Source: Myxococcaceae bacterium (lineage in GTDB: Bacteria; Myxococcota; Myxococcia; Myxococcales; Myxococcaceae). From it: DNA of 64,000 nucleotides. The notes under the pieces are model-generated. The model was not told the origin of the DNA, did not search any database, and saw nothing but the letters and a program-made list of their open reading frames with translations. The translations under genes and the position numbers were made by a program. Numbering within the stretch: the first letter of the stretch is position 1; each line of letters starts with the position of its first letter. Positions 1 to 64,000 of this stretch are shown here, piece after piece. Where the stretch lies: NCBI GenBank assembly GCA_017881265.1, contig JADGRA010000034.1, positions 1-64,000 on the forward strand. Direction: 5' to 3'.

Positions 1-200
1 ATGGCGATGGTCCGCACGGTGTTCTCGCCCAGGTCCTGCGCCACCTCGAGCACCAGGTTGTCCGGCTGGTCGCCCAGGCTGGCGTTGCTGACGCGCAGGG
101 CGGTGTACATCTCCGGGATGGCCCCGGGGGGAAACTCGACGTCCACCACCGGCCCGAGGACCTGGGTGATTTTTCCGTCGGTGTGTGCGGTCGCGCTCAT
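1..200 (-). CDS. atpD: F1Fo ATP synthase subunit beta, N-terminal part (cut by window edge)
   Basis: Only the first 66 codons are in the window; the gene runs off the left edge. The ATG is at 200-198. The translation carries the beta-subunit N-terminal barrel signature [18 protein letters not shown] near residues 9-26, followed by the usual YTALRV and NLVLEVAQ strands. The beta subunit holds the catalytic nucleotide sites of F1, which lie beyond the edge and cannot be checked. It lies 24 bases downstream of atpG in the same direction, so the two are surely cotranscribed. atpC would be expected next, outside the window. Identification is by the N-terminal domain only but is clear. Confidence 0.95.
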
Positions 201-224
201 GGCTCCTGGCACTTTCCTGGTTGG

Positions 225-1112
225 CTATTTCAGCGCCTCGGCGCCGGAGACGATTTCCATCAACTCCTTGGTAATCGCCGCCTGCCGGGTGCGGTTGTAG
301 AGGAGGGACAGCCGGTCGATTGCGTCGTTGGCGTTGTTGGTGGCGCTGTCCATCGCCGCCATCCGCGCGGCATGCTCGGAGGCCACCGACTCGAGCAGGC
401 CCCGCCAGATGCGAAGGGACCAGACGTGCGGAAGCAGCTGTTCCAGCACCTGCTCTGTGCTCGGCTCGTACTCGAAGTCCACCAGCGAGCGCGGACCGGT
501 CTGCGGCGGAGTGACGCTGTCCGGGACGAGGTTCTCCAGCGGCAACACGCGGAGAAACTCGACGCGCTGGCTGATGGCGGAGAGGAAGGTGTTGAAGCAG
601 ATGTACACCTCATCCACCCGGCCGGAGAGGAACTCCTCGCCGACCTCCGCGGCCAGCTGCGCTGCCGCGGCGTAGCTCACCTTGCTCAGAAGGCCTGGAT
701 AGTCCTTGCGGATGGTGACACCGCGGCGCCGGAAGAATTCGAGGCCCTTGCGCCCCACCGTGGAGAGCTGGATACCCTCATAGGCGGAGCCCTTCTCGTA
801 GAGAAACCGCGAGACGCGGCGCAGGACGTTGGAGTTGAAGGCGCCGGCCAGCCCGCGGTCCGAGGACAGCACCAGCACCTCGACGCGCTTCGGCTGGGCG
901 CGGGGGATGAGCAGTGGGTGGGTGACGTCGCCGTGCCGGGCCGCGACGTCGCGGAGCACGCGCTCGAGCGCCATGGAATACGGCCGCGTGGCGAAGAGCG
1001 CCTCCTGGGCCCGGCGCAGCTTGGCCGCCGAGACCATCTTCATGGCCTTGGTAATCTGCTGTGTGCTCTTGAAGGAGCGCACACGCTTGCGGATGTCTCG
1101 AAGGCTAGCCAT
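225..1112 (-). CDS. atpG: F1Fo ATP synthase subunit gamma
   Basis: 295 residues, the usual size for the central rotor shaft of F1. The N-terminal helix [20 protein letters not shown], which continues with [16 protein letters not shown], is the classic gamma signature. The C-terminal helix ends [15 protein letters not shown], also conserved. Gamma couples proton-driven rotation of the c-ring to the catalytic alpha/beta subunits. It is followed by atpD, giving a G-D block on the minus strand. In most bacteria atpG directly follows atpA; here atpA is about 10 kb away on the other strand, so the operon has been broken. Confidence 0.97.
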
Positions 1113-1258
1113 CTGGAGGAACGGGGCCCGGGCAGACAGGCCCCGCCCGGGGCGGCGCAGCGTATGTCGCAGCCCTGGCGAAAAATCAACGTCGGTGATG
1201 ACAGTCAGACTGCTGGATGCTGACAGGGGGTTGCCCCGTCGCCACCCCCCCTTTGGAC

Positions 1259-1888
1259 ATGCCCCGCCGCCCTCTTCGCCGCCTGACCCTCATTGCCTTG
1301 GGCCTCGTGGTGGCCTTGTGCGTGCTGCCGTCCGTTCTCATCGACGTCGCCTACGCGCCGCAGATTGTCCCCCTCGCCAGCGCCCCGGCCGCCCCGGTGG
1401 GGGTGGTGTTTGGCGCGGGCCTCGCCCCCGGGGGGGAACCCTCGCCGCTTCTGGCGGAGCGGCTGGAGACGGCCCTGGCACTCTTCCACGCCGGGAAAGT
1501 CCAGCGGCTGCTCCTCACCGGGAACGCCGGCGCATACCACGACGAGATTCGCGCCATGCGGCACTACCTGCTGACCGCCGGGGTCCCGGAGCGCGCGCTT
1601 CTGGGCGACCTGGAAGGGACGTCCACCTTCGACAGCTGCTGGCGCGCCCGCAGCGTCTATGGCGTCCAGGACGCCCTGCTGATTACCCAGCGCTTTCATT
1701 TGCCACGGGCGCTCTTCCTCGCGGCCCATGCCGGCATCTCTGCCAGGGGCGTCGCGGCGGGCGGACGCCCCCGCTGGACGTCCCTGGCGGTGTGGCGGGA
1801 ATTGCTGGCACGCCCGCTAGCGGTACTCCAGGTGCTCATCCACGCCGCACCCGGCCCACCGCAGGAAACGAGCGCCCTGCCGGGCTGA
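1259..1888 (+). CDS. SanA/YdcF-like DUF218 envelope protein
   Basis: About 209 residues from the ATG chosen here; an in-frame upstream start at 1217 would add 14 residues, and MPRRPLRR directly before the membrane segment is the more natural N-terminus. Residues about 8-27 are a single hydrophobic anchor. The rest is a DUF218 domain: a VVFGAG strand near residue 50, a [17 protein letters not shown] helix, LLLTGN, an HYLLTAGVP helix, and [15 protein letters not shown]. The family includes E. coli SanA and YdcF and is linked to the cell envelope; its biochemical activity is unsettled. It stands between the divergently read atpG and the two small secreted genes. I name the family, not a reaction. 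Confidence 0.8.
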
Positions 1889-1992
1889 GGAGGGCAAGGG
1901 AGGCAAACCCGCGGGGAAGGACGAGGGGAAATGGCAGCGCCGCGCCACTCGAGCTTCCCCTCAACGGGGCAAACGAGTCTCGACGAGGCTCC

Positions 1993-2036
1993 AAAAAAAG
2001 AGAACGCTGAAGGGACCGGCTTCATCCCTTCAGCGT
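1993..2036 (-). terminator. Rho-independent terminator of the first small secreted gene
   Basis: A perfect 12-bp inverted repeat, ACGCTGAAGGGA (2004-2015) and TCCCTTCAGCGT (2025-2036), has a 9-base loop. On the minus strand it is followed by a T-run (the A-run at 1993-1999 on the plus strand). It lies about 24 bases past the stop of the gene at 2060-2278. Confidence 0.85.
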
Positions 2037-2059
2037 CCTGGTCTACTTCAAGAGGGTGC

Positions 2060-2278
2060 TTACTTCGCCGGAGCAGCGTCCGCCGGCTTGTCCGCGGCCG
2101 GCTTGGTGGTGGTGCTCTTCTTCGTTGAGCTCTTCTTGGTAGTCGTGGTGCCGTCCTTGGTCTTCGTCGAGGTCGACGCCGCCGACTTGTCGGTGGTAGC
2201 TGGCGCGGCCGGCTTGGCCTCCTGGGCGAAGGCAGCAAACGAGGTCGCAAGCACGAGCGCAGTGATGAGATTCTTCAT
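2060..2278 (-). CDS. Small secreted Ala/Lys/Thr-rich protein, copy A
   Basis: 72 residues. Residues 1-18 (MKNLITALVLATSFAAFA) form a signal peptide with a plausible AFA cleavage site. The mature part is low-complexity Lys, Thr, Ala and Pro with short KK(S)ST stretches, no Cys, and no recognisable fold; it would be strongly basic and disordered. An AGGAG ribosome site lies just before the ATG, and a strong terminator follows, so it is a real single-gene unit. The neighbour at 2422-2616 has a nearly identical signal peptide and the same style of mature region. Function unknown. An extracellular or periplasmic polycationic peptide is possible, but that is inference. Confidence 0.75.
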   Translation of the reverse strand: MKNLITALVLATSFAAFAQEAKPAAPATTDKSAASTSTKTKDGTTTTKKSSTKKSTTTKPAADKPADAAPAK

Positions 2279-2352
2279 GGGTCAGGACTCCTGGGGGGCT
2301 TCGGGTGAGAAGGGCTGAGGTGCCCGTCGGAGGACTAAGCACGTCCCGTGCC

Positions 2353-2400
2353 AGAAAAAGAGAGAGGCGCGCGCCAGCAGACCCGGCGAGCGCCTCTCTC
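2353..2400 (-). terminator. Rho-independent terminator of the second small secreted gene
   Basis: An 11-bp perfect inverted repeat, GAGAGAGGCGC (2360-2370) and GCGCCTCTCTC (2390-2400), is followed on the minus strand by a T-run (A-run 2355-2359 on plus). It lies 21 bases after the stop of the gene at 2422-2616 and separates it from copy A downstream. Confidence 0.8.
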
Positions 2401-2421
2401 ATGAAGCATGGGTGAAGCGAA

Positions 2422-2616
2422 TTACTTCGCGGCCGGGGCGGCGGCCGGGGCCTTCGCGTCCTTCGCCGGCTTCGCTGCGGGGGCAGCGGCCTTCTTGTCG
2501 GTGCTCTTCTTCGCCGGGGCAGCCTTGGCATCGGCAGCCGGGGCCGCCGCCTTGGTGTCGTCGGCGAAAGCTGCAAAAGACGTCGCAAGCACCAGCGCGG
2601 TCACGAGGTTCTTCAC
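2422..2616 (-). CDS. Small secreted Ala/Lys-rich protein, copy B
   Basis: 64 residues from a GTG at 2616-2614, which has a GGGAAG-type ribosome site. An in-frame ATG at 2688 would put 24 odd residues before the signal peptide and is rejected. Residues 1-18 (VKNLVTALVLATSFAAFA as coded) match the signal peptide of copy A at 16 of 18 positions. The mature region is Ala/Lys/Pro-rich with repeated APA and AAK steps and no Cys. Each copy has its own terminator, which suggests tandem duplication followed by drift of the mature part while the export signal was kept. Function unknown. Confidence 0.72.
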   Translation of the reverse strand: MKNLVTALVLATSFAAFADDTKAAAPAADAKAAPAKKSTDKKAAAPAAKPAKDAKAPAAAPAAK

Positions 2617-2832
2617 GGTGTCTCTTCCCTTGGAAAGCCGGCGGAACGTCATGCCCCGCCCTGTGCGAGGGGGTAGAGCAGCTTCCATGCCATGCGGAAT
2701 GACGCATCATGGCACTTGTTATGTGAGGAACGATTCCTCACCCAGGCCACCGGACCTGGGGACAAACTCCCCACACTACCCGCTACACCCTCACTGGAAA
2801 CGCCTGCGCTGGCCCCGGTTGCCTATGTCAGG

Positions 2833-4272
2833 ATGCGCTCGCCTTTGACTGACTCCGCGTTTCACTCCTCGTTTCGCCGGTACCGCGCGGCGTTCGTCTT
2901 CGTCGTTGGGCTGCTGACGCTGGTGGCTGGCTTCACCCTCTGGAACGAGCTGCACACCAACGTCCGGATTGACGAATTGTTCGAGCAAGCCCTCGAACGC
3001 GAGCAACTCATCGGCCGCATTCGCGCCGACGCCCTCGACTTGCAGGACAAGGTCAACGACCACATCGAGGCCTTGACCGACGAGTTGCGACAGGAAGCCG
3101 ACGCCCGCATGGAGGAGGTGCTCGCCGACGCCAAGGAAGCGCGGGTCCAGTACACGCGCGACCTTCCGGAGGGGGAGAAGGAAGTCTGGAACCGCTTCGA
3201 CGAGACGGCGCGGCAGCTCGCCCAGTCCGCCCGGGTGGCCCTCAAGTTCAGCAGCCGAAAGGAGCTCGAGCGCGCGCGCCAGCACCTGGAAGCCGAGCTG
3301 CGCCCCATCAGCACCAAGCTGGACACGCTGGCCGCCGAGCTCTCGGTCAAGAATGGCGAGGAGACCCGGAAGCTGCTCCACCAGCGGGAGAACCTCCGGA
3401 CCAAGACCACCCTGGTTGGCACCCTGGTAGCCGCCATCTCCATCATCATGGCGCTCCTGGTGGGCACCAGCATGGTGCGCATCCTGCGGCGCCAGGAGCG
3501 CACCATCGAGGCGCAGCTGGAGGAGCTGGACCGCCGAAACAAGGAGCTCGACGCCTTCGCCAGCCGCGTGGCGCACGACCTGGTCGGCCCCCTCAACCCC
3601 CTCAAGGGCTACCTCACGCTGATTGCGCGCTCGCCGGCCGTCAACGACCCCGACGTGCGGGAGATGCTGGCCGAGGCCGAGGCCTCCGCCACGCGGATGG
3701 TCCAGCTGGTGGAGGGCCTCTTGCGTTTCTGTCGCGCCGGCACCCGCAGCGAGGCCCCCGGTGCCGAGGTGGACACGGCCGTCACCACCATCCTGCTGGA
3801 GCTCGACCAGGTGGCCGCGCTGCAGCACGTGCGGCTGGACCGGCGGCTGCAGCCCCACGTCCGGGTGGAGGTGCCCGCGGCCCTGCTGCAGTCCATCGCC
3901 CGCAACCTCATCTCCAACGCCGTGAAGTATTCCGCCGGTCGCGCCAGCGCCCTGGTGGCCGTGCGCGTGCTGGCCGAGGGGCCCTGGGCCGTGCTCGACG
4001 TCAGCGACAACGGGCCGGGGATGAATGAGGAGACGCGCCAGCGCCTCTTCCAGCCCTTCTTCCGCGGCCCGGAGGCGCGCGGCCTGCCCGGCCACGGCCT
4101 GGGCCTGGCCACCACCAAGCGCCTGGTGGAGGCGCACGGCGGCACCATCCAGGTCCAGTCCGCACCGGGTGCCGGCACGCTGGTGACGGTGCGGCTGCCC
4201 TTGTCCCCACCCGAAGTCCGAGCGCCCGGGCCCACCCCGGTCCGAGCTCAAGTGCTGGCCGAACCGCGATGA
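2833..4272 (+). CDS. Membrane sensor histidine kinase
   Basis: About 479 residues from the ATG at 2833. The reading frame is open back to 2692, so the start is uncertain, but the extra N-terminus lacks family features. TM1 is near 19-37, a largely helical periplasmic sensor of about 150 residues follows, and TM2 is near 190-214. A coiled coil then leads to the H-box ASRVAHDLVGPLNPLKGYL with the phospho-acceptor near His248. The ATPase domain has the N-box NLISNAVKYS, a DVSDNGPGM motif, the F-box FQPFFRG and GHGLGLATTKRLVEAHGG. It autophosphorylates and passes the phosphate to its partner. Its stop overlaps the start of the next gene (ATGA), an NtrC-type regulator, so they are a cognate pair. 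The signal sensed is unknown. Confidence 0.9.
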   Translation: MRSPLTDSAFHSSFRRYRAAFVFVVGLLTLVAGFTLWNELHTNVRIDELFEQALEREQLIGRIRADALDLQDKVNDHIEALTDELRQEADARMEEVLADAKEARVQYTRDLPEGEKEVWNRFDETARQLAQSARVALKFSSRKELERARQHLEAELRPISTKLDTLAAELSVKNGEETRKLLHQRENLRTKTTLVGTLVAAISIIMALLVGTSMVRILRRQERTIEAQLEELDRRNKELDAFASRVAHDLVGPLNPLKGYLTLIARSPAVNDPDVREMLAEAEASATRMVQLVEGLLRFCRAGTRSEAPGAEVDTAVTTILLELDQVAALQHVRLDRRLQPHVRVEVPAALLQSIARNLISNAVKYSAGRASALVAVRVLAEGPWAVLDVSDNGPGMNEETRQRLFQPFFRGPEARGLPGHGLGLATTKRLVEAHGGTIQVQSAPGAGTLVTVRLPLSPPEVRAPGPTPVRAQVLAEPR

Positions 4273-5627
4273 CTCCCCGAATCCTCGTCGTCGACGACGA
4301 CCCCCACGCCCGGGGCCTGCTGCGCCGCCTCCTCGCCCCCTTGGGCGAGGTAACGGAGGCCGCCGGCGTGGCGGAGGCCGAGGAGGTGCTGCGCGGCGCC
4401 GCCAAGATGGACCTGGTGCTGACCGACATGGCCATGCCGGATGCCCAGGACGGCATGAAGGTGCTCAAGACCACCCAGGACGCGAGCCCGGACACCGCGG
4501 TGGTGGTCATCACGGCCTTCAGCAACGTGGAGGGCGCCCTCGACGCCATCCAGCAGGGCGCCTTCGACTACCTGTCCAAGCCCTTCGACGTCGACGCCAT
4601 CGTCCGGGTGGCGCGCCGCGGGCTCGAGCAGAAGCGGCTGGTCGAGGAGAACCGCACGCTGCGCAGCCAGGTGAAGCAGCCCGACCTGGTGGGGCGCAGT
4701 GCCGGGCTGCTCGAGGTCTACAAGCAGGTGGCCCGCGCCGCCTCCACCAACGTGCCGGTCCTCATCACCGGAGAGACCGGCACCGGCAAGGAACAGGTGG
4801 CCCGAAGCCTCCACCAGCGCTCGCTGCGCAGCGCGGGGCCCTTCGTCCCGGTGGACTGTGGCGCCATCAGCGAGTCGTTGATGGAGAGCGAACTGTTCGG
4901 CCACGCCAAGGGCGCCTTCACCGGCGCCGCCGGCTTCCGGCGCGGCCTCTTCGAGGAGGCCAACGGCGGGACGCTGTTTCTGGACGAGATTGGGGACGTC
5001 GGCCCGAAAATCCAGAGCCAGCTGTTGCGCGTTCTGCAAGAGGGCACCATCCGCCGGGTGGGCGAGAGCACCGCAGTGCGGGTGGACGTACGTGTGGTGG
5101 CGGCGACCAACAAGGACCTGCCCCATCTAGTGAAGGAAGGTCGCTTCCGCGAGGACCTGCTGTACCGGCTGGACGTGGTGCACCTGCACCTGCCACCCTT
5201 GCGCGACCGCCGGGGAGACATTCCGGCGCTGGTCGAGCACTTCGCGGCCCTTCACGCCCGGGGCGGCGCACGGCCGGTGGTGACGGAGGAGGCCAAGGCG
5301 CGGCTGCAGGCCTACGACTGGCCGGGCAACGTGCGCCAGCTGGAGAATGTCGTCGCCCGGGCGCTCGCCCTCAACGTCATCGGCGTGCTCGGGCCCCAGG
5401 ACTTTCCGGCCCCCATCGGCGATGCCCAGGCCAAGGCCGAAGGCCTCTTCGACGACATGCCGTCGCTGGCCGAGCTGAGCCGGCGCTACGCCGCCCACGT
5501 GCTGCAGGCGGTGGGAGGCAACAAGAGCGAGGCCGCCCGGCTGCTGGAGGTCGACCGGAAGACCTTCTACAAACTCATCGAGGCGGCCAGCGCCGAGGCC
5601 GCCGCGGAAGGCGTTCCCGGAAAATAG
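4269..5627 (+). CDS. NtrC-family sigma-54-dependent response regulator
   Basis: 452 residues. The receiver domain occupies 1-120, with the acidic pocket VVDDD at 7-11, the phospho-acceptor Asp53 in LVLTDMAMPD, and Lys in LSKPF. The AAA+ domain has Walker A GETGTGKE near 168, the sigma-54 contact loop GAFTGA near 215, and Walker B LFLDEIGD. DWPGNVRQLENV is near 355. A Fis-type helix-turn-helix sits at the C-terminus (GGNKSEAARLLEVDRKTFYK). All motifs needed to open sigma-54 promoters are present, so it should be an active bacterial enhancer-binding protein. It is translationally coupled to the upstream histidine kinase. Targets are unknown; the adjacent Hsp70 gene is on the other strand and converges on it. 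Confidence 0.94.
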   Translation: MTPRILVVDDDPHARGLLRRLLAPLGEVTEAAGVAEAEEVLRGAAKMDLVLTDMAMPDAQDGMKVLKTTQDASPDTAVVVITAFSNVEGALDAIQQGAFDYLSKPFDVDAIVRVARRGLEQKRLVEENRTLRSQVKQPDLVGRSAGLLEVYKQVARAASTNVPVLITGETGTGKEQVARSLHQRSLRSAGPFVPVDCGAISESLMESELFGHAKGAFTGAAGFRRGLFEEANGGTLFLDEIGDVGPKIQSQLLRVLQEGTIRRVGESTAVRVDVRVVAATNKDLPHLVKEGRFREDLLYRLDVVHLHLPPLRDRRGDIPALVEHFAALHARGGARPVVTEEAKARLQAYDWPGNVRQLENVVARALALNVIGVLGPQDFPAPIGDAQAKAEGLFDDMPSLAELSRRYAAHVLQAVGGNKSEAARLLEVDRKTFYKLIEAASAEAAAEGVPGK

Positions 5628-5656
5628 CCCCCGCCGCGGGGCGCGCAGGCGCCCCG

Positions 5657-7465
5657 TCAGGCGGCGGCCGTCTCCATCAGCGTCGTCAGCCGGCGGGTGA
5701 CTTCCGCCATCTGCTGGCGGTTCCCGGAACGGAAGGCCGAGCGGCCCAGGGCCACCAGCCGGCGGACGCTTTCCACCAGGGCGTGGGCGTCGGCACGCTC
5801 GGGGGCGGCGGCCTCGCTCAGCGCGCGCGTCAGTTGTTCGCCGCGCGCCAGTAACTCCGAGAAGGAGCGCATCGCCTGCACCTCGGGCGGGGATTGGTTC
5901 TTGTGGTAGGCCTTCTGTTCCGCCCGGAGCTGCTTCACCTCCGTCGGCGACAGCTCCGTGCGCTGCTCGAGCTTCACCGCCTGCGACAGCCCGGAGGACA
6001 GGTCCATCGCCCGCACGCTCAGGGTGCCCTCGCTGGACAGCTCAAAGGTGACCTCCAGCGGAGCCTCCGAGCGCGTCTGCGCCCGCAGGTCCGAGAGCAG
6101 CACCTCGCCGAGCTTGGCCTTGTCCGAACGGCCGTCGCCGTCGCCTTGGAGAATCTCGATGCGGGCCCGCGCCTGCCCGGCGCTGGCCGGGAGGAAGACC
6201 TCGCGCGCCACCACCGGAATGGGCGTGTTCTTCGCCACCAGGCACCGCATACCCCCGCCGTAGACGGCCACCCCGATGGAGTGGCTGGCCACGTCGATGA
6301 GGAGAGCCTCCCCGCCGCGCTCCGAGAGCTCGCTGGCGTGCACGGCCGCGCCGAGGGCCACCACCTCGTCAGGATTCACGCCCACCACCGGCGACCGCCC
6401 GAAGTACTCCGCCACCAGCCGGCGCACCATCGGCACGCGCGTCATCCCCCCCACCATCAGCACCACGTCGAAGTCCTTCGGGTTGGCGTGGGCCTCGGCC
6501 ATCAGCGCCTGGCAGGTCTGCCGGCAGCGCTCGCTGAGCGGCTCGCACAGCTTTTCAAAGTCCCCGCGGCTGAGCGAGGCTTCCATGTCCACCAGGGTGC
6601 CCCCCGGCCGGTGGTCGCCCAGGCCGGTCACCGAGACCAGGGCGGCCTCGCTGACGGTGAGCTCGCGCTTGGCCAGCTCGGCCGCCACCTTCAGCCGCTG
6701 CATCGACAGGGTGTCCCGTGCCGCGGCCTCGCGGTGGCTGTCCGCCACCTGCTCGAGCAGCCACTGCACCACCCGGGCGTCGAAGTCCTCGCCACCCAGA
6801 ATGGGGTCGCCGCCGGTGGCCTTCACCTGGAAGACGCCATTCTCCACCTCCAGGATGGAGACGTCGAAGGTGCCGCCGCCGAGGTCGAACACCAGCGCGC
6901 GGCCGCGGAAGTTGGAGGTCAGCCCGTAGGCGACGGCTGCCGCGGTGGGCTCATTCACCAGGCGCAGGACGTTGAGGCCGGCGATGTGCGCCGCCTCCCG
7001 CGTGGCGGCGCGCTGCAAGTCGTCGAAGTTGGCCGGGACGGTGATGACGCAGTTGCTGACGGGCCGGCCGAAGTGGGCCTCGGCGTCCAGCTTCAGCTCT
7101 CCCAAAATCATCGCCGAGACCTGGGTCAGCGGAAGCACCCGGCCCGCGATGCGCACCCGCACTTCGCCGTTGGGTCCTTCCAGCAACGGGTAGGGCACCA
7201 GCGCCCGCGCCGAGCGCGCCAGCTCCGGGGTCCAGCGCCGGCCAATGAAGCGCTTGGTCGCCGAGGCCACGTCGGCCGGGTGCTCCTCGGCGACACTCCG
7301 GGCCCCGTCCCCCACCACCCGCATGCCGTCGGGTGCAAATCCGACCAGGGACGGCGTGAGGGCGCGCCCCCGCCGGTTGGGGATGATGCGCGGGCCTCCC
7401 TCGTCGACGGTGGCAACGGCGCTGGTGGAGGTACCGAGGTCAATGCCAACGACGGGCTGGGACAT
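5657..7465 (-). CDS. Hsp70 (DnaK-like) chaperone
   Basis: 602 residues from the ATG at 7465; an in-frame codon 15 positions upstream is less likely because [13 protein letters not shown] is the natural Hsp70 start. The ATPase domain has the phosphate 1 motif [42 protein letters not shown], the phosphate 2 motif [15 protein letters not shown] and [16 protein letters not shown] beta substrate-binding domain follows (IPVVAREVF) and a shortened helical lid. The acidic EEVD-like tail of true DnaK is missing, and no dnaJ or grpE is adjacent. This fits the paralogous DnaK-like proteins common in myxobacteria rather than the housekeeping copy. It is encoded convergently with the NtrC-type regulator. 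Confidence 0.9.
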
Positions 7466-7584
7466 GGGGGACCGTCGAAAGCTTCCCACCGTGCCTTTGG
7501 GTGGGAGCAAGGCGCAGCCGAGGTGACACCCGCGCCTGCATTCGTTGCCGCTTGCCCAAACCGTGTGCTAACTGCGCGCTCGCC

Positions 7585-8124
7585 ATGGTCAATGTCTCCG
7601 TCGCTCGCCGCTACGCCCGCGCGCTCCTCGAGGCCGCCGCCGGCGCCGACACCGACCGCCTCTCTGCCCAGCTCGAATCCCTCACCGCGCTGGTGCGCGA
7701 ACGCGCGGAGTTGCGCGCCTTCATCGACGACCCGACGTACACGCGCGCACAGCAGCACGCGGTGCTCGACGTGCTCATCCGGCAGCTTCCCATCGACGCC
7801 GAGCCCCTGCCCCGCTTCCTGCGTCTGCTGGTCGACCGCCGACGCCTCGGCTCGCTGAGCGACATCACCCGGCAGTTCCGGGACCTCGCCGACGAGCGGG
7901 CCGGACGCATCCGCGGCCGGGTGGTGAGCGCCACTGCGCTTTCCCCGGAGACCCTCCAGCAGCTGCAGAAGGCCCTCGAAGCCGTCACCCACGCCCGCGT
8001 GCTGCTGGAAACCGAAGTGGACCCAACCGTGCTCGGCGGCGTCTCAGCGCAGGTCGGCTCGGTGCTGTACGACGGCACGCTGCGCACAGGCCTGGACGAG
8101 ATTCGCCGCGCACTGAAACGCTGA
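7585..8124 (+). CDS. atpH: F1Fo ATP synthase subunit delta
   Basis: 179 residues starting at the ATG of MVNVSVARRYARALLEAA, the typical delta/OSCP N-terminus; in-frame codons upstream to 7501 are not family-like. The C-terminal part has LLETEVDPTVLGGVSAQVGS and LYDGTLRTGLDEIRRALKR, the conserved delta tail. Delta links F1 to the b-subunit stalk. Normally atpF precedes and atpA follows immediately; here atpF is at 51 kb and a Ser/Thr kinase gene lies between this gene and atpA. It is divergent from the Hsp70 gene across 119 bases, which must hold both promoters. Confidence 0.93.
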   Translation: MVNVSVARRYARALLEAAAGADTDRLSAQLESLTALVRERAELRAFIDDPTYTRAQQHAVLDVLIRQLPIDAEPLPRFLRLLVDRRRLGSLSDITRQFRDLADERAGRIRGRVVSATALSPETLQQLQKALEAVTHARVLLETEVDPTVLGGVSAQVGSVLYDGTLRTGLDEIRRALKR

Positions 8125-8277
8125 GTTGACTACAGATCCGCAGCGCACCCTTCCCGCACCGGTGTCCAGGTGGGATGGCCGGATGCTGTCCACCCCTTGC
8201 CACTTGTGGTTTCATCGGCTGGCAACCGCGCGTCGACAAAAGTTGTCGCTGCCTCTCTCTCCAGGAGTCACAACCCC

Positions 8278-10254
8278 ATGCTCGAGGGCGATCCCCAGGG
8301 CCCTTCCGCATCGATGTTTCCCGCAGCTGATCCGCTGATTGGCCGAGTCCTCAACGGTCGCTTTCGCATCGTCGAGCCACTCGGCTCGGGTGGGATGGGC
8401 AAGGTCTACAAGGCGATGCAGTCGCCGCTCGAGCGCGTGGTGGCCCTGAAAATCCTCAACCCCAATTTCCCGGCTGAGAAGGACCCGGCGTTCAAGCGGC
8501 GCTTCTTCCTCGAGGCCAGCCTCACCTCCAAGCTTCGTCACCCCAACACCGTCACCGTCATCGACTACGGCCAGACGGACGACGGCATCTTCTTCATTGC
8601 CATGGAGTACCTCGAAGGCCAGACCCTGGCCGAGGTGCTCGCCCTGGAGAAGACGCTGCCCTGGACGCGCGTCCTCGACATCGGCCAGCAGGTGTGTCGC
8701 TCGCTGCGCGAGGCGCACAAGCTGGGCGTCATCCACCGAGATCTCAAACCGGCCAACGTCATGCTGCTCAATGAGGCCGACCAGGACATGGTGAAGGTCC
8801 TCGACTTCGGGCTGGTGAAGTCCTTCCTGAGCGACCTCGCGCCGGGGGACCCGGAAGTCACCCAGAACGGTGTCTTCCTCGGCAGCCCCCAGTACATGGC
8901 CCCGGAGCAGGCGCGGAACGTCGCTGACCCGAGGAGCGACGTCTATTCGCTCGGCATCCTGATGTACCAGATGCTCACCGGGCGTCCGCCCTTCCTCGGC
9001 AAGGACTACCTCGAGGTCATCTTCCTGCACATGAAGGAGCCGCCCAAGCGGCTCCGGGATGCCCGACCCGGGCTGGACGTCCCGGCCGAGGTCGAAGCCG
9101 TGCTGCTGAAGTGCCTGGAGAAGGACCCCCTGGCACGCTTCCAGTCGATGGATGAGCTGCTGGAGGCCATTCGGTACGCCGCACAAATCAGCGGAGCGAG
9201 CGGCATCTTCCAGGACCGCAGGTCCGGCGTGCACCCCACGCCCCCGCCGCTTCCGGCGGTCACCACCGGCGCCCACGCGGCCTCGCTCACGCCCCCGCCC
9301 GAGGCCAACACCATGGCCATCGACATCGCGGAGGAAGAGGGCCCGGCGGCGGTCCGCGCCCGTGCGCTGCAGCGCCTCGTCCTCATCGCCGGGCTGCTGT
9401 TGGCCCTGGGCGGCGGCTTCGCTCTCACCTGGCTCTTCATGTCCCACGGAACGCACCCCCAGCCCGAGGGCACCGCGCCCGTCGTCGCCACCCCGGCACC
9501 GGCGGTGAAGCCCGCACCCGCCCCCCCGGAGGCACCGGCACCCGTGGAACGCAAGATGGTGCGCTTCCACGTCTCGACGGACCCGCAGGGCGCCCACATC
9601 TTCGTCGGCAGGCATGACCTCGGCTCCACGCCTGCCGTCTTCGAGCTCCCGGCAGGGGCGGACGGGATGGCGAGTGCGGAGATGGTGCTCGTCTTGGAGG
9701 GCTACCCGAACCAGGCCATCACCTCGGGCGGGTCCGGCGACGTGGCGGTGAATGCCAAGCTGCAGAAGAAGGTGGTCACGCGTGTCGCCACCCCGGTGCC
9801 TTTGACACGTGAGGAGCGCGAGAAGGAGCGCGACGCCACCGTGCCCCTCCCCGTCCCGGCGGCGGCCGCCGCCGCGACCGCCCCCGCGCGGCCCGCGGCC
9901 GGTCCCCCGGCCGTCACCACCGCCACGCCGGCGCCCGCGGCCGCCCCGATTCTGCCCGGCGACGTGGTGCCCTTCGGCGAGGGAATGACGCGCCCGGTGC
10001 TGACGACTCCCGGCAAGCCCGTCTCCTACAGCCGCGAGGCCCTCGAAGCGCGCGTGGAAGGGACGATGATTGTGAAGTGCACCATCACCGTCGAGGGACG
10101 GGTGGAGCGCTGCACCGTCCTTAAGACACTGCCTTTCCTCGAGGAGGCGGTGCTCGAGAACCTCTACTCCTCGCGCTACGCGCCGGTGACCTTCCAGGGC
10201 AAGCCGGTCGCGGTGGGCTACACCTTCAACGTGAAGCTCGTCCCGCCGCGCTGA
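8278..10254 (+). CDS. Membrane Ser/Thr protein kinase with PEGA-like and TonB-like C-terminal domains
   Basis: 658 residues from the ATG at 8278, which has AGGAG at 8263-8267; longer in-frame starts are less well supported. The Hanks-type kinase domain is complete: GSGGMGKVYK near 36, the VALKIL lysine near 56, HRDLKPANV near 152, DFG near 175, and APE near 207. A Pro/Ala-rich linker leads to one TM segment near 365-387. Beyond the membrane there is a PEGA-like segment (VSTDPQGAHIFVGRHDLGST), another Ala/Pro linker, and a final domain of about 90 residues (EGTMIVKCTITVEGRVERC and YAPVTFQGKPVAVGYTFNVK) that resembles the TonB C-terminal fold. Kinases of this build are known from myxobacteria. 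What is odd is its place between atpH and atpA. Whether it acts on ATP synthase is not shown by sequence. Confidence 0.85.
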   Translation: MLEGDPQGPSASMFPAADPLIGRVLNGRFRIVEPLGSGGMGKVYKAMQSPLERVVALKILNPNFPAEKDPAFKRRFFLEASLTSKLRHPNTVTVIDYGQTDDGIFFIAMEYLEGQTLAEVLALEKTLPWTRVLDIGQQVCRSLREAHKLGVIHRDLKPANVMLLNEADQDMVKVLDFGLVKSFLSDLAPGDPEVTQNGVFLGSPQYMAPEQARNVADPRSDVYSLGILMYQMLTGRPPFLGKDYLEVIFLHMKEPPKRLRDARPGLDVPAEVEAVLLKCLEKDPLARFQSMDELLEAIRYAAQISGASGIFQDRRSGVHPTPPPLPAVTTGAHAASLTPPPEANTMAIDIAEEEGPAAVRARALQRLVLIAGLLLALGGGFALTWLFMSHGTHPQPEGTAPVVATPAPAVKPAPAPPEAPAPVERKMVRFHVSTDPQGAHIFVGRHDLGSTPAVFELPAGADGMASAEMVLVLEGYPNQAITSGGSGDVAVNAKLQKKVVTRVATPVPLTREEREKERDATVPLPVPAAAAAATAPARPAAGPPAVTTATPAPAAAPILPGDVVPFGEGMTRPVLTTPGKPVSYSREALEARVEGTMIVKCTITVEGRVERCTVLKTLPFLEEAVLENLYSSRYAPVTFQGKPVAVGYTFNVKLVPPR

Positions 10255-10430
10255 CGGCCCCCCAAGGCCGAGCGGCGACGCCGCGCCGGCGCTGGGGACG
10301 ACCGGGTGGCAGCTAATGAGCGGGACAGCTCCGGCGCAGGCGCCCGGGCCGCGCCAGCGTGCCAGCGCCAGCGTTGCCCTCCTGAGCCGCCGGTGGTACG
10401 AGGGCGCGCCCTTTCGCGACCCGGGACGCC

Positions 10431-11978
<1,548 letters not shown>

Positions 11979-12021
11979 GCCCCACGCGGGGACGGCCGCC
12001 GGGCCGGGCCCGGGGGGGACT

Positions 12022-12648
12022 TCAGGCGGCGGAACGGCTGCGCTGCCGCAGCGTGCCCACCAGCGCGTCAATCCAGCGGTGGCTGATGCCGAAATTCTTG
12101 TCCGGGCATGCGAAGTGGTGCGCCATATGGTGCGACCGAATGGCTTTGCCCCAGGCCGTCCTGGGCTCACGCGCGTGCGTGGAGTAGTGCACGAAGTCGT
12201 ACCAGAGGTACCCGCTCACGAAGCCGGCGAACAGCGGCAGGGTGACGAAGGGCGTCCCCAGAAGGTACAGCCCGCCGGCGATGACGAGAGCCAGCGGGAT
12301 GCTCGCCCCGAGCGGCATCACCAGACGCATCGGGTCATCCGGGAAGCGGTGGTGGTAGCCGTGGATGACGTCGTGGATTTTGCGGGTGAGCGGGCCATTG
12401 CCCTCCCAGTGGAAGAAGCCGCGGTGGATGACGTACTCCGCCACGTCCCACACCAGCCAGCCCGCCAGGAAGAAGGCCACCGCACCCCAAGGGGTGGTCA
12501 GGCCGCGCGCCAGACCCCAGGCGAGCGTGCCGACGACGACCGGGAGGTACACCACGAAGGGCACCGCCGGGTGCACCTTGGAGGTGACTTCGAGAAAGTC
12601 ATTCTGAAACAACCGCGCGTGTGCGTGCCGTGTGTAGTCGAAGTCCAT
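12022..12648 (-). CDS. Fatty acid hydroxylase superfamily membrane protein
   Basis: 208 residues with four hydrophobic segments and the di-iron histidine clusters of the fatty acid hydroxylase/sterol desaturase superfamily: HRGFFH near residue 75, HGYHH near 95, HYSTH near 153 and HHMAHH near 173. The order and spacing resemble fatty acid 2-hydroxylases (FA2H-like) more than the C4-sterol oxidases. The enzyme would use O2 and a membrane electron donor to hydroxylate an acyl chain. Myxobacteria make 2-hydroxy and sphingolipid-like species, so that substrate is plausible but not proven. It stands alone, converging on atpA and divergent from the SCO1 gene. Confidence 0.85.
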   Translation of the reverse strand: MDFDYTRHAHARLFQNDFLEVTSKVHPAVPFVVYLPVVVGTLAWGLARGLTTPWGAVAFFLAGWLVWDVAEYVIHRGFFHWEGNGPLTRKIHDVIHGYHHRFPDDPMRLVMPLGASIPLALVIAGGLYLLGTPFVTLPLFAGFVSGYLWYDFVHYSTHAREPRTAWGKAIRSHHMAHHFACPDKNFGISHRWIDALVGTLRQRSRSAA

Positions 12649-12874
12649 CTTGGGAAATGCCCTCCTGCCGCCTCTGGGGCGACGGGGTTTTGCTGCTGCG
12701 CGTCTCGGATGTCAACCCAAGCGCCGCCCGCCCCCTTCCTGGCCTGAATTCGGCTGCAACGGCAAGGGGTTCCACTGGCTGTCACCGGGCGGCGCGGTGG
12801 CGCTTTTCGACGCACGTTTTGCGTTTGACGCCGCCGTCCCTGCCGGCTACTGCACCGCCCCGCCCGAAGACAAG

Positions 12875-13492
12875 ATGGAACAGTCCCCCTCCCCTGCGTT
12901 GCGCGCCATCAGCCACCCGGCGTTCTGGACGTTGTTCCTGGCTGCCATCCTCGCCCTGCCGCTCCTGCGCCAGGCACTCGGTCCGCCCGCCCCGCCGCTT
13001 CCCGTCCTCGGCACGGTGCCGGCCTTCCGCTTCACCGACCAGAACGGAACGGCCTTCGGCCCCGAGGCGCTGGCCGGCAAGCCCTGGGTGGCGGACTTCG
13101 TCTTCACCCGCTGCCCCAGCGTCTGCCCCCTCATGACGGAGGGGCTGGCCGCGCTGCAGCCCCGGCTGGGAGAGCGCGTCCACCTGGTGTCTGTCAGCGT
13201 GGACCCGGACTTCGACACGCCGGAGCGTCTGCGCGCCTTCGCTGCCGAGCACGGCGCCACCTCGCCGCGCTGGCATTTCCTCACCGGGGACACGGCCAGC
13301 GTCCAGCGCGCCGTCACCGAGGGCTTCAAAATCTCGGTCGTCCACGAGGGCGCGGCCGACGACGTGCTAACTCTCATCCACGGCGTCCACCTGGTGCTGG
13401 TGGATGGGCAGGGGCGCATACGCGGCTACTACGACTCCGCGGACGCGGCCGCGCTGGAACGCCTCGTCCGCGACGTGCGCCGGTTGGACTGA
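12875..13492 (+). CDS. SCO1/SenC family copper chaperone for cytochrome oxidase
   Basis: 205 residues from the ATG at 12875; the frame is open further upstream but without family character. One N-terminal membrane anchor lies at about 14-33. The thioredoxin-like domain has the copper-binding CPSVC at Cys80 and Cys84 in VFTRCPSVCPLM, SVSVDPDFDTPE, and the third ligand His near 172 in IHGVHLVLVDGQG. These proteins deliver copper to the CuA site of cytochrome c oxidase subunit II or keep its cysteines reduced. No cox genes lie nearby, so the partner oxidase is elsewhere. Confidence 0.9.
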   Translation: MEQSPSPALRAISHPAFWTLFLAAILALPLLRQALGPPAPPLPVLGTVPAFRFTDQNGTAFGPEALAGKPWVADFVFTRCPSVCPLMTEGLAALQPRLGERVHLVSVSVDPDFDTPERLRAFAAEHGATSPRWHFLTGDTASVQRAVTEGFKISVVHEGAADDVLTLIHGVHLVLVDGQGRIRGYYDSADAAALERLVRDVRRLD

Positions 13493-13511
13493 CAAGTCCC
13501 CGCCGGGCCCG

Positions 13512-14072
13512 CTAGCGCCGCGAACGCTTGGCCGCGGCCGGCGCATGCTTGTGGCGCTTCACCGCCTTCTTGGCGGGCGTCGGCCGCCTCACCGGGGCGG
13601 GACGCGCGCCAGGTCGGGGGCCGGTGGGCACGGACGCCGGCGGAAGGGTGGGCCGGCGAGCACGGCGCTTGGCGAGGATGTCGCGCAGGCCGGGTTCCTC
13701 GAGGTCCACCCGCGCCAGGCGCAAGGCATAGTGCAGGTCAAGGCGCAGGCCCTCGCTGGCCACCGTGGCCGCCGCACCAGACGGCACCACCGACACCAGC
13801 TTCGGTCGCTCCTCTTGCGTCTGCAGGCACCGCACCAACTGCTGCTGGGCACCTTCACCCAGCGCCAGGACGTCCTCGACCAGGACGACGCCCTGTTTCA
13901 GCGCCAGCGCAGCGGGCAGCGCAGCGGCCGTCGTCACCACGGTGACGGACCAGCCGAGCCGCATGGCCGCTTCTTCCGCCCAGGCCCGGCGCTCGGCGGT
14001 CGTGCCCCCAAACAGGAGCACTGAGACTCGGTTCTGGACCAGCTCGGCTTCGGCGTATGTCGCTCGGTCCAA
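13512..14072 (-). CDS. Degenerate sigma-54-activator-like protein with basic tail
   Basis: 186 residues. The middle resembles the AAA+ core of NtrC-type activators: a VSVLLFGGTTAERRAWAEEA segment stands where Walker A should be, GVVLVEDVLALGEGAQQQLV matches the Walker B/sensor region, and LRLDLHYALRLARVDL matches the region normally written FREDLYYRL. The P-loop GxxGxGK and the GAFTGA loop are both absent, so ATP hydrolysis and sigma-54 contact are unlikely. The last 50 residues are rich in Pro, Arg and Lys with a PAKKAVKRHKHAPAAAKRSR stretch that could bind nucleic acid. I infer a truncated, repurposed relative. The role is unknown. Confidence 0.55.
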   Translation of the reverse strand: MDRATYAEAELVQNRVSVLLFGGTTAERRAWAEEAAMRLGWSVTVVTTAAALPAALALKQGVVLVEDVLALGEGAQQQLVRCLQTQEERPKLVSVVPSGAAATVASEGLRLDLHYALRLARVDLEEPGLRDILAKRRARRPTLPPASVPTGPRPGARPAPVRRPTPAKKAVKRHKHAPAAAKRSRR

Positions 14073-14147
14073 GGGTGCGCCTCCCGCAGGAGACCTCTGT
14101 GGCGGCCGCGTGACAGCGTAGTGCCCGGCCCCGACGCCGCACGGCCT

Positions 14148-14996
14148 CTACGTCGGTGGCTGGAGCTCGGTGCGGACGTCCCACAACTCCGGGAAGAAGG
14201 CGAGGTCCAGGGCCCGCTGCAGAAAGGGGACGCCGGAGCTGCCACCCGTCCCCGGACGGCCCCCGATGATGCGGCGGACGGTGAGCATGTGGCGGAAGCG
14301 CCAGAGCTGGAAGCGCTGCTCGACGTCGACCAGCTTCTCGGCCATCTCATAGCCGTCCCAATAGCGCTCGGGGGCCTCGTAGATGGTTCGGAACACTGCC
14401 GTCACGCCCGGGTGTCTTTCATACGGAAGGGTGAAGTCGCGCTCCACCCGTTCGGCGGGCACCGGCAGGCCGCGCCGGGCGAGGTGCCGCAGGAACTCGT
14501 CATACAGGCTGGGCGCGGCCAGCAGTTCGCTCAGCCAGGCATGGACGTTCGGGGTGTGCCGGTGCGGGAGCAGCGCCTTGCTGTCCTTGTTGCCGAGCAG
14601 GAATTCCACGGCGCGGTACTGGTGGGACTGAAAGCCACTGGCCGGCCCCAGGACGTTGCGAAAGGAGAGGTACTCGCTGGGGGTCAGTGTCTCCAGGACG
14701 GCCCACTGCTCGAACAGCATCCGCTGGACCTGCCCCACCCGCGCCAGGATTTTGAAGGTCGGTTCCAGCTGGTCGGCCTGGACGTGGCGCCGGGCCGCCA
14801 ACAACTCATGGACGAGAAGCTTCAGCCACAGTTCGCTCGTCTGGTGCTGGATGATGAACAGCAACTCGTCGTGGTGCTCCGGGCTGGAGCGCGGCCGCTG
14901 CGCCGACAGCACGAGGTCCAGGCGCAGGTAGTCCGCATAGGTGGTGGACCCGGCCAGGTCCACCTTGATTCCAGGCTCCAGTTCCCGGCCGGGCAT
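14148..14996 (-). CDS. kynA: Tryptophan 2,3-dioxygenase
   Basis: 282 residues, the usual length for the bacterial enzyme, which opens the indole ring of L-tryptophan to N-formylkynurenine with O2 and heme. Diagnostic segments are [31 protein letters not shown] with the substrate-side His, [18 protein letters not shown], and [20 protein letters not shown] near residues 235-255, which contains the proximal heme His and the loop closing on the amino acid. No kynureninase or formamidase gene adjoins it, so the rest of the pathway is elsewhere or absent. It is separated by only 19 bases from the upstream AT-hook protein gene on the same strand and may share its transcript. Confidence 0.96.
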
Positions 14997-15015
14997 TGGG
15001 ACGGGCGAACGGCAC

Positions 15016-15465
15016 TCAGCTGCCGCTCGAGTCCTTCTTCTTGTGCGCGGCGCGGCCGCGCGGAAGCACGAGGTCCGTCACCGACTGGGGTGCGGCGTAG
15101 TCCTTCCAGTCCGCCGGACGGCGGTCGCTGCGGCTGAGCATGCGCAGCTTCTGGTAGTGCGCCGAGCAATAGCCCTTGGTCCGGCTGGCCCGCTTGCAGC
15201 CGATGATGGCGCAGGCGCCCCCGGCCGGCAGCCGGGTACGGCGGCCGCGCCGCCCGCCCGCCTTGCGGCCAGCACCCGGAGGGCGGCCTGGGCCACGGCG
15301 ACGTCCACTCGGCGAGGAGACCCCCAGCAAGCTGGCGATGGGACCGAGACCCTCGACCAGCGCGCGCAGGGCGCTCAAGTCGCGCACGAGGGTTGTCTGA
15401 AACGACTTCAGCTGCTGTTGCACTTCCGCGCTAATCATTTCACGAAAGGCCTTGTCGACGGACAT
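15016..15465 (-). CDS. AT-hook-like, Cys/His-motif putative DNA-binding protein
   Basis: 149 residues from the ATG at 15465 with a GAGGAG ribosome site; the open frame upstream to 15801 is not coding-like. Residues 1-60 are helical ([18 protein letters not shown]) and could oligomerise. Next comes a basic stretch with an AT-hook core, [10 protein letters not shown], and further GRRGRR runs. A Cys/His motif follows, [20 protein letters not shown], with spacing C-x4-C-x8-C-x2-H that suits one zinc ion. The C-terminus is basic. I infer a small nucleoid-associated or regulatory DNA-binding protein; I do not assign a name. It is divergent from egtB across a relatively AT-rich 190-base interval. 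Confidence 0.65.
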
Positions 15466-15666
15466 CTCTGGATTCGCTCCTCTCTGGTGCTTCACCCGAG
15501 CGGCGGACACTGCCACAGGGGGCGGTGCGTTTAAAGACATATGCCTTGCATTGTCTATTCCGACGCTCGCGCTGTAAGTGTTGCTTGAAAGCGCACAGGC
15601 CGACAACTTTGTCACCTGCGACGGGTTGCGCGGCCCCGAGAGCTGACGCACCCTTTGCGTCCTGAC

Positions 15667-16995
15667 ATGCGGAGGCCCCTGTCCAGCCGCCGCGCAGCAC
15701 TGCCCTGGGGGGAGCGCGCCCGGGAAGAGCTGACGCTGGCCCGCGAGCGCCTCCTGGCGCTGCTCGCGCCTGTCCCGGCGGAGGAACTCGTCCACCAGCA
15801 CTCGAAGCTGATGTCACCGCCCGTCTGGGACTTGGCCCACGTGGCCAACTACGAGGAGCAGTGGCTGGTGCGCGCGCTCGGCGGGGAGGCGGTGGGCGAC
15901 ACGCGCCTCGACGCCCTCTATGACGCCTTCCGCAATCCGCGGCCCGGCCGCTCCAGTCTCCCCCTCCTCGGCGTGGAGGAGTCCCTGCGCTACGCGGCGC
16001 GCGTTCGCGAGCGCACGCTTGCGCTTCTGGAGCGAGGCCCCGGGCCCGGCGCACCGGAGCGCCTGCTCGCCGGCGGCTTCGTCTACGGAATGGTGGCGCA
16101 GCACGAGCAGCAGCACATCGAGACGTTGCTCGCCACCCTGCAACTCATCACCCGTGTCCCGCTCGCCCCACCGGCGGGCGCCGGGGCAGCGCCGCCCCCG
16201 CCGGCGCATCCCGTCCGCGGCGAGGTGCGCGTTCCCGGCGGTCCAAGCACCCAGGGGACGGACGACGCCTGGGCCTATGACAACGAGCGGCCGGCGCACA
16301 CCACCACGCTGAACGACTTCTTCATTGACCGCACCCCAGTCACCAACGCTGACTTCGCCCACTTCATCGAGGCGGGCGGCTACCGCGACGCCGCGCTGTG
16401 GACAGGGCCGGGCTGGGAGCACCGGCTGACGGCGGGCCTCGAGCACCCGGCCTACTGGCGCCACGCCCCGGCGGGCTGGCAGCGCCGGCGCTTCGGCCAG
16501 TGGGAGCCGCTGCCGGAGGATGAGCCCGTGGCGCACGTGTGCTGGTACGAGGCCGCGGCCTATGCGCGATGGGTGCAGAAGCGCCTGCCCACCGAGGCGG
16601 AATGGGAGAAGGCGGCGCGCTGGACGCCGGCAGGGACGCCCCGCACCTTCCCCTGGGGGGAGCAGCCCCCCGGGCCCGCGCATGCCAACCTCTGGCCACG
16701 CGCCGGGCACCCCCTCGCCGTCGGCAGCTTCCCGGCGGGGGCCAGCGCCTGCGGCGCCCTCGGCCTTGTGGGAGACGTCTGGGAGTGGACAGACTCCGAC
16801 TTCCAGCCCTACCCAGGCTTCGACGCCTTCCCCTACCGCGAGTATTCCGAGGTCTTCTTCGGCAGTGGCCACAAGGTGCTGCGCGGCAGCTCTTGGGCCG
16901 TTGCGCCTCTCGCCGCCCGCGCCACCTTTCGCAACTGGGACTTGCCCATCCGCCGGCAGATTTTCTCCGGCTTTCGCTGTGCCCGTGACGCCTGA
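15667..16995 (+). CDS. egtB: Ergothioneine sulfoxide synthase EgtB
   Basis: About 442 residues from the ATG; a TTG four codons upstream is possible. The N-terminal DinB-like domain supplies the iron ligands: His in VWDLAHVANYEEQW and the pair in QHEQQHIETL near residue 155. The C-terminal half is a formylglycine-generating-enzyme-like domain (FIDRTPVTNADFAHFIEAGG, KRLPTEAEWEKAARW, GDVWEWTDSDFQPYPGF, SGFRCARD). EgtB joins the sulfur of a thiol donor to C2 of hercynine with O2. egtD follows 22 bases later, so the two form the core ergothioneine operon. Whether the donor is gamma-glutamylcysteine or cysteine cannot be read from the motifs with certainty. Confidence 0.9.
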   Translation: MRRPLSSRRAALPWGERAREELTLARERLLALLAPVPAEELVHQHSKLMSPPVWDLAHVANYEEQWLVRALGGEAVGDTRLDALYDAFRNPRPGRSSLPLLGVEESLRYAARVRERTLALLERGPGPGAPERLLAGGFVYGMVAQHEQQHIETLLATLQLITRVPLAPPAGAGAAPPPPAHPVRGEVRVPGGPSTQGTDDAWAYDNERPAHTTTLNDFFIDRTPVTNADFAHFIEAGGYRDAALWTGPGWEHRLTAGLEHPAYWRHAPAGWQRRRFGQWEPLPEDEPVAHVCWYEAAAYARWVQKRLPTEAEWEKAARWTPAGTPRTFPWGEQPPGPAHANLWPRAGHPLAVGSFPAGASACGALGLVGDVWEWTDSDFQPYPGFDAFPYREYSEVFFGSGHKVLRGSSWAVAPLAARATFRNWDLPIRRQIFSGFRCARDA

Positions 16996-17017
16996 GCCTC
17001 TTAAAAGGACTCCCAAG

Positions 17018-18031
17018 ATGCGCCTCGACACGCTCGCCGGCCCCCCAGCGCTCCGCGCCTCGTCCGTCCGCCTCGACGTGCACCTCACGGCGGAGGACCT
17101 GGCACGCGCCCTTCGGGCCGACGCACGCACCGGTCTCGGCACCCGGCCCCGCGAGCTGCCCCCCAAGTGGTTGTACGACGAGCGCGGGTGTCGCCTCTTC
17201 GAGGAGATTACCCGGCTGCCGGAGTACTACCCGACCCGGCGAGAGCGGGAGATTCTGCTCGCGCACGCACCGGAGATTGCGCAGCGCACGCGCGCGGCCA
17301 CCCTGGTTGAGCTCGGCTCAGGCACCTCGGAGAAGACGCGCCTGTTGCTGTCGGCGCTGCGCGAGCTCGGGACCCTCGAGCGCTTCGTCCCCTTCGACGT
17401 CAGCGAAACCACACTGCGGACGGCCGCGGCGGCCATCGCCCAGGAGTACCCGGGCGTCCACGTGCATGCCGTGGTGGGGGACTTTGAAAGACACCTGGCG
17501 CACCTGCCCCGCGGGAGCGCGCGGCTGGTGGCCTTCCTCGGGGGAACGGTGGGCAACCTCAAGCCAGAGGCCCGCGCCCGCTTCCTCCGCCGCCTCGCCC
17601 TGCAGCTAGGCCCCCGCGACGCGCTGCTGTTGGGAACGGACTTGGTGAAGGACATCCCCCGCCTGGAGGCCGCCTACAACGACCGGCAGGGCGTGACGGC
17701 CGAATTCAACCGAAACGTCCTCCGCGTCCTCAACCGCGAGCTGGGCGCCACCTTTGACCTGGAACGCTTTGAACATGTCGCCCGCTACGACGCGCGCCAG
17801 GGGTGGATTGAGATGCTTCTGCGCTCCACCGTGGCACAACGGGTGCAGCTGCCGGGACTGCCGCTGCAGGTGGATTTCAGCGCAGGGGAACTGCTGCGCA
17901 CCGAGGTGAGCGCGAAATTCCAGGTCGAACAGGTGGAAGGCGAGCTGGCGATGGCCGGCTTCACCCGCGCCGGCTTCTGGACGGACCGCTGGGGAGACTT
18001 CGGCCTCACGCTGGCCGTCCCCACCGCCTGA
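17018..18031 (+). CDS. egtD: L-histidine N-alpha-trimethyltransferase EgtD
   Basis: 337 residues from the ATG at 17018, preceded by AAAAGGA. It makes hercynine from histidine using three S-adenosylmethionine. Conserved parts are PPKWLYDERGCRLFEEITRL and PEYYPTRRE near 45-75, the SAM motif LVELGSGTSEKTRLLL near 95, FVPFDVSETTLR, FLGGTVGNL near 175, and the substrate-side DLVKDIPRLEAAYNDRQGVT and AEFNRNVLRVLNRELGA. The final strand FTRAGFWTDRWGDFGLTLA is typical. It is directly downstream of egtB. The lyase for the last step is not adjacent. Confidence 0.95.
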   Translation: MRLDTLAGPPALRASSVRLDVHLTAEDLARALRADARTGLGTRPRELPPKWLYDERGCRLFEEITRLPEYYPTRREREILLAHAPEIAQRTRAATLVELGSGTSEKTRLLLSALRELGTLERFVPFDVSETTLRTAAAAIAQEYPGVHVHAVVGDFERHLAHLPRGSARLVAFLGGTVGNLKPEARARFLRRLALQLGPRDALLLGTDLVKDIPRLEAAYNDRQGVTAEFNRNVLRVLNRELGATFDLERFEHVARYDARQGWIEMLLRSTVAQRVQLPGLPLQVDFSAGELLRTEVSAKFQVEQVEGELAMAGFTRAGFWTDRWGDFGLTLAVPTA

Positions 18032-18051
18032 AGCGGGGACGCCGGGCCCCT

Positions 18052-18576
18052 TCACCGCGGTGCGCTGCCGACGGCCTGGCAGGCAGTCTGCGCCATGTCG
18101 AGCTCCTCGTGCGTCGCACCGCGCAGGCTCGCGCACAACAGCGTGTCCTCCCCGAGGGCGGTGGCCGCCAGCAGCGCTTCGGTGTCCGCGCCGGCCCCCG
18201 CGTCCGGCTCGGCCAGGACGAAGCGCACGGCGATGAAGCCGGGGGCCTCCACGACGCTTTCGGAGCGCTCGCGCAAATGGCGCAGCCCCCCGAGGAAGCC
18301 GGTGCGCAGGGTGGCTTGGGTGGGCAAGCCCATCCCGCGCTGCACCTCCGCCCGCAGCACGGGCTGTCCCCGCGGGCCGGAGGCGCGCACCACGCCGTCG
18401 GCGCCCGCCGTCACCACCCAGCCAGCCGGCAGGTTGAGGGAGATTTGGGGAGGCGCCGACGCCCGGGACAGCACGCCGGCGTCCAGCGGCGAAGCTGCCG
18501 GCCGCGCCGGGCGGCAGCCGAAGCTGGCCAGGACAAGCACGGCGGCAGCCACGGGCGCTGAGCGGTGGGCTGCCAC
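18052..18576 (-). CDS. Putative lipoprotein of unknown function
   Basis: 174 residues. An N-terminal hydrophobic stretch (AAAVLVLASFGC) ends in Cys21, an approximate lipobox. The mature domain starts with a Pro/Ala linker and contains alternating beta-like segments (ISLNLPAGWVVTAGADGVVR) and an Ala/Asp-rich region. Two further Cys lie near the C-terminus (LCASL and TACQAV). No family recognised. It lies 17 bases after the bactofilin gene's stop relative position, on the same strand side but downstream, so it may be the last gene of the parA-parB-bactofilin transcript. Confidence 0.6.
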   Translation of the reverse strand: MAAHRSAPVAAAVLVLASFGCRPARPAASPLDAGVLSRASAPPQISLNLPAGWVVTAGADGVVRASGPRGQPVLRAEVQRGMGLPTQATLRTGFLGGLRHLRERSESVVEAPGFIAVRFVLAEPDAGAGADTEALLAATALGEDTLLCASLRGATHEELDMAQTACQAVGSAPR

Positions 18577-18593
18577 GGTGTTTTTGGGGGAGG

Positions 18594-19025
18594 CTAGCGC
18601 CGCGGGAGCTCGGACGGCGGACCGATGGGCGCTGGTGCCGGGGCCGGGGAACCCGACTTGCCGGCGCTCTCCATCTTGCAGGTGCCCTCGAACATGACGC
18701 CCTTGTCCATGGACAGCGACGGGGCTTCCAGGTTGCCCTTCATTCGGCCCGGGGGGTGTAACTCGATGAGTTGCGTGGCGCGCACGTTGCCCTCCACCGC
18801 ACCGTTGATGATGACGGTGCCGGCATTTATCTCCGCGTTGACCCGCGCACCCTCGCCAATGACCAGGGTGTCCTTGGTGAAAATCTGTCCCGAGAACTTC
18901 CCGTCGATGCGCACCTGACCTTCGAAGGTCAGCTTCCCTTCGAATTCGCTGCCTTTGCCAAGCAAGGTGTGCACGTCACCGCCGCGGACCACCACGTTCT
19001 CCTCCTCGCGCTTCAGCACCGGCAT
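18594..19025 (-). CDS. Bactofilin (BacM-like cytoskeletal protein)
   Basis: 143 residues from the ATG at 19025. The centre is the DUF583 beta-helix repeat: LGKGSEFEGKLTFEGQVRID, GKFSGQIFTKDTLVIGEGAR, INAGTVIINGAVEGNVRAT, PPGRMKGNLEAPSLSMDKGV, each about 20 residues with Gly turns. The short polar head and the Pro/Ala tail flanking the core are the usual bactofilin layout. Bactofilins polymerise without nucleotide into filaments that hold cell shape or position other proteins. The gene follows parB, as bacM does in M. xanthus, which is the main hint that this is the BacM orthologue. Confidence 0.88.
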   Translation of the reverse strand: MPVLKREEENVVVRGGDVHTLLGKGSEFEGKLTFEGQVRIDGKFSGQIFTKDTLVIGEGARVNAEINAGTVIINGAVEGNVRATQLIELHPPGRMKGNLEAPSLSMDKGVMFEGTCKMESAGKSGSPAPAPAPIGPPSELPRR

Positions 19026-19080
19026 GGAGCTGTCTTCCCGCTCGTCTCTGCCGCCGCCCGTTCCCGGGAGGGGAAGCGGT

Positions 19081-19971
19081 TTACCGGCGCAGGAGGCGAA
19101 CAATACGCTCCAGGTCCTCGTACGAGAAGAAGTCGATGCCCAGCGTCCCCGTGCCCCCTCGGTCCTCCAGGTGCACCTTGGTCCCGAGGGCGCGCTGAAG
19201 CTGCTCCACCAGGGCGCGCGCCGCGACGGTGGGGGGCTTGCGCGCGGAGGAGGCCTTCTTGGCCGGCCGGCGGTGGGCCTGGACGAGGCGCTCCGTCTCG
19301 CGCACCGACAGGCCGGCGGCGACGACGCGCTCTGCCAGCCCGAGCCGGTCCGCCTCCGCCGCCCCGAGGAGGGCACGCGCATGGCCCATGCTGAGGGCGC
19401 CCGAGGCCACGGAGGCCTTCACCGCGTCTTGGAGTCCAAGAAGGCGCAGGGCATTGGCCACCGTCGAGCGCTCCTTGCCCACCCGCGTGGCCACTTCCTC
19501 CTGCGTCAGCCCGAACTCATCCACCAGCCGGCGGTAGCCTTCCGCCTCCTCGATGGGGTTGAGGTCCGTCCGCTGGAGGTTCTCCACGAGGGCGAGGCCG
19601 AACGCCTCGGCCTCGGTGACGTCCCGGAGAATTGCGGGGATTTCATGGAGTCCGGCAATTTGCGCCGCACGCCAGCGCCGCTCTCCGGCGATGAGTTGGA
19701 AGCCGGCGCCGTCGCGGCGGACCAGCACGGGTTGCAGGACGCCCTGGGCTTGGATGGAGTCGGCCAGCTCCCGCAGGCCCTCCGGCGCGAAGTGCTTGCG
19801 CGGCTGATGCGGATCGCGCGCGATGCGCTCGAGCGGAAGCCGGAGGATGCCGGGCGCCAGCTCGCCGGTGAGGGGCACGGCGTCCGCCTGGGGGATGAGG
19901 GCGGAAAGGCCCCGGCCGAGGGCGCGCTTCACGGGGCGGTCGGAGGGGGCACTCACGGAAATGGGGGCCAT
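19081..19971 (-). CDS. parB: Chromosome partitioning protein ParB
   Basis: 296 residues. The N-terminal KRALGRGLSALIP stimulates the ParA ATPase. The ParB/Srx CTP-binding domain contains PHQPRKHF, the segment ADSIQAQGVLQPVLVRR, and the box GERRWRAAQIAG near 100. The helix-turn-helix region (LTQEEVATRVGKERSTVANA) recognises parS. The C-terminal dimerisation domain ends LGIDFFSYEDLERIVRLLRR. ParB loads as a CTP-driven clamp at parS and spreads to form the segregation complex. It is 2 bases downstream of parA, and two parS sites lie upstream in the same region. Confidence 0.97.
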   Translation of the reverse strand: MAPISVSAPSDRPVKRALGRGLSALIPQADAVPLTGELAPGILRLPLERIARDPHQPRKHFAPEGLRELADSIQAQGVLQPVLVRRDGAGFQLIAGERRWRAAQIAGLHEIPAILRDVTEAEAFGLALVENLQRTDLNPIEEAEGYRRLVDEFGLTQEEVATRVGKERSTVANALRLLGLQDAVKASVASGALSMGHARALLGAAEADRLGLAERVVAAGLSVRETERLVQAHRRPAKKASSARKPPTVAARALVEQLQRALGTKVHLEDRGGTGTLGIDFFSYEDLERIVRLLRR

Positions 19972-19973
19972 AC

Positions 19974-20762
19974 TCAGGCGGCCCTCGGGACGGTGGGGCC
20001 AGCGCCGCGCCGCAGAATCTCCTGCCCGAGGGCGAGGTAACTCTCGCAGCCCTTGGATTTGATGTCGTAGAGGAGAATGGGCTTGCCGAAGCTAGGGCAC
20101 TCCGACAGGCGGACGTTGCGCGGCACCACCGCGGAGAAAACGAGGTCCTTGAAGTAGCCCCGCACGTCGTCGGCCACCTGGTGGGCGATGTTGGCGCGGA
20201 CGTCGAACATGGTGAGGAGGATGCCCTCGGTGGCCAGGGACGGGTTGAGGCCCCGCTTCACCAATTCCACGGTGTGCATCAGCTGCGAGAGGCCTTCGAG
20301 GGCGTAGTACTCGCACTGCAGCGGGATGAGGACGGAGTCCGCGGCGGTCAGCGCGTTGAGAGTGAGTAGGCAGAGCGAGGGCGGACAGTCGATGAGGACG
20401 TAGTCGTACTCCGCCGCCAGCGGCCCCAGCGCTTCCCGCAGCCGGAATTCCCGCCGCTCGACGCCGACCAGCTCCACCTCGGCTCCGGTGAGGTCCGGCG
20501 TCGAGGGCACTACCGACAGAAACCGCAGCTCGGTGGCGTGCACCAGCTCCCGCATGGGACGACCGCCGAGGAGCGCCTCGTACACGGTGCCGTGCATGGC
20601 GTCCCGCTTCAGGCCGAGCCCGCTGCCGGCATTGCCCTGAGGGTCCATGTCCACCAGCAGGGTGCGCCTCTCAGCGGCGGCCAGGCTGGCGGCCAGGTTG
20701 ATGGCGGTGGTGGTCTTGCCGACGCCGCCCTTCTGGTTCGAAATGCAGATGACCCGACCCAT
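19974..20762 (-). CDS. parA: Chromosome partitioning ATPase ParA
   Basis: 262 residues from the ATG at 20762, the natural start before VICISNQKGGVGKTTTAINL (deviant Walker A with the signature Lys near 10-18). The Walker A' motif LLVDMDPQGNAGSGLG and Walker B YVLIDCPPSL are intact, as is the segment ECPSFGKPILLYD. ParA dimerises with ATP on the nucleoid and is released by ParB, driving origin segregation. It is the usual small chromosomal type with no N-terminal DNA-binding domain. It follows rsmG on the same strand across a 132-base gap that contains a parS site. Confidence 0.97.
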   Translation of the reverse strand: MGRVICISNQKGGVGKTTTAINLAASLAAAERRTLLVDMDPQGNAGSGLGLKRDAMHGTVYEALLGGRPMRELVHATELRFLSVVPSTPDLTGAEVELVGVERREFRLREALGPLAAEYDYVLIDCPPSLCLLTLNALTAADSVLIPLQCEYYALEGLSQLMHTVELVKRGLNPSLATEGILLTMFDVRANIAHQVADDVRGYFKDLVFSAVVPRNVRLSECPSFGKPILLYDIKSKGCESYLALGQEILRRGAGPTVPRAA

Positions 20763-20856
20763 GCCCTGGCGACTCCCTTGACGCGCCACTCCAGTGACGC
20801 TGGATGCGGGTGCTACCACGCTAGGATGACAGGGGAAATTCCTTGGTACCCGAGGA

Positions 20857-20872
20857 TGTTCCACGTGGAACC
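20857..20872. promoter_or_regulatory. parS site 1
   Basis: TGTTCCACGTGGAACC, matching the bacterial parS consensus at 15 of 16 positions, with the perfect inner palindrome GTTCCACGTGGAAC. It lies between rsmG and parA, about 95 bases before the parA start, so ParB bound here could also affect parAB transcription. Confidence 0.93.
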
Positions 20873-20894
20873 CCCCCTTTGGGGGAGGGGGCGC

Positions 20895-21548
20895 TCAGGC
20901 GGCGTCGTCCAGGCGTCGGTAGGCAAGCACGGTACGGCCCGCTCCCGAAGGCAGCTGGAAGCGGCGGACTTCGGCCGGCCCCCAGCCCGGGAGGGCGGGC
21001 GCTTCAATGCCGCCGCCCGCCATGGCCAGCAGCTGGCCGCCCGGGCGCACGTAGCTTCTCGCCAGCGCTGCCCACCCATGGACGTCCCGGAAGGCGCGGG
21101 AGATGGCGGCATCGACGCTCGGCACTCCGGCCTGGCCGCAGGCGCCTATCACCAGCGTGGCGTGCACGGCGCGCACGCGGGGCCCCAGGTGCAGGCTGGC
21201 CACGGCATGCTTCAGGAAGCCAACCTTCTTGGCCCGAGCTTCCACCAGCCAGACCTCCAGCGCGGGGCGCACCAGCGCAAGGGGCAGGCCGGGAAACCCC
21301 GCACCGGTGCCCACGTCCAGAAGCGTTCTAGCCTCCGGGGCGAGCACCGCCGCGGCACCGAGGGAATCCAGAATGTGCTTGTCGACGACGTCAGTTGGAT
21401 CCACGATGGCTGTCAGGTTCACCTTCGCGTTCCAGCGGAGCAGCTCGCTCCCAAGCCAGAACAGCGCCTCTTCGGCCTCCAGCGGGACCTGGACGCCGAG
21501 CGAGGAAGCCCCCAGGCGAAGTCGCTCCAGAAATTCCGGCTTATCCAC
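20895..21548 (-). CDS. rsmG: 16S rRNA (guanine527-N7)-methyltransferase RsmG
   Basis: 217 residues from a GTG at 21548. RsmG (GidB) methylates G527 of 16S rRNA; its loss gives low-level streptomycin resistance in other bacteria. Recognisable parts are FWLGSELLRWNAKVNLTAI near 30-48, DVVDKHILDSLG, the SAM motif LLDVGTGAGFPGLPLALVRP near 76, and VEARAKKVGFLKHAV. It precedes parA as in many genomes, but mnmE and mnmG, which normally come just before it, are replaced by a 70-residue ORF. Its start codon overlaps an exact DnaA box. Confidence 0.95.
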   Translation of the reverse strand: MDKPEFLERLRLGASSLGVQVPLEAEEALFWLGSELLRWNAKVNLTAIVDPTDVVDKHILDSLGAAAVLAPEARTLLDVGTGAGFPGLPLALVRPALEVWLVEARAKKVGFLKHAVASLHLGPRVRAVHATLVIGACGQAGVPSVDAAISRAFRDVHGWAALARSYVRPGGQLLAMAGGGIEAPALPGWGPAEVRRFQLPSGAGRTVLAYRRLDDAA

Positions 21549-21632
21549 AAGCGCACCTAAAATGGGTCACGCCAAGTGCCTGTAACAAGGCCCTATGTGT
21601 CCATTCGCAGGGTTTTCCCCACTTTCTCCACA
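21541..21632 (+). other. Cluster of DnaA-box-like sequences upstream of rsmG
   Basis: Three 9-mers in the same orientation: TTATCCACA at 21541-21549 (exact E. coli consensus, overlapping the rsmG start codon), TTTTCCCCA at 21613-21621 and TTCTCCACA at 21624-21632 (near matches). The interval is less GC-rich than its surroundings and ends next to parS site 2. It could be an origin, part of one, or a DnaA-regulated promoter for rsmG-parAB. Confidence 0.5.
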
Positions 21633-21704
21633 ATTGGGGTGCCCGCGCTCCACTCTGCCTGCTGCAGGCTGCTGCACCGCTGAGGCGGCTATCCCGGCAC
21701 ACAG

Positions 21705-21726
21705 GGATGTTCCACGTGGAACATCC
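21705..21726. promoter_or_regulatory. parS site 2 (extended palindrome)
   Basis: TGTTCCACGTGGAACA (21708-21723) is an exact 16-base parS consensus and is extended by GGA/TCC to a perfect 22-base palindrome. It sits between the rsmG start and the stop of the small ORF at 21742, about 850 bases from parS site 1. Confidence 0.95.
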
Positions 21727-21741
21727 TCGCCGGGCAGCATT

Positions 21742-21954
21742 TCAGGGCGCGCTGCCACGGGCGGCCGCCTCGACGGCGGCGCGATGTTCTTCGATGTAGC
21801 GCTCGATGGCTTCGTCGTCGAGCCCGAGGTCCCGCAGGACGCCCGGGTAAATCGCGCTGAAGGCGGGCGAGGCCTCGGCCCCGCGCAACCGGAAGCTCAT
21901 CTTGAGGACGGCCGCCCCGAAGAGGCGGTCCTTGAGAGGCTTCGCCTTTCCCAT
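21742..21954 (-). CDS. Small uncharacterised protein between jag and rsmG
   Basis: 70 residues with a strong GAGGAGGAA ribosome site before the ATG and 11 bases after the jag stop, so it is very probably translated. It is hydrophilic: a basic start (MGKAKPLKDRLFG), a middle with SFRLRG, and a predicted C-terminal helix (LDDEAIERYIEEHRAAVEAA). There is no signal peptide, TM segment or Cys. It occupies the place usually held by mnmE and mnmG. Family not recognised. Confidence 0.7.
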   Translation of the reverse strand: MGKAKPLKDRLFGAAVLKMSFRLRGAEASPAFSAIYPGVLRDLGLDDEAIERYIEEHRAAVEAAARGSAP

Positions 21955-21965
21955 CGCGTTCCTCC

Positions 21966-22697
21966 TCAGCGGCCCGGCTCATCGGCACTGCCCACCTCGT
22001 CCACGTCCACCCCCATCGGGTGCGACTTCTTGGGCATGGGCGTTGGGCGGTCCGGCGTCAGCACCAGGCGGCGAAGCCGGCCCTCGCCCTCGACGGCGGC
22101 GCGGACGCCGGGGACACCGGCCACGGCGCGCACCATGCGCACCCCGTCCGCCGCCGTCAGCCCGACGACGCCGTAGAAGCGGCCCGCAGTAGCCGACGCC
22201 TGCGCCAGGGCACGGGCCGCCGCCGTCAGCTCGGGGTCCTCGCTCACCTCGACTTCCTCTGGGGCGCTAGCCCGGGGCGGCAGTGGTGGCGGGGCTGCCA
22301 CCGGCACGGCGGCCTGGGGGACGGTGCGCGGAGGGGCGGAGGGGCGGCCCGGCGCCGGTGCGTCGGCAGGCGGCCGGGGAGGCGGAGGACGCGGTCCACG
22401 GGGCGGCGGGTGTTCCCCAACGCCGAGCGAGACCCACCTGCGCTCGCTGCCCGGCCGGTGGGTCAGCTTGTTCACCAGGAATTGCAGGGCATCCACGAAG
22501 GTGCCGCGCCGGCCCGCCACCACCCCGGGCACCTCCACCCCAAGCGCCATGGCAATGCTGATGCCGCCATCGGCCGCGTCCTTCACGTCCAGCGTCGCGG
22601 GCACGTCGGCCAGACGCAGCAGCTCCCTCAGCACTCCGGCGGCCTCCGCGGGCCTATCGGCGGTCGCCGGGGCGGCGGGTTCGGGTGCGTCCGTCAC
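21966..22697 (-). CDS. jag: Jag/KhpB-like RNA-binding protein with degenerate R3H domain
   Basis: 243 residues from a GTG at 22697 that overlaps the yidC stop (GTGA). The N-terminal 50 residues are Ala/Glu-rich. A KH-type domain follows, with ISIAMALGVEVPGVVAGRRG then TFVDALQFLVNKLTH as the GxxG-bearing segment, near residues 55-95. A Pro/Arg/Ala-rich linker of about 70 residues leads to a C-terminal region shaped like an R3H domain (ARALAQASATAGRFYGVVGL, AADGVRMVRAVAGVPGVRA, EGEGRLRRLVLTP), but the RxxxH signature is not present. Position after yidC is the classic Jag context. KhpB proteins bind RNA and influence envelope growth in Gram-positives; here the second RNA-binding module may be inactive. 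Confidence 0.75.
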   Translation of the reverse strand: MTDAPEPAAPATADRPAEAAGVLRELLRLADVPATLDVKDAADGGISIAMALGVEVPGVVAGRRGTFVDALQFLVNKLTHRPGSERRWVSLGVGEHPPPRGPRPPPPRPPADAPAPGRPSAPPRTVPQAAVPVAAPPPLPPRASAPEEVEVSEDPELTAAARALAQASATAGRFYGVVGLTAADGVRMVRAVAGVPGVRAAVEGEGRLRRLVLTPDRPTPMPKKSHPMGVDVDEVGSADEPGR

Positions 22698-24412
22698 TTC
22701 CGCTTCTCCGCGGGCGGCTGCGCCTGCAGCCAGCGCTTCAGCGTGTAGGTCTGGGCGACTGTCAGCACGTTGTTGGTGAAGATGTAGAGCAAGAGGCCCG
22801 CCGGGTAATTCAACATGATGCCGGTGAAGAAGAGCGGCATGAACCACACCATGATGCGCTGCTGCGCGGCATCCATCGCCATCGGCTGCAGCAGCCCGGT
22901 GACAATCTGCGACAGGCCGAGGAGTACCGGAAGAATGTACGTCGGGTCCTTGAAGGTGAGGTCGGGCAGGTAGGTGTGGAGGAAGGGCTCGCGGTAAATC
23001 TCGAAGTTGTTGCGCAGGGTGGTGAAGAGGGCCGCCCAGATGGGCAGCTGCACCAGCAGCATGAGGCAGCTGCCGAAGGGGTTGACGCCCGCTTCCTGGT
23101 ACACCCGCATCGTCTCCTTCTGCTGCTTCTCGCGGTCGTTCGGGTGCTTGGCCTTGAGCGCCTCCAGCTTCGGCTGAAGCGACTTCATCTTCTCCTGGCT
23201 GACCATCATCCGGTGGGTGAGCGGGAGAAGCAGCACCTTCACCAGCACCGTCAGAAGGACGATGGCCAGGCCCCAGTTGCCCACCAGGCCGTGGAAGAAG
23301 CGGAGCACCACCAGCATCAGCTTGCAGATGACGGCCCAGATGCCGAAGTCCACCGCGCGCTCCAGGCGCGGGGACCAGCTGCTCGCCCCCCGGTTGGACG
23401 CCAGCGTGGGCACCGCGGCCAGCAGCTCGCTGTCCTTGGGCCCGAGGAAGGCCCCGAAGCTCTGCGTCACGGTTTCCCCGGCCGCCACCTGGAAGGGAAA
23501 CCAGGACACCGCCTCCCGCGCGCTGGGACTGGCGCCGAGGACGCACCGCCCCTCGCGGGCGCTGCCCACCGGGAAGACGGCCGCCAGGAAGTACTGCTGA
23601 TTGACGCCGGCCCAGGACACCGCCCCCGCGTAGTCCTTCGTCTCGGGCTTGTCCGAGGGCGACAGCTTCTGCAGCGAGTCCTTCACCAGGCAGGCCGCGT
23701 CGGAGAGATTCCCCACCCCGCCAAACATGCTGGGCTTCTCCTCGCGCGTCGGGTCGACGGCCCGCACTTCATGCACGCCCAGCTCGCCACTCAGCGGGGT
23801 GCGGGTGAGATTCTTCAGGGAGACGGTGACATTGATTTCAAAGCCCTCGCGGCTCCACTCGAAGCGCTTCGTCACCTCAAAGGCGTCCGTGCGGCCGACG
23901 AGGACCAGGCCTTCGGGCCCCTCGGACGCCACCGCGTAGCGCAGGTCCGCGCGCACCGGCGCGGCACCGGCCACCGAGACCGACAGCGGCAGGGGCTGCC
24001 CATCGACCGGGCCGGCGAGATTCATGCGCGGCGCCGGCGGGACCTCCTTGCCCAACAGCAGGGCGAAGCCCTCGGGAATGGAGAGGTGACTGACCTCGCG
24101 CATTCTCGGGCCCTGCAGCACCGCCGACGTCAGCCCCGCGCCATCCGTGCTGATGGCGAAGTGCACCTCGGGGCGCTCCACCTGCAGCGTGCGCGAGGGC
24201 AACCCGCTCGACGGCGCGGGCGCCACCGGGGCGACGGCCGGGGGCGGGGCTGGGTGCTCGGCCTGCGCCAGCATCGGGGCTGCCACGCCGGCGTCCGGGC
24301 GGGCCGGCCCCGGCTGGGAGGTCCCTCCGCCCGCCACCAGCATATAGACGGCCGTCAGGGCGAAGCTGGCAATCAGCGCCAGCATCAGTCGCTTCTGGGA
24401 GTCATTCTCCAC
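22694..24412 (-). CDS. yidC: Membrane protein insertase YidC
   Basis: 572 residues from a GTG at 24412, the long proteobacterial type. One N-terminal TM (RLMLALIASFALTAVYMLVA), a large periplasmic beta domain (about 60-340) rich in Pro at its start, then the conserved insertase core: FGIWAVICKLMLVVLRFFHG, NWGLAIVLLTVLVKVLLLPL with the functional Arg nearby, a charged cytoplasmic hairpin (KMKSLQPKLEALKAKHPNDR), PFGSCLMLLVQLPIWAALFT, and the last two TM segments. It inserts membrane proteins such as subunits a and c of ATP synthase, alone or with SecYEG. It lies between yidD and jag, with overlapping or near-overlapping ends. Confidence 0.97.
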   Translation of the reverse strand: MENDSQKRLMLALIASFALTAVYMLVAGGGTSQPGPARPDAGVAAPMLAQAEHPAPPPAVAPVAPAPSSGLPSRTLQVERPEVHFAISTDGAGLTSAVLQGPRMREVSHLSIPEGFALLLGKEVPPAPRMNLAGPVDGQPLPLSVSVAGAAPVRADLRYAVASEGPEGLVLVGRTDAFEVTKRFEWSREGFEINVTVSLKNLTRTPLSGELGVHEVRAVDPTREEKPSMFGGVGNLSDAACLVKDSLQKLSPSDKPETKDYAGAVSWAGVNQQYFLAAVFPVGSAREGRCVLGASPSAREAVSWFPFQVAAGETVTQSFGAFLGPKDSELLAAVPTLASNRGASSWSPRLERAVDFGIWAVICKLMLVVLRFFHGLVGNWGLAIVLLTVLVKVLLLPLTHRMMVSQEKMKSLQPKLEALKAKHPNDREKQQKETMRVYQEAGVNPFGSCLMLLVQLPIWAALFTTLRNNFEIYREPFLHTYLPDLTFKDPTYILPVLLGLSQIVTGLLQPMAMDAAQQRIMVWFMPLFFTGIMLNYPAGLLLYIFTNNVLTVAQTYTLKRWLQAQPPAEKRK

Positions 24413-24418
24413 GTCGGG

Positions 24419-24655
24419 TCATGTCCTTCTCGGGGTGGGCGGTACCAAGTCCACGCCACCTGGGTTGAGGGGATGGCAGCGGCCGAGGCGCCGCAGCGAC
24501 AGCCAGCTGCCGCGCAGCGGGCCGTGCAGCCGCAGCGCCTGCAGCGCGTAGGCCGAGCACGACGGGTAGAAGCGGCACGCCGGCGGGAGAAGCGGTGAGA
24601 CCAGCCACCGGTACAGGTGGATGGGGATGGCCAGCAGGAAGGCGAGGACTCTCAA
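24419..24655 (-). CDS. yidD: Membrane protein insertion efficiency factor YidD
   Basis: 78 residues from a TTG at 24655 that overlaps the rnpA stop (TTGA). The N-terminal amphipathic helix (FLLAIPIHLYRWLVSPLLP) is followed by the family signature CRFYPSCSAYALQALRLHG with its Cys residues, and RRLGRCHPLNPGGVDLVP. YidD is a small membrane-associated protein that helps YidC-dependent insertion. It is in the standard order rpmH-rnpA-yidD-yidC. Confidence 0.95.
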   Translation of the reverse strand: MRVLAFLLAIPIHLYRWLVSPLLPPACRFYPSCSAYALQALRLHGPLRGSWLSLRRLGRCHPLNPGGVDLVPPTPRRT

Positions 24656-25014
24656 CGTGAGGCCCTCTGTAACGTCGACAGCAGGCTGCTGAAGGCTGCG
24701 GTCAACTCGGCCGCGGTCGCCGCCCCGGCTGCCGGACGGGCGATGACCACCAATTCCACGGGAGGACAGGCCAGACGTCGGCGGCGGAACACCTCGCGCA
24801 GCAGGCGCTTGACGCGCGCCCGGACCACGGCGTTGCCCACCTTGCTCGAGACCGTCAGCCCGAGGCGGGCGGTCGGCCCGGCCGTCGGCAGCACCAGGGC
24901 CACCAGGGGCCCGGACGAGAGTTTCTTGCCGCGCTGCTGGACGCGGAGGAAGTCGGCACGCTTGCGGATGCGCGCCGACCGGGGAAACCCCTCCGCGGCG
25001 CCGGCGGCGGCCAC
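24652..25014 (-). CDS. rnpA: Ribonuclease P protein component
   Basis: 120 residues if translation starts at the GTG at 25014, 17 bases after the rpmH stop; this gives the normal family length, whereas the open frame runs back to 25281 through rpmH. Conserved parts are RIRKRADFLRVQQRGKKLSS, GLTVSSKVGNAVVRARVKR with the RNR-like basic motif shifted to ARVKRLLREVFR, and VELVVIARPAA. It assists the RNase P RNA in removing tRNA 5' leaders. The RNA subunit gene (rnpB) is not in the window. Confidence 0.92.
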   Translation of the reverse strand: MAAAGAAEGFPRSARIRKRADFLRVQQRGKKLSSGPLVALVLPTAGPTARLGLTVSSKVGNAVVRARVKRLLREVFRRRRLACPPVELVVIARPAAGAATAAELTAAFSSLLSTLQRASR

Positions 25015-25030
25015 GACCGTCCCGTCCGGA

Positions 25031-25183
25031 CTACTTCTTCGGCGCGGAGGCGGCCAGCCGCTTCCGCCCCTTCGCGCGGCGGCGCTTGAGCACCGCGCGC
25101 CCGGCCTTGGTGGAGTTGCGCTTGCGGAAACCGTGGGTGCGGTTCCTTCGCAGCTTGGAGGGCTGGTACGTACGCTTGGGCAA
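25031..25183 (-). CDS. rpmH: 50S ribosomal protein L34
   Basis: 50 residues from a TTG at 25183 with an AGGA ribosome site; the longer frame to 25237 adds residues not found in L34. The sequence [38 protein letters not shown] and RKRL is almost invariant in bacteria. Its position opposite dnaA across 182 bases is the classic rpmH-dnaA divergence. Confidence 0.97.
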
Positions 25184-25365
25184 GGTCCTGATCCGTCCCT
25201 TCGGGAGGCGGCGCGCCTTAACGCAAAGCAGTGCCACGAGTCAACGAGGGCCAGAAGGAAAGGGATGGGGTCGCGGCCCACCTCTCAGTTTTTTTCTCGC
25301 CCCGTCGGCTTCAGGCGATCGTACAACTGCCGGCCCGCCAACCGGTTCGAAGAGGCACCATTCCC

Positions 25366-26718
25366 TTGTCAGCTCCCGCGGAGAAGTCAGCAGGCTCTCC
25401 CAGTGCCTCACAGCTTTGGGCGCAAGCCCTCACCATGCTGCGCGAAGACGGGAAGAGTTACGCCCTCACCTGGCTGGAACGAATGCAGGCCATCGCCCTG
25501 CGCGACGGGCAACTGGTGCTCGGGGTCCCGGACCGCTTCTTCCGCGATTGGGTGGACGACCACTACCGGCCGCTCTTGGAGGAGGCGCTCCTGCGTCTGG
25601 TGGGCAACCCCACCGGCGTCGGCTACGAAGTCATTGACGCCACCACGGCCGACGTCACCCTGCCCGCGGTGCGCGAGAGCAACACCACCACCGTCCGCCC
25701 GCCCCGGCTGAACGACCGCTTCACCTTTACCAACTACGTCGTCGCCGAGAGCAACCAGCTGCCGGCCGCGGCCGCCTCGGCGGTCGCCGAAAGTCCGGGG
25801 CGCGCCTACAACCCGCTCTTCATCTACGGCGGGACGGGTCTCGGCAAGACGCACCTGCTGCACGCAGTGGGCAACGCCATCTTCAGCCGCAACCCGGCGG
25901 CCCACATCGTCTACCTCTCGAGCGAGGAGTTCACGAACGAGTTTGTCGAGAGTGTCCGGGACCACCGGATGTCCGAGTTTCGGCGGAAGTTCCGTGAAGA
26001 GTGTGATGTCCTGCTTGTCGACGACATCCAGTTTCTCGGGAAAAAAGAGGAAACGCAGAAGGAGTTCTTCTACACCTTCAACGCCCTCCACGAGATGTCC
26101 AAGGCGATGGTGCTCACCTCGGACACGGTGCCGGCGGAGATTCCTGGACTGGAGGAACGGCTCCGCAGCCGCTTCACCCAGGGCCTCATCACCGACATCC
26201 AGGAGCCCAACTACGAAACCCGCATCGCCATTCTCAAGAAGAAGGGCGCGCTCGAGGGGTTCGAGCTGCCCGACAACGTCTGCCAGTTCATCGCCCGGCA
26301 CGTGCAGAAGAACGTCCGGGAGCTGGAGGGCGCGCTGGTGAAAATCTCGGCCGTGCACAGCCTCACCGGACAGCCCATCACCGAGGAATTCGCCGCCCAG
26401 GTGCTGCGCGACATCCTCCCGGCTCACCGGCCGGTGGACATCGAGCAGATTCAGCGCGAGACAGCGCGGTATTACAAGGTCGCCGTCGAGGAGCTCCGGG
26501 CCGACCGCCGCACCAAACACCTGGCCCATGCCCGCCAGGTGGCGATGTACCTGGCCCGCCGACTGACGCGCAGCTCCTTCCCGGAGATTGCCGCGCGCTT
26601 CAACAAGGACCACTCGACGGTCATCTCCTCCGTCCGCAAGGTGGAACGTCTTCGGGAGATGGATGCCGTCGTCCGCAAGGAACTGGATGAGCTGGAGGCG
26701 AAGCTCGGCGTCCTCTGA
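25366..26718 (+). CDS. dnaA: Chromosomal replication initiator DnaA
   Basis: 450 residues from a TTG at 25366 with AGAGG ten bases before; the first in-frame ATG (25435) would remove part of domain I. Domain I contains LWAQALTMLREDGKSYALTW; domain II is short. The AAA+ domain has NPLFIYGGTGLGKTHLLHAV near 160, the Walker B VLLVDDIQFLGKK, and sensor regions. Domain IV carries the DNA-recognition signature ARFNKDHSTVISSVRKVERL. DnaA-ATP oligomerises on DnaA boxes and melts the origin. dnaN does not follow directly: about 1 kb holding a candidate origin and a cytochrome gene lies between them. Confidence 0.97.
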   Translation: MSAPAEKSAGSPSASQLWAQALTMLREDGKSYALTWLERMQAIALRDGQLVLGVPDRFFRDWVDDHYRPLLEEALLRLVGNPTGVGYEVIDATTADVTLPAVRESNTTTVRPPRLNDRFTFTNYVVAESNQLPAAAASAVAESPGRAYNPLFIYGGTGLGKTHLLHAVGNAIFSRNPAAHIVYLSSEEFTNEFVESVRDHRMSEFRRKFREECDVLLVDDIQFLGKKEETQKEFFYTFNALHEMSKAMVLTSDTVPAEIPGLEERLRSRFTQGLITDIQEPNYETRIAILKKKGALEGFELPDNVCQFIARHVQKNVRELEGALVKISAVHSLTGQPITEEFAAQVLRDILPAHRPVDIEQIQRETARYYKVAVEELRADRRTKHLAHARQVAMYLARRLTRSSFPEIAARFNKDHSTVISSVRKVERLREMDAVVRKELDELEAKLGVL

Positions 26719-26720
26719 CT

Positions 26721-26738
26721 GGCAGGGCCCCCCCTGCC
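26721..26738 (+). terminator. Possible terminator hairpin after dnaA
   Basis: GGCAGGG (26721-26727) pairs with CCCTGCC (26732-26738) around a CCCC loop, three bases after the dnaA stop. There is no T-run behind it, so it may be a weak terminator or an mRNA-end stabiliser. Confidence 0.4.
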
Positions 26739-27174
26739 GCTCTTCAATGCCATTGGAGTGAGTTGGTCGGCGAGGCCTCGGTCCCACGCCCGCCAAGGGT
26801 CAACTTGTTGGCAACTTCGCCTTTGCGGGCCCGGCGCCACACTCGTGTCACCTCCGCGTCACCTGTGGGCAGAGCTGTGGTGAGCAGCCCCGTCATCTCC
26901 CCCGCAGCTGGGGGTTTCAGGCCCCGGGCCCGGCCGGGGGCGGCCAAGGGGTCATCCATCCCCAGCCCAGCCCACAGCCAGCAAGGGTGAAACGCTGAGT
27001 GCTTTCATGTGTTTCGCCTGTTTCTCCACAACACCCACGGGGCCTACGACTCCTGCTAGTTAATTCAATCCTCTTATTAAGAGAAGAACCCGTAGTGCTT
27101 CGAGGGTAGTCCACCCCTTCATCTGACGGCGTGCTGAAACACCCGCCCACCCACGAAGAAGCAGCCGCACCCTT
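26739..27174. other. Non-coding interval dnaA to cytochrome gene; candidate oriC
   Basis: 436 bases without a credible gene. It holds a near-consensus DnaA box, TTCTCCACA at 27022-27030, directly followed by ACACCCAC; TGTGGGCAG at about 26871 and CCCACAGCC near 26972 are weaker. At 27056-27086 lies the most AT-rich run of the neighbourhood, containing GTTAATTCAATCC and the palindrome CTCTTATTAAGAG (27071-27083); this is the kind of element that unwinds. Few good boxes are present if only the E. coli consensus is used. The alternative candidate is the rsmG upstream region. Confidence 0.45.
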
Positions 27175-27471
27175 TCAGGGCGCCATGGCCATGAGGAACT
27201 CCTCAATCTGCTGTCGCTGTTCACCCGTCAGCTTCACCTTCTGCACCGTCACCATTTCCTGCACCAGGGATGGCCAGCGCTGGCTGGGAAATTCCGCCGG
27301 TAAGTGAAGGGCGTGACAGCCGCTGCACGTCTTGACGTACGTCCTTCTGTCAGACGTCAGTCCTTCCAATGTCACCCCGGGCGTCGCCTTCTGCGCCCGG
27401 GCTACGTCCACGGGGGTGGGTTGAGGCAAGGAGACACAGGCCGAAAAGCCGAGGGCGAAGCTGCCAGCCAT
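27175..27471 (-). CDS. Single-heme c-type cytochrome lipoprotein
   Basis: 98 residues from the ATG at 27471; a GTG six codons earlier (27489) is also possible. The start MAGSFALGFSAC is a short lipoprotein-type signal with a slightly atypical lipobox. After a linker the domain shows one heme site, CSGCH, in YVKTCSGCHALHLPAEF, then RWPSLVQEMVTVQKVKLTGE with a likely axial Met, and a C-terminal helix IEEFLMAMA. It would be an outer- or inner-membrane-anchored electron carrier in the periplasm. A Fur-box-like palindrome abuts its start, implying iron-controlled expression. It interrupts the dnaA-dnaN pair and reads against both. Confidence 0.8.
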   Translation of the reverse strand: MAGSFALGFSACVSLPQPTPVDVARAQKATPGVTLEGLTSDRRTYVKTCSGCHALHLPAEFPSQRWPSLVQEMVTVQKVKLTGEQRQQIEEFLMAMAP

Positions 27472-27490
27472 CAGAGAGTGGAGATCCACT

Positions 27491-27509
27491 GAGAATGAGA
27501 GTCATTCTC
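27491..27509. promoter_or_regulatory. Fur-box-like palindrome
   Basis: GAGAATGAGAGTCATTCTC is a 19-base palindrome (8-bp arms around a 3-base centre) and matches the classic Fur consensus GATAATGATAATCATTATC at 15 of 19 positions. It sits 20 bases before the ATG of the cytochrome gene, where it would cover the promoter or the start of the transcript. Fur with iron would be expected to repress that gene. Confidence 0.75.
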
Positions 27510-27716
27510 ATATAAGGGTCTACTGTCAAGGGAATGCTGCGGGGCCTCGGGTTCGGCTGGCGGGGAACTCGTGACCATCGCGTTTGTGTTGGCCCGCTTC
27601 CGGGTTCGGCCTCCTCCGAGTGTCGGAGAGAGAGGCCAAGTTGCGGCTGCGCATTCGTTGACTGGCCCCGCATGGCAGCGCTACACGACGAGACTCTCCG
27701 GGAGTGAGGGACGGCC

Positions 27717-28823
27717 ATGGAATTTCGCATCGCAGCCGACGAGCTCAAGCGTGCCCTCTACCGGGCCCAGGGCATCGTCGAGCGCAAGACGACGATGCCC
27801 ATCCTGTCCAACGTCCTCATCACTGCCACCAAGACCGCCGTCCAGGTCACCGCCTTTGACCTTGACGTCGGCGTGGTCAGTGAACATTTCGCCGAAGTCA
27901 CCAAGCAGGGCAGCATCACCGTCTCGGCCCGGACCCTCTTCGACATTGTCCAGAATGTCCCGGAACAGCAGCTCACCATTCGCAAGCTGCCCAACCACTA
28001 CGCGGAGATTCTCAGTGGCACCGCCCACTTCAAGATTGTCGGGATGTCGCCCGATGAGTACCCGAAGCTTCCCCGCGAGGACGACGCGCCCTCGGTGACG
28101 GTGAGCGGGGAAGTGCTGCTGGAGATGATTCGCAAGACGTCCTTTGCCATCTCGAGCGACGAGACGCGCTACATCCTCAACGGCGTCTTCTTTGAGCCAC
28201 ACCCCACCGAGAAGGTGCGCATGGTGGCCACCGACGGTCACCGTCTCGCGCTCGTGGAACGTTCGATGCCGGGGGACTTCAAGCTCAAGGGCGGCGTCAT
28301 CATTCCCCGCAAGGGACTGCTCGAGCTCAAGCGCCTGCTAGAAGAAGCCCCGGACGCGGAATGCCATCTCGGCTTCGCGATGAATTCGGCGCTCTTCAAG
28401 AAGAAGGGCCTGACGATGGTGATGCGCCTCATCGACGGACAGTTCCCCGAGTACCAGCGCGTCATCCCCAAGGAAGGCGACCGCAAGGTGCAGCTCAATC
28501 GCGTGCGCTTCCTCGAAGCGCTGCGGCGCACCGCCCTCTTGTCGGTGGACAAGTCCAACGCCGTGAAGCTGACCCTCACCGAGAACCAGCTCCGGCTCAC
28601 CTCGCAGAACCCCGACCTGGGTGAGGCCAAGGACGACCTCGACGTGGCCTTCAACGGCGCAGAAATCACCATCGGCTTCAACGCCCGCTACCTGTCCGAC
28701 GTGCTCTCGTCGCTCGACGACGACGAGGTGGTCCTCGAACTGGGGGACGAACACAGCCCCGGCGTGCTGCATGCCCCCGGCGACCGCAGCTACACGGCCG
28801 TCGTCATGCCGATGCGCGTCTGA
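27717..28823 (+). CDS. dnaN: DNA polymerase III beta sliding clamp
   Basis: 368 residues. The three-domain clamp shows its typical landmarks: MEFRIAADELKRALYRAQ at the start, TMPILSNVLITA, FKIVGMSPDEYPKLP, TDGHRLALVERSMPG, GQFPEYQRVIP, and the C-terminal YTAVVMPMRV, close to the VMPMRL end that contributes to the protein-binding pocket. The clamp encircles DNA and tethers the polymerase and many repair factors. recF follows 20 bases later. Confidence 0.98.
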   Translation: MEFRIAADELKRALYRAQGIVERKTTMPILSNVLITATKTAVQVTAFDLDVGVVSEHFAEVTKQGSITVSARTLFDIVQNVPEQQLTIRKLPNHYAEILSGTAHFKIVGMSPDEYPKLPREDDAPSVTVSGEVLLEMIRKTSFAISSDETRYILNGVFFEPHPTEKVRMVATDGHRLALVERSMPGDFKLKGGVIIPRKGLLELKRLLEEAPDAECHLGFAMNSALFKKKGLTMVMRLIDGQFPEYQRVIPKEGDRKVQLNRVRFLEALRRTALLSVDKSNAVKLTLTENQLRLTSQNPDLGEAKDDLDVAFNGAEITIGFNARYLSDVLSSLDDDEVVLELGDEHSPGVLHAPGDRSYTAVVMPMRV

Positions 28824-28843
28824 GGCTGCTGGCGTTCCCCGGG

Positions 28844-29965
28844 TTGCTTCTTCAGCGCCTCCAGCTCCGCGACTTCCGCAACCTTGCCCAGGTGGACTTC
28901 TCCCCCTCCCCCCACGCCACCGTGCTGGTGGGGCGCAACGGGCAGGGGAAGACGAACCTGCTGGAAGCTGTGTACTTCCTGTGCACGCTGAAGGCCCTTC
29001 GGGCCGCGCGCCTGGTGGAACTTGTGCGCTTCGGGCAGCCGTCCGCCCGCGTCGCCGGCCAGTTCGCGCTGGCCGGGGCCACCCGGGAAATTGCCGTCAC
29101 CATCCAGGACGGCCTCCGCGAGGCCTCCGTCGACGGCAAGCTCGTGCGGGCCGTGGAGGACTACTTTGGCGGCGTCTCGGTGGTGGCCTTCACGCCCGAT
29201 GACCTGGCCGTCGTCAAAGGCGCCCCCGAGGAGCGCCGGACGCTGCTCGACCGGGCCGTCTTCAACCGCTTCCCCGGCTTTCTGCGGGCATCGCGGGTGT
29301 ACCTGCGGGCGCTGCGCAGCCGCAACCGTCTTCTCAAAGACGGCGCTGCAGCGGACTACCTCCGCGCGTATGACGAGGCGCTGGCCGAGACCGGCGCGCG
29401 GATTGTCGCCCTCCGCCGGGAGTTGCTGCAGGAGCTCGCCCCGCGCGCCCAGGCCGCCGTCGCCTCCATCGCCCAGCTGCCAGACACGCAGTACGGCTAC
29501 CGGCCGGCCCACCTCGACGTGGACTTTGCCGCGGCCGACGTCCCGTCCCTGGCCGCGGCGCTGCTGGCCGCGCTGCAGGCCCGCCTCGGGCGGGACCGCG
29601 AACGCGGCTTCACCTCGGTGGGGCCGCATGCCGACGACCTCGACATCCGCCTTCAAGGGCAACCGGCCCGGGCCTACGCCTCGCAGGGCCAGGCGCGGGC
29701 CCTGGTGCTGGCGTGGAAGATTGGGGAAATCGAAAACCTCCGCGCGGCCCTGGGCCGCTCGCCGCTTTTGCTCCTGGACGACGTCTCGAGCGAGCTGGAC
29801 CCGGAGCGCAACACCTTCCTCATGCGCTACCTGTCGCATTCCGGCGCCCAGGTGCTCCTCACCACCACGGAGCCCTCGCTGGTGCGCGGTGCGGCCGGGG
29901 CGGACACGCACTGGCTGACGGTCGCGGATGGAGAAGTGCTGCCTGCCTCCGGGCCGCCGGGCTAG
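28844..29965 (+). CDS. recF: DNA replication and repair protein RecF
   Basis: 373 residues from a TTG at 28844; no ATG is available before the conserved LQRLQLRDFRNLAQVDFSP. Walker A VLVGRNGQGKTNLLEAVYFL is near 30-45, and the ABC signature/Walker B region reads LLLLDDVSSELDPERNTFL near 310. RecF loads RecA on gapped DNA with RecO and RecR. It stands in the standard order dnaN-recF-gyrB, except that a small membrane protein gene is inserted before gyrB. Confidence 0.95.
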   Translation: MLLQRLQLRDFRNLAQVDFSPSPHATVLVGRNGQGKTNLLEAVYFLCTLKALRAARLVELVRFGQPSARVAGQFALAGATREIAVTIQDGLREASVDGKLVRAVEDYFGGVSVVAFTPDDLAVVKGAPEERRTLLDRAVFNRFPGFLRASRVYLRALRSRNRLLKDGAAADYLRAYDEALAETGARIVALRRELLQELAPRAQAAVASIAQLPDTQYGYRPAHLDVDFAAADVPSLAAALLAALQARLGRDRERGFTSVGPHADDLDIRLQGQPARAYASQGQARALVLAWKIGEIENLRAALGRSPLLLLDDVSSELDPERNTFLMRYLSHSGAQVLLTTTEPSLVRGAAGADTHWLTVADGEVLPASGPPG

Positions 29966-29983
29966 ACTCCGTCGCCTTCGCCC

Positions 29984-30439
29984 GTGAGCGTCCGGTTCTT
30001 CGCCTTTCGTCCCCGTGGCCTCCGCCGGGCGCTCGTCGCCGCGGCCGCCGTCGCCGTGGTGCTGTCGGCCTGGGCGCTGGCCGCGGGCGTCCGCCACGCG
30101 GAGCGCTTCGGGGCCCTACGCGCCCTGCTACTGGCGGCCCTGGCGGTGGGCTTCGTCATCGGCTGGGTGCTGCTTCGTCCCCGGCCGGACTTCGGCATCC
30201 GGCTGGACCCCGCCGGCATCGACGTTTCCCGCGCCTGGGGGGCGCCGCCGTTGCACATTCCCTGGACGCACGTCGGGGCCACCCGCACCGAGCGCCGCCT
30301 GTGGACACGCCTGGTGCTGGAGGTGCGACCGGAGGGCAAACTCCTCATCGCCCGGCCGCTGGTGGGCAGCCGCGAGGCCTTCGCGGACCTGGTGCGGGCG
30401 CTCGATGAACGCATGCCGCGGCCCCCCGGCGACGGCTGA
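29984..30439 (+). CDS. Small membrane protein with PH-like domain
   Basis: 151 residues from a GTG at 29984, 18 bases after recF. Two hydrophobic helices (about 15-35 and 45-62) are followed by a soluble domain with beta strands FGIRLDPAGIDVSRAWG, LHIPWTHVGATRTE, LVLEVRPEGKLLIARPL and a final helix, an arrangement like bacterial PH domains. The N-terminal FRPRGLRRAL would be cytoplasmic. Function unknown; it is probably cotranscribed with recF. Confidence 0.6.
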   Translation: MSVRFFAFRPRGLRRALVAAAAVAVVLSAWALAAGVRHAERFGALRALLLAALAVGFVIGWVLLRPRPDFGIRLDPAGIDVSRAWGAPPLHIPWTHVGATRTERRLWTRLVLEVRPEGKLLIARPLVGSREAFADLVRALDERMPRPPGDG

Positions 30440-30530
30440 GCGTGGGCGTCGGCGGAGGGCTTATTTCCTCTTGCATTTCAAAGGGTTGAGCCAGCGCCAC
30501 ACCCTTGTGGCACCCCGGGTCGCGTGTTAG

Positions 30531-32993
<2,463 letters not shown>

Positions 32994-33099
32994 GGCGGGG
33001 AACGCCTTTTCCGGGTCCCGCCTGCATTCCGTCGTTTGCCCCCGGGTCCGAAGCCCATATGCTCCTAAGGGCGACGGGGGAGCGGGACCCTCGCTGTTC

Positions 33100-33173
33100 T
33101 GGGGCGTCGTCTAACGGCAGGACGTCAGACTTTGGATCTGACTATCAAGGTTCGAATCCTTGCGCCCCAGCCA
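33100..33173 (+). tRNA. tRNA-Gln (anticodon TTG), CCA encoded
   Basis: A 74-base cloverleaf. The acceptor stem TGGGGCG (33100-33106) pairs with CGCCCCA (33163-33169), followed by discriminator G and encoded CCA. The anticodon arm is GTCAGA-CTTTGGA-TCTGAC with anticodon TTG. The T-arm contains GGTTCGAATCC. It reads CAA, and CAG by wobble. Confidence 0.97.
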
Positions 33174-33203
33174 GTCCGCTCCCGAAAGGATGCGTCCTGA
33201 CGG

Positions 33204-33728
33204 ATGTCCTCCCGGGTGATGCAATTGGCCGCCATCGGTTCCGCGCCGCCCGCGCTGCTGCGGGAATTGGAAGCCCCGCTCACGATGCAGCTGGGGGTCA
33301 CGCCGCTATACGCGCGCATCTCGCTGGCCGCGCCCAGTTACGCCTACAACAAGGACCGAAACCAGTACCACTCCAACGCCATCATGCGGCGCCTGGTGCC
33401 CCTGCTCGAGCCGGGGCAAACCATCCTCGGGCTGGTGGACGTGGACCTCTTCGTCCCGGACAGCGGCTTCGTCTTCGGCGAGGCGGACCGCGAGTCCCGG
33501 GCGGCCGTCCTGTCCATCGCCCGGCTTCGTCAGGGCGCGGACGAGGCGCTGCTGCGGCGCCGCGTCCAGGTGGAAGGCCTGCACCAGGCCGGGCACCTGG
33601 TGGGCCTCTCCTACTGCGAGGACGCCCGCTGCGCGATGTTCCTCGCCCCCACCCTGCCGGACGTGGATAGAAAGCAGACGTCCCTCTGTCACATCTGCCG
33701 GAACGAATTGGCCAAGCTGAACCGTTAG
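33204..33728 (+). CDS. Archaemetzincin-like protein with HQxxH instead of HExxH
   Basis: 174 residues. The C-terminal half matches the archaemetzincin pattern of HExxHxxGxxxC-x4-CxM-CxxC: it reads HQAGHLVGLSYCEDARCAMF from His127 to about residue 146, and CHICRNEL near the end. The strand VPDSGFVFGEADRESR upstream is also family-like. The general-base Glu is Gln128 (codon CAG), one base from GAG. The two His and the third zinc-side position remain, and the four Cys of the structural zinc site are kept. Loss of that Glu normally removes peptidase activity, so the protein may bind zinc or peptide without cleaving. It follows tRNA-Gln closely. Confidence 0.8.
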   Translation: MSSRVMQLAAIGSAPPALLRELEAPLTMQLGVTPLYARISLAAPSYAYNKDRNQYHSNAIMRRLVPLLEPGQTILGLVDVDLFVPDSGFVFGEADRESRAAVLSIARLRQGADEALLRRRVQVEGLHQAGHLVGLSYCEDARCAMFLAPTLPDVDRKQTSLCHICRNELAKLNR

Positions 33729-33770
33729 CTGTCGTTTGCCCCGGCCGGGCAGTTTTTCGCCGGCTGAACC

Positions 33771-34664
33771 GTGCGTCATACTTGCTCCGAAGGGCTGGAG
33801 GTCCTCCCCGCAGCCGTGAGCGCTCCACCGGACATGTTGGGCACCGTGCCGCTGTTCGCGACCCTGGACGCCGCCGAACGGGCCGTGCTCGCCTCGCAGG
33901 CCGAGGAGCGGGCGTGGGCCGCCCAGACACGGGTCTTCAGCCGCGGTGACCCGGGCGACTGCTTCTACGTGGTGAGCCAGGGCAAGGTGGAGATTTCGCT
34001 GGAAGCCACCACCGGGGAGCGGCGTGTCCTCGGGACTGCCGGTCCGGGGGAATTCTTCGGGGAGCTGTCGCTTCTAGACGGGGGGGCGCGCAGCGCCGAT
34101 GCCACCGCGCTTGAGGACACGCGCGCGGTGGAGATTGACCGGGCCGACCTCGCCCACCTCTTCCAGGTCCACCCCGGTGCCGCCCTCGACGTGCTCAGCG
34201 TCACCGGGCGGCGGCTGCGGGACACCAACCGGGCCCTGTTGTCCAGCGTCGGCACCAGCCCCAACCAGGAAGTGGAGGAGCGGTCCACCGCCGTCCAAAG
34301 GTCCGCCGACGCCCTGGCCGCCTTCAGCGGTTCGGTCGCCTTCCTCGTCCTGCACGCCTTCGCCTTCGCGCTGTGGGTGGCGTGGAACCTCGGCGCCATT
34401 GCCTTTCTCCGCCCGTTCGACCCGTTCCCCTTCGGGCTGCTGACGCTGGTGACGTCCCTGGAAGCCATTTTCCTCAGCTGCTTCGTCCTCATCAGCCAGG
34501 AGCGCCAGGCGTCCAAGGACCGCATCCGCAGCGACGTGGAGTACGCAGCGACCATCAAAGCCGGGCTGGAAGTGACGCAGCTGCACACCAAGCTCGACCG
34601 ACTGTATGAACAGGCCCTGGCCAAGCTTTCCCTGCTCGAGCACCAGGGCCGGCCGCACCCCTAA
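33771..34664 (+). CDS. Cyclic-nucleotide-binding-domain protein fused to DUF1003 membrane domain
   Basis: 297 residues from a GTG at 33771; another GTG at 33816 would give a shorter N-terminus starting just before the domain, and cannot be excluded. Residues about 20-145 are a cNMP-binding domain: LGTVPLFATLDAAERAVLAS, FSRGDPGDCFYVVSQGKVEI, GEFFGELSLLDGGARSADAT with the Arg of the phosphate-binding cassette. After a linker, a DUF1003 domain has two TM helices (SVAFLVLHAFAFALWVAWN and PFGLLTLVTSLEAIFLSCFV) and ends in a coiled coil (YAATIKAGLEVTQLHTKLDR). This combination suggests a membrane protein gated by a nucleotide second messenger. Role unknown. Confidence 0.8.
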   Translation: MRHTCSEGLEVLPAAVSAPPDMLGTVPLFATLDAAERAVLASQAEERAWAAQTRVFSRGDPGDCFYVVSQGKVEISLEATTGERRVLGTAGPGEFFGELSLLDGGARSADATALEDTRAVEIDRADLAHLFQVHPGAALDVLSVTGRRLRDTNRALLSSVGTSPNQEVEERSTAVQRSADALAAFSGSVAFLVLHAFAFALWVAWNLGAIAFLRPFDPFPFGLLTLVTSLEAIFLSCFVLISQERQASKDRIRSDVEYAATIKAGLEVTQLHTKLDRLYEQALAKLSLLEHQGRPHP

Positions 34665-34711
34665 GGGCGAAGTCGGTTCCGTCCTGGCCGTCCGCGGGGC
34701 CGCTTCCCGCC

Positions 34712-36820
34712 TTAGGCGCGGGGACTTGTGTCCATGGCCTCCGCCACCAACTCCGCCACGTCCCGCACCTTGACGTCCTCCCGCCCCGTGTCATTGGCGG
34801 CGTCCCGCAGCATGGTGGCGCAGAAGGGACAGGCCACGGCGACGGTGCCCTTGGCCGGCCCGTGGTAGTCGCCCACCAGGCCCGGCCTGTGGCGGTCGGT
34901 GGCGGAGGGGAAGGCCACGGCCGGGTCGGCGGCATGGGCCAGGGTGAGGGCCGCCTCGTTCATCCGGTTGTGGTTGATGCGCGTGCCCAGATGTTCCTCC
35001 ATCCACATGCGCCCGCCTCCGGCGCCGCAGCAGAAGGACTGCCGGCCACTGCGCTGCATCTCCACCACCTTCAGCCCGGGGATGGCGCCGAGGGCGGCGC
35101 GTGGCGCGTCGTACACGCCGTTGTGCCGGCCCAGGTAGCAGGGGTCGTGGTAGGTGAGCGTCTCGTCCATCACCCGCGACAGCTTGAGGCGCTTGTCGCG
35201 CAGCAGCTCGCTGATGAGCTGGGTGTGGTTGATGACGCGGTAGTGGCCGCCGAAGTCTGGATACTCATTCTTCAGGGTGTTGAAGCAGTGCGGGCACTGG
35301 GTGATGACGGCCCTCACCCCGGCGGCGTTCCACGCCTCGACGTTGCCCTTGGCCAGCGTCTGGTACAGGTATTCATTGCCCAGCCGTCGGGCGCTGTCGC
35401 CATTGCACAGCTCGGCCTTTCCCAGCGTGGCGAAGGACACGCCCGCCTCGCGCAGAATCCGCACCATCGCGCGCGACACCTTCTTCTGCCGGTCGTCGTA
35501 GCTTCCCGCGCAGCCGACGAAGAAGAGGTACTCATACGTCCCGCCGTCGCCCCACGCGGGCAGCTTCAAGTCCGCCGCCCAGGCGTCCCGGCTCTCCTGG
35601 GCCACCCCCCACGGGTTGCCCTGGCGTTCCATGCCCTCGAAGACGCGCTGTACTTCCGGGGGAAAGTCCGCCTCCACCTGGACTTTGTAGCGGCGCATGT
35701 CGATGAGGCGGGGGATGTTTTCGATGAAGACGGGGCAGGCCGTCTCGCACCAGCCGCAGGAGGTGCAGGCCCAGACTGTCTCCGGTTGGAGGATGGCCCC
35801 CACCAGCGGCGGAAACTCGACCGGGGAAGCGGCGCCCAGCGTGACGCCCACCAGCTCCTCCTCGTGGTCCCAGGCCCAGTGCTTCAGGGTCTGGTTGACC
35901 CCCTTGTGGGTGAGGGGCTTGCCGGTGACGTAGGTGGGGCAGTGCGTCTGGCAGCGTCCGCACTCGGTGCAGGAGTAGAGGTCCAGCCCCTGCTTCCAGG
36001 ACAGGTCGCGGAAGGTGCGGACGCCGAAGTCCTCCGCTTCCAGGTTGGGGGTTGTCAGCCGCCCGCTGGGGGTGAGGCGCTGCAAGAAGACGTTGGGCAG
36101 CCCGGTGATGACGTGGAAGTGTTTGCCCAGCGGCAGGAAATTCAAGAAGGCGAGGATGATGCAGAGGTGGGTCCAGAACATCAGCCCACCCACAAACCAC
36201 ACCGCGCCCGGCGGCAGCGCCCCCAGCCCCATCGCCAGCAGCGAGGTGATGGGTTCCTCCGGCCGGAAGGGCTGCGTGGCCAGCACCATGCGCGAGGCGC
36301 CGAAGAGGTACTCGCTCACCATCAGCCCGGCGATGAAGCCGAGGATGAGGAGCGCCTCCCAGGAAGCCGTCAGCCGGTCGGGCTTCACCCAAAGGCGCAG
36401 GTAGAGGAAGTAGCCGACGCCCACCAGGGCCAGAAGCGCCACCAAGTCCTTGGCCAACAGGTAGGCCTGGTAGCCCGCGTCCAGCAGCCGGTGGTCCGTC
36501 CAGAAGGCGTCGCCCGGGTCCGTCAGCGCCACCAGGGCCGTCTCCGAGAAGCCCATGGTGAACAGCATCAGGGTCCGGAGGGCCAGCACGACGAAGGCGG
36601 CGAAGATGAAGACGTGCATGAGGCCCGGGGTGCGTTCCTCCGGGTCCACCATGCGCCGCTGCCCGAAGCCGAAGCGCACAAGGGCCCGGGTGCGTCGCCC
36701 GGGCTGGTCCAGGCGCCAGGCGGGCTTCATCGCGAACAGCGCCGCCGTGCGGCCGTACAGGGTGTGGACGAAGAAGGCCAGGCCGGCGAAGACGAGCAGG
36801 AGTGTGGCGATGAAACTCAT
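34712..36820 (-). CDS. Membrane-anchored HdrD-like Fe-S oxidoreductase
   Basis: 702 residues. The first 235 carry about five TM helices (FIATLLLVFAGLAFFVHTLY; HVFIFAAFVVLALRTLMLF; others near 125, 155 and 210) resembling a NarI-type cytochrome b module. Next are two 4Fe-4S motifs, CTECGRCQTHCP near 285 and CTSCGWCETACP near 350. The C-terminal part is the CCG-domain protein: ELCNGDSARRLGNEYLY (first CCG motif altered to CNG), QCPHCFNTLKNEYPDF, YHDPCYLGRHNGVYD and SFCCGAGGGRMWMEE. This architecture matches quinone-linked oxidoreductases such as the ETF:(menaquinone) oxidoreductase proposed in some bacteria. No etfAB adjoins, so the donor is inference. Confidence 0.85.
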   Translation of the reverse strand: MSFIATLLLVFAGLAFFVHTLYGRTAALFAMKPAWRLDQPGRRTRALVRFGFGQRRMVDPEERTPGLMHVFIFAAFVVLALRTLMLFTMGFSETALVALTDPGDAFWTDHRLLDAGYQAYLLAKDLVALLALVGVGYFLYLRLWVKPDRLTASWEALLILGFIAGLMVSEYLFGASRMVLATQPFRPEEPITSLLAMGLGALPPGAVWFVGGLMFWTHLCIILAFLNFLPLGKHFHVITGLPNVFLQRLTPSGRLTTPNLEAEDFGVRTFRDLSWKQGLDLYSCTECGRCQTHCPTYVTGKPLTHKGVNQTLKHWAWDHEEELVGVTLGAASPVEFPPLVGAILQPETVWACTSCGWCETACPVFIENIPRLIDMRRYKVQVEADFPPEVQRVFEGMERQGNPWGVAQESRDAWAADLKLPAWGDGGTYEYLFFVGCAGSYDDRQKKVSRAMVRILREAGVSFATLGKAELCNGDSARRLGNEYLYQTLAKGNVEAWNAAGVRAVITQCPHCFNTLKNEYPDFGGHYRVINHTQLISELLRDKRLKLSRVMDETLTYHDPCYLGRHNGVYDAPRAALGAIPGLKVVEMQRSGRQSFCCGAGGGRMWMEEHLGTRINHNRMNEAALTLAHAADPAVAFPSATDRHRPGLVGDYHGPAKGTVAVACPFCATMLRDAANDTGREDVKVRDVAELVAEAMDTSPRA

Positions 36821-36893
36821 GGGCGGGGCACGTTAGTGGGGCCACGTCTTTCGGGACAACGCCGAAGGTGCCCGCCCGGTGCACCCGTGCTTT

Positions 36894-37652
36894 CTAGCCT
36901 CCAGTGGCCGGGGCCTCGGCGGGCAACAGCTGCAGCGGCCGGAAGCCGGCGGCGTCGGCGGAGGCCAGCACGTAGCGCACGCCCCCGTGCAGTCCGACGA
37001 AGCCGGCGGAAATGCCTGGCCCGTGCAGGTGCCCGTAGACGCACACCGCCGGGGCGAAGTCCTCGATGAGGGGGGAGAAGGCGGTGGGTACTCCGCCCGC
37101 GTACAGGGGCGGGAAGTGGGTGGCCACCACCCTGGTGAGCTGCGGCTGTCGCCGCAGCAGGCCCCGCGCTTCCTCGAGCGAGCGCGAAAGCCGTGTGGCC
37201 TCGCGCAGCACGTAGTCCGGCGAGGCCGGGACGTCGCCCATCTCTCCTCCGGGCAGCGGCGGGGCCTCGGCCGTCGTCCACAGCCGTGAGCCGGCCAGAA
37301 GGTAGGGCGGGACGGCCAGCGCCGAGCCGTTGTGGAGAAAGCCAACAATGCTGGGGGTGGGGGCGAGCAGCTGCCGCAGCTTGTTGGCTGAGTCCCCCCA
37401 CCAGTAGTCGTGGTTTCCCTTGAGGAGGACCTTCTTGCCGGGCCGCGCCTCTATCCACCCAAGGTCCGCTGCCGCCTCGTGGGGCTTGGTGGCCCAGGAG
37501 ATGTCGCCCACCACCAGCACCAAGTCCTCCGGCCGCACCAGCGCGTCCCAGGCCGCGGCGAGCGGGCCCGGGTGTCCCGTCCAGCCGAAGCGCTCCATGT
37601 CCTTGGCGCGGCTGGACGGCAGGTGCAGGTCACCGATGGCGAAGAGGCGCAT
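36894..37652 (-). CDS. Calcineurin-like metallophosphoesterase (soluble)
   Basis: 252 residues from the ATG at 37652. Motifs of the binuclear-metal phosphoesterase fold are complete: FAIGDLHLPS at the N-terminus, LVLVVGDISWA near 45, VLLKGNHDYWWG near 75, VVATHFPPLY near 175, and VYGHLHGPG near 205. There is no signal peptide or TM segment. The substrate is not predictable from sequence. It lies between the Fe-S oxidoreductase and the RimK-like gene on the same strand, with 50 bases to the latter. Confidence 0.9.
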   Translation of the reverse strand: MRLFAIGDLHLPSSRAKDMERFGWTGHPGPLAAAWDALVRPEDLVLVVGDISWATKPHEAAADLGWIEARPGKKVLLKGNHDYWWGDSANKLRQLLAPTPSIVGFLHNGSALAVPPYLLAGSRLWTTAEAPPLPGGEMGDVPASPDYVLREATRLSRSLEEARGLLRRQPQLTRVVATHFPPLYAGGVPTAFSPLIEDFAPAVCVYGHLHGPGISAGFVGLHGGVRYVLASADAAGFRPLQLLPAEAPATGG

Positions 37653-37702
37653 GGCGGTGCCGCCCACTGTAGCCGCTTGCCTCGAGCCCCGGGGCCCGGC
37701 CC

Positions 37703-38692
37703 CTACAGCCCCGGTCGCCGGGCCGCAGCGTCGTTCTGCGCCCGCGCCACGGCCAGCGCATGGTCGACGATGGCACCGGCGATGTCGACGCCGGTGGCCC
37801 GCTCCAGCCCCTCGAAGCCGGGTGAGGAGTTGACCTCCAACACCTTGGGCCCCTCGCGCGTCTCCAGCATGTCCACGCCGGCCACCTCCAGCCCCACCAG
37901 GCGCGCCGCCGTGACGGCCGCCTCCAGGTAGGAGGGCGGCAGCTTGGCCGCCTTGCCCCGCCCGCCCCGGTGGAGGTTGCTGCGGAACTCGCCGCGCTTG
38001 GCCCGCCGGCGCATGGCGGCCACCACCCGGTCTCCCACCACCATCGCCCGGACGTCCCGCCCCCGGGACTCGGCGATGAATTCCTGAAGGACGATGTCCT
38101 GCCCCAAGTCCGAGAAGGTGGCGAGGATGCCTTCCAGCTCCGGCAACGTGGAGGCGAGCATGACGCCCACCCCTTGGGTGCCGCGGACCAGCTTGACGAT
38201 GGCGGGCAGTCCGCCGACGTCCGCCAGCAGCCGTGGCACGTTGCTCCGGTCCCGGGCCATCACCGTGCGCGGGATGTCCAGGCCGAAGCGGGCGAGCAGC
38301 TGCAGACACCGCAGCTTGTCGCGGCTGCGCGCGATGGGCGCCGCGCCATTCAGCACGGCTACGCCCATCATGTCGAACTGGCTCACCACCGCCAGGCCGT
38401 AGCCGGTGATGGAGGCACCGATGCGGGGGATGACGACGTGCACGTTGCGCAGCGCAACGCCCCGGTACGTCATGCGCGGCTCGCCGCGGGAGAGGATGAG
38501 GTTGCAGCGCAAGGTGTCCAGGACGAGGGGCCGGTGGTGCCGCGCCTTCACCGCCTCCACCAGGCGGCGGGTGGAGTAGAGCGAACGCTTCCTGCTGAGG
38601 ATGGCCACCACCTTGGCGTCCACGGGCCCGGCGGGCGAGCGCCGGAGCGTCACCGCCGGGCGCGCCTTCTTGCTTCGCTTCGATGGAGGCAC
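37703..38692 (-). CDS. rimK: RimK-family ATP-grasp ligase
   Basis: 329 residues. After a basic N-terminal extension of about 25 residues (SKRSKKARP) comes the RimK core: VVAILSRKRSLYSTRRLVEA, HVVIPRIGASITGYGLAVVS with QFDMMGVAVLNGAAPIARSR, the ATP-grasp segment PAIVKLVRGTQGVGVMLA, DIVLQEFI, RDVRAMVVGDRVVAAMRR, and the metal-binding VLEVNSSPGFEGLERATGVD. RimK adds glutamates to ribosomal protein S6; relatives act on other peptides. The name follows overall similarity. The exact acceptor in this organism is unproven. Confidence 0.85.
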   Translation of the reverse strand: MPPSKRSKKARPAVTLRRSPAGPVDAKVVAILSRKRSLYSTRRLVEAVKARHHRPLVLDTLRCNLILSRGEPRMTYRGVALRNVHVVIPRIGASITGYGLAVVSQFDMMGVAVLNGAAPIARSRDKLRCLQLLARFGLDIPRTVMARDRSNVPRLLADVGGLPAIVKLVRGTQGVGVMLASTLPELEGILATFSDLGQDIVLQEFIAESRGRDVRAMVVGDRVVAAMRRRAKRGEFRSNLHRGGRGKAAKLPPSYLEAAVTAARLVGLEVAGVDMLETREGPKVLEVNSSPGFEGLERATGVDIAGAIVDHALAVARAQNDAAARRPGL

Positions 38693-38801
38693 GGCGAGCG
38701 GTTCCCCCCCCGGGGGGAGGCGGGGGCGCGGGAAGCTACCATGGCCGCTGCCTTTATTGCCCCCTCCGGCCGCCGCGTGCTAGCCGCTTGCACTAGACAC
38801 C

Positions 38802-41738
38802 ATGGGTGACGCCGAGGAGCCGCGCGACTGGAAGCACACGCTGAACCTTCCGCGGACGGACTTCCCGATGAAGGGGAACCTCCAGGCGCTGGAGCCCCGG
38901 ATGCTCGCCCGGTGGCAGGAGGAAGGCACCTGGGCGGCCCTGCTGGCGGGCAATGCGGGCCGGCCGCGCTTTCTCTTCCACGACGGCCCCCCTTACGCCA
39001 ACGGCCACATCCACGCCGGCACTGCGCTCAACAACGTCCTGAAGGACTTCGTAGTGAAGGCGCAGAACATGTCGGGGCGTCTGTGCGACTTCATCCCCGG
39101 CTGGGATTGCCACGGCCTGCCCATCGAGCGGGCGGTAGAGAAGCGGCTGAAGGAGGAGAAGGTCGACCGCCGCACCCTGGCCCGGGAGGACTTCCTTCTG
39201 CGCTGCCGGGCCTACGCCCAGGAATTCATCGACATCCAGCGCAGTGAATTGCGGCGCCTCGGCCTCTTCGCCGACTGGGACACGCCCTACACCACGCTCG
39301 CCTTCGGCTACGAGGCGCAGGAGATTCGCGAGCTGGCGGCGGTGGCCCGCCACGGTCTGCTCTTCCGGAAGAAGAAGGCGGTGTACTGGTGCGTCACCGA
39401 CCAAACCGCGCTGGCCGAAGCGGACATCGAATACGCCGACCACGAAAGCCCCTCCATCTACGTCGCCTTCCGCACCGAGGCGGCCCACGGGCCACTCGGC
39501 AAGCACGAGCGGCCGGAGGCGCTGGCCGAGGCGTTCTCCTTCCTAAACGGGCGCGCGGTGGACCTGGCCATCTGGACCACCACCCCCTGGACGCTGCCGG
39601 CCAACCTGGCGGTCGCCGTCCACCCGGACTTGGACTACGTCTTCTACGACTTGGGGCCCCGGGTGGTGGTGGCGGCCAAGGACTTGCTGCCCCGTCTGCT
39701 CGCCGAGATTGCGCCCGAGCAGCTGGAAGTACGCACGCTGAAGGCGCAAGGCGCACAGGTGAGTGCGGCGGCCATGGTCGAACCGTCGCGCATCCTCGGC
39801 TACGCCGCCGGGAGGGACTTGGAGGGCTTCGCCTACCGGCACCCCTTCGCCCCGCGGCAGGGCTTCGTGGTGCTGGGCGAGCACGTCACCCTGGAACAAG
39901 GTACGGGCCTGGTGCACACCGCGCCCGGGCACGGGGCGGAGGACTACGCCGTCGGAGAGGCGTACGGGCTGGAGGCCTACAACCCCGTCTTGGCCGACGG
40001 TCGCTTCGACGACACCGTCCAGCCGCCGTCGCTGCAGGGCGTCCGCGTCTTTGACGCCAACCCGGCCATTGTCCAGCTGCTGTTGGAGAAGGGCGTGCTG
40101 CTCAACCGGGCCGGCGAATCCGTCGTCCACAGCTACCCCCACTGCGACCGCTGCAAGAATCCCGTCATCTTCCGGGCCACCCCCCAGTGGTTCGTCAGCC
40201 TGGACCGAGCGCTGGACGGCGAGCAGGGCCCCTCCCTGCGCGCCCGGGCGCTGCAGCAGGTGGACGAGGCGGTGGAGTGGATTCCGGACTGGGGCAAGCA
40301 GCGCATCCGCGGCATGCTGGAGAACCGGCCGGACTGGACGCTGAGCCGGCAGCGCACTTGGGGCGTGCCCATCCCGGTGGCCCTGTGCGCCTCCTGCGGC
40401 GAGGGACTGGTCAGCCCGGCGTTGATGGAGAAGGTGGCCGAGGCCGTCGCGCAGGAGGGCGCCGGGGCCTGGTACCGCCTCCCCCTGGCCGCCTTCCTGC
40501 CGGAGCCCCCGCCATGCGCGTCCTGTGGCGGCCGCCGCTGGAGCAAGGGCACCGACATCCTCGATGTCTGGTTCGACTCGGCCTGCTCCTTCGCGGTGGT
40601 GATGGAGCCGCGCTACGGCCCGGGGCCGGTGGACCTCTACCTGGAGGGGTCCGACCAGCACCGGGGCTGGTTCCATAGCTCGCTGCTGGTGAGTGTGGCG
40701 ACGCGCGACCGGGCGCCCTACCGGCGCGTCCTCACCCACGGCTTCGTCGTCGACGGCGAGGGCCGGAAGATGTCGAAGAGTCTCGGCAACGTCGTCGCCC
40801 CGGAGAAAATCATCTCCCAGTACGGGGCGGAGCTGCTGCGGCTGTGGGTGGCCTCGAGCGACTACCGCGACGACATTCGCCTCTCCGACGGCATCCTGAA
40901 GAGTCTGGCCGAGGGGTACCGGAAAATCCGCAACACCCTGCGCTACGCGCTCAGCAACCTGGCCGACTTCGACCCGGCCCGCGACGCGGTGCCCGACGCC
41001 CAGCTGCTGCCGCTGGATGGCTGGGCCAAGGGCCGGCTGGAGGAGCTGGTGGCGCGCGTCCGCCGCGCCTACGACGCCTATGAATTTCATCTCGTCTACC
41101 ACGCGGTGGTGGACTTCTGCGGCAATGACCTGAGCGCCCTGTACTTCGACATCTCCAAGGACCGCCTCTACACCTGGAAGACGGCCGGGCTGCCGCGCCG
41201 CAGTGGCCAGACGGTGCTGTACCGCGTGGCTTCCGACCTGCTGCGGCTGCTGGCGCCGGTGATGTCCTTCACCGCCGAGGAGGCGTGGGCCTTTCTGCCC
41301 GCCGCCCCCACGCGCAGCGTCTTTCTGGCCGGCTTCCCCGACGTGCAGGGCCGCATGCCGGCCGAGCTAGGCGAGCGCTTCGAGCGGCTGTTCGCCATTC
41401 GCTCGGTGGTGCAGAAGCAGCTCGAGGTAGCCCGCAGGGACAAGGTCATCGGCGCCTCGCTCGAGGCGCAGGTGCTTCTGTACCCGGCGGAGGCGGACCG
41501 GGAATTCCTCGGCCGGCACCTGGCCGAGTTGCCCGGCCTCTTCATCGTCAGCCAAGTGCAGTTGCTGGACGCGCCGAGCGAGCGGCTGCAGCAGGTGCCC
41601 GCGGGCAGCCACTTCGAGACGCTGGGCGTGGAGGTCCGGCCGGCCGACGGGGCGAAGTGCCCGCGCTGCTGGACGTATGCGGTGGAGGTGGCCTCCGGGG
41701 CCGCCGTGTGCGCCAAGTGCCAGGCTGCGCTCGGCTGA
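38802..41738 (+). CDS. ileS: Isoleucyl-tRNA synthetase
   Basis: 978 residues. HIGH-type motif in FHDGPPYANGHIHAGTALNN near 60-80, the editing domain (TTTPWTLPANLAVAVHPDLD, then GTGLVHTAPGHGAEDY), the KMSKS loop GRKMSKSLGNVVAPEKI near 650, the anticodon-binding helical region, and a C-terminal zinc finger CPRCWTYAVEVASG followed by CAKCQ. The zinc finger and sequence point to the bacterial type (IleRS1). lspA follows, as in many proteobacteria. Confidence 0.98.
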   Translation: MGDAEEPRDWKHTLNLPRTDFPMKGNLQALEPRMLARWQEEGTWAALLAGNAGRPRFLFHDGPPYANGHIHAGTALNNVLKDFVVKAQNMSGRLCDFIPGWDCHGLPIERAVEKRLKEEKVDRRTLAREDFLLRCRAYAQEFIDIQRSELRRLGLFADWDTPYTTLAFGYEAQEIRELAAVARHGLLFRKKKAVYWCVTDQTALAEADIEYADHESPSIYVAFRTEAAHGPLGKHERPEALAEAFSFLNGRAVDLAIWTTTPWTLPANLAVAVHPDLDYVFYDLGPRVVVAAKDLLPRLLAEIAPEQLEVRTLKAQGAQVSAAAMVEPSRILGYAAGRDLEGFAYRHPFAPRQGFVVLGEHVTLEQGTGLVHTAPGHGAEDYAVGEAYGLEAYNPVLADGRFDDTVQPPSLQGVRVFDANPAIVQLLLEKGVLLNRAGESVVHSYPHCDRCKNPVIFRATPQWFVSLDRALDGEQGPSLRARALQQVDEAVEWIPDWGKQRIRGMLENRPDWTLSRQRTWGVPIPVALCASCGEGLVSPALMEKVAEAVAQEGAGAWYRLPLAAFLPEPPPCASCGGRRWSKGTDILDVWFDSACSFAVVMEPRYGPGPVDLYLEGSDQHRGWFHSSLLVSVATRDRAPYRRVLTHGFVVDGEGRKMSKSLGNVVAPEKIISQYGAELLRLWVASSDYRDDIRLSDGILKSLAEGYRKIRNTLRYALSNLADFDPARDAVPDAQLLPLDGWAKGRLEELVARVRRAYDAYEFHLVYHAVVDFCGNDLSALYFDISKDRLYTWKTAGLPRRSGQTVLYRVASDLLRLLAPVMSFTAEEAWAFLPAAPTRSVFLAGFPDVQGRMPAELGERFERLFAIRSVVQKQLEVARRDKVIGASLEAQVLLYPAEADREFLGRHLAELPGLFIVSQVQLLDAPSERLQQVPAGSHFETLGVEVRPADGAKCPRCWTYAVEVASGAAVCAKCQAALG

Positions 41739-41750
41739 CCGAGCGGAGCC

Positions 41751-42377
41751 GTGGTAAGGCCCCCGGCTGTGAAGAAGAAGCTGACCATGCTGTTTGCCAT
41801 CGCCCTGGCCGTGGTGGTGGTCGACCAAGCGGTGAAGTTCTGGATGGTGGGCGAGCTCACCAGCCGCTTTGACGGACTGCAGACGGTGGGGGCCCGGCTC
41901 CAGGCCCTCTACGGCGTGCCCCCGCCCGAGGGCTTCGACGGGCTGCACTACCGGCCCAAGCGCTCCTTCACGCTGAGCGCGGACTATTTACGCATCCGCT
42001 ACGCGGAGAACACCGGCGCGGCCTTTGGCCTGTTCCGGACGCTGCCTCCGCCGGCGCGCGGGCTCCTCTTTCACCTGGTGTCCCTCGGCGCCGTGGTGCT
42101 CATCACGGTGTACTACCTGCGTCTTTCCAGCACCGCACCCGAGGAGCGCTTCGCGCGCATCGGCCTTCCGCTGGTGCTGGGGGGGGCCTTGGGCAACTAC
42201 CTGGACCGGCTGGCGCGGGGCTTCGTCATCGACTTCATCGAAGCCCACTGGCACGACCGGGCCACCTGGCCGTCCTTCAACGTGGCCGACAGCTGCATCG
42301 TGGTGGGGGTGGGGCTTTTGCTTCTCGACGGACTGTTGCGCCGAGAGAGCAAGGTCGAGGTGTCCCCCGGCAGCTGA
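41751..42377 (+). CDS. lspA: Lipoprotein signal peptidase (signal peptidase II)
   Basis: 208 residues from a GTG at 41751 with a CGGAG site; a second GTG at 41769 is possible. Four TM helices. The catalytic Asp pair lies in LGGALGNYLDRLARGFVIDF near 145 and PSFNVADSCIVVGVGLLLL near 180. The segment RIRYAENTGAAFGLFR is the conserved substrate-side loop. It cuts the signal peptide of diacylglyceryl-modified prolipoproteins in the inner membrane. A periplasmic loop of about 40 residues (LTSRFDGLQTVGARLQALYG onwards) makes it longer than E. coli LspA. It sits 12 bases after ileS and before lgt. Confidence 0.93.
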   Translation: MVRPPAVKKKLTMLFAIALAVVVVDQAVKFWMVGELTSRFDGLQTVGARLQALYGVPPPEGFDGLHYRPKRSFTLSADYLRIRYAENTGAAFGLFRTLPPPARGLLFHLVSLGAVVLITVYYLRLSSTAPEERFARIGLPLVLGGALGNYLDRLARGFVIDFIEAHWHDRATWPSFNVADSCIVVGVGLLLLDGLLRRESKVEVSPGS

Positions 42378-42431
42378 GCGGGCAGCCCCCGCGCCTGGGC
42401 GCGGCGTGTGTTAGGAATTCGCCCCACAGCC

Positions 42432-43733
42432 ATGCTTCCCGTCCTCTTCGACATCCACTTTGAGACGCCCACGTCCTGGGCCGTGCTGTACGTCCTCGGC
42501 ATCCTCGTCATTGCCTACGGCGCCTGGGCGGGCTGGCGGAGCGCCGTTGGCCCCGTCAACCCGAAGACTGGGGCCCCGGCGGTGGCCACGGACAAGGAAC
42601 GGGCGAACCGGGCGTTGACGTATGCCGCCATCTTCGCCGTCTTCGTCCGCTTTGGCCTGTACTACGCGCTGCCGGCGCAGGCCTTCCTGGGCAAGCGGGG
42701 CCAGGGCTTCCCGCTGCACACCTACGGGCTGCTCCTCATGACGGCGTTCCTGGTGGGCGCCGCCGTGTGCGGGCGTCTGGCGGAACGCGAGTGGCCGGGC
42801 GAGGAGGGCAAGCGCAAGCGGGACCAGATGCAGGACCTCGCGCTGTGGGCCCTCATCGGAAGCTTCGTCGGCAGCCGCATCCTCTTCATGCTGGTGAACT
42901 GGCAGGACACCGTGGCGGCCGTCCCGACGCTGCTCCAGGACTTTCCCGTCCGCCTGGTGGACTGGCTCTTCGGTGGCCTCGTCTTCTACGGTGGGCTCCT
43001 CGGGGCGATGGGGACCTCCTGGTGGTTTGCCCGCAAGCACAACATCTCCTTCCTGCGCATGTCCGACGTCGCCATCCCCAGCGTGTCCCTGGGCCAAGCC
43101 ATTGGCCGGCTGGGGTGCTTCAGTGCCGGCTGCTGCTGGGGGCGTCCGGCGGCGCACGTGCCCTGGGCGGTGCATTTCCCCGGAGGCTCCCTGGCCCGCG
43201 ACGTGGTGGGCCGGCTGACGCACACCGCCGCCCTCGCGTTCACCTCGGAGGCCAACGACACGCGCCGCTGGGTGGTGGAGTCGACCGGGGAGATTCTGCG
43301 CCAGCCCAAGCCGGGCGCCATCCTGCTCAGCCAGTGGGTGGCGGAGCACGGGACGACGCTGCCCCTGCACCCCACCCAGCTGTACGAGTCCATCGGTCAG
43401 CTGGCGCTCTTCGCGCTGCTGATTGTCGCCCGGCGCTATAAGCGCTTTCACGGAGAGATTCTTGCCCTGTGGCTGATGGCCTACGCCGTGCTGCGCACGA
43501 CGGTGGAGTTGTTCCGGGGGGACCTGGAACGGGGCACCCTGCACGGCTTCCTCGAGTCCTTCGGGCTGGAGGGCCTGTCGGCCAAGTTCCCACCCGAGGC
43601 CTGGTACAACCTGTCCACCAGTCAATTCATCTCCATCGGCCTGTTTGCCGCCGGGGCGGCGCTGATGGTGCGGGGCCGCCGCGGGCTGCAGCCGCTGCCG
43701 CCCTTGCCGACCGCCGTGCCCGCCGCCGCCTAA
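42432..43733 (+). CDS. lgt: Prolipoprotein diacylglyceryl transferase
   Basis: 433 residues from the ATG at 42432, against about 290 in E. coli. Key Lgt parts are PLHTYGLLLMTAFLVGAAVC, FGGLVFYGGLLGAMGTSWWF, the signature region IGRLGCFSAGCCWGRP (the usual GRxGNFINGE form is altered), LHPTQLYESIGQLALFALL and YAVLRTTVELFRGD. The extra length is in a 90-residue N-terminal region with one more TM helix and a loop between the signature and HPTQLYE. Lgt transfers diacylglycerol from phosphatidylglycerol to the lipobox Cys, the step before LspA, its upstream neighbour. The longer CCWG form is typical of some delta-type bacteria. Confidence 0.9.
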   Translation: MLPVLFDIHFETPTSWAVLYVLGILVIAYGAWAGWRSAVGPVNPKTGAPAVATDKERANRALTYAAIFAVFVRFGLYYALPAQAFLGKRGQGFPLHTYGLLLMTAFLVGAAVCGRLAEREWPGEEGKRKRDQMQDLALWALIGSFVGSRILFMLVNWQDTVAAVPTLLQDFPVRLVDWLFGGLVFYGGLLGAMGTSWWFARKHNISFLRMSDVAIPSVSLGQAIGRLGCFSAGCCWGRPAAHVPWAVHFPGGSLARDVVGRLTHTAALAFTSEANDTRRWVVESTGEILRQPKPGAILLSQWVAEHGTTLPLHPTQLYESIGQLALFALLIVARRYKRFHGEILALWLMAYAVLRTTVELFRGDLERGTLHGFLESFGLEGLSAKFPPEAWYNLSTSQFISIGLFAAGAALMVRGRRGLQPLPPLPTAVPAAA

Positions 43734-43802
43734 GTCCATCGCAGGGCCCGTGGTAGCCTCACGGCCCAAGGCCAGCGCCCCCCGAGAAGAGGAGAGTTCC
43801 CG

Positions 43803-45509
43803 GTGCGAAACACGGGTGTTTGCGGTGCCGTCGCGTGCGGCGTCCTGTTGCTGTTGGCGGGCTGCTCGACCTCCAGCAGTAGTCCGGGGACGTGCGCGGC
43901 AGGCTGTGGCGGCGGGCTGAGCTGCGTCACCAATGGAGACTTCCCGACCGGGGTGTGCACCGCGGTGTGCACCGGCGGCGGCTGTCCCTCCGGCACGGCG
44001 TGCACGCCGCCGCTCTCCACTGGCAACAGCTATTGCCTGCCGACGTGCGGCACGGGGGGCACAAGCTGCCCCGACTCGCTGGCGTGCACGCCCACCTCCA
44101 AGGGGAGTCTCTGTCTGGCCCCGGCCGTTGGGCCGTCGTCGCCCGTCAGCTGTGCGGCCCCACAGCTGGTGGTCGGCGCCACGGCGGGTCCAGCGACGGA
44201 GCCATCGTGCCGGATACCGGTAGTGGCCAGCGCCCTACAGGCGAGTGACGTGCAGAAGCTCGGCACGCACAGCCCGGGCGAGTCGGTGGTGTTTCACGTG
44301 CCCGCCGGCGCCACGGGCTTCTCCATCGTTAGCCAGGCAGAGACGACGGTGAATCCCTTCATCGACTGTGGCCCCGGGTTCGGCCTCATTCCCAACATCC
44401 CGGTGCCATCTCCCATCCTCACCCCGGCGGGCACCACGTTCTACGACGAGCTTCTCCTGCCGCCGCTCGACTTGACCACCGCCTCCCTTCTCTTCTTCCG
44501 GGCAGGCGGCCAGGTGCCCTACTCCCAGGCGCTGACCTTCCCCAACACCTCGGCCGGCCTGGCGCTGGCGCTGGACGGCGGCCTGCCGACTGGGCAGTGG
44601 AGCTTTGAGGTGAACGACTACGCCAATGTCTTCTCCGGTCCCGGGGGAGGGTGTGACGCCGGGCCGCTCAGAAACACCTATGACGTCCAGGTGGTGGTCT
44701 CGCCCGGCCCGTTGCTTGCCACCACGCACCTGTCCATGGACGTTTACCTGGTGACCCAGCAATTCCGTGCGGCGACGGCGGTTAACAATCCGGCCGTGCA
44801 ACGCTTCGCCAACGCCTACGCCAGCGTCTTCGCCGGCGCGGGCGTGTGCGTGACGACGGTGACGTTCCACGACGTACCACCGTGGGCCATCAACAAGTAC
44901 TCCTCGCTGTCGTCGGTGGACGACGCCGTCGTCCAGCAGCCCTGCAGCGACTTCCGGCAGATGATGACGCTCGCCGAGCCGGGGCGCACCATGGCGCTCT
45001 TTTTGGTGGATGAGCTCGCGCCGGTGGATGCGCAGGGCAACCAGACGGTCGGCCAGGACGGTGCCATCCCCGGGATGGGCAGCTACAACGGCGCCACCGT
45101 GGGCGGTGCGGCGGCGTCGCTGGCCGACCTGAGCGCCACCGGCAACTGCGGCTCGGGCTTCTCTCCCTATGTTTGCGGCCCCGACTTCACGGCCCTCATC
45201 GCCGCCCACGAGACGGGCCACTTCCTCGGCCTCTTCCACCCCACCGAGCAGACGGGCGACTTCTTCGACCCGCTGGTCGACACGGCGGCGTGCGTCTGCG
45301 CGCTCTGCGAGACGGGCGTTGCAGCGACCAACTGCAGCGACGGTGGACAGGCCACCCTCGTCGACGACAGTGTGTGTTCCGGGGCCACAGCGCAGTGTGG
45401 AGGAGCCAACCTCGCCATGTTCTGGTTACTCACCCAGGCGGACAAGGGGCAATTCTCCCCCCAGGAGGCAGCCATCCTCCGCGCCAACCCGCTGCTCTCG
45501 GCGCCGTAG
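43803..45509 (+). CDS. Putative metzincin-type protease lipoprotein
   Basis: 568 residues from a GTG. Signal with lipobox LLLLAGC (Cys21). Next is a Cys-rich region of about 100 residues with CxxGC and CPSGTACTP steps that suggests several disulfides. A beta-rich middle with jelly-roll-like strands (PGESVVFHVPAGATGFSIVS) follows. The protease signature HETGHFLGLFH begins near residue 469, an exact HExxHxxGxxH zinc motif, in a domain with further Cys (CGPDF, CVCALCETG). It would be an outer-membrane or surface-anchored metalloprotease. The substrate is unknown. It is downstream of lgt but in its own unit. Confidence 0.8.
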   Translation: MRNTGVCGAVACGVLLLLAGCSTSSSSPGTCAAGCGGGLSCVTNGDFPTGVCTAVCTGGGCPSGTACTPPLSTGNSYCLPTCGTGGTSCPDSLACTPTSKGSLCLAPAVGPSSPVSCAAPQLVVGATAGPATEPSCRIPVVASALQASDVQKLGTHSPGESVVFHVPAGATGFSIVSQAETTVNPFIDCGPGFGLIPNIPVPSPILTPAGTTFYDELLLPPLDLTTASLLFFRAGGQVPYSQALTFPNTSAGLALALDGGLPTGQWSFEVNDYANVFSGPGGGCDAGPLRNTYDVQVVVSPGPLLATTHLSMDVYLVTQQFRAATAVNNPAVQRFANAYASVFAGAGVCVTTVTFHDVPPWAINKYSSLSSVDDAVVQQPCSDFRQMMTLAEPGRTMALFLVDELAPVDAQGNQTVGQDGAIPGMGSYNGATVGGAAASLADLSATGNCGSGFSPYVCGPDFTALIAAHETGHFLGLFHPTEQTGDFFDPLVDTAACVCALCETGVAATNCSDGGQATLVDDSVCSGATAQCGGANLAMFWLLTQADKGQFSPQEAAILRANPLLSAP

Positions 45510-45596
45510 GGAGCGTCTGCCCCGGAGGGCGCCCCCACGGCCGGTGCGGGCGTCGCTTGCGCCCCGCCCGGGGGACTGAAATCCTCCAAAAGGCGT

Positions 45597-46460
45597 ATGG
45601 CCGTGCAGCGTCCTGAAGCGGAGCAGCGGGTGGCGGAGGCCGAGGCGTTGACGCGCGAGCTGGAGGAGCTGGAGGTGACTCTGGCCGAGCTCAAGGCGCA
45701 CTATGAACAGTATTTCCTGGGCGTCGACCGCCACCCTCCGCGGCAAGCCGACGCCGAGATGCGCCAGCGGCTGGCGCGCCTGCGGGGGGGCCAACCCCGC
45801 AGCGCGGTGGTGAAGTTCCGCATCCAGGCGCTGCAGCAGCGCTTCACCACCTACGACCGGCTCTGGAAGCGGACGCTGAGCGAGATGGAGAACGGCACCT
45901 ACCAGCGGGACCTCTTCAAAGCGCGCCGCCGCCGAAAGACGGGCGAGACGCCGCTGGCCGAGGCGCGCGCCCCGGCGGACCCCGCGCCGCCGCCGGAGAC
46001 GCCCCGGCCCGCGCCGCCCGCTGCCGGCATCCCGTTGGGGACGCAGGGCGGCGTGCCGAAGGTGGCGCCGGTGGCCATTCCCACCGGGACGCAGGGCGGA
46101 GCCAGCCGCCCGGGGCCGGTGCCCGCGGTGGCGCCGGTGGCGATTCCCTTGGGGACGCAAGGCGGCGCTCGCCGGCCGAGCGTGCCGCCGGCGCCCATTC
46201 CCACCGGGACGCAGGGCGCGGTGGCCCGGGCTGCCGCGGAGGCCCTGGCCGAGCCCCGCCTGCGGGCGGTGTACGAGGCTTATGTCGCGGCGAAGAAGAG
46301 CTGCCAGGAGGATGTGAGTCGCCTCAGCTACGAGTCGGTTGCCGACTCGCTCCGCAAGCAGGTTCCGGAGCTCCTCGAGCGACACGGGGCGCGCGACGTG
46401 GAGTACAAGGTCGTGGTGAAGGACGGGAAAGCCGTCCTGCGGGCCGTGCCCAAGAGCTGA
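45597..46460 (+). CDS. Coiled-coil protein with four IPxGTQGG repeats
   Basis: 287 residues. The N-terminal 110 form a coiled coil (VAEAEALTRELEELEVTLAE) and a conserved-looking block (AVVKFRIQALQQRFTTYDRL, WKRTLSEMENGTYQRDLFKA). The middle is Pro/Ala-rich with four repeats of IP(L/T)GTQGG. The last 75 residues form a second compact domain (YEAYVAAKKSCQEDVSRLSY ... LLERHGARDVEYKVVVKDGK). There is no signal peptide or TM segment. The two ordered ends resemble a myxobacterial-only protein type, but I cannot name the family. Function unknown. Confidence 0.7.
   Translation: MAVQRPEAEQRVAEAEALTRELEELEVTLAELKAHYEQYFLGVDRHPPRQADAEMRQRLARLRGGQPRSAVVKFRIQALQQRFTTYDRLWKRTLSEMENGTYQRDLFKARRRRKTGETPLAEARAPADPAPPPETPRPAPPAAGIPLGTQGGVPKVAPVAIPTGTQGGASRPGPVPAVAPVAIPLGTQGGARRPSVPPAPIPTGTQGAVARAAAEALAEPRLRAVYEAYVAAKKSCQEDVSRLSYESVADSLRKQVPELLERHGARDVEYKVVVKDGKAVLRAVPKS
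46027..46215 (+). repeat. Four imperfect in-frame repeats coding IPxGTQGG
   Basis: Four units begin near 46027, 46077, 46140 and 46195, each with a core close to GGGACGCAGGGCGG. Units 2 and 4 code PIPTGTQG-type and units 1 and 3 code IPLGTQGG-type peptides, an alternating pattern suggestive of duplication of a two-unit block. Confidence 0.75.
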
Positions 46461-46530
46461 AAGACGGCTGTTTCCGCCTCGCCCGGGTTGTTGCTACACA
46501 CACCCCCCCCCCCGCGTCCTTGGGAGCCAC

Positions 46531-46779
46531 TTGCGTCGGTGCACCTTCTTCCTCCTCGCCGTTGCAGCGCTGGCCGGCGTCGCCTGCACGCCATGCCAGG
46601 GCGTGCACTCCTCGGTCTTGCAGCCCGACGGCGGTGCCGTGCGGTGCGTCACCGGCGAGGATTGCCCCCGGACAGGGAACGACACGGTGTGCATCACGAC
46701 CTCGCCGCCGATTTACACCGGGACGTGCGTCGCCTGCGTCTCCACCGCGTGCGTGCGGAGGGTGGAGACCTGTCCGTGA
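46531..46779 (+). CDS. Small Cys-rich putative lipoprotein
   Basis: 82 residues from a TTG at 46531 with GGGAG upstream. The N-terminus FFLLAVAALAGVACTPC is a lipoprotein-like signal. The mature part of about 60 residues has seven further Cys ([36 protein letters not shown]), likely disulfide-bonded and related in style to the Cys-rich N-terminal part of the protease lipoprotein nearby. The stop overlaps the GTG of the next gene, indicating translational coupling with the TPR lipoprotein. Function unknown. Confidence 0.65.
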   Translation: MRRCTFFLLAVAALAGVACTPCQGVHSSVLQPDGGAVRCVTGEDCPRTGNDTVCITTSPPIYTGTCVACVSTACVRRVETCP

Positions 46780-47702
46780 GGCCCGCCGGCGTGCTTCTTC
46801 TGGGGCTAGTGCTGACCGGCTGCAGCCGCTCGCCGGAGGAGCACCTGGTGGCCGCAAAGGACGCCGTCTTTGAAAAACGGCCGCAGACGGCCCTGCGCGA
46901 GTACCGGCTGGCGCTGGACGCGGTGGACAAGGACCACTCGGCCTCCGGCCTGGCCCTGCGCGCCCGGGCGCTGCGGGGCGCTGCGGACACCTACTACCTG
47001 GAATTGCGCGACGTGGCCAAGGCCCTGGGCATCTACCGCGAGCTGGTGGCCCAGGCGCCGGAGGCCCCAGAGACGGTGGAGGCGCACGTGCTGATGGCCG
47101 ACATCCTCCACCACCACTACCACGACTTGCGGGGGGCCATCGCCGAGCTCACCGCGGCCCTGGCGCGCAAGCCCGCCCGCGCGGCGGACCTGTCCTATGA
47201 CGTGTGCAAGCTGTACTTCGAGCTGGGGGATTACCAGCAGTGCACCATCGAGTCGGAGAAGCTGATGCAGGCCTACCCCGTCTCGCCGCGCATCCCCGAC
47301 GCGCTCTTCCTCGCCGGGCAGGCGTACGCCATGCAGGACGGAATGCACGGCCAGGCCGAGCGCGCCTTCCAGACACTGGCCGAGAAGTACCCGAGCAGCG
47401 AGCTCGCCCCGCACGCCCTCTTTGAACTGGGCAAGCTGCGGGCCGAAGCCGGGGACAGCCCGGGCGCCATCAAGGCCTGGGTGGCGGCACTGCCGCACCA
47501 CCCGGACCCCAAGGTGGTGCAAGCCGCCATCGCCCGCATCCGGGCGCGGATTGCGCAGACGACTCCCGCGGGCCTGGGCCAGGCGGCAGCCTTCTCTAAG
47601 GGCGAGCTGGGGTCGCACCGGCCACGGGAAAACCAGGCGAAGACGAGCGTGGAGGCTGCCGGTGGAACGGCGGCCGAGGCAGCCAAGGAGCACGGGGACT
47701 AG
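46776..47702 (+). CDS. TPR-repeat lipoprotein
   Basis: 308 residues from a GTG at 46776 overlapping the previous stop (GTGA). Lipobox LVLTGC at Cys16. At least five tetratricopeptide-like helix pairs follow, for example [80 protein letters not shown] and [20 protein letters not shown]. Such lipoproteins serve as assembly scaffolds at the envelope (compare BamD-like and Tgl-like proteins), but no direct match is claimed. hemL starts 2 bases after its stop. Confidence 0.82.
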
Positions 47703-47704
47703 CG

Positions 47705-48988
47705 ATGGAAAATTCCGGAAGTCAGGGCCTCTTCGCGCGGGCGTTGCAGCACATCCCCGGCGGGGTGAATTCGCCGGTGCGGGCCTTCCGCGGCGTGGGT
47801 GGCACGCCCATCTTCTTCCGGGAGGGCGCCGGGCCGTGGCTCACCGACGTCGACGGCAACCGCTACGTCGACCACGTCGGCAGCTGGGGCCCGCTCATCC
47901 TCGGGCATGCCTACCCGGCCGTGGTGCGCGCGGTGATGGAGGCTGCCCAGCGCGGGACGTCCTTCGGGGCCCCCCATGCCGGCGAGGTGGAGCTGGCCGA
48001 GCTCGTCAGCCGCCGCATGCCATCGGTGGAGATGCTGCGCCTCACCTCCTCAGGGACGGAGGCCACGCTGGCGGCGGTGCGGCTGGCGCGCGGCTTCACC
48101 GGCCGGGAGGCGCTGGTGAAATTCGAGGGCTGCTACCACGGCTGGGGGGACAGCTTCCTCGTCAAAGCCGGCAGCGGCGTGGAGACGCTGGGCCTGCCGG
48201 ACTCTCCGGGCGTCCCCAAGACGCTAGCGCAGCTCACCCTGACGCTGCCCTACAACAACCTGGAGGCGGCCAAGGCGTTGTTCGCCGCGGAGGGCCAGCG
48301 CATCGCGGCCGTCATCCTCGAACCGGTGGTGGGAAACATGGGGGTGCTGAAACCGTCCCCGGGGTTTCTTCAGGGCCTGCAGTCGCTGGCCCGGGCCCAC
48401 GGCGCGCTCCTCATCTTTGACGAGGTCATGACCGGCTTCCGCCTCGCCCCTGGCGGCGCCCAGGAACTGTACGGGCTGAAGCCGGACCTCACCTGCCTGG
48501 GCAAAGTCATCGGCGGTGGGCTGCCGGTGGGCGCCTACGGGGGCCGGCGGGACGTCATGCAGCACGTGGCGCCGGCTGGGCCGGTATACCAGGCCGGGAC
48601 GCTTTCGGGGAACCCGCTGGCCGTCGCCGCCGGCCTGGCCTGCCTAAAGGCGCTGGAGGAACCGGGGGCCTACGCACGGCTGGAGGCGGTGGGCCGTGCG
48701 CTGGAGGAGGGGCTTCTGGCGGAGGCGAAGGCCGCCGGCGTCAGTGTCACCCTGAACCGCGTCGGCAGCATGTGGACGCTCTTCTTCACGCCCGGGCCGG
48801 TGTACGACTACCCGACGGCGAAGACGGCGTCGGTGGAGCGCTTCGGGCGCTTCTTCCACGCCATGCTGGAGGGCGGCGTCTACCTGCCACCGAGTCAATT
48901 CGAGGCGGCCTTCGCGTCCCTGGCCATGGGGCCGGACGTGGTGGCGCACACGCTGGAGGCCGCCCGGAAGGCCTTTCGTTCCCTTTGA
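47705..48988 (+). CDS. hemL: Glutamate-1-semialdehyde 2,1-aminomutase
   Basis: 427 residues. PLP-dependent enzyme of the C5 pathway that forms 5-aminolevulinate. Diagnostic segments: [40 protein letters not shown] near 120, [55 protein letters not shown], and the PLP lysine Lys267 in [19 protein letters not shown]. It belongs to the tetrapyrrole pathway, consistent with a heme-rich aerobic lifestyle. It is probably cotranscribed with the TPR lipoprotein. Confidence 0.97.
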
Positions 48989-49103
48989 GAAGTTGTAGCT
49001 GTTGCGGACGGTTGCGCCCCCTGGGGCCGGGTGCTAGAGCGCGCCGCGGTCCTGCCACGGGGGTTGTCGTGCCAAATCCCCCTCCGGCCGGGCTGATGGA
49101 GGA

Positions 49104-49352
49104 GTGGCCTTTTTTGTGGCAAAGCCCGAAGAGGACGAAGGGCTGGCCGGCGCCCAGCGCCGGGCGGCGCCTTACCTGGATGCGGTGTGGCAGATGGTGG
49201 CTGCACTGGTGGCCGGCGCGGTGGTGGGAATGCTGTTGGACCGCAAGTTGGGCAGTAGTCCTTGGGGCGTGGTGAGCGGGTTGGGGTTGGGGTTGGGCTT
49301 GGGCTTCTGGAGGCTGATTCGCACTCTGGCGTCCTTGGGAAAGCAGCCGTGA
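49104..49352 (+). CDS. atpZ: AtpZ/AtpI-family small membrane protein
   Basis: 82 residues from the GTG at 49104; the GTG at 49116, with GGAGGAG eleven bases before, is an equally good choice and gives 78. Two TM helices are separated by a short polar turn: [20 protein letters not shown] with [11 protein letters not shown] and then [18 protein letters not shown]. This is the AtpZ pattern, found first in Fo operons, where AtpZ/AtpI help assemble the c-ring or move Mg2+. It overlaps the next gene by 4 bases. Confidence 0.8.
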
Positions 49353-49726
49353 CGCGCGTTCTTCTTCCCTTTGCAGCGGCCATGGTGGCCCTCGGTGCCG
49401 TCGCCTGGGCGCTCGCGGCGGCCTGGCCGGCTTCCGTGTCCGGCGCGCGGACGGGCATTGCCCTGGCCGCCGCGGCGGGCGTGGGCGGCCTTTGGGTGAA
49501 GGCCCAGGCGCTGCGCAAGGGCGTCAATGGGGCGCTCGGCTGGACAGTGGCCCTCTTCTTCGCGCGGGTGGCGCTGTGGGGCGCGGGCGTCCTGTGGCTG
49601 AGAAGCCAGGCCGGGGATGTGGCCGCCTTCACTGCCGGCTTCTGCGCCGTCTTCGGCGTCGGGCTGTGGCTGGAAATCTCCTTTATCCTGGTGGCGTCCC
49701 GCCGCCGGCAGCGAGGTGCGGCGTGA
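49349..49726 (+). CDS. atpI: ATP synthase protein I-like
   Basis: 125 residues from a GTG at 49349, overlapping the atpZ stop. Four hydrophobic segments ([78 protein letters not shown]) form the AtpI (UncI) layout, with the characteristic [12 protein letters not shown] loop. Sequence identity in this family is low, so assignment rests on topology, length and position ahead of atpB. AtpI assists c-ring assembly. Confidence 0.75.
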
Positions 49727-50769
49727 GTCGGTACGTGGCGCTGTTAGGTTGGATGCTGGCCACGGTGGCGCTGGCGGCCGAGGAGCCGGCGGAACACGCC
49801 GCCAAGCACGTGCCGCCCGGGAAGCTGCAGGCGGTGGTGGAAGAGACGGAGGAGCCGCCCCAGGACACCGCTGGCTACATTCTTCACCACGTCCTCGACT
49901 CGGAGACTCTGGCATTCCAGGTCCCGCTCCGGGACAAGGAATTCAAGTACCGCTTCCCGGTGTGGCGAATTCCGCTGAAGGCCGGCGCCTGCCCCGCCAA
50001 CGTGCACGAGAAGGCCTCCCTCGGCGCGGGCTGCCTGGACCTCAGCCTCACCAAGATGAGCGCGATGCTGGTGCTGGCCACGGTGGTCCTGGTGCTCGTC
50101 TTCCTTTTGGGCACGCGCAAGCAGGAAGGCGGCCTGGTGCCGCGGGGCCGCCTCGCCAACTTCCTGGAGATGATGGTGGTCTTCGTCCGCAACGAGATTG
50201 CCATCCCCAACATCGGTAAGGAGGAAGGCCCCCGCTACGTGCCCTACCTCCTCACCGTCTTCTTCTTCATCCTCACCATCAACCTGCTCGGCCTCTTCCC
50301 GTGGATGTCGAGTGCCACCGGCAACATCGCCGTCACCGGGGCGCTGGCGGCCATCACCTTCGTTCTTACCCAGGTGGCGAGCATCCGCTCGGCGGGCTTT
50401 CTGGGTTACCTCAAGCACCTCACCGGCGGCGTGCCCGTCTTTCTCTGGCCCATCATGATTCCGGTGGAGGTCCTCGGCCTCTTCACCAAGCCCTTCGCCC
50501 TCACCTTGCGTCTGTTCGCCAACATGCTGGCCGGGCACATCGTCCTGTTTTGTCTCATCGGCCTCATCTTCTTCATTGGCCACATCGCCGTGGCGGCGGT
50601 GGCGGTCCCGCTGGGAATGGCCATCTACTTCCTGGAACTCTTCGTGGCCTTCCTGCAGGCCTACATCTTCACCATGCTGTCCTCGCTCTTCATCGGGATG
50701 GGCGTGGCCATGGGACACCACCCCGAAGCGCATGAAGCGGAGGGCACGCACCCGCCCGCCGCGCACTAG
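49723..50769 (+). CDS. atpB: F1Fo ATP synthase subunit a
   Basis: 348 residues from a GTG at 49723 that overlaps the atpI stop. An N-terminal signal-like segment and a periplasmic region of about 90 residues ([20 protein letters not shown], with Cys-containing [19 protein letters not shown]) make it longer than E. coli subunit a (271). The core helices follow: [33 protein letters not shown], and the essential Arg in [19 protein letters not shown] near 260, then the final helix [20 protein letters not shown]. It forms the proton half-channels beside the c-ring. Confidence 0.96.
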
Positions 50770-50879
50770 CCCTCTCTCACACCCCGTGGCCGAATGGTCG
50801 GCGACGGGAGGTAGCCCTGGGGAACACTTGACCCCCCCTGACGTCCAAGGGTCCCACTGCAGCCCCTTAGGAAAGAGAA

Positions 50880-51110
50880 ATGACCAACCTTGCCCTTGCA
50901 TTCTTCGGTGCTGGCATCGCCGCCGGCCTCTCCGTCCTCGGCGTCGGCGTTGGCATCGGCCGCCTCGCTGCCTCGGCGCTCGAGGCAACCGGCCGTCAGC
51001 CCGCCGCCACCAATGACATCCGCACCAGCATGCTGATTGCCGCGGCGCTCATCGAAGGCGTCGGCTTCGCCGGCATCGTGGTGGCCTTCCTCCTCGCTGG
51101 TAAGACTTAA
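50880..51110 (+). CDS. atpE: F1Fo ATP synthase subunit c
   Basis: 76 residues, two TM helices with a polar loop RQPAATNDIRTS. The first helix carries the glycine packing motif SVLGVGVGIGRLAASALEAT; the second has the ion-binding carboxylate Glu59 in MLIAAALIEGVGFAGIVVAF. The Gln in helix 1 and the Ser/Thr after the Glu that mark Na+-type rings are missing, so a proton-driven ring is likely. A strong AGGAAAGAG ribosome site and the hairpin between it and atpF suit the high copy number needed. The 110 bases to atpB contain no visible gene. Confidence 0.96.
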   Translation: MTNLALAFFGAGIAAGLSVLGVGVGIGRLAASALEATGRQPAATNDIRTSMLIAAALIEGVGFAGIVVAFLLAGKT

Positions 51111-51122
51111 AAATCCCCACTT

Positions 51123-51161
51123 GGCCTTCTGGCCTCCTCCCCAAGGGGGCGCCAGAGGGCC
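51123..51161 (+). other. Intercistronic hairpin between atpE and atpF
   Basis: GGCCTTCTGGC (51123-51133) pairs with GCCAGAGGGCC (51151-51161) through 11 positions (one G-U), and the loop itself contains TCCCC/GGGGG that can extend the stem. It lies 12 bases after the atpE stop. There is no T-run, so it is more likely to stabilise or process the atpE end than to terminate. Confidence 0.55.
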
Positions 51162-51183
51162 CCACTTCTTGTCCTGCCAGCCC

Positions 51184-51714
51184 ATGCCCCTCCTGCTCGC
51201 TGAAACCAGTTTTCTCGAGGTCCGTCCGGGCCTCATCTTCTGGACGCTGGTCACCTTCGTCCTCGCCGCCCTCGTCCTGCGGCGGGTGGCCTGGGGCCCC
51301 ATCGTCGCCCGCGTGGACGAGCGGGAGAAGACCATCCAGGCAGCCATCGACGCGGCCAAGCACGAGCGCGCGGAGGCGGAGAAGCTCCTGGGTGAGCAGA
51401 AGGCGGCCATCGCCCAGGCGCGGCGGGAGGCGGGTGAAATGGTGCGCAAGAATGCCGAGGACGTGGAACGGCTGCGCGCCGACCTCCTGGCCAAGGCCCG
51501 GGCCCAGGCCGAGGAGTTGAAGGCCGACGCCAAGCGTTCCATCGAGGACGAGAAGGCGAAGGCGGTGGCCGAGGTGAAGGGCGTGGTGGCGGACCTGGCC
51601 ATCCAAATCGCCGAGAAGCTGCTCGGCGAGAACCTCGACGCCGACAAGCAGCGCAAGCTGGCGCAGCAGTACCTCGACTCCCTCGGCCGCCCGTCCTCGA
51701 CGCGGCCCTCCTGA
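51184..51714 (+). CDS. atpF: F1Fo ATP synthase subunit b
   Basis: 176 residues from the ATG at 51184. One N-terminal TM helix (RPGLIFWTLVTFVLAALVLR) is followed by a long charged coiled coil (RVDEREKTIQAAIDAAKHER, AEEL and DAKRSIEDEKAKAVAE), the stalk that holds delta and the F1 hexamer still. Only one b-type gene is present. atpH, which usually follows, is 43 kb away in the window; ychF follows instead after 4 bases. Confidence 0.95.
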   Translation: MPLLLAETSFLEVRPGLIFWTLVTFVLAALVLRRVAWGPIVARVDEREKTIQAAIDAAKHERAEAEKLLGEQKAAIAQARREAGEMVRKNAEDVERLRADLLAKARAQAEELKADAKRSIEDEKAKAVAEVKGVVADLAIQIAEKLLGENLDADKQRKLAQQYLDSLGRPSSTRPS

Positions 51715-51718
51715 CGGC

Positions 51719-52828
51719 GTGGGACTGAGCATCGGCATCGTCGGACTGCCCAACGTGGGCAAGTCCACGCTCTTCAACGCCCTCTCCGCGGCGGGAGCGC
51801 AGGCGGCCAACTACCCTTTCTGCACCATCGAGCCGAACGTAGGCGTGGTGCCGGTGCCGGACGTGCGGCTGGACCAGCTGTCGGCGCTGGTGAAGCCGAA
51901 GCAGACGCTGCACGCGACGCTGGAGTTTTTGGACATCGCCGGCCTGGTGCGCGGGGCCAGCAAGGGCGAGGGCCTGGGCAACCAGTTCCTGGCCAACATT
52001 CGCCAGGTCGACGCGGTGCTTCACGTGCTGCGGTGCTTCGAGGACCCCAACGTCGTCCACGTCGAGGGCAGCATCGACCCGCTACGGGACCACGACGTGG
52101 TGGACACGGAGCTCTGCCTCAAGGACCTGGACACCGTCGACAAGCGCCGCGAGCGCACGCAGAAGGCGGCCAAGGCGGGCGGCAAGGCCGGGGAGGAGGC
52201 CAAGTTGGAGCTGCTGCTGCTCGACCGGGTGAAGGCCGGCCTTGACGCCGGCAAGCCGGCGCGGGCGCAGGGTCTCTCCTTCGACGAGCGCGTCCGACTG
52301 CGGGACCTTTTTCTCCTCACCGACAAGCCCGTCCTCTACGTCGCCAACATCGCGGAGGCCCAGCTGGGGCACGAGGAGCAGGACACGCACGTGCAGACAG
52401 TGCGCGCACTGGCTACCGCCGAGGGAGCCGAGGCGGTGGTGCTGGCCGCGGCCATCGAGGCGGAAATCCAGCAGCTGCCCCCCGTGGAACGGCCGGCGTT
52501 CCTCACCTCGGTGGGCCTCACCGAACCCGGACTTCACAAGGTGGTGCGCGCCGGCTATGCGCTGCTTGGGCTACAGACCTACTTCACCGTCGGCGAGGAG
52601 GAGTGCCGGGCCTGGACGTTCCACAAGGGGGCCAAGGCCCCGGAGGCGGCCGGCGTCATCCACTCCGACTTCGAGCGGGGCTTCATCAAGGCGGAAGTCT
52701 TCGACTGGAAGGACCTCCTCAAGTACGGCAGCGAGGCGGCCGTGCGCGAGAAGGGCCTTCTGCGCGTCGAGGGCCGGGAGTACGTGGTGCAGGACGGCGA
52801 CTGCATGCACTTCCGCTTCAACGTCTGA
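51719..52828 (+). CDS. ychF: Redox-regulated ATPase YchF (OLA1 family)
   Basis: 369 residues from a GTG. The TRAFAC domain has [20 protein letters not shown] (P-loop, near 5-24), [38 protein letters not shown], and NIAE in place of the NKxD motif, the change that makes the family prefer ATP over GTP. A coiled coil and the C-terminal TGS domain ([20 protein letters not shown] to the end with [20 protein letters not shown]) complete it. YchF binds ribosomes and responds to stress in other bacteria. It is the last gene of the Fo operon. Confidence 0.96.
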
Positions 52829-52862
52829 CGTCCCCCCCAAAGCGTCCCCTTGCGGGGCAGCG

Positions 52863-53341
52863 TCAGAGGCCCAATACGGAGAGGCCGGGGTGGCCCTCGG
52901 GCCTCGCCCCCAGGGGCCAGCGGAACTTTCTGTCCTCCTCCCGGAGGAGGACGTCGTTGATGGAGGCCTCGCGCCGGCGCATCAGGCCCTCGGGGTCGAA
53001 CTCCCACTGCTCGTTGCCGTGGCTTCGAAACCAGTGCCCGCTGTCGTCGTGCCATTCATAGACGAAGCGCACGGCGATGCGGTTGTCGGTGTAGGCCCAC
53101 ACCTCCTTGATGAGGCGGTAGTCCAGCTCGCGCGCCCATTTGCGCCGGAGGAAGGCGATGATTTCCGCCCGGCCCTGGAGGAACTCCGCCCGGTTGCGCC
53201 AGATACTGTCCGGCGTGTAGGCGAGCGCGACGCGCTCGGGGTCCCGGCCATTCCAGGCATTCTCGGCCAGGCGTGCCTTGCGCGACGCGCTCTCGGCAGT
53301 GAAGGGCGGCCGGACGGGTGTCGGCGGGGTGGGGCTGGACG

Positions 53342-53345
<4 letters not shown>
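52863..53345 (-). CDS. NTF2-like DUF1348 family protein
   Basis: 160 residues from the ATG at 53345, overlapping the preceding gene's stop by 4 bases (ATGA). The body is one NTF2-like alpha+beta domain typical of DUF1348: [60 protein letters not shown], and [20 protein letters not shown]. The family is widespread, and its reaction is unknown. It is cotranslated with the flavin-oxidase-like protein upstream, hinting at a shared small-molecule detoxification role, which is inference. Confidence 0.85.
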
Positions 53346-53992
<647 letters not shown>

Positions 53993-54024
53993 GGCGCGCT
54001 CCTTTTCTTCTTGGACGGGGCCGC

Positions 54025-54200
54025 TCAGGCGGCCCGGCGGGTGTCGGCGCGAACGACTGGGAAGTCGATGTCCGTCGTGGCGACGAGATTCAAATAGTTG
54101 GTGAAAATATTCAGCACCTGGTGGAAGTGCTGGCCGGCTTTGCCCCGCCCTCGGTTTCCATCCAGGCCGTCTTTCCTTCCTCGCGGCTGCTGTCCGGCAA
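54025..54200 (-). pseudogene. C-terminal remnant of a carboxymuconolactone decarboxylase/peroxidase-like gene
   Basis: On the minus strand, codons ending at 54025 translate to [18 protein letters not shown], then [16 protein letters not shown] and stop, which looks like the conserved C-terminal helix and tail of alkylhydroperoxidase-type (CMD) proteins. Just upstream the matching peptide continues in another frame (TAWMETEGGAK), so a frameshift lies near 54135-54141. No complete domain or start is found in the 414 bases between 53993 and 54406, so the gene is decayed or truncated. The short length makes the family call tentative. Confidence 0.5.
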
Positions 54201-54406
54201 GGTGCTCTCTCGGTGGCCGAGCGCGTCGCGCCGACGTCGCAACTCCTCGAGAAGTGAGGCCGTCGGCGCTTCGCGGCACCGGGGCTTGCCACCGACGAAG
54301 GGGGCCGGGGGAAGCGTCCCGCGTTGAACGAAAGGCCGACCCCAGGGTGGGGGTCGCCGAGACCCCCGCCGTGCCTCCTCGGCGCTGAAGTACAGTCGGT
54401 ACCCTC

Positions 54407-55627
54407 GTGGCACTCATCGCGGGGCGCACGCCGCCCGGCTTCATTCGGACCTGGCGCATCGCGCTGGGGCGCTTCCGGCGGGCTCTCCAAGAACGAAACC
54501 GCCTCGTCGTCGAGGCGGGCGAGAGTGGCGAGCGCCTGGTGGCCCGCGTGCGCCTGGTGTCCATCGGGCTTCTGGCGCTCATCCAACTGACGCCGCTGCT
54601 CGGGCTGGAAGGCGTCCCGCCAAAGGTAGCCTTCGCCAGCCAGGAGGCGGTGGTGGGGCGCGGGCTGACGGGCGTCGGGCTGGCGGCGGCACTCCTCATC
54701 TACCTCACCGTCCGCTACGGCTACCGGCCGTGGATTGGGGTGCTCAGTATTTTCCTGGACGTCACACTGGTGAGTGCGGGGCTGGCGGTCTTCTTCCTCC
54801 TCGACCGTCCCCTCACCGCCGTCAACAGCCGCGTCGTCTTCGAGGTGTACTTCCTGGCCATTGCCAGCGCGGGGCTGCGCTACGACTGGCGGCTGTGCGT
54901 GCTGGCCTCCGCGCTGGCGGTGTCCGAATACCTGGGCCTGTCGCTGGTTGCCGCCACGCACTGGGACCTGGAGGCGGCGGTCCGGGCCCACCCGGGGTAT
55001 GGCGCCTTCTCCTGGGCCTCCCAGGTGTCGCGCATGGTGGTGCTGGCGGGTGCCGGGGTCATGGGGGCCGCGGTGGCGCTGCGTGGCCACCGCTGGCGCT
55101 ACCTGTCCGGGACGGATGCCCTGACGGGACTGGCCAACCGCGCCTGGTTCGAGGAGCGGCTGGAGGAGGAGATGAGCCGCGCGCGCCGGCACGGCGAGTC
55201 GCTGGCCATCGCCGTCGCGGACCTGGACAGCTTCCGGGAGATGAATTCGGCGCACGGGCACGCTGGCGGGGACCTCGCGCTGCGGGCGGTGGCCCGTCGG
55301 CTGCGCCAGTGCATCCGGAAGAGTGACCTCGCGGCGCGCCTCGGGGGAGATGAATTTGTCCTGGCCTTCCCGGCCACCGACGTCGCCCAGGCGGTGCAGC
55401 GGCTGGACGGCCTGCGGCAGGAGATTGAAGGCCTGCGCGTCTCGGTGGGGCGCACCGCGGTGACCCTGACGATGAGTGTCGGCGTCGCCACCTGGCCCGC
55501 GGACGGAGAGGACTTCGAGGGCGTCCTGGCCCAGGCCGATGCGCGCACCTACGAGGCCAAGCGTCTGGGGAAAAACTGCGTGGTGGGCCCGAGTCCGGCC
55601 AGCGCCGACGTCTCGGCCCGCAGCTAG
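54407..55627 (+). CDS. Membrane diguanylate cyclase (GGDEF)
   Basis: 406 residues from a GTG. About six TM helices fill residues 45-225. The GGDEF domain follows: TDALTGLANRAWFEERLEEE, VADLDSFREMNSAHGHAGGD, an inhibitory RxxD site (RKSD) five residues before the active GGDEF in AARLGGDEFVLAFP, and SVGVATWPADGEDFEGVLAQ with DARTYEAKRLGKN at the end. All catalytic residues are present, so it should make cyclic-di-GMP with product feedback. The N-terminal membrane part probably senses a signal, as there is no other input domain. Confidence 0.92.
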   Translation: MALIAGRTPPGFIRTWRIALGRFRRALQERNRLVVEAGESGERLVARVRLVSIGLLALIQLTPLLGLEGVPPKVAFASQEAVVGRGLTGVGLAAALLIYLTVRYGYRPWIGVLSIFLDVTLVSAGLAVFFLLDRPLTAVNSRVVFEVYFLAIASAGLRYDWRLCVLASALAVSEYLGLSLVAATHWDLEAAVRAHPGYGAFSWASQVSRMVVLAGAGVMGAAVALRGHRWRYLSGTDALTGLANRAWFEERLEEEMSRARRHGESLAIAVADLDSFREMNSAHGHAGGDLALRAVARRLRQCIRKSDLAARLGGDEFVLAFPATDVAQAVQRLDGLRQEIEGLRVSVGRTAVTLTMSVGVATWPADGEDFEGVLAQADARTYEAKRLGKNCVVGPSPASADVSARS

Positions 55628-55694
55628 ACTCTGGCCCCTTGGGGCTGCCAGCGGTTCCCGCAGCTGGGACGCTTGGGCAGCGGAAGGGGCAGGG

Positions 55695-56171
55695 ATGACG
55701 GCGGCCGACCTTCACCGCCTCGCGGCACTGGGACTTCTGCGGCCCAAGGGCCCTGTCCCCGAAGGCCAGGCTTCACTGCGGGCCCTGTGCGCCGCGGGCG
55801 CGCTGCAGGGAGGCCTGTCGGTGGCAGCCGACGTGCGGCCGGATGAATTGGTGGGCCCCCTCTGCACCTACCTCGGTGGGCCGGCGGCCCGCCTGCGGGT
55901 GCTGGACGCCCGGGCGGACCCGCCGGAGTTGTGGCTCCGGGTGGGGGCCAAAGAGGAACGCTGGCCCACCCCGGACGTGGCCGCGCTGGTGACGCACCTC
56001 AACCGCTGCTTCCGTGCAGAGGCCAGCGTCCCGGCGGTGGCGAGGCTGGGCGTGGACGAGGACGGCTGTCAGCTGTGGTGCATCCCCAAGCGCGCGCTGG
56101 CGGCCGTCCTGAAGGAGGACTTCCTCTTGGCCGAGAACGCCAGCGAGCTCTCGGCGCTGGTGACGGACTGA
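55695..56171 (+). CDS. Uncharacterised protein
   Basis: 158 residues from an ATG with AGGG upstream, 67 bases after the diguanylate cyclase. Soluble, mixed alpha/beta: a helical start (ADLHRLAALGLLRPKGPVPE), a middle with LRVLDARADPPELWLRVGAK, a segment VAALVTHLNRCFRAEASVPA, and an ending CQLWCIPKRALAAVLKEDFL. Four Cys are present but not in a metal-site spacing I recognise. Family not recognised. It may be a target or partner of the upstream cyclase, but nothing in the sequence shows that. Confidence 0.6.
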   Translation: MTAADLHRLAALGLLRPKGPVPEGQASLRALCAAGALQGGLSVAADVRPDELVGPLCTYLGGPAARLRVLDARADPPELWLRVGAKEERWPTPDVAALVTHLNRCFRAEASVPAVARLGVDEDGCQLWCIPKRALAAVLKEDFLLAENASELSALVTD

Positions 56172-56175
56172 CGCC

Positions 56176-56364
56176 TCAGGACAGGTGCGCCTGGGCCACC
56201 AGCGCCACCGCCCGGGCATGCGAGGCCGTTGCCGCGAGCTCGCCGGACTTCACCGCCTCCACCACCAGCGCCGCAGCGCCGAGCGCGTAGAAGAGGCACA
56301 AGGCAATCACCAGCAGGGGCAAACCGAACGACTCGATGCGCTTCTCGGCGACGATGGAATTCAT
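56176..56364 (-). CDS. Small single-TM membrane protein
   Basis: 62 residues from an ATG with an AGGGAG ribosome site. Residues about 14-36 form one TM helix (FGLPLLVIALCLFYALGAAA), followed by a short Ala-rich helix (VEAVKSGELAATASHARAVA). Convergent with the gene at 55695-56171, with only 4 bases between the stops. It is divergent from the membrane phosphoesterase. Function unknown. Confidence 0.6.
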   Translation of the reverse strand: MNSIVAEKRIESFGLPLLVIALCLFYALGAAALVVEAVKSGELAATASHARAVALVAQAHLS

Positions 56365-56527
56365 AGTGCAGCACTCCCTAAAGCAGGCTGCCCTCTCCGA
56401 CCGCCTGCACCTGGAAGGACGCTCCAGGGCGCCGGCCATTGCGTGACGTCCTGGTGTCGTCGGCTGCGCCAGAAGGCGCACTCGCTGCAGCCAGGCTGGC
56501 CGGGTGTTACAGCTGGCAACATCCCGC

Positions 56528-57700
56528 ATGCCTGACCCCTTTCCCCGCCGTCGTCGGCTGCTGTCCTTCTTCCTCCTCGTCTCGGGCGTCTTCGCCCTGT
56601 TGCACCTGTACCCTGGGGTGCGCCTGCTGTCGGACACGCAGCTGCCGGTGGGCTGGGCGGCGGCCGGCTGGGCGTGCCTCGGCCTGGCCGTCGCGTCGGT
56701 GCCTTCGGGCTTCTTCCTCGTCCGCGCCACCGGCAACCGCCTGACGCGCGCCCTCTTCGCCTTCGCCACCTTCTGGCTGGGGGCGGCGGGCATTCTCCTC
56801 ACCGCCACTCTGGCCACGGACGTGGGCCGGCTGCTCTTCAATGCCCTGCAGGGCGCCCCGGTGGGCGCGGCCCGGGTGCACCAGGCGCGCGTGCAAGCGC
56901 TTCTGACGGTGGGCCTGGCCGTGGGGCTGACGCTGTGGGCCCTTTTTAGTGCGGCGCTCGTCCTCCAGCTGCGCCGGGTGACGGTGCGCCTGGCCGGCCT
57001 CGGCCATGGGCTGGAGGGGCTGCGCATTGTCCAAATCTCCGACTTGCACATCCACCGGCCTCTGGACGTGCACTTCCTCCGCCGCGTGGTGCGGCGGGTG
57101 AATGCGCTGGCCCCGGACGTGGTGGCGGTGACGGGGGACTTGGTGGACGGGCCGGTGTCGGCGGTGCGGGACTTCATCGCGCCGCTTGGGGACTTGCGGG
57201 CACGCTTCGGCGTCTACTACGTCACCGGGAACCACGAGTACTACTGGGGCGGGCCGGAGTGGGAGGCGGAGGTGCACCGCCTCGGCCTCACCGTGCTGCG
57301 CAACACCCACCGCGTCATCCGGGATGCGGGAAGTGAATTGGCCCTGGGCGGCGTGCCGGACTTGCAGGGCATCCGCTTTCACCCGGACCACGCCTGCCGC
57401 CCGGACTTGGCCTTCGCCGGCGCTCCGGAAGGGGCGCCGCGCGTGCTGCTGGCCCACCAGCCCTCCGCCGCGCGCGCCGCCGCCGGGGCGGGGGTGCACC
57501 TGCAGCTGTCCGGGCACACCCACGGGGGGCAGATTTTCCCCTTTCACCTTCTGGTGTGGCTCACCCAGCCCGTGCTGAGCGGCCTGCGGAAGCTGTTTGG
57601 CATCTGGGTGTACACCCACCGCGGCACTGGCACCTGGGGGCCGCGGATGCGCCTTCTGGCGTCGCCGGAGATTGCCGAAATCACCCTGCGCGCCGCCTGA
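56528..57700 (+). CDS. Membrane metallophosphoesterase (YaeI/YkuE-like)
   Basis: 390 residues from the ATG at 56528. Four TM helices in the first 155 residues, then a calcineurin-type phosphoesterase domain: LRIVQISDLHIHRPLDVHFL near 170, VVAVTGDLVDG near 205, VYYVTGNHEYYWGGPEWEAE near 235, and the metal-binding SGHTHGGQIFPFH near 330. The combination matches YkuE/YaeI-like enzymes, which act on lipid or peptidoglycan-linked phosphates. The active site faces the periplasm or cytoplasm depending on topology, which I did not resolve. Confidence 0.88.
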   Translation: MPDPFPRRRRLLSFFLLVSGVFALLHLYPGVRLLSDTQLPVGWAAAGWACLGLAVASVPSGFFLVRATGNRLTRALFAFATFWLGAAGILLTATLATDVGRLLFNALQGAPVGAARVHQARVQALLTVGLAVGLTLWALFSAALVLQLRRVTVRLAGLGHGLEGLRIVQISDLHIHRPLDVHFLRRVVRRVNALAPDVVAVTGDLVDGPVSAVRDFIAPLGDLRARFGVYYVTGNHEYYWGGPEWEAEVHRLGLTVLRNTHRVIRDAGSELALGGVPDLQGIRFHPDHACRPDLAFAGAPEGAPRVLLAHQPSAARAAAGAGVHLQLSGHTHGGQIFPFHLLVWLTQPVLSGLRKLFGIWVYTHRGTGTWGPRMRLLASPEIAEITLRAA

Positions 57701-57757
57701 AGCGCCCAGGGCCTGCTTGCGCTGGTGTAGGCCTTGGGGGGAACATTTCCAGCCGCC

Positions 57758-58138
57758 GTGCCGCGCGCGCTCTGCGTCAGCTTGTTGCTGGTGGCCTTGG
57801 CCGGGTGCGCGACGGAGGCGCGTCCCAATGCGGAGGGCCGCCCGCCGGCCTTCATCGGCACCCCGGGGCCGGCCAAGCCGGACGGCTGCCAGGTGGTGCT
57901 GCTGCTGTCGCGGCGGGACCGCCCGGCCGAGCCGGTGGAGGACATCGCCACCGTCTCGGCGGAGGCCACCACCCTGGAGGAGTGCAAGCAGCAGTTGGTG
58001 GCGCGCGAGGCGTGCCGCTACGGCGGGGACGTGCTGTACGTCTTCGAGTCGGGCCAGAAGTCCCTGGGGCTGCAGACGCCGGTGGTGTGGTGCGCGGCGA
58101 AGCTGGGGCGGCTGCTCGGCCCCGTTCATCCGCACTAG
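57758..58138 (+). CDS. Small lipoprotein
   Basis: 126 residues from a GTG at 57758; a TTG at 57734 would add 8 residues. Lipobox in SLLLVALAGC. The mature part is short, with Pro/Gly at the start, a beta strand GCQVVLLLSRRDRPAEPVED, a helix TTLEECKQQLVAREACRYGG, and a terminal VLYVFESGQKSLGLQT. Three further Cys could form a disulfide. The layout resembles DUF4156-like envelope lipoproteins, but the match is too weak to assign. Its last four bases overlap the pdxA end from the other strand. Confidence 0.65.
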   Translation: MPRALCVSLLLVALAGCATEARPNAEGRPPAFIGTPGPAKPDGCQVVLLLSRRDRPAEPVEDIATVSAEATTLEECKQQLVAREACRYGGDVLYVFESGQKSLGLQTPVVWCAAKLGRLLGPVHPH

Positions 58139-59142
58139 GCGGTGCTGGCGCCGCGGGACGGGCCCCGGGCTCGGCGGGGGGCGGCCAGTTCGGCGGCCCG
58201 CAGCAGCGCCGTCACCATGGGGGTGGCGCTGGCCTGTCCCGTCCCGGCCAGCGCGTAGGCGACGCCGTGGTCCGGGGACGTGCGTGGCAGCGGCAGGCCC
58301 AGGGTGACATTCACCGTCTTCTCGAAGTCGAGGGCCTTGGCCACCACCAGCCCCTGGTCATGGTACATGACGAGGACCGCGTCGAAGGGCATGCGTTCGG
58401 GGTGGGCGAAGAGTCCGTCGGCGGGAAGCGGCCCGGTGCAGTCCACGCCGCGCCGTCTGGCGCGGGCCACCGCCGGGGCGATGGTGCGCACCTCCTCGTC
58501 TCCCAGCAGGCCGCCCTCCCCGGCGTGGGGGTTGAGGCCGGTGACAGCCAAGCGCGGCGGCCGGCGAAACCTGGGCTTCAGGGCCGCGGACAACAGCTGC
58601 AGCTGCGCCGTCAGCCTGGGGACGCTGAGGGCTCCCGGGACGTCGCGCAGGGGAAGGTGGTTGGTGGCCAGGGCCACCCGCACCCGGGGGCCATCCATCA
58701 GCATCAGCACTTCGCAGCCGAAGGCCTCCGCCAGTAGTTCCGTGTGCCCATAGAAGCGCGCGCCGGTGCGTAGAATCTGTTCCTTGGAGACGGGCGCGGT
58801 GCACAGGGCGTCCACGGCGCCGGCCTTGGCCGCCGCCACCAGCGCCTGGACGTAGGCCAGCTGGGCCTTGCCGCCGGCGCGCGAGGGCCGTCCGGGCCGG
58901 GCGTCCTTGGCCGGAAGCTGCGTCACCAGCACCAGGGCCGGGCCGCTGTGTGGGGTGAGCTCCCCGGGCAGAAGCCGCGTCAGGCCGCGCAGCGTGGGGA
59001 AGCGCTCCAGGGTGGGCCCGTCGCCGAAGAGGATGGGGACGAGGCCCTCCCGCACCGCGGGGGAGGCGAGCGCCGTGGCGAGCACTTCCGGGCCAATCCC
59101 CGAGGGGTCGCCCATGGAGATGCCCACCCGGGGAAGCGTCAC
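58135..59142 (-). CDS. pdxA: 4-hydroxythreonine-4-phosphate dehydrogenase
   Basis: 335 residues from a GTG that overlaps the upstream stop (GTGA). PdxA of the DXP-dependent vitamin B6 route. Landmarks: PRVGISMGDPSGIGPEVLAT, CTAPVSKEQILRTGARFYGH with the first metal His in GHTELLAE near 137, LNPHAGEGGLLGDEE near 205 (second His), MYHDQGLVVAKALDFEKTVN near 262 (third His), and LPRTSPDHGVAYALAGTGQA. It follows a SurA gene, as in E. coli surA-pdxA. Confidence 0.96.
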   Translation of the reverse strand: MTLPRVGISMGDPSGIGPEVLATALASPAVREGLVPILFGDGPTLERFPTLRGLTRLLPGELTPHSGPALVLVTQLPAKDARPGRPSRAGGKAQLAYVQALVAAAKAGAVDALCTAPVSKEQILRTGARFYGHTELLAEAFGCEVLMLMDGPRVRVALATNHLPLRDVPGALSVPRLTAQLQLLSAALKPRFRRPPRLAVTGLNPHAGEGGLLGDEEVRTIAPAVARARRRGVDCTGPLPADGLFAHPERMPFDAVLVMYHDQGLVVAKALDFEKTVNVTLGLPLPRTSPDHGVAYALAGTGQASATPMVTALLRAAELAAPRRARGPSRGASTA

Positions 59143-60152
59143 GGCGTCTTCTGGGCCGTCTGTGGCGGGGGCCCGAGCTTGATGTCCACCACGGCCGCCG
59201 CCCGCAGCTGCTTCACGTACTGCACGGAAGCGCGCTCGCCCTGCTCGCGCCGCAGCTTCTCCTCAATCTGCGGCTTCAGCTCGGCCAGCGGCAACAGCCC
59301 GATGGCGCGCATCTCTTCCAGCTTCAGGACATGCCAGCCGAGGCTGGTGCGCACCGGGTCGGACACCTCCCCGGGCTTGAGGCTGAAGGCCACCTTCTCG
59401 AAGGCGGGCACCATCGCCCCGCGCCGGAAGAAGCCGAGGTCGCCGCCGTCGGCGGCGCTGGAACCCTGGCTGCGCTTCTTCGCCAATTCGGCGAAGTCCA
59501 CGCCGGCCTGGCGGGCCTCGACGGAGATGGCCTTGGCCACCGCGTAGGCCTTGTCCACGTCGGCCTGCGGCGCATTGGCGGGGACCTGCACCACGATGTG
59601 GCGCACGTGCACTTCGAGTTCCTTGCCCTCCTCCCGCGCCATCCGGTCGTACTCGCTGCGGACGTCCGCCTCGGACACCTTCACCAGCTTCGCCACCTTC
59701 TCCCGAAGCAGCTGGTAGCGCCCCAGCTGCTTGCGCATCTGCTCGCGGTAGTCGGAAAGGCTCAGTCCCTCGTTGGCGACGGCTTGGGCGAACTGGTCGG
59801 CCGTGAAGTTGTAGCGCTTCATCACCTCCTGCACGCTCGCGTCCACCTGCTTGTCGTCGATGATGATTTTGGCCTCGCGCAGCTCCTGGTCGAGCACCTT
59901 CTCGTCAATCAGGCCGTCGAGGGCCTTACGGATAATCTCCTCGTGCTTGCTGGCGCGATTCTCGGGGGCGGTCTCCTGGTCCGAGCGCTGCAAGTCGGGG
60001 CCGGCGCGCTTCATCGCGTCGCCCAGCGTAATAATCTCGTTGTTCACCACCGCCGCCACGCGGTCCACCATCTCCGCCCAGGCGGTGGTGGCCAGAAGGC
60101 CCAGGGCGCCGGCGAGGGCGGCCCGGGCAGCTTTCGTCCAGCAGTGCTTCAT
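59139..60152 (-). CDS. surA: SurA-like periplasmic peptidyl-prolyl isomerase/chaperone
   Basis: 337 residues with a Sec signal peptide (ALAGALGLLATTAWA). The N-terminal chaperone core reads VDRVAAVVNNEIITLGDAMK and LIDEKVLDQELREAKIIIDD, followed by one parvulin domain (VHVRHIVVQVPANAP, AGVDFAELAKKRSQGSSAAD, GGDLGFFRRGAMVPAFEKVA, and VRTSLGWHVLKLEEM). E. coli SurA has two parvulin domains; here there is one. It should guide outer-membrane proteins through the periplasm. It is the third of three consecutive foldases in one operon. Confidence 0.9.
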   Translation of the reverse strand: MKHCWTKAARAALAGALGLLATTAWAEMVDRVAAVVNNEIITLGDAMKRAGPDLQRSDQETAPENRASKHEEIIRKALDGLIDEKVLDQELREAKIIIDDKQVDASVQEVMKRYNFTADQFAQAVANEGLSLSDYREQMRKQLGRYQLLREKVAKLVKVSEADVRSEYDRMAREEGKELEVHVRHIVVQVPANAPQADVDKAYAVAKAISVEARQAGVDFAELAKKRSQGSSAADGGDLGFFRRGAMVPAFEKVAFSLKPGEVSDPVRTSLGWHVLKLEEMRAIGLLPLAELKPQIEEKLRREQGERASVQYVKQLRAAAVVDIKLGPPPQTAQKTP

Positions 60153-61138
60153 GGTCGGGCCTCAGCCGCAGGGCGCTGGGGCGTCGGGGAGGGGGGACCC
60201 TTCACCGCGTCCAGCGCGGCGTCGTTGGTGCGCAAGGCAGCGCGCTCGCGCAGCGTCTGGACGTAGGCCGCTTGGGCCTTCTCCTGCTTGTCCCGCAGAA
60301 GGCGGCGCTCCACCTCCCGGCGCACCTGGGCCAGGTCCTTCTTCCGCGCCGGCCGGCGCTCGAGGACTTTGAAGAGATGGAAGCCGTATTCGCTGGTGAC
60401 CACGTCGGAGATTTGCCCTGGTTGGAGGGAGAATGCCACCGCGTCGAACTCCGGGGGCATCACGCCGCGCGGAAACCACCCCAGGTCGCCCCCTAGCCGA
60501 GCGTCCGCGGAGAGGGAGTGGGCCCGGGCCAGGTCGCCGAATTTCGCCCCGCGGTGCAACTCATCGCGGAGGCGCCGGGCGTCCTCCAGCTCCTTCACCA
60601 CGATTTGGGCGGCGTGCACCTGTTCTGGCTCCTGGAATTCCGCGGCGTGGGCATCCAGGTAGCCCTGGAGCTCCTCCTCGGTGACGGCCACCCGTTGGTA
60701 CACCACCTCGTCCACCAGCTTCTCCACGGTGAGACGGGCGGCCGTCTTCTGCTCGAATTCCGGTTCCGTCAGCCGCCCCTGGGCCAGCGCGTCCTGGAAG
60801 CGGCCGTCCTGGTACTCCGCCTTCAGCTGCGTCACGGCCGTGCGCACCGCCTCGGGCGGGATGGAAATGCCCTTCGCCTTGGCGTCCTGCAATAGCAGCT
60901 GGCGGTCCACCAATTCCCTCAGCACGGTTTGCTTCAGGGCCACCAGCTGGTCCGGAGCCGGGGCGGTGGCCCCCTCGGGCACCTCATAGGCCAGGGCCAG
61001 CTCACGCTCGAATTCGGCCACCGGGATGGGCTCGCCGTTCACCAGTGCCACCACGCCCGGGTCGAGGGGGGGCGGGCCACGCCGCGCGCACGCCGCCAGC
61101 ACCAGGGCGGTGGCGAGCTGGCTCGCCCGTGGCGTCAT
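60149..61138 (-). CDS. Parvulin-type foldase lipoprotein 2 (PrsA/SurA-like)
   Basis: 329 residues starting at the ATG at 61138, overlapping the preceding stop by 4 bases. A lipobox (LATALVLAAC) anchors it. The chaperone core resembles that of SurA (VVALVNGEPIPVAEFERELA, VLRELVDRQLLLQDAKAKGI) and the parvulin domain is complete (QVHAAQIVVKELEDARRLRD, FGDLARAHSLSADARLGGDL, GWFPRGVMPPEFDAVAFSLQ, SEYGFHLFKVLERRPA). It would work at the membrane surface next to the soluble SurA-like protein. Which clients each handles is unknown. Confidence 0.87.
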   Translation of the reverse strand: MTPRASQLATALVLAACARRGPPPLDPGVVALVNGEPIPVAEFERELALAYEVPEGATAPAPDQLVALKQTVLRELVDRQLLLQDAKAKGISIPPEAVRTAVTQLKAEYQDGRFQDALAQGRLTEPEFEQKTAARLTVEKLVDEVVYQRVAVTEEELQGYLDAHAAEFQEPEQVHAAQIVVKELEDARRLRDELHRGAKFGDLARAHSLSADARLGGDLGWFPRGVMPPEFDAVAFSLQPGQISDVVTSEYGFHLFKVLERRPARKKDLAQVRREVERRLLRDKQEKAQAAYVQTLRERAALRTNDAALDAVKGPPSPTPQRPAAEARP

Positions 61139-62157
61139 GGCTTGGCGGGCGGGGCCTGGGGCGGTGCGGGCTGGGGGGCGGGGCCGGGCATCATGCCCCG
61201 CGGCGCCGGCTGGTCGGGGCCGCCCTCCACCATCACCTTGGCGAGGGCCGCGTCGTCCACCTTGAAGTCAGCCTTCGCCTTGAGGTCGGCGATGAATTTT
61301 TCATAGGCCTGGTTGCGCCGTTCATTCTGCAGGCGGGTGCGAATCTGCCCCTGCACCTCATTCAGGCTGGTCTGCGTCTGGGCGGTGTGGGCGCGCAGCT
61401 TCAGGAAGACGACGCCCGAGCGGCTGTGCAGAAGGCCCGACAGCTCGCCCGGTTCCTTCAGGGCCTGGGCGGCCTGGGCCACCTCGGGCCCGTAGCGGGT
61501 GGACAGCTCCACGGCGGACAGCGCCCGGAGGTCGCCCTCCATCGCCTTGGAGGGGTCGTCGGAGTTGGCCTTCACCAGCGCGCCGAAGCCGGAGAAGTCG
61601 TCCGGCTTCAGCTTCTTGGCGTCTGCCAAAAGCTTGGCCGCCTTGGCGTCCTGGGCCTTCTGCTTGGCCGCGTCATTGGGCGGAATGGCCAGCAGCAGCA
61701 TGCTCACCCGCCAGGTTTCCGGCCGGACGAAGTCTTGCGTGTGTGCGTCGTACCAGGCCTTCACGTCCTCGTCGCTCACCGTAGGCGGCGCCTTGTCGCG
61801 CTCGTCTTTCACCACCTTCTGGGCGAGGACGTTCTTCACGCTTTCCACCACGTCCGCGTCCTTGGCGTGGCCGGCGGCCACCGACTGGCGGGCCAGCAGG
61901 TCCAGGATAACCAGTCTCTCGACGAATTCCTTCTTCTGCGCGGGCGTCTGGTAGCGCATCCGCACCATCGGCGGCAGCTGCCCCATGGCCTTGCTGACGT
62001 CCTCGCTGGTGATGACGCCGCCGGCGTAGGTGGCCACCGGGGTGCCCTGCGAGGAGCGCCTCAGGTCGAAGGTGACTTGGTCGGTGGACCGGGAGCAACC
62101 GGCCGCGGCGAGGGCGGCGGCGAGGCAGGCGGCAAACGACGTGGAGAGTGCTTTCAT
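61135..62157 (-). CDS. SurA/PpiC-like lipoprotein 3, degenerate isomerase domain
   Basis: 340 residues from the ATG at 62157; the frame is open 7 codons further. Lipobox in ACLAAALAAAGC. The N-terminal core is SurA-like (VATYAGGVITSEDVSKAMGQ, EFVERLVILDLLARQSVAAG, TVSDEDVKAWYDAHTQDFVR). The later region has a parvulin-like outline (WRVSMLLLAIPPNDAAKQKA, FSGFGALVKANSDDPSKAME, GDLRALSAVELSTRYGPEVA, LHSRSGVVFLKLRAHTAQ) but the catalytic parvulin residues are poorly kept. A Pro/Ala tail ends it. It is the first gene of the operon and probably a chaperone without isomerase activity. Confidence 0.82.
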   Translation of the reverse strand: MKALSTSFAACLAAALAAAGCSRSTDQVTFDLRRSSQGTPVATYAGGVITSEDVSKAMGQLPPMVRMRYQTPAQKKEFVERLVILDLLARQSVAAGHAKDADVVESVKNVLAQKVVKDERDKAPPTVSDEDVKAWYDAHTQDFVRPETWRVSMLLLAIPPNDAAKQKAQDAKAAKLLADAKKLKPDDFSGFGALVKANSDDPSKAMEGDLRALSAVELSTRYGPEVAQAAQALKEPGELSGLLHSRSGVVFLKLRAHTAQTQTSLNEVQGQIRTRLQNERRNQAYEKFIADLKAKADFKVDDAALAKVMVEGGPDQPAPRGMMPGPAPQPAPPQAPPAKP

Positions 62158-62231
62158 GGCGGGGGGCTCGCCTAGCACGGCTGTGCCATGGGGGCCAGCA
62201 TGCCGGGGGCCGGGTGTTACCCTGGGCGGCC

Positions 62232-62588
62232 GTGGCGACGCGGGGCTGGACGGTCTACATGCTGCGCTGCCGGGACGGCAGCCTGTACACCGGCATCACC
62301 AACGACGTCGCCCGCCGGCTGGCCGCCCATGCCGCGGGCAAGGGAGGCGCCTACACCCGCAGTCGCTGCCCCGTGCGCCTGGTCTACCGGGAGGTGGCCA
62401 AGGACAGGAGTGCGGCGCTTCGCCGGGAGGCCGCCCTGAAGCGTCTTCCCCGGCCGCAGAAGTGGGCGCTGGTGCGCGGCGTCACTTCGCCGAAACGGGC
62501 GGCGGCCCCGCCGGCTTCTTCTCGCTCGCCATCGCGCCGAGGACGCCCAGCACCAGGCCGACGGCGGACCCCACCAGCGTCCCGATGA
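62232..62588 (+). CDS. GIY-YIG nuclease-superfamily protein (UPF0213 type)
   Basis: 118 residues from a GTG. The domain spans 1-80: TVYMLRCRDGSLYTGITNDV, RRLAAHAAGKGGAYTRSRCP, VRLVYREVAKDRSAALRREA and LKRLPRPQKWALV, which match the short GIY-YIG proteins (YhbQ type), with TVY and YTG for the GIY/YIG signature and a conserved Arg and Glu. The last 35 residues (TSPKRAAAPPASSRSPSRRG on) are basic, low complexity and antisense to the convergent membrane protein, so they are an odd extension. YhbQ-like proteins act on damaged or branched DNA in E. coli. Confidence 0.85.
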   Translation: MATRGWTVYMLRCRDGSLYTGITNDVARRLAAHAAGKGGAYTRSRCPVRLVYREVAKDRSAALRREAALKRLPRPQKWALVRGVTSPKRAAAPPASSRSPSRRGRPAPGRRRTPPASR

Positions 62589-62772
62589 GGGTCCAGTGGA
62601 ACATGGAGCCCGCCGTCCCCAGCGTGACAGAGGCGCAGTCGCACTGGGCGTACACGCCGCTGATGGGGGCGTTGAATTTGGGCACCAGGTACTCCGCGGC
62701 CAGCGACGTGCCGAGCCCGCCCACCAGACCGCCGGTCGTCACCCAGAGCAGCAGCTTGCGAAAGGCATTCAT
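62482..62772 (-). CDS. Small membrane protein, two TM helices
   Basis: 96 residues from the ATG at 62772. TM1 LLLWVTTGGLVGGLGTSLAA and TM2 MFHWTLIGTLVGSAVGLVLG, separated by a loop with CDCAS. The C-terminus is cytoplasmic and Lys/Pro-rich (SEKKPAGPPPVSAK). The 3' end overlaps the GIY-YIG gene by 107 bases on the opposite strand. Both frames look genuine, so this is a true convergent overlap. Function unknown. Confidence 0.62.
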   Translation of the reverse strand: MNAFRKLLLWVTTGGLVGGLGTSLAAEYLVPKFNAPISGVYAQCDCASVTLGTAGSMFHWTLIGTLVGSAVGLVLGVLGAMASEKKPAGPPPVSAK

Positions 62773-62841
62773 CGGCGGGCTCCAAACAAGTTGGGAAGCC
62801 GCCCCGAGTCCTGCTATTCGGCGCGGCGGGATGCACTCTAC

Positions 62842-63114
62842 GTGACGCTGCTCGGCTGGGGAGGCGCTTTTTTCGCCGTGGTGGCGGGGCTGCTGTCCCT
62901 GCCCATTCTCCGCTTCGCGTTCCAGCGCAGCCTGGGCACCGGGCTGATGGTTCTCCTCATCCCCTTCTACGTCTTCTGGTTCGCCGTGAAACACTTCCAG
63001 CACCCGCGCAAGGCCCTGTTGGTGTGCGGCTGGCTGGCCTGCCTCGGGCTGGCCGCCATCCTGCTCGCCATCCATCAGTCGGCGGGGCTGCTGGCCGCCG
63101 ACGTCTTCAACTGA
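62842..63114 (+). CDS. Small membrane protein, three TM helices
   Basis: 90 residues from a GTG at 62842; upstream codons in frame exist but lack a good ribosome site, so the start is uncertain. Three TM helices: WGGAFFAVVAGLLSLPILRF, SLGTGLMVLLIPFYVFWFAV and LLVCGWLACLGLAAILLAIH. A short KHFQHPRKA loop is basic and therefore cytoplasmic. It is divergent from the gene at 62482-62772. Family and function unknown. Confidence 0.6.
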   Translation: MTLLGWGGAFFAVVAGLLSLPILRFAFQRSLGTGLMVLLIPFYVFWFAVKHFQHPRKALLVCGWLACLGLAAILLAIHQSAGLLAADVFN

Positions 63115-63353
63115 AAGGCTACGCAGCAGGGGGCCACCCTTTGGGGAACGGCGTGGCACAGGCCGCACCCAGCTGGGGCCGGGGCGTCGCCCCCAAGGCC
63201 GCGCGGGCTGGCGGCCGTCAGTGGCTTCTTTCTGGCCAGCACCTGCGTCAGCGTTACGGCCTGCCTGTCGCTTTTGTTTCCCGGGCTGCCGCTTCAGCCC
63301 ATGTGGCGCCTCAAACCCCCGGGCGTAGGCGGCCTTCAGCGGCATGGGCGGCG
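63115..63353. other. Intergenic interval before queE, nothing recognised
   Basis: About 240 GC-rich bases between two converging genes. I see no RNA gene, terminator or regulatory palindrome. A long reading frame crosses it on the minus strand, but its composition is that of a frame-shadow, not a protein. Confidence 0.5.
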
Positions 63354-63989
63354 CTAGACGCCCCGGGCGTCGGGGTCCCACACCACCTTGTGCTGCTGCA
63401 GCTGAAAGCGCACCGGGAGGCGGTCGGCGACAATCCACTCCGCCAGCGTCCTTGGGGACAGGCTGCCGTGGACGCAGCTCATCAGCAGGCCGAAGGGGCG
63501 TTCCGCCAGGCGGTGGGCGGCCATCTGCGCGCGTGCCCAGTCGTAGTCCTCGCGCGTGCCGAGGACGAATTTCAATTCATCCCGCGCCGTCATGGAGTCC
63601 AGGACGCGGAAGTCGTTGCGGTCGGACTCCCCGGACGACGGCGTCTTCAAATCGACAATCTTGTGCACCTGGGGCGGCACCAGCCTCACGTCGATGGCGC
63701 CGGACGTCTCCAGCAGCACGGTGAGGGAGGCGGCCAGCAGCTTCTCCATCAGCGGGTAGACGCCCGGCTGCAGCAGCGGCTCCCCGCCGGTGACTTCCAC
63801 CCTGGGTGCGCCCAGGGCCCGCACGCGCCTCACCACTTCGTCCACCCAAAGGCGCTCCCCGCCGTAGAAGGCAAAGGCGCTGTCGCAGTAGCTGCAGCGC
63901 AGGTGGCACCCCGTCAGCCGGACGAAGCTGCACAAAAGGCCCTGGTGGGAGGACTCCCCCTGCAGCGACAGGTAAATCTCCTTCACCAC
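63354..63989 (-). CDS. queE: 7-carboxy-7-deazaguanine synthase, start at or beyond the window edge
   Basis: At least 211 residues. A radical-SAM enzyme that rearranges 6-carboxytetrahydropterin to 7-carboxy-7-deazaguanine on the route to preQ0 and queuosine. The N-terminal VKEIYLSLQGESSHQGLLCS matches the family and the cluster motif is CHLRCSYC (Cys ligands in CxxxCxxC), followed by DSAFAF, VEVTGGEPLLQPGVYPLMEK, LLETSGAIDVRLVP, and VDLKTPSSGESDRNDF. The codons upstream of the first GTG (63989) remain open to the window edge, so the true start may be outside. Confidence 0.93.
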   Translation of the reverse strand: MVKEIYLSLQGESSHQGLLCSFVRLTGCHLRCSYCDSAFAFYGGERLWVDEVVRRVRALGAPRVEVTGGEPLLQPGVYPLMEKLLAASLTVLLETSGAIDVRLVPPQVHKIVDLKTPSSGESDRNDFRVLDSMTARDELKFVLGTREDYDWARAQMAAHRLAERPFGLLMSCVHGSLSPRTLAEWIVADRLPVRFQLQQHKVVWDPDARGV

Positions 63990-64000
63990 CAGCGAGTCGG

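Follow-up and report, generated by a model that had tools for sequence, protein, structure and literature searches.

Genes and features of the locus

The stretch of DNA analyzed here, referred to as the window, corresponds to positions 1 to 64,000 of contig C63, which belongs to a genome bin of 81 contigs and 4.4 Mb. The bin was assigned to the Myxococcaceae from the names of the closest relatives of its atpA. Near its left end, a complete gene for a predicted Hanks-type Ser/Thr kinase is located between atpH and atpA, the genes for the delta and alpha subunits of F1 (Table 1). From left to right, the order is an Hsp70-like gene on the minus strand, atpH, the kinase gene and atpA, followed by a convergent fatty-acid hydroxylase gene on the minus strand. 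The kinase gene is separated from atpH by 153 bp and from atpA by 176 bp, and neither gap contains a terminator-like site. The order atpH-kinase-atpA on one strand, gaps of this size and the lack of an obvious terminator had been described in an earlier note on this DNA, and all three descriptions proved to be correct.

The atpA gene of the window is the housekeeping form (TIGR00962). The locus is not an otherwise intact atp operon interrupted by one kinase, because atpG is located on the minus strand and the gene after atpA is on the minus strand as well. The Hsp70/DnaK-like gene is, as judged by synteny, the usual neighbor of atpH across the family, and a relative of the hydroxylase gene is also found 3′ of atpA in genome G083.

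Additionally, the window contains a histidine kinase gene (4HB_MCP, HisKA, HATPase) overlapping an NtrC-type sigma-54 response regulator gene (positions 2692-5627, plus strand); this pair adjoins the Hsp70 gene and has close relatives on contig C11 of the same bin. By eye, positions 14148-14996 (minus strand) resemble a tryptophan 2,3-dioxygenase gene, and positions 15655-18031 (plus strand) an ergothioneine-type egtB/egtD pair.

Table 1. Genes, protein domains and predicted control elements around the kinase gene (positions within the window).
Feature	Position	Strand	Basis
atpG, F1 gamma subunit	225..1112	-	Pfam PF00231, 323.8 bits
Divergent Hsp70/DnaK-like gene	5657..7462	-	Pfam HSP70, 486 bits
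atpH, F1 delta subunit, 179 aa	7585..8124	+	Pfam OSCP, 146 bits; TIGR01145, 102 bits (cut-off 57.5)
TTGTGGTTTCATC, 13-base conserved element, likely regulatory (predicted)	8204..8216	+	61 nt upstream of the kinase start
AGGAG, likely ribosome-binding site of the kinase gene	8263..8267	+	Read from sequence
Hanks-type Ser/Thr kinase gene, complete, 658 aa (predicted)	8278..10254	+	ORF and Pfam
Kinase domain, residues 30-293	8365..9156	+	Pfam PF00069, 158.6 bits (cut-off 31.7)
Probable single transmembrane segment, approximately residues 364-386	9367..9435	+	Hydrophobic run RLVLIAGLLLALGGGFALTWLF, read by eye
PEGA domain	9568..9762	+	Pfam PF08308, 24.3 bits (cut-off 20.8) with this stretch tested in isolation; not listed at E 0.001 when the whole protein was scanned
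TonB_C domain, residues 582-652	10021..10233	+	Pfam PF03544, 49 bits (cut-off 24.6)
Promoter-like element of atpA: TTGCCC, 17 nt, TACGAG	10374..10402	+	Conserved before family atpA genes; p=0.010
atpA, F1 alpha subunit, 515 aa	10431..11978	+	Pfam ATP-synt_ab; TIGR00962, 819 bits (cut-off 484)
Fatty-acid hydroxylase gene, closing the unit after atpA	12022..12648	-	Pfam PF04116

Domain structure of the kinase

Assignment of the gene product to the Hanks-type Ser/Thr kinases is supported by the match to PF00069 and by the catalytic motifs GSGGMG, ALK, HRDLKPAN, DFG and APE, which are intact in the window and unchanged in L010, a locus of a second genus. The ATG at 8278 is preceded by AGGAG approximately 10 bases 5′, and L010, G082 and contig C11 share the protein start MLEGDPQG with the window; an alternative in-frame GTG start is present at 8170. 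The C-terminal tail passes, in addition to TonB_C, the TIGR01352 model (27.6 bits, cut-off 27.1). The build given in the earlier note, namely a complete Hanks-type kinase with PEGA-like and TonB-like domains, is thus borne out by Pfam scores above the cut-offs. The most plausible layout is a cytoplasmic kinase domain, one transmembrane helix and a periplasmic part formed by PEGA and TonB_C. A structure model computed from a two-sequence alignment was set aside (mean pLDDT 36.5).

The best match among solved structures is PknB (residues 25-294, E 5.5e-51). Like the transmembrane Hanks kinases of the PknB/StkP type (PDB 1o6y, 5u94), the window kinase has a kinase domain followed by a hydrophobic segment; outside, however, it has PEGA and TonB_C, whereas PknB and StkP have PASTA repeats. 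Membership in the PASTA kinase family PknB/Stk1 (NF033483) was considered and rejected, with a score of 304.6 bits against the equivalog cut-off of 450 bits. Kinase genes are numerous in the own genome, where the window kinase as query yielded 35 matches; the best of them besides that on C11 is 42% identical and is confined to the kinase domain. A search of a plasmid collection at E 1e-60 yielded no match.

Recurrence of the arrangement

The same gene order with full-length kinases was found in G081 (locus L010, RPRB01000012.1) and G082, both of genus g21, and the kinases of the two genera at the atp locus share 65% identity. Furthermore, atpG, the Hsp70 gene and atpH are present on contig C11 of the same bin, together with the 5′ part of the kinase gene, within which the contig ends. 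This region (L161, G000:C11:51000-70762) is 81-82% identical to window positions 1-8750 over two aligned blocks. C11 probably comes from another strain or species that shares the bin; a true duplication may also account for it. The earlier note had proposed a comparison with related genomes, and the presence of the arrangement in a second genus, represented by two genomes, and on a second contig argues, from gene order, against a recent chance insertion. An assembly or binning artefact, by which contigs of different organisms would have been joined into this order, might be suspected on the grounds that the bin contains this second version of the locus and that C63 starts and C11 ends in the atp-kinase region. 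Such an origin is highly improbable, as the same order is found in the two other assemblies, and C11 likewise shows atpH followed by the kinase. No paper describing a kinase in a myxobacterial atp locus was found in the literature.

The atpH-atpA junction in other Myxococcaceae

The positions of atpA, atpH and atpG were determined across 96 genomes of the family. At 20 loci from eight genera (g3, g5-g9, g19, g20) and in L009 (Myxococcus sp. RHSTA-1-4, positions 6353-7831), the slot between atpH and atpA is occupied by a PAS-HisKA-HATPase histidine kinase. These histidine kinases are related throughout, with 48-72% identity to that of L009. Among 64 tabulated genomes of the histidine-kinase genera, both atp genes are located on one contig in 58, and the gap between the two matches ranges there from 1.76 to 2.41 kb. 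The histidine kinase found in Myxococcus and at least seven further genera shares with the window kinase the slot, the strand and the possession of an upstream promoter-like element of its own, but with its PAS-PAS-HisKA-HATPase build it belongs to another protein superfamily.

Other genera show different contents. The slot is empty in G048 (g14) and G083 (g22), where atpH and atpA are separated by approximately 100 bp and the pair is accompanied by the Hsp70 gene in G048 and by the hydroxylase gene in G083. In G001 (g2), it contains a reverse-strand ORF of 195 aa (L180:5512-6099) with a signal-peptide-like start, for which no Pfam match and no significant histidine-kinase remnant was found. 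Relatives of atpH and atpA in the order and strand of the window are also present in Anaeromyxobacter oryzae (L013, L012), in this case as a plain pair without insert. Most other genera examined have atpH and atpA apart, and varied genes precede the stand-alone atpA across the family. One of these cases is G050 (g16), in which a 607-aa ORF (L150:4940-6763), two stretches of which match the kinase domain, terminates 237 bp upstream of an atpA gene that stands alone. Linkage of the kinase to the atp genes is not kept across the family, since other genera have an empty slot or a different occupant and the same-build kinases of four genera are located elsewhere.

More generally, atpH, atpA and atpG are dispersed in the family, being apart in many genera, and in the large genomes the distance between atpG and atpA often exceeds 100 kb. 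For G045, no atpH match was obtained, although this genome is 97% complete.

In a tree of AtpA, AtpH and Hsp70 built with FastTree, the histidine-kinase genomes form one group (support 0.998) and the Ser/Thr-kinase genomes another (0.982), while the deeper branches are weak. Two independent insertions into one junction would be the simplest explanation.

Related kinases at a chemosensory locus

When the kinase was searched for in eight other genomes, kinases of the same build were found at another locus in four of them (G043, G022, G062 and G001), representing four genera. The order at this locus is gltX, a matrixin-like gene, usually a HAD phosphatase gene, the kinase gene, CheW, CheR, MCP and a response regulator; the HAD phosphatase was not detected at the locus of G043, and a CheA-like match is present where the examined stretch extends to it. 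Similar to the window kinase, the Che-located kinases have a C-terminal TonB_C domain in L213, L214 and L215 (Pfam), a PEGA domain in L213 and a related upstream element. They differ in being located beside CheW-CheR-MCP-response regulator genes near gltX, and those of L213, L214 and L215 are 47-50% identical to the window kinase over the full length. Phylogenetically, they form the sister group of the atp-located kinases (support 0.987). The conservation of this cluster together with a PEGA-TonB_C kinase in four genera (L213, L214, L215 and L218) is an observation in its own right, for which no literature source was found.

In the genome of the window and in G081, the gltX-matrixin-HAD neighborhood is present without a kinase, and the same applies to a HAD and matrixin fragment on a short contig of G082. 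In G081, the one kinase match at E 1e-55 is the atp copy itself. The presence of this neighborhood without a kinase and the lack of a second close copy therefore point to an address of the kinase gene that differs between clades.

Putative control elements upstream of the kinase gene and atpA

A scan of both gaps for E. coli-type sigma-70 promoters yielded no site, and promoter-like elements were therefore identified by footprinting across relatives. Upstream of the kinase gene, the 13-base element TTGTGGTTTCATC shows no difference among the four atp-located copies; when three of the gaps were resampled 2000 times, a shared word of that length was never obtained. Versions with two to four mismatches are found 53-60 nt before the four Che-located kinases (p=0.004-0.028). 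Since the element is present at both the atp and the Che address, it seems to travel with the kinase gene. In the histidine-kinase clade, the gap between atpH and the kinase gene contains a different conserved element of the TATACT or TATGGT type.

Most Myxococcaceae atpA genes are preceded, whatever the upstream gene, by an element of the type TTGC-N17-TAxxGG with a TG before the -10. A -10 of the TAAGGG type occurs in a Myxococcus vegetative promoter. A source for a -10 of this type was not found in the literature. A promoter model for atpA, based on 12 histidine-kinase-clade genomes, detects the element in the gap of the window (p=0.010), in L010 (p=0.003) and in G045 (p=0.010), and the element of G082 was read by eye. 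The element of the window is weaker than those of the histidine-kinase clade, with 0.55% of all 176-nt stretches of the window scoring as high. For a number of atpA genes that stand alone, the model gives weak or no support, and some of these genes carry a CTGAC-type first half instead; it finds no atpA element in Anaeromyxobacter, which also differs from the window in this respect. The variety of genes preceding atpA fits a self-contained atpA unit.

Interpretation

Taken together, we consider it most probable (approximately 0.75) that a kinase gene under separate regulation settled in a junction made permissive by the own promoter of atpA. In the ancestor of the window's genus and g21, the gene would have come between atpH and atpA, apparently together with its own upstream element; related genomes suggest a relocation of the gene, the direction of which is presumed. 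The junction would tolerate inserts because a predicted promoter lies immediately in front of atpA in this family. The kinase is most likely expressed as a unit of its own, assuming that the conserved element has promoter activity, and its position beside the F1 genes would then be a landing place and not a sign of a role in ATP synthase. Its function would probably be to report an envelope signal via the periplasmic PEGA-TonB_C tail by phosphorylating cytoplasmic proteins. Chemosensory proteins are possible substrates because Che genes adjoin the counterpart kinases, which serves as a lead only.

Functional coupling, as suggested in the earlier note, would mean that the kinase gene is transcribed together with atpH and atpA and that its product adjusts F1 to the envelope or energy state. 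All three genes are on the same strand, no terminator-like site separates them, the arrangement has been retained in two genera despite a kinase identity of 65%, and in eight genera this slot is occupied by a different sensor kinase. As no terminator-like site was found, transcription starting before atpH may read through into the kinase gene and atpA. We nevertheless regard coupling as unlikely in view of the gaps of 153 and 176 bp, the promoter-like element before atpA and the conserved element before the kinase gene. In a study of transcription start sites in M. xanthus, the Cappable-seq and RNA-seq data of which are public (E-MTAB-11042 and E-MTAB-11043), genes more than 50 bp apart were treated as unlikely to share an operon (PMC8844925). 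Separate promoters, which the earlier note had itself named as speaking against joint expression, are predicted in silico before both atpA and the kinase gene. The proposed co-expression with F1 is not supported. The same holds for an energy-state role tied to F1, as the same-build kinases of four other genera are located at the Che cluster and not at the atp locus.

The occurrence of two unrelated kinases in the same slot could also reflect selection. One version of this idea is that the junction was selected for any sensor kinase, expression beside the F1 genes being useful without direct phosphorylation of F1. The two kinases do occur in two separate clades, and the ORF with kinase-domain matches 237 bp upstream of the stand-alone atpA of G050 points in the same direction. 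However, the two genera with an empty slot, the reverse-strand ORF of G001 and the varied genes before stand-alone atpA are not kinase cases, and kinase genes are abundant, as illustrated by the 35 own-genome matches to a single query, which makes this version rather improbable. We are similarly doubtful, and slightly more so, about a further version, according to which the Myxococcaceae atpH-atpA junction is a selected docking site where unrelated sensor kinases were recruited independently and where expression beside the F1 genes, or read-through into atpA, would tune ATP synthase to the envelope or redox state.

With an independently regulated guest gene in a permissive junction as the preferred reading, the locus cautions that a position inside an apparently interrupted housekeeping operon need not reveal the function of a gene. 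As the comparison suggests, a control element accompanies the guest gene, and the host gene is equipped with a separate promoter. In this one bacterial family, the F1 genes, which usually form one operon, are found in separate units, and several different genes occupy the same junction.
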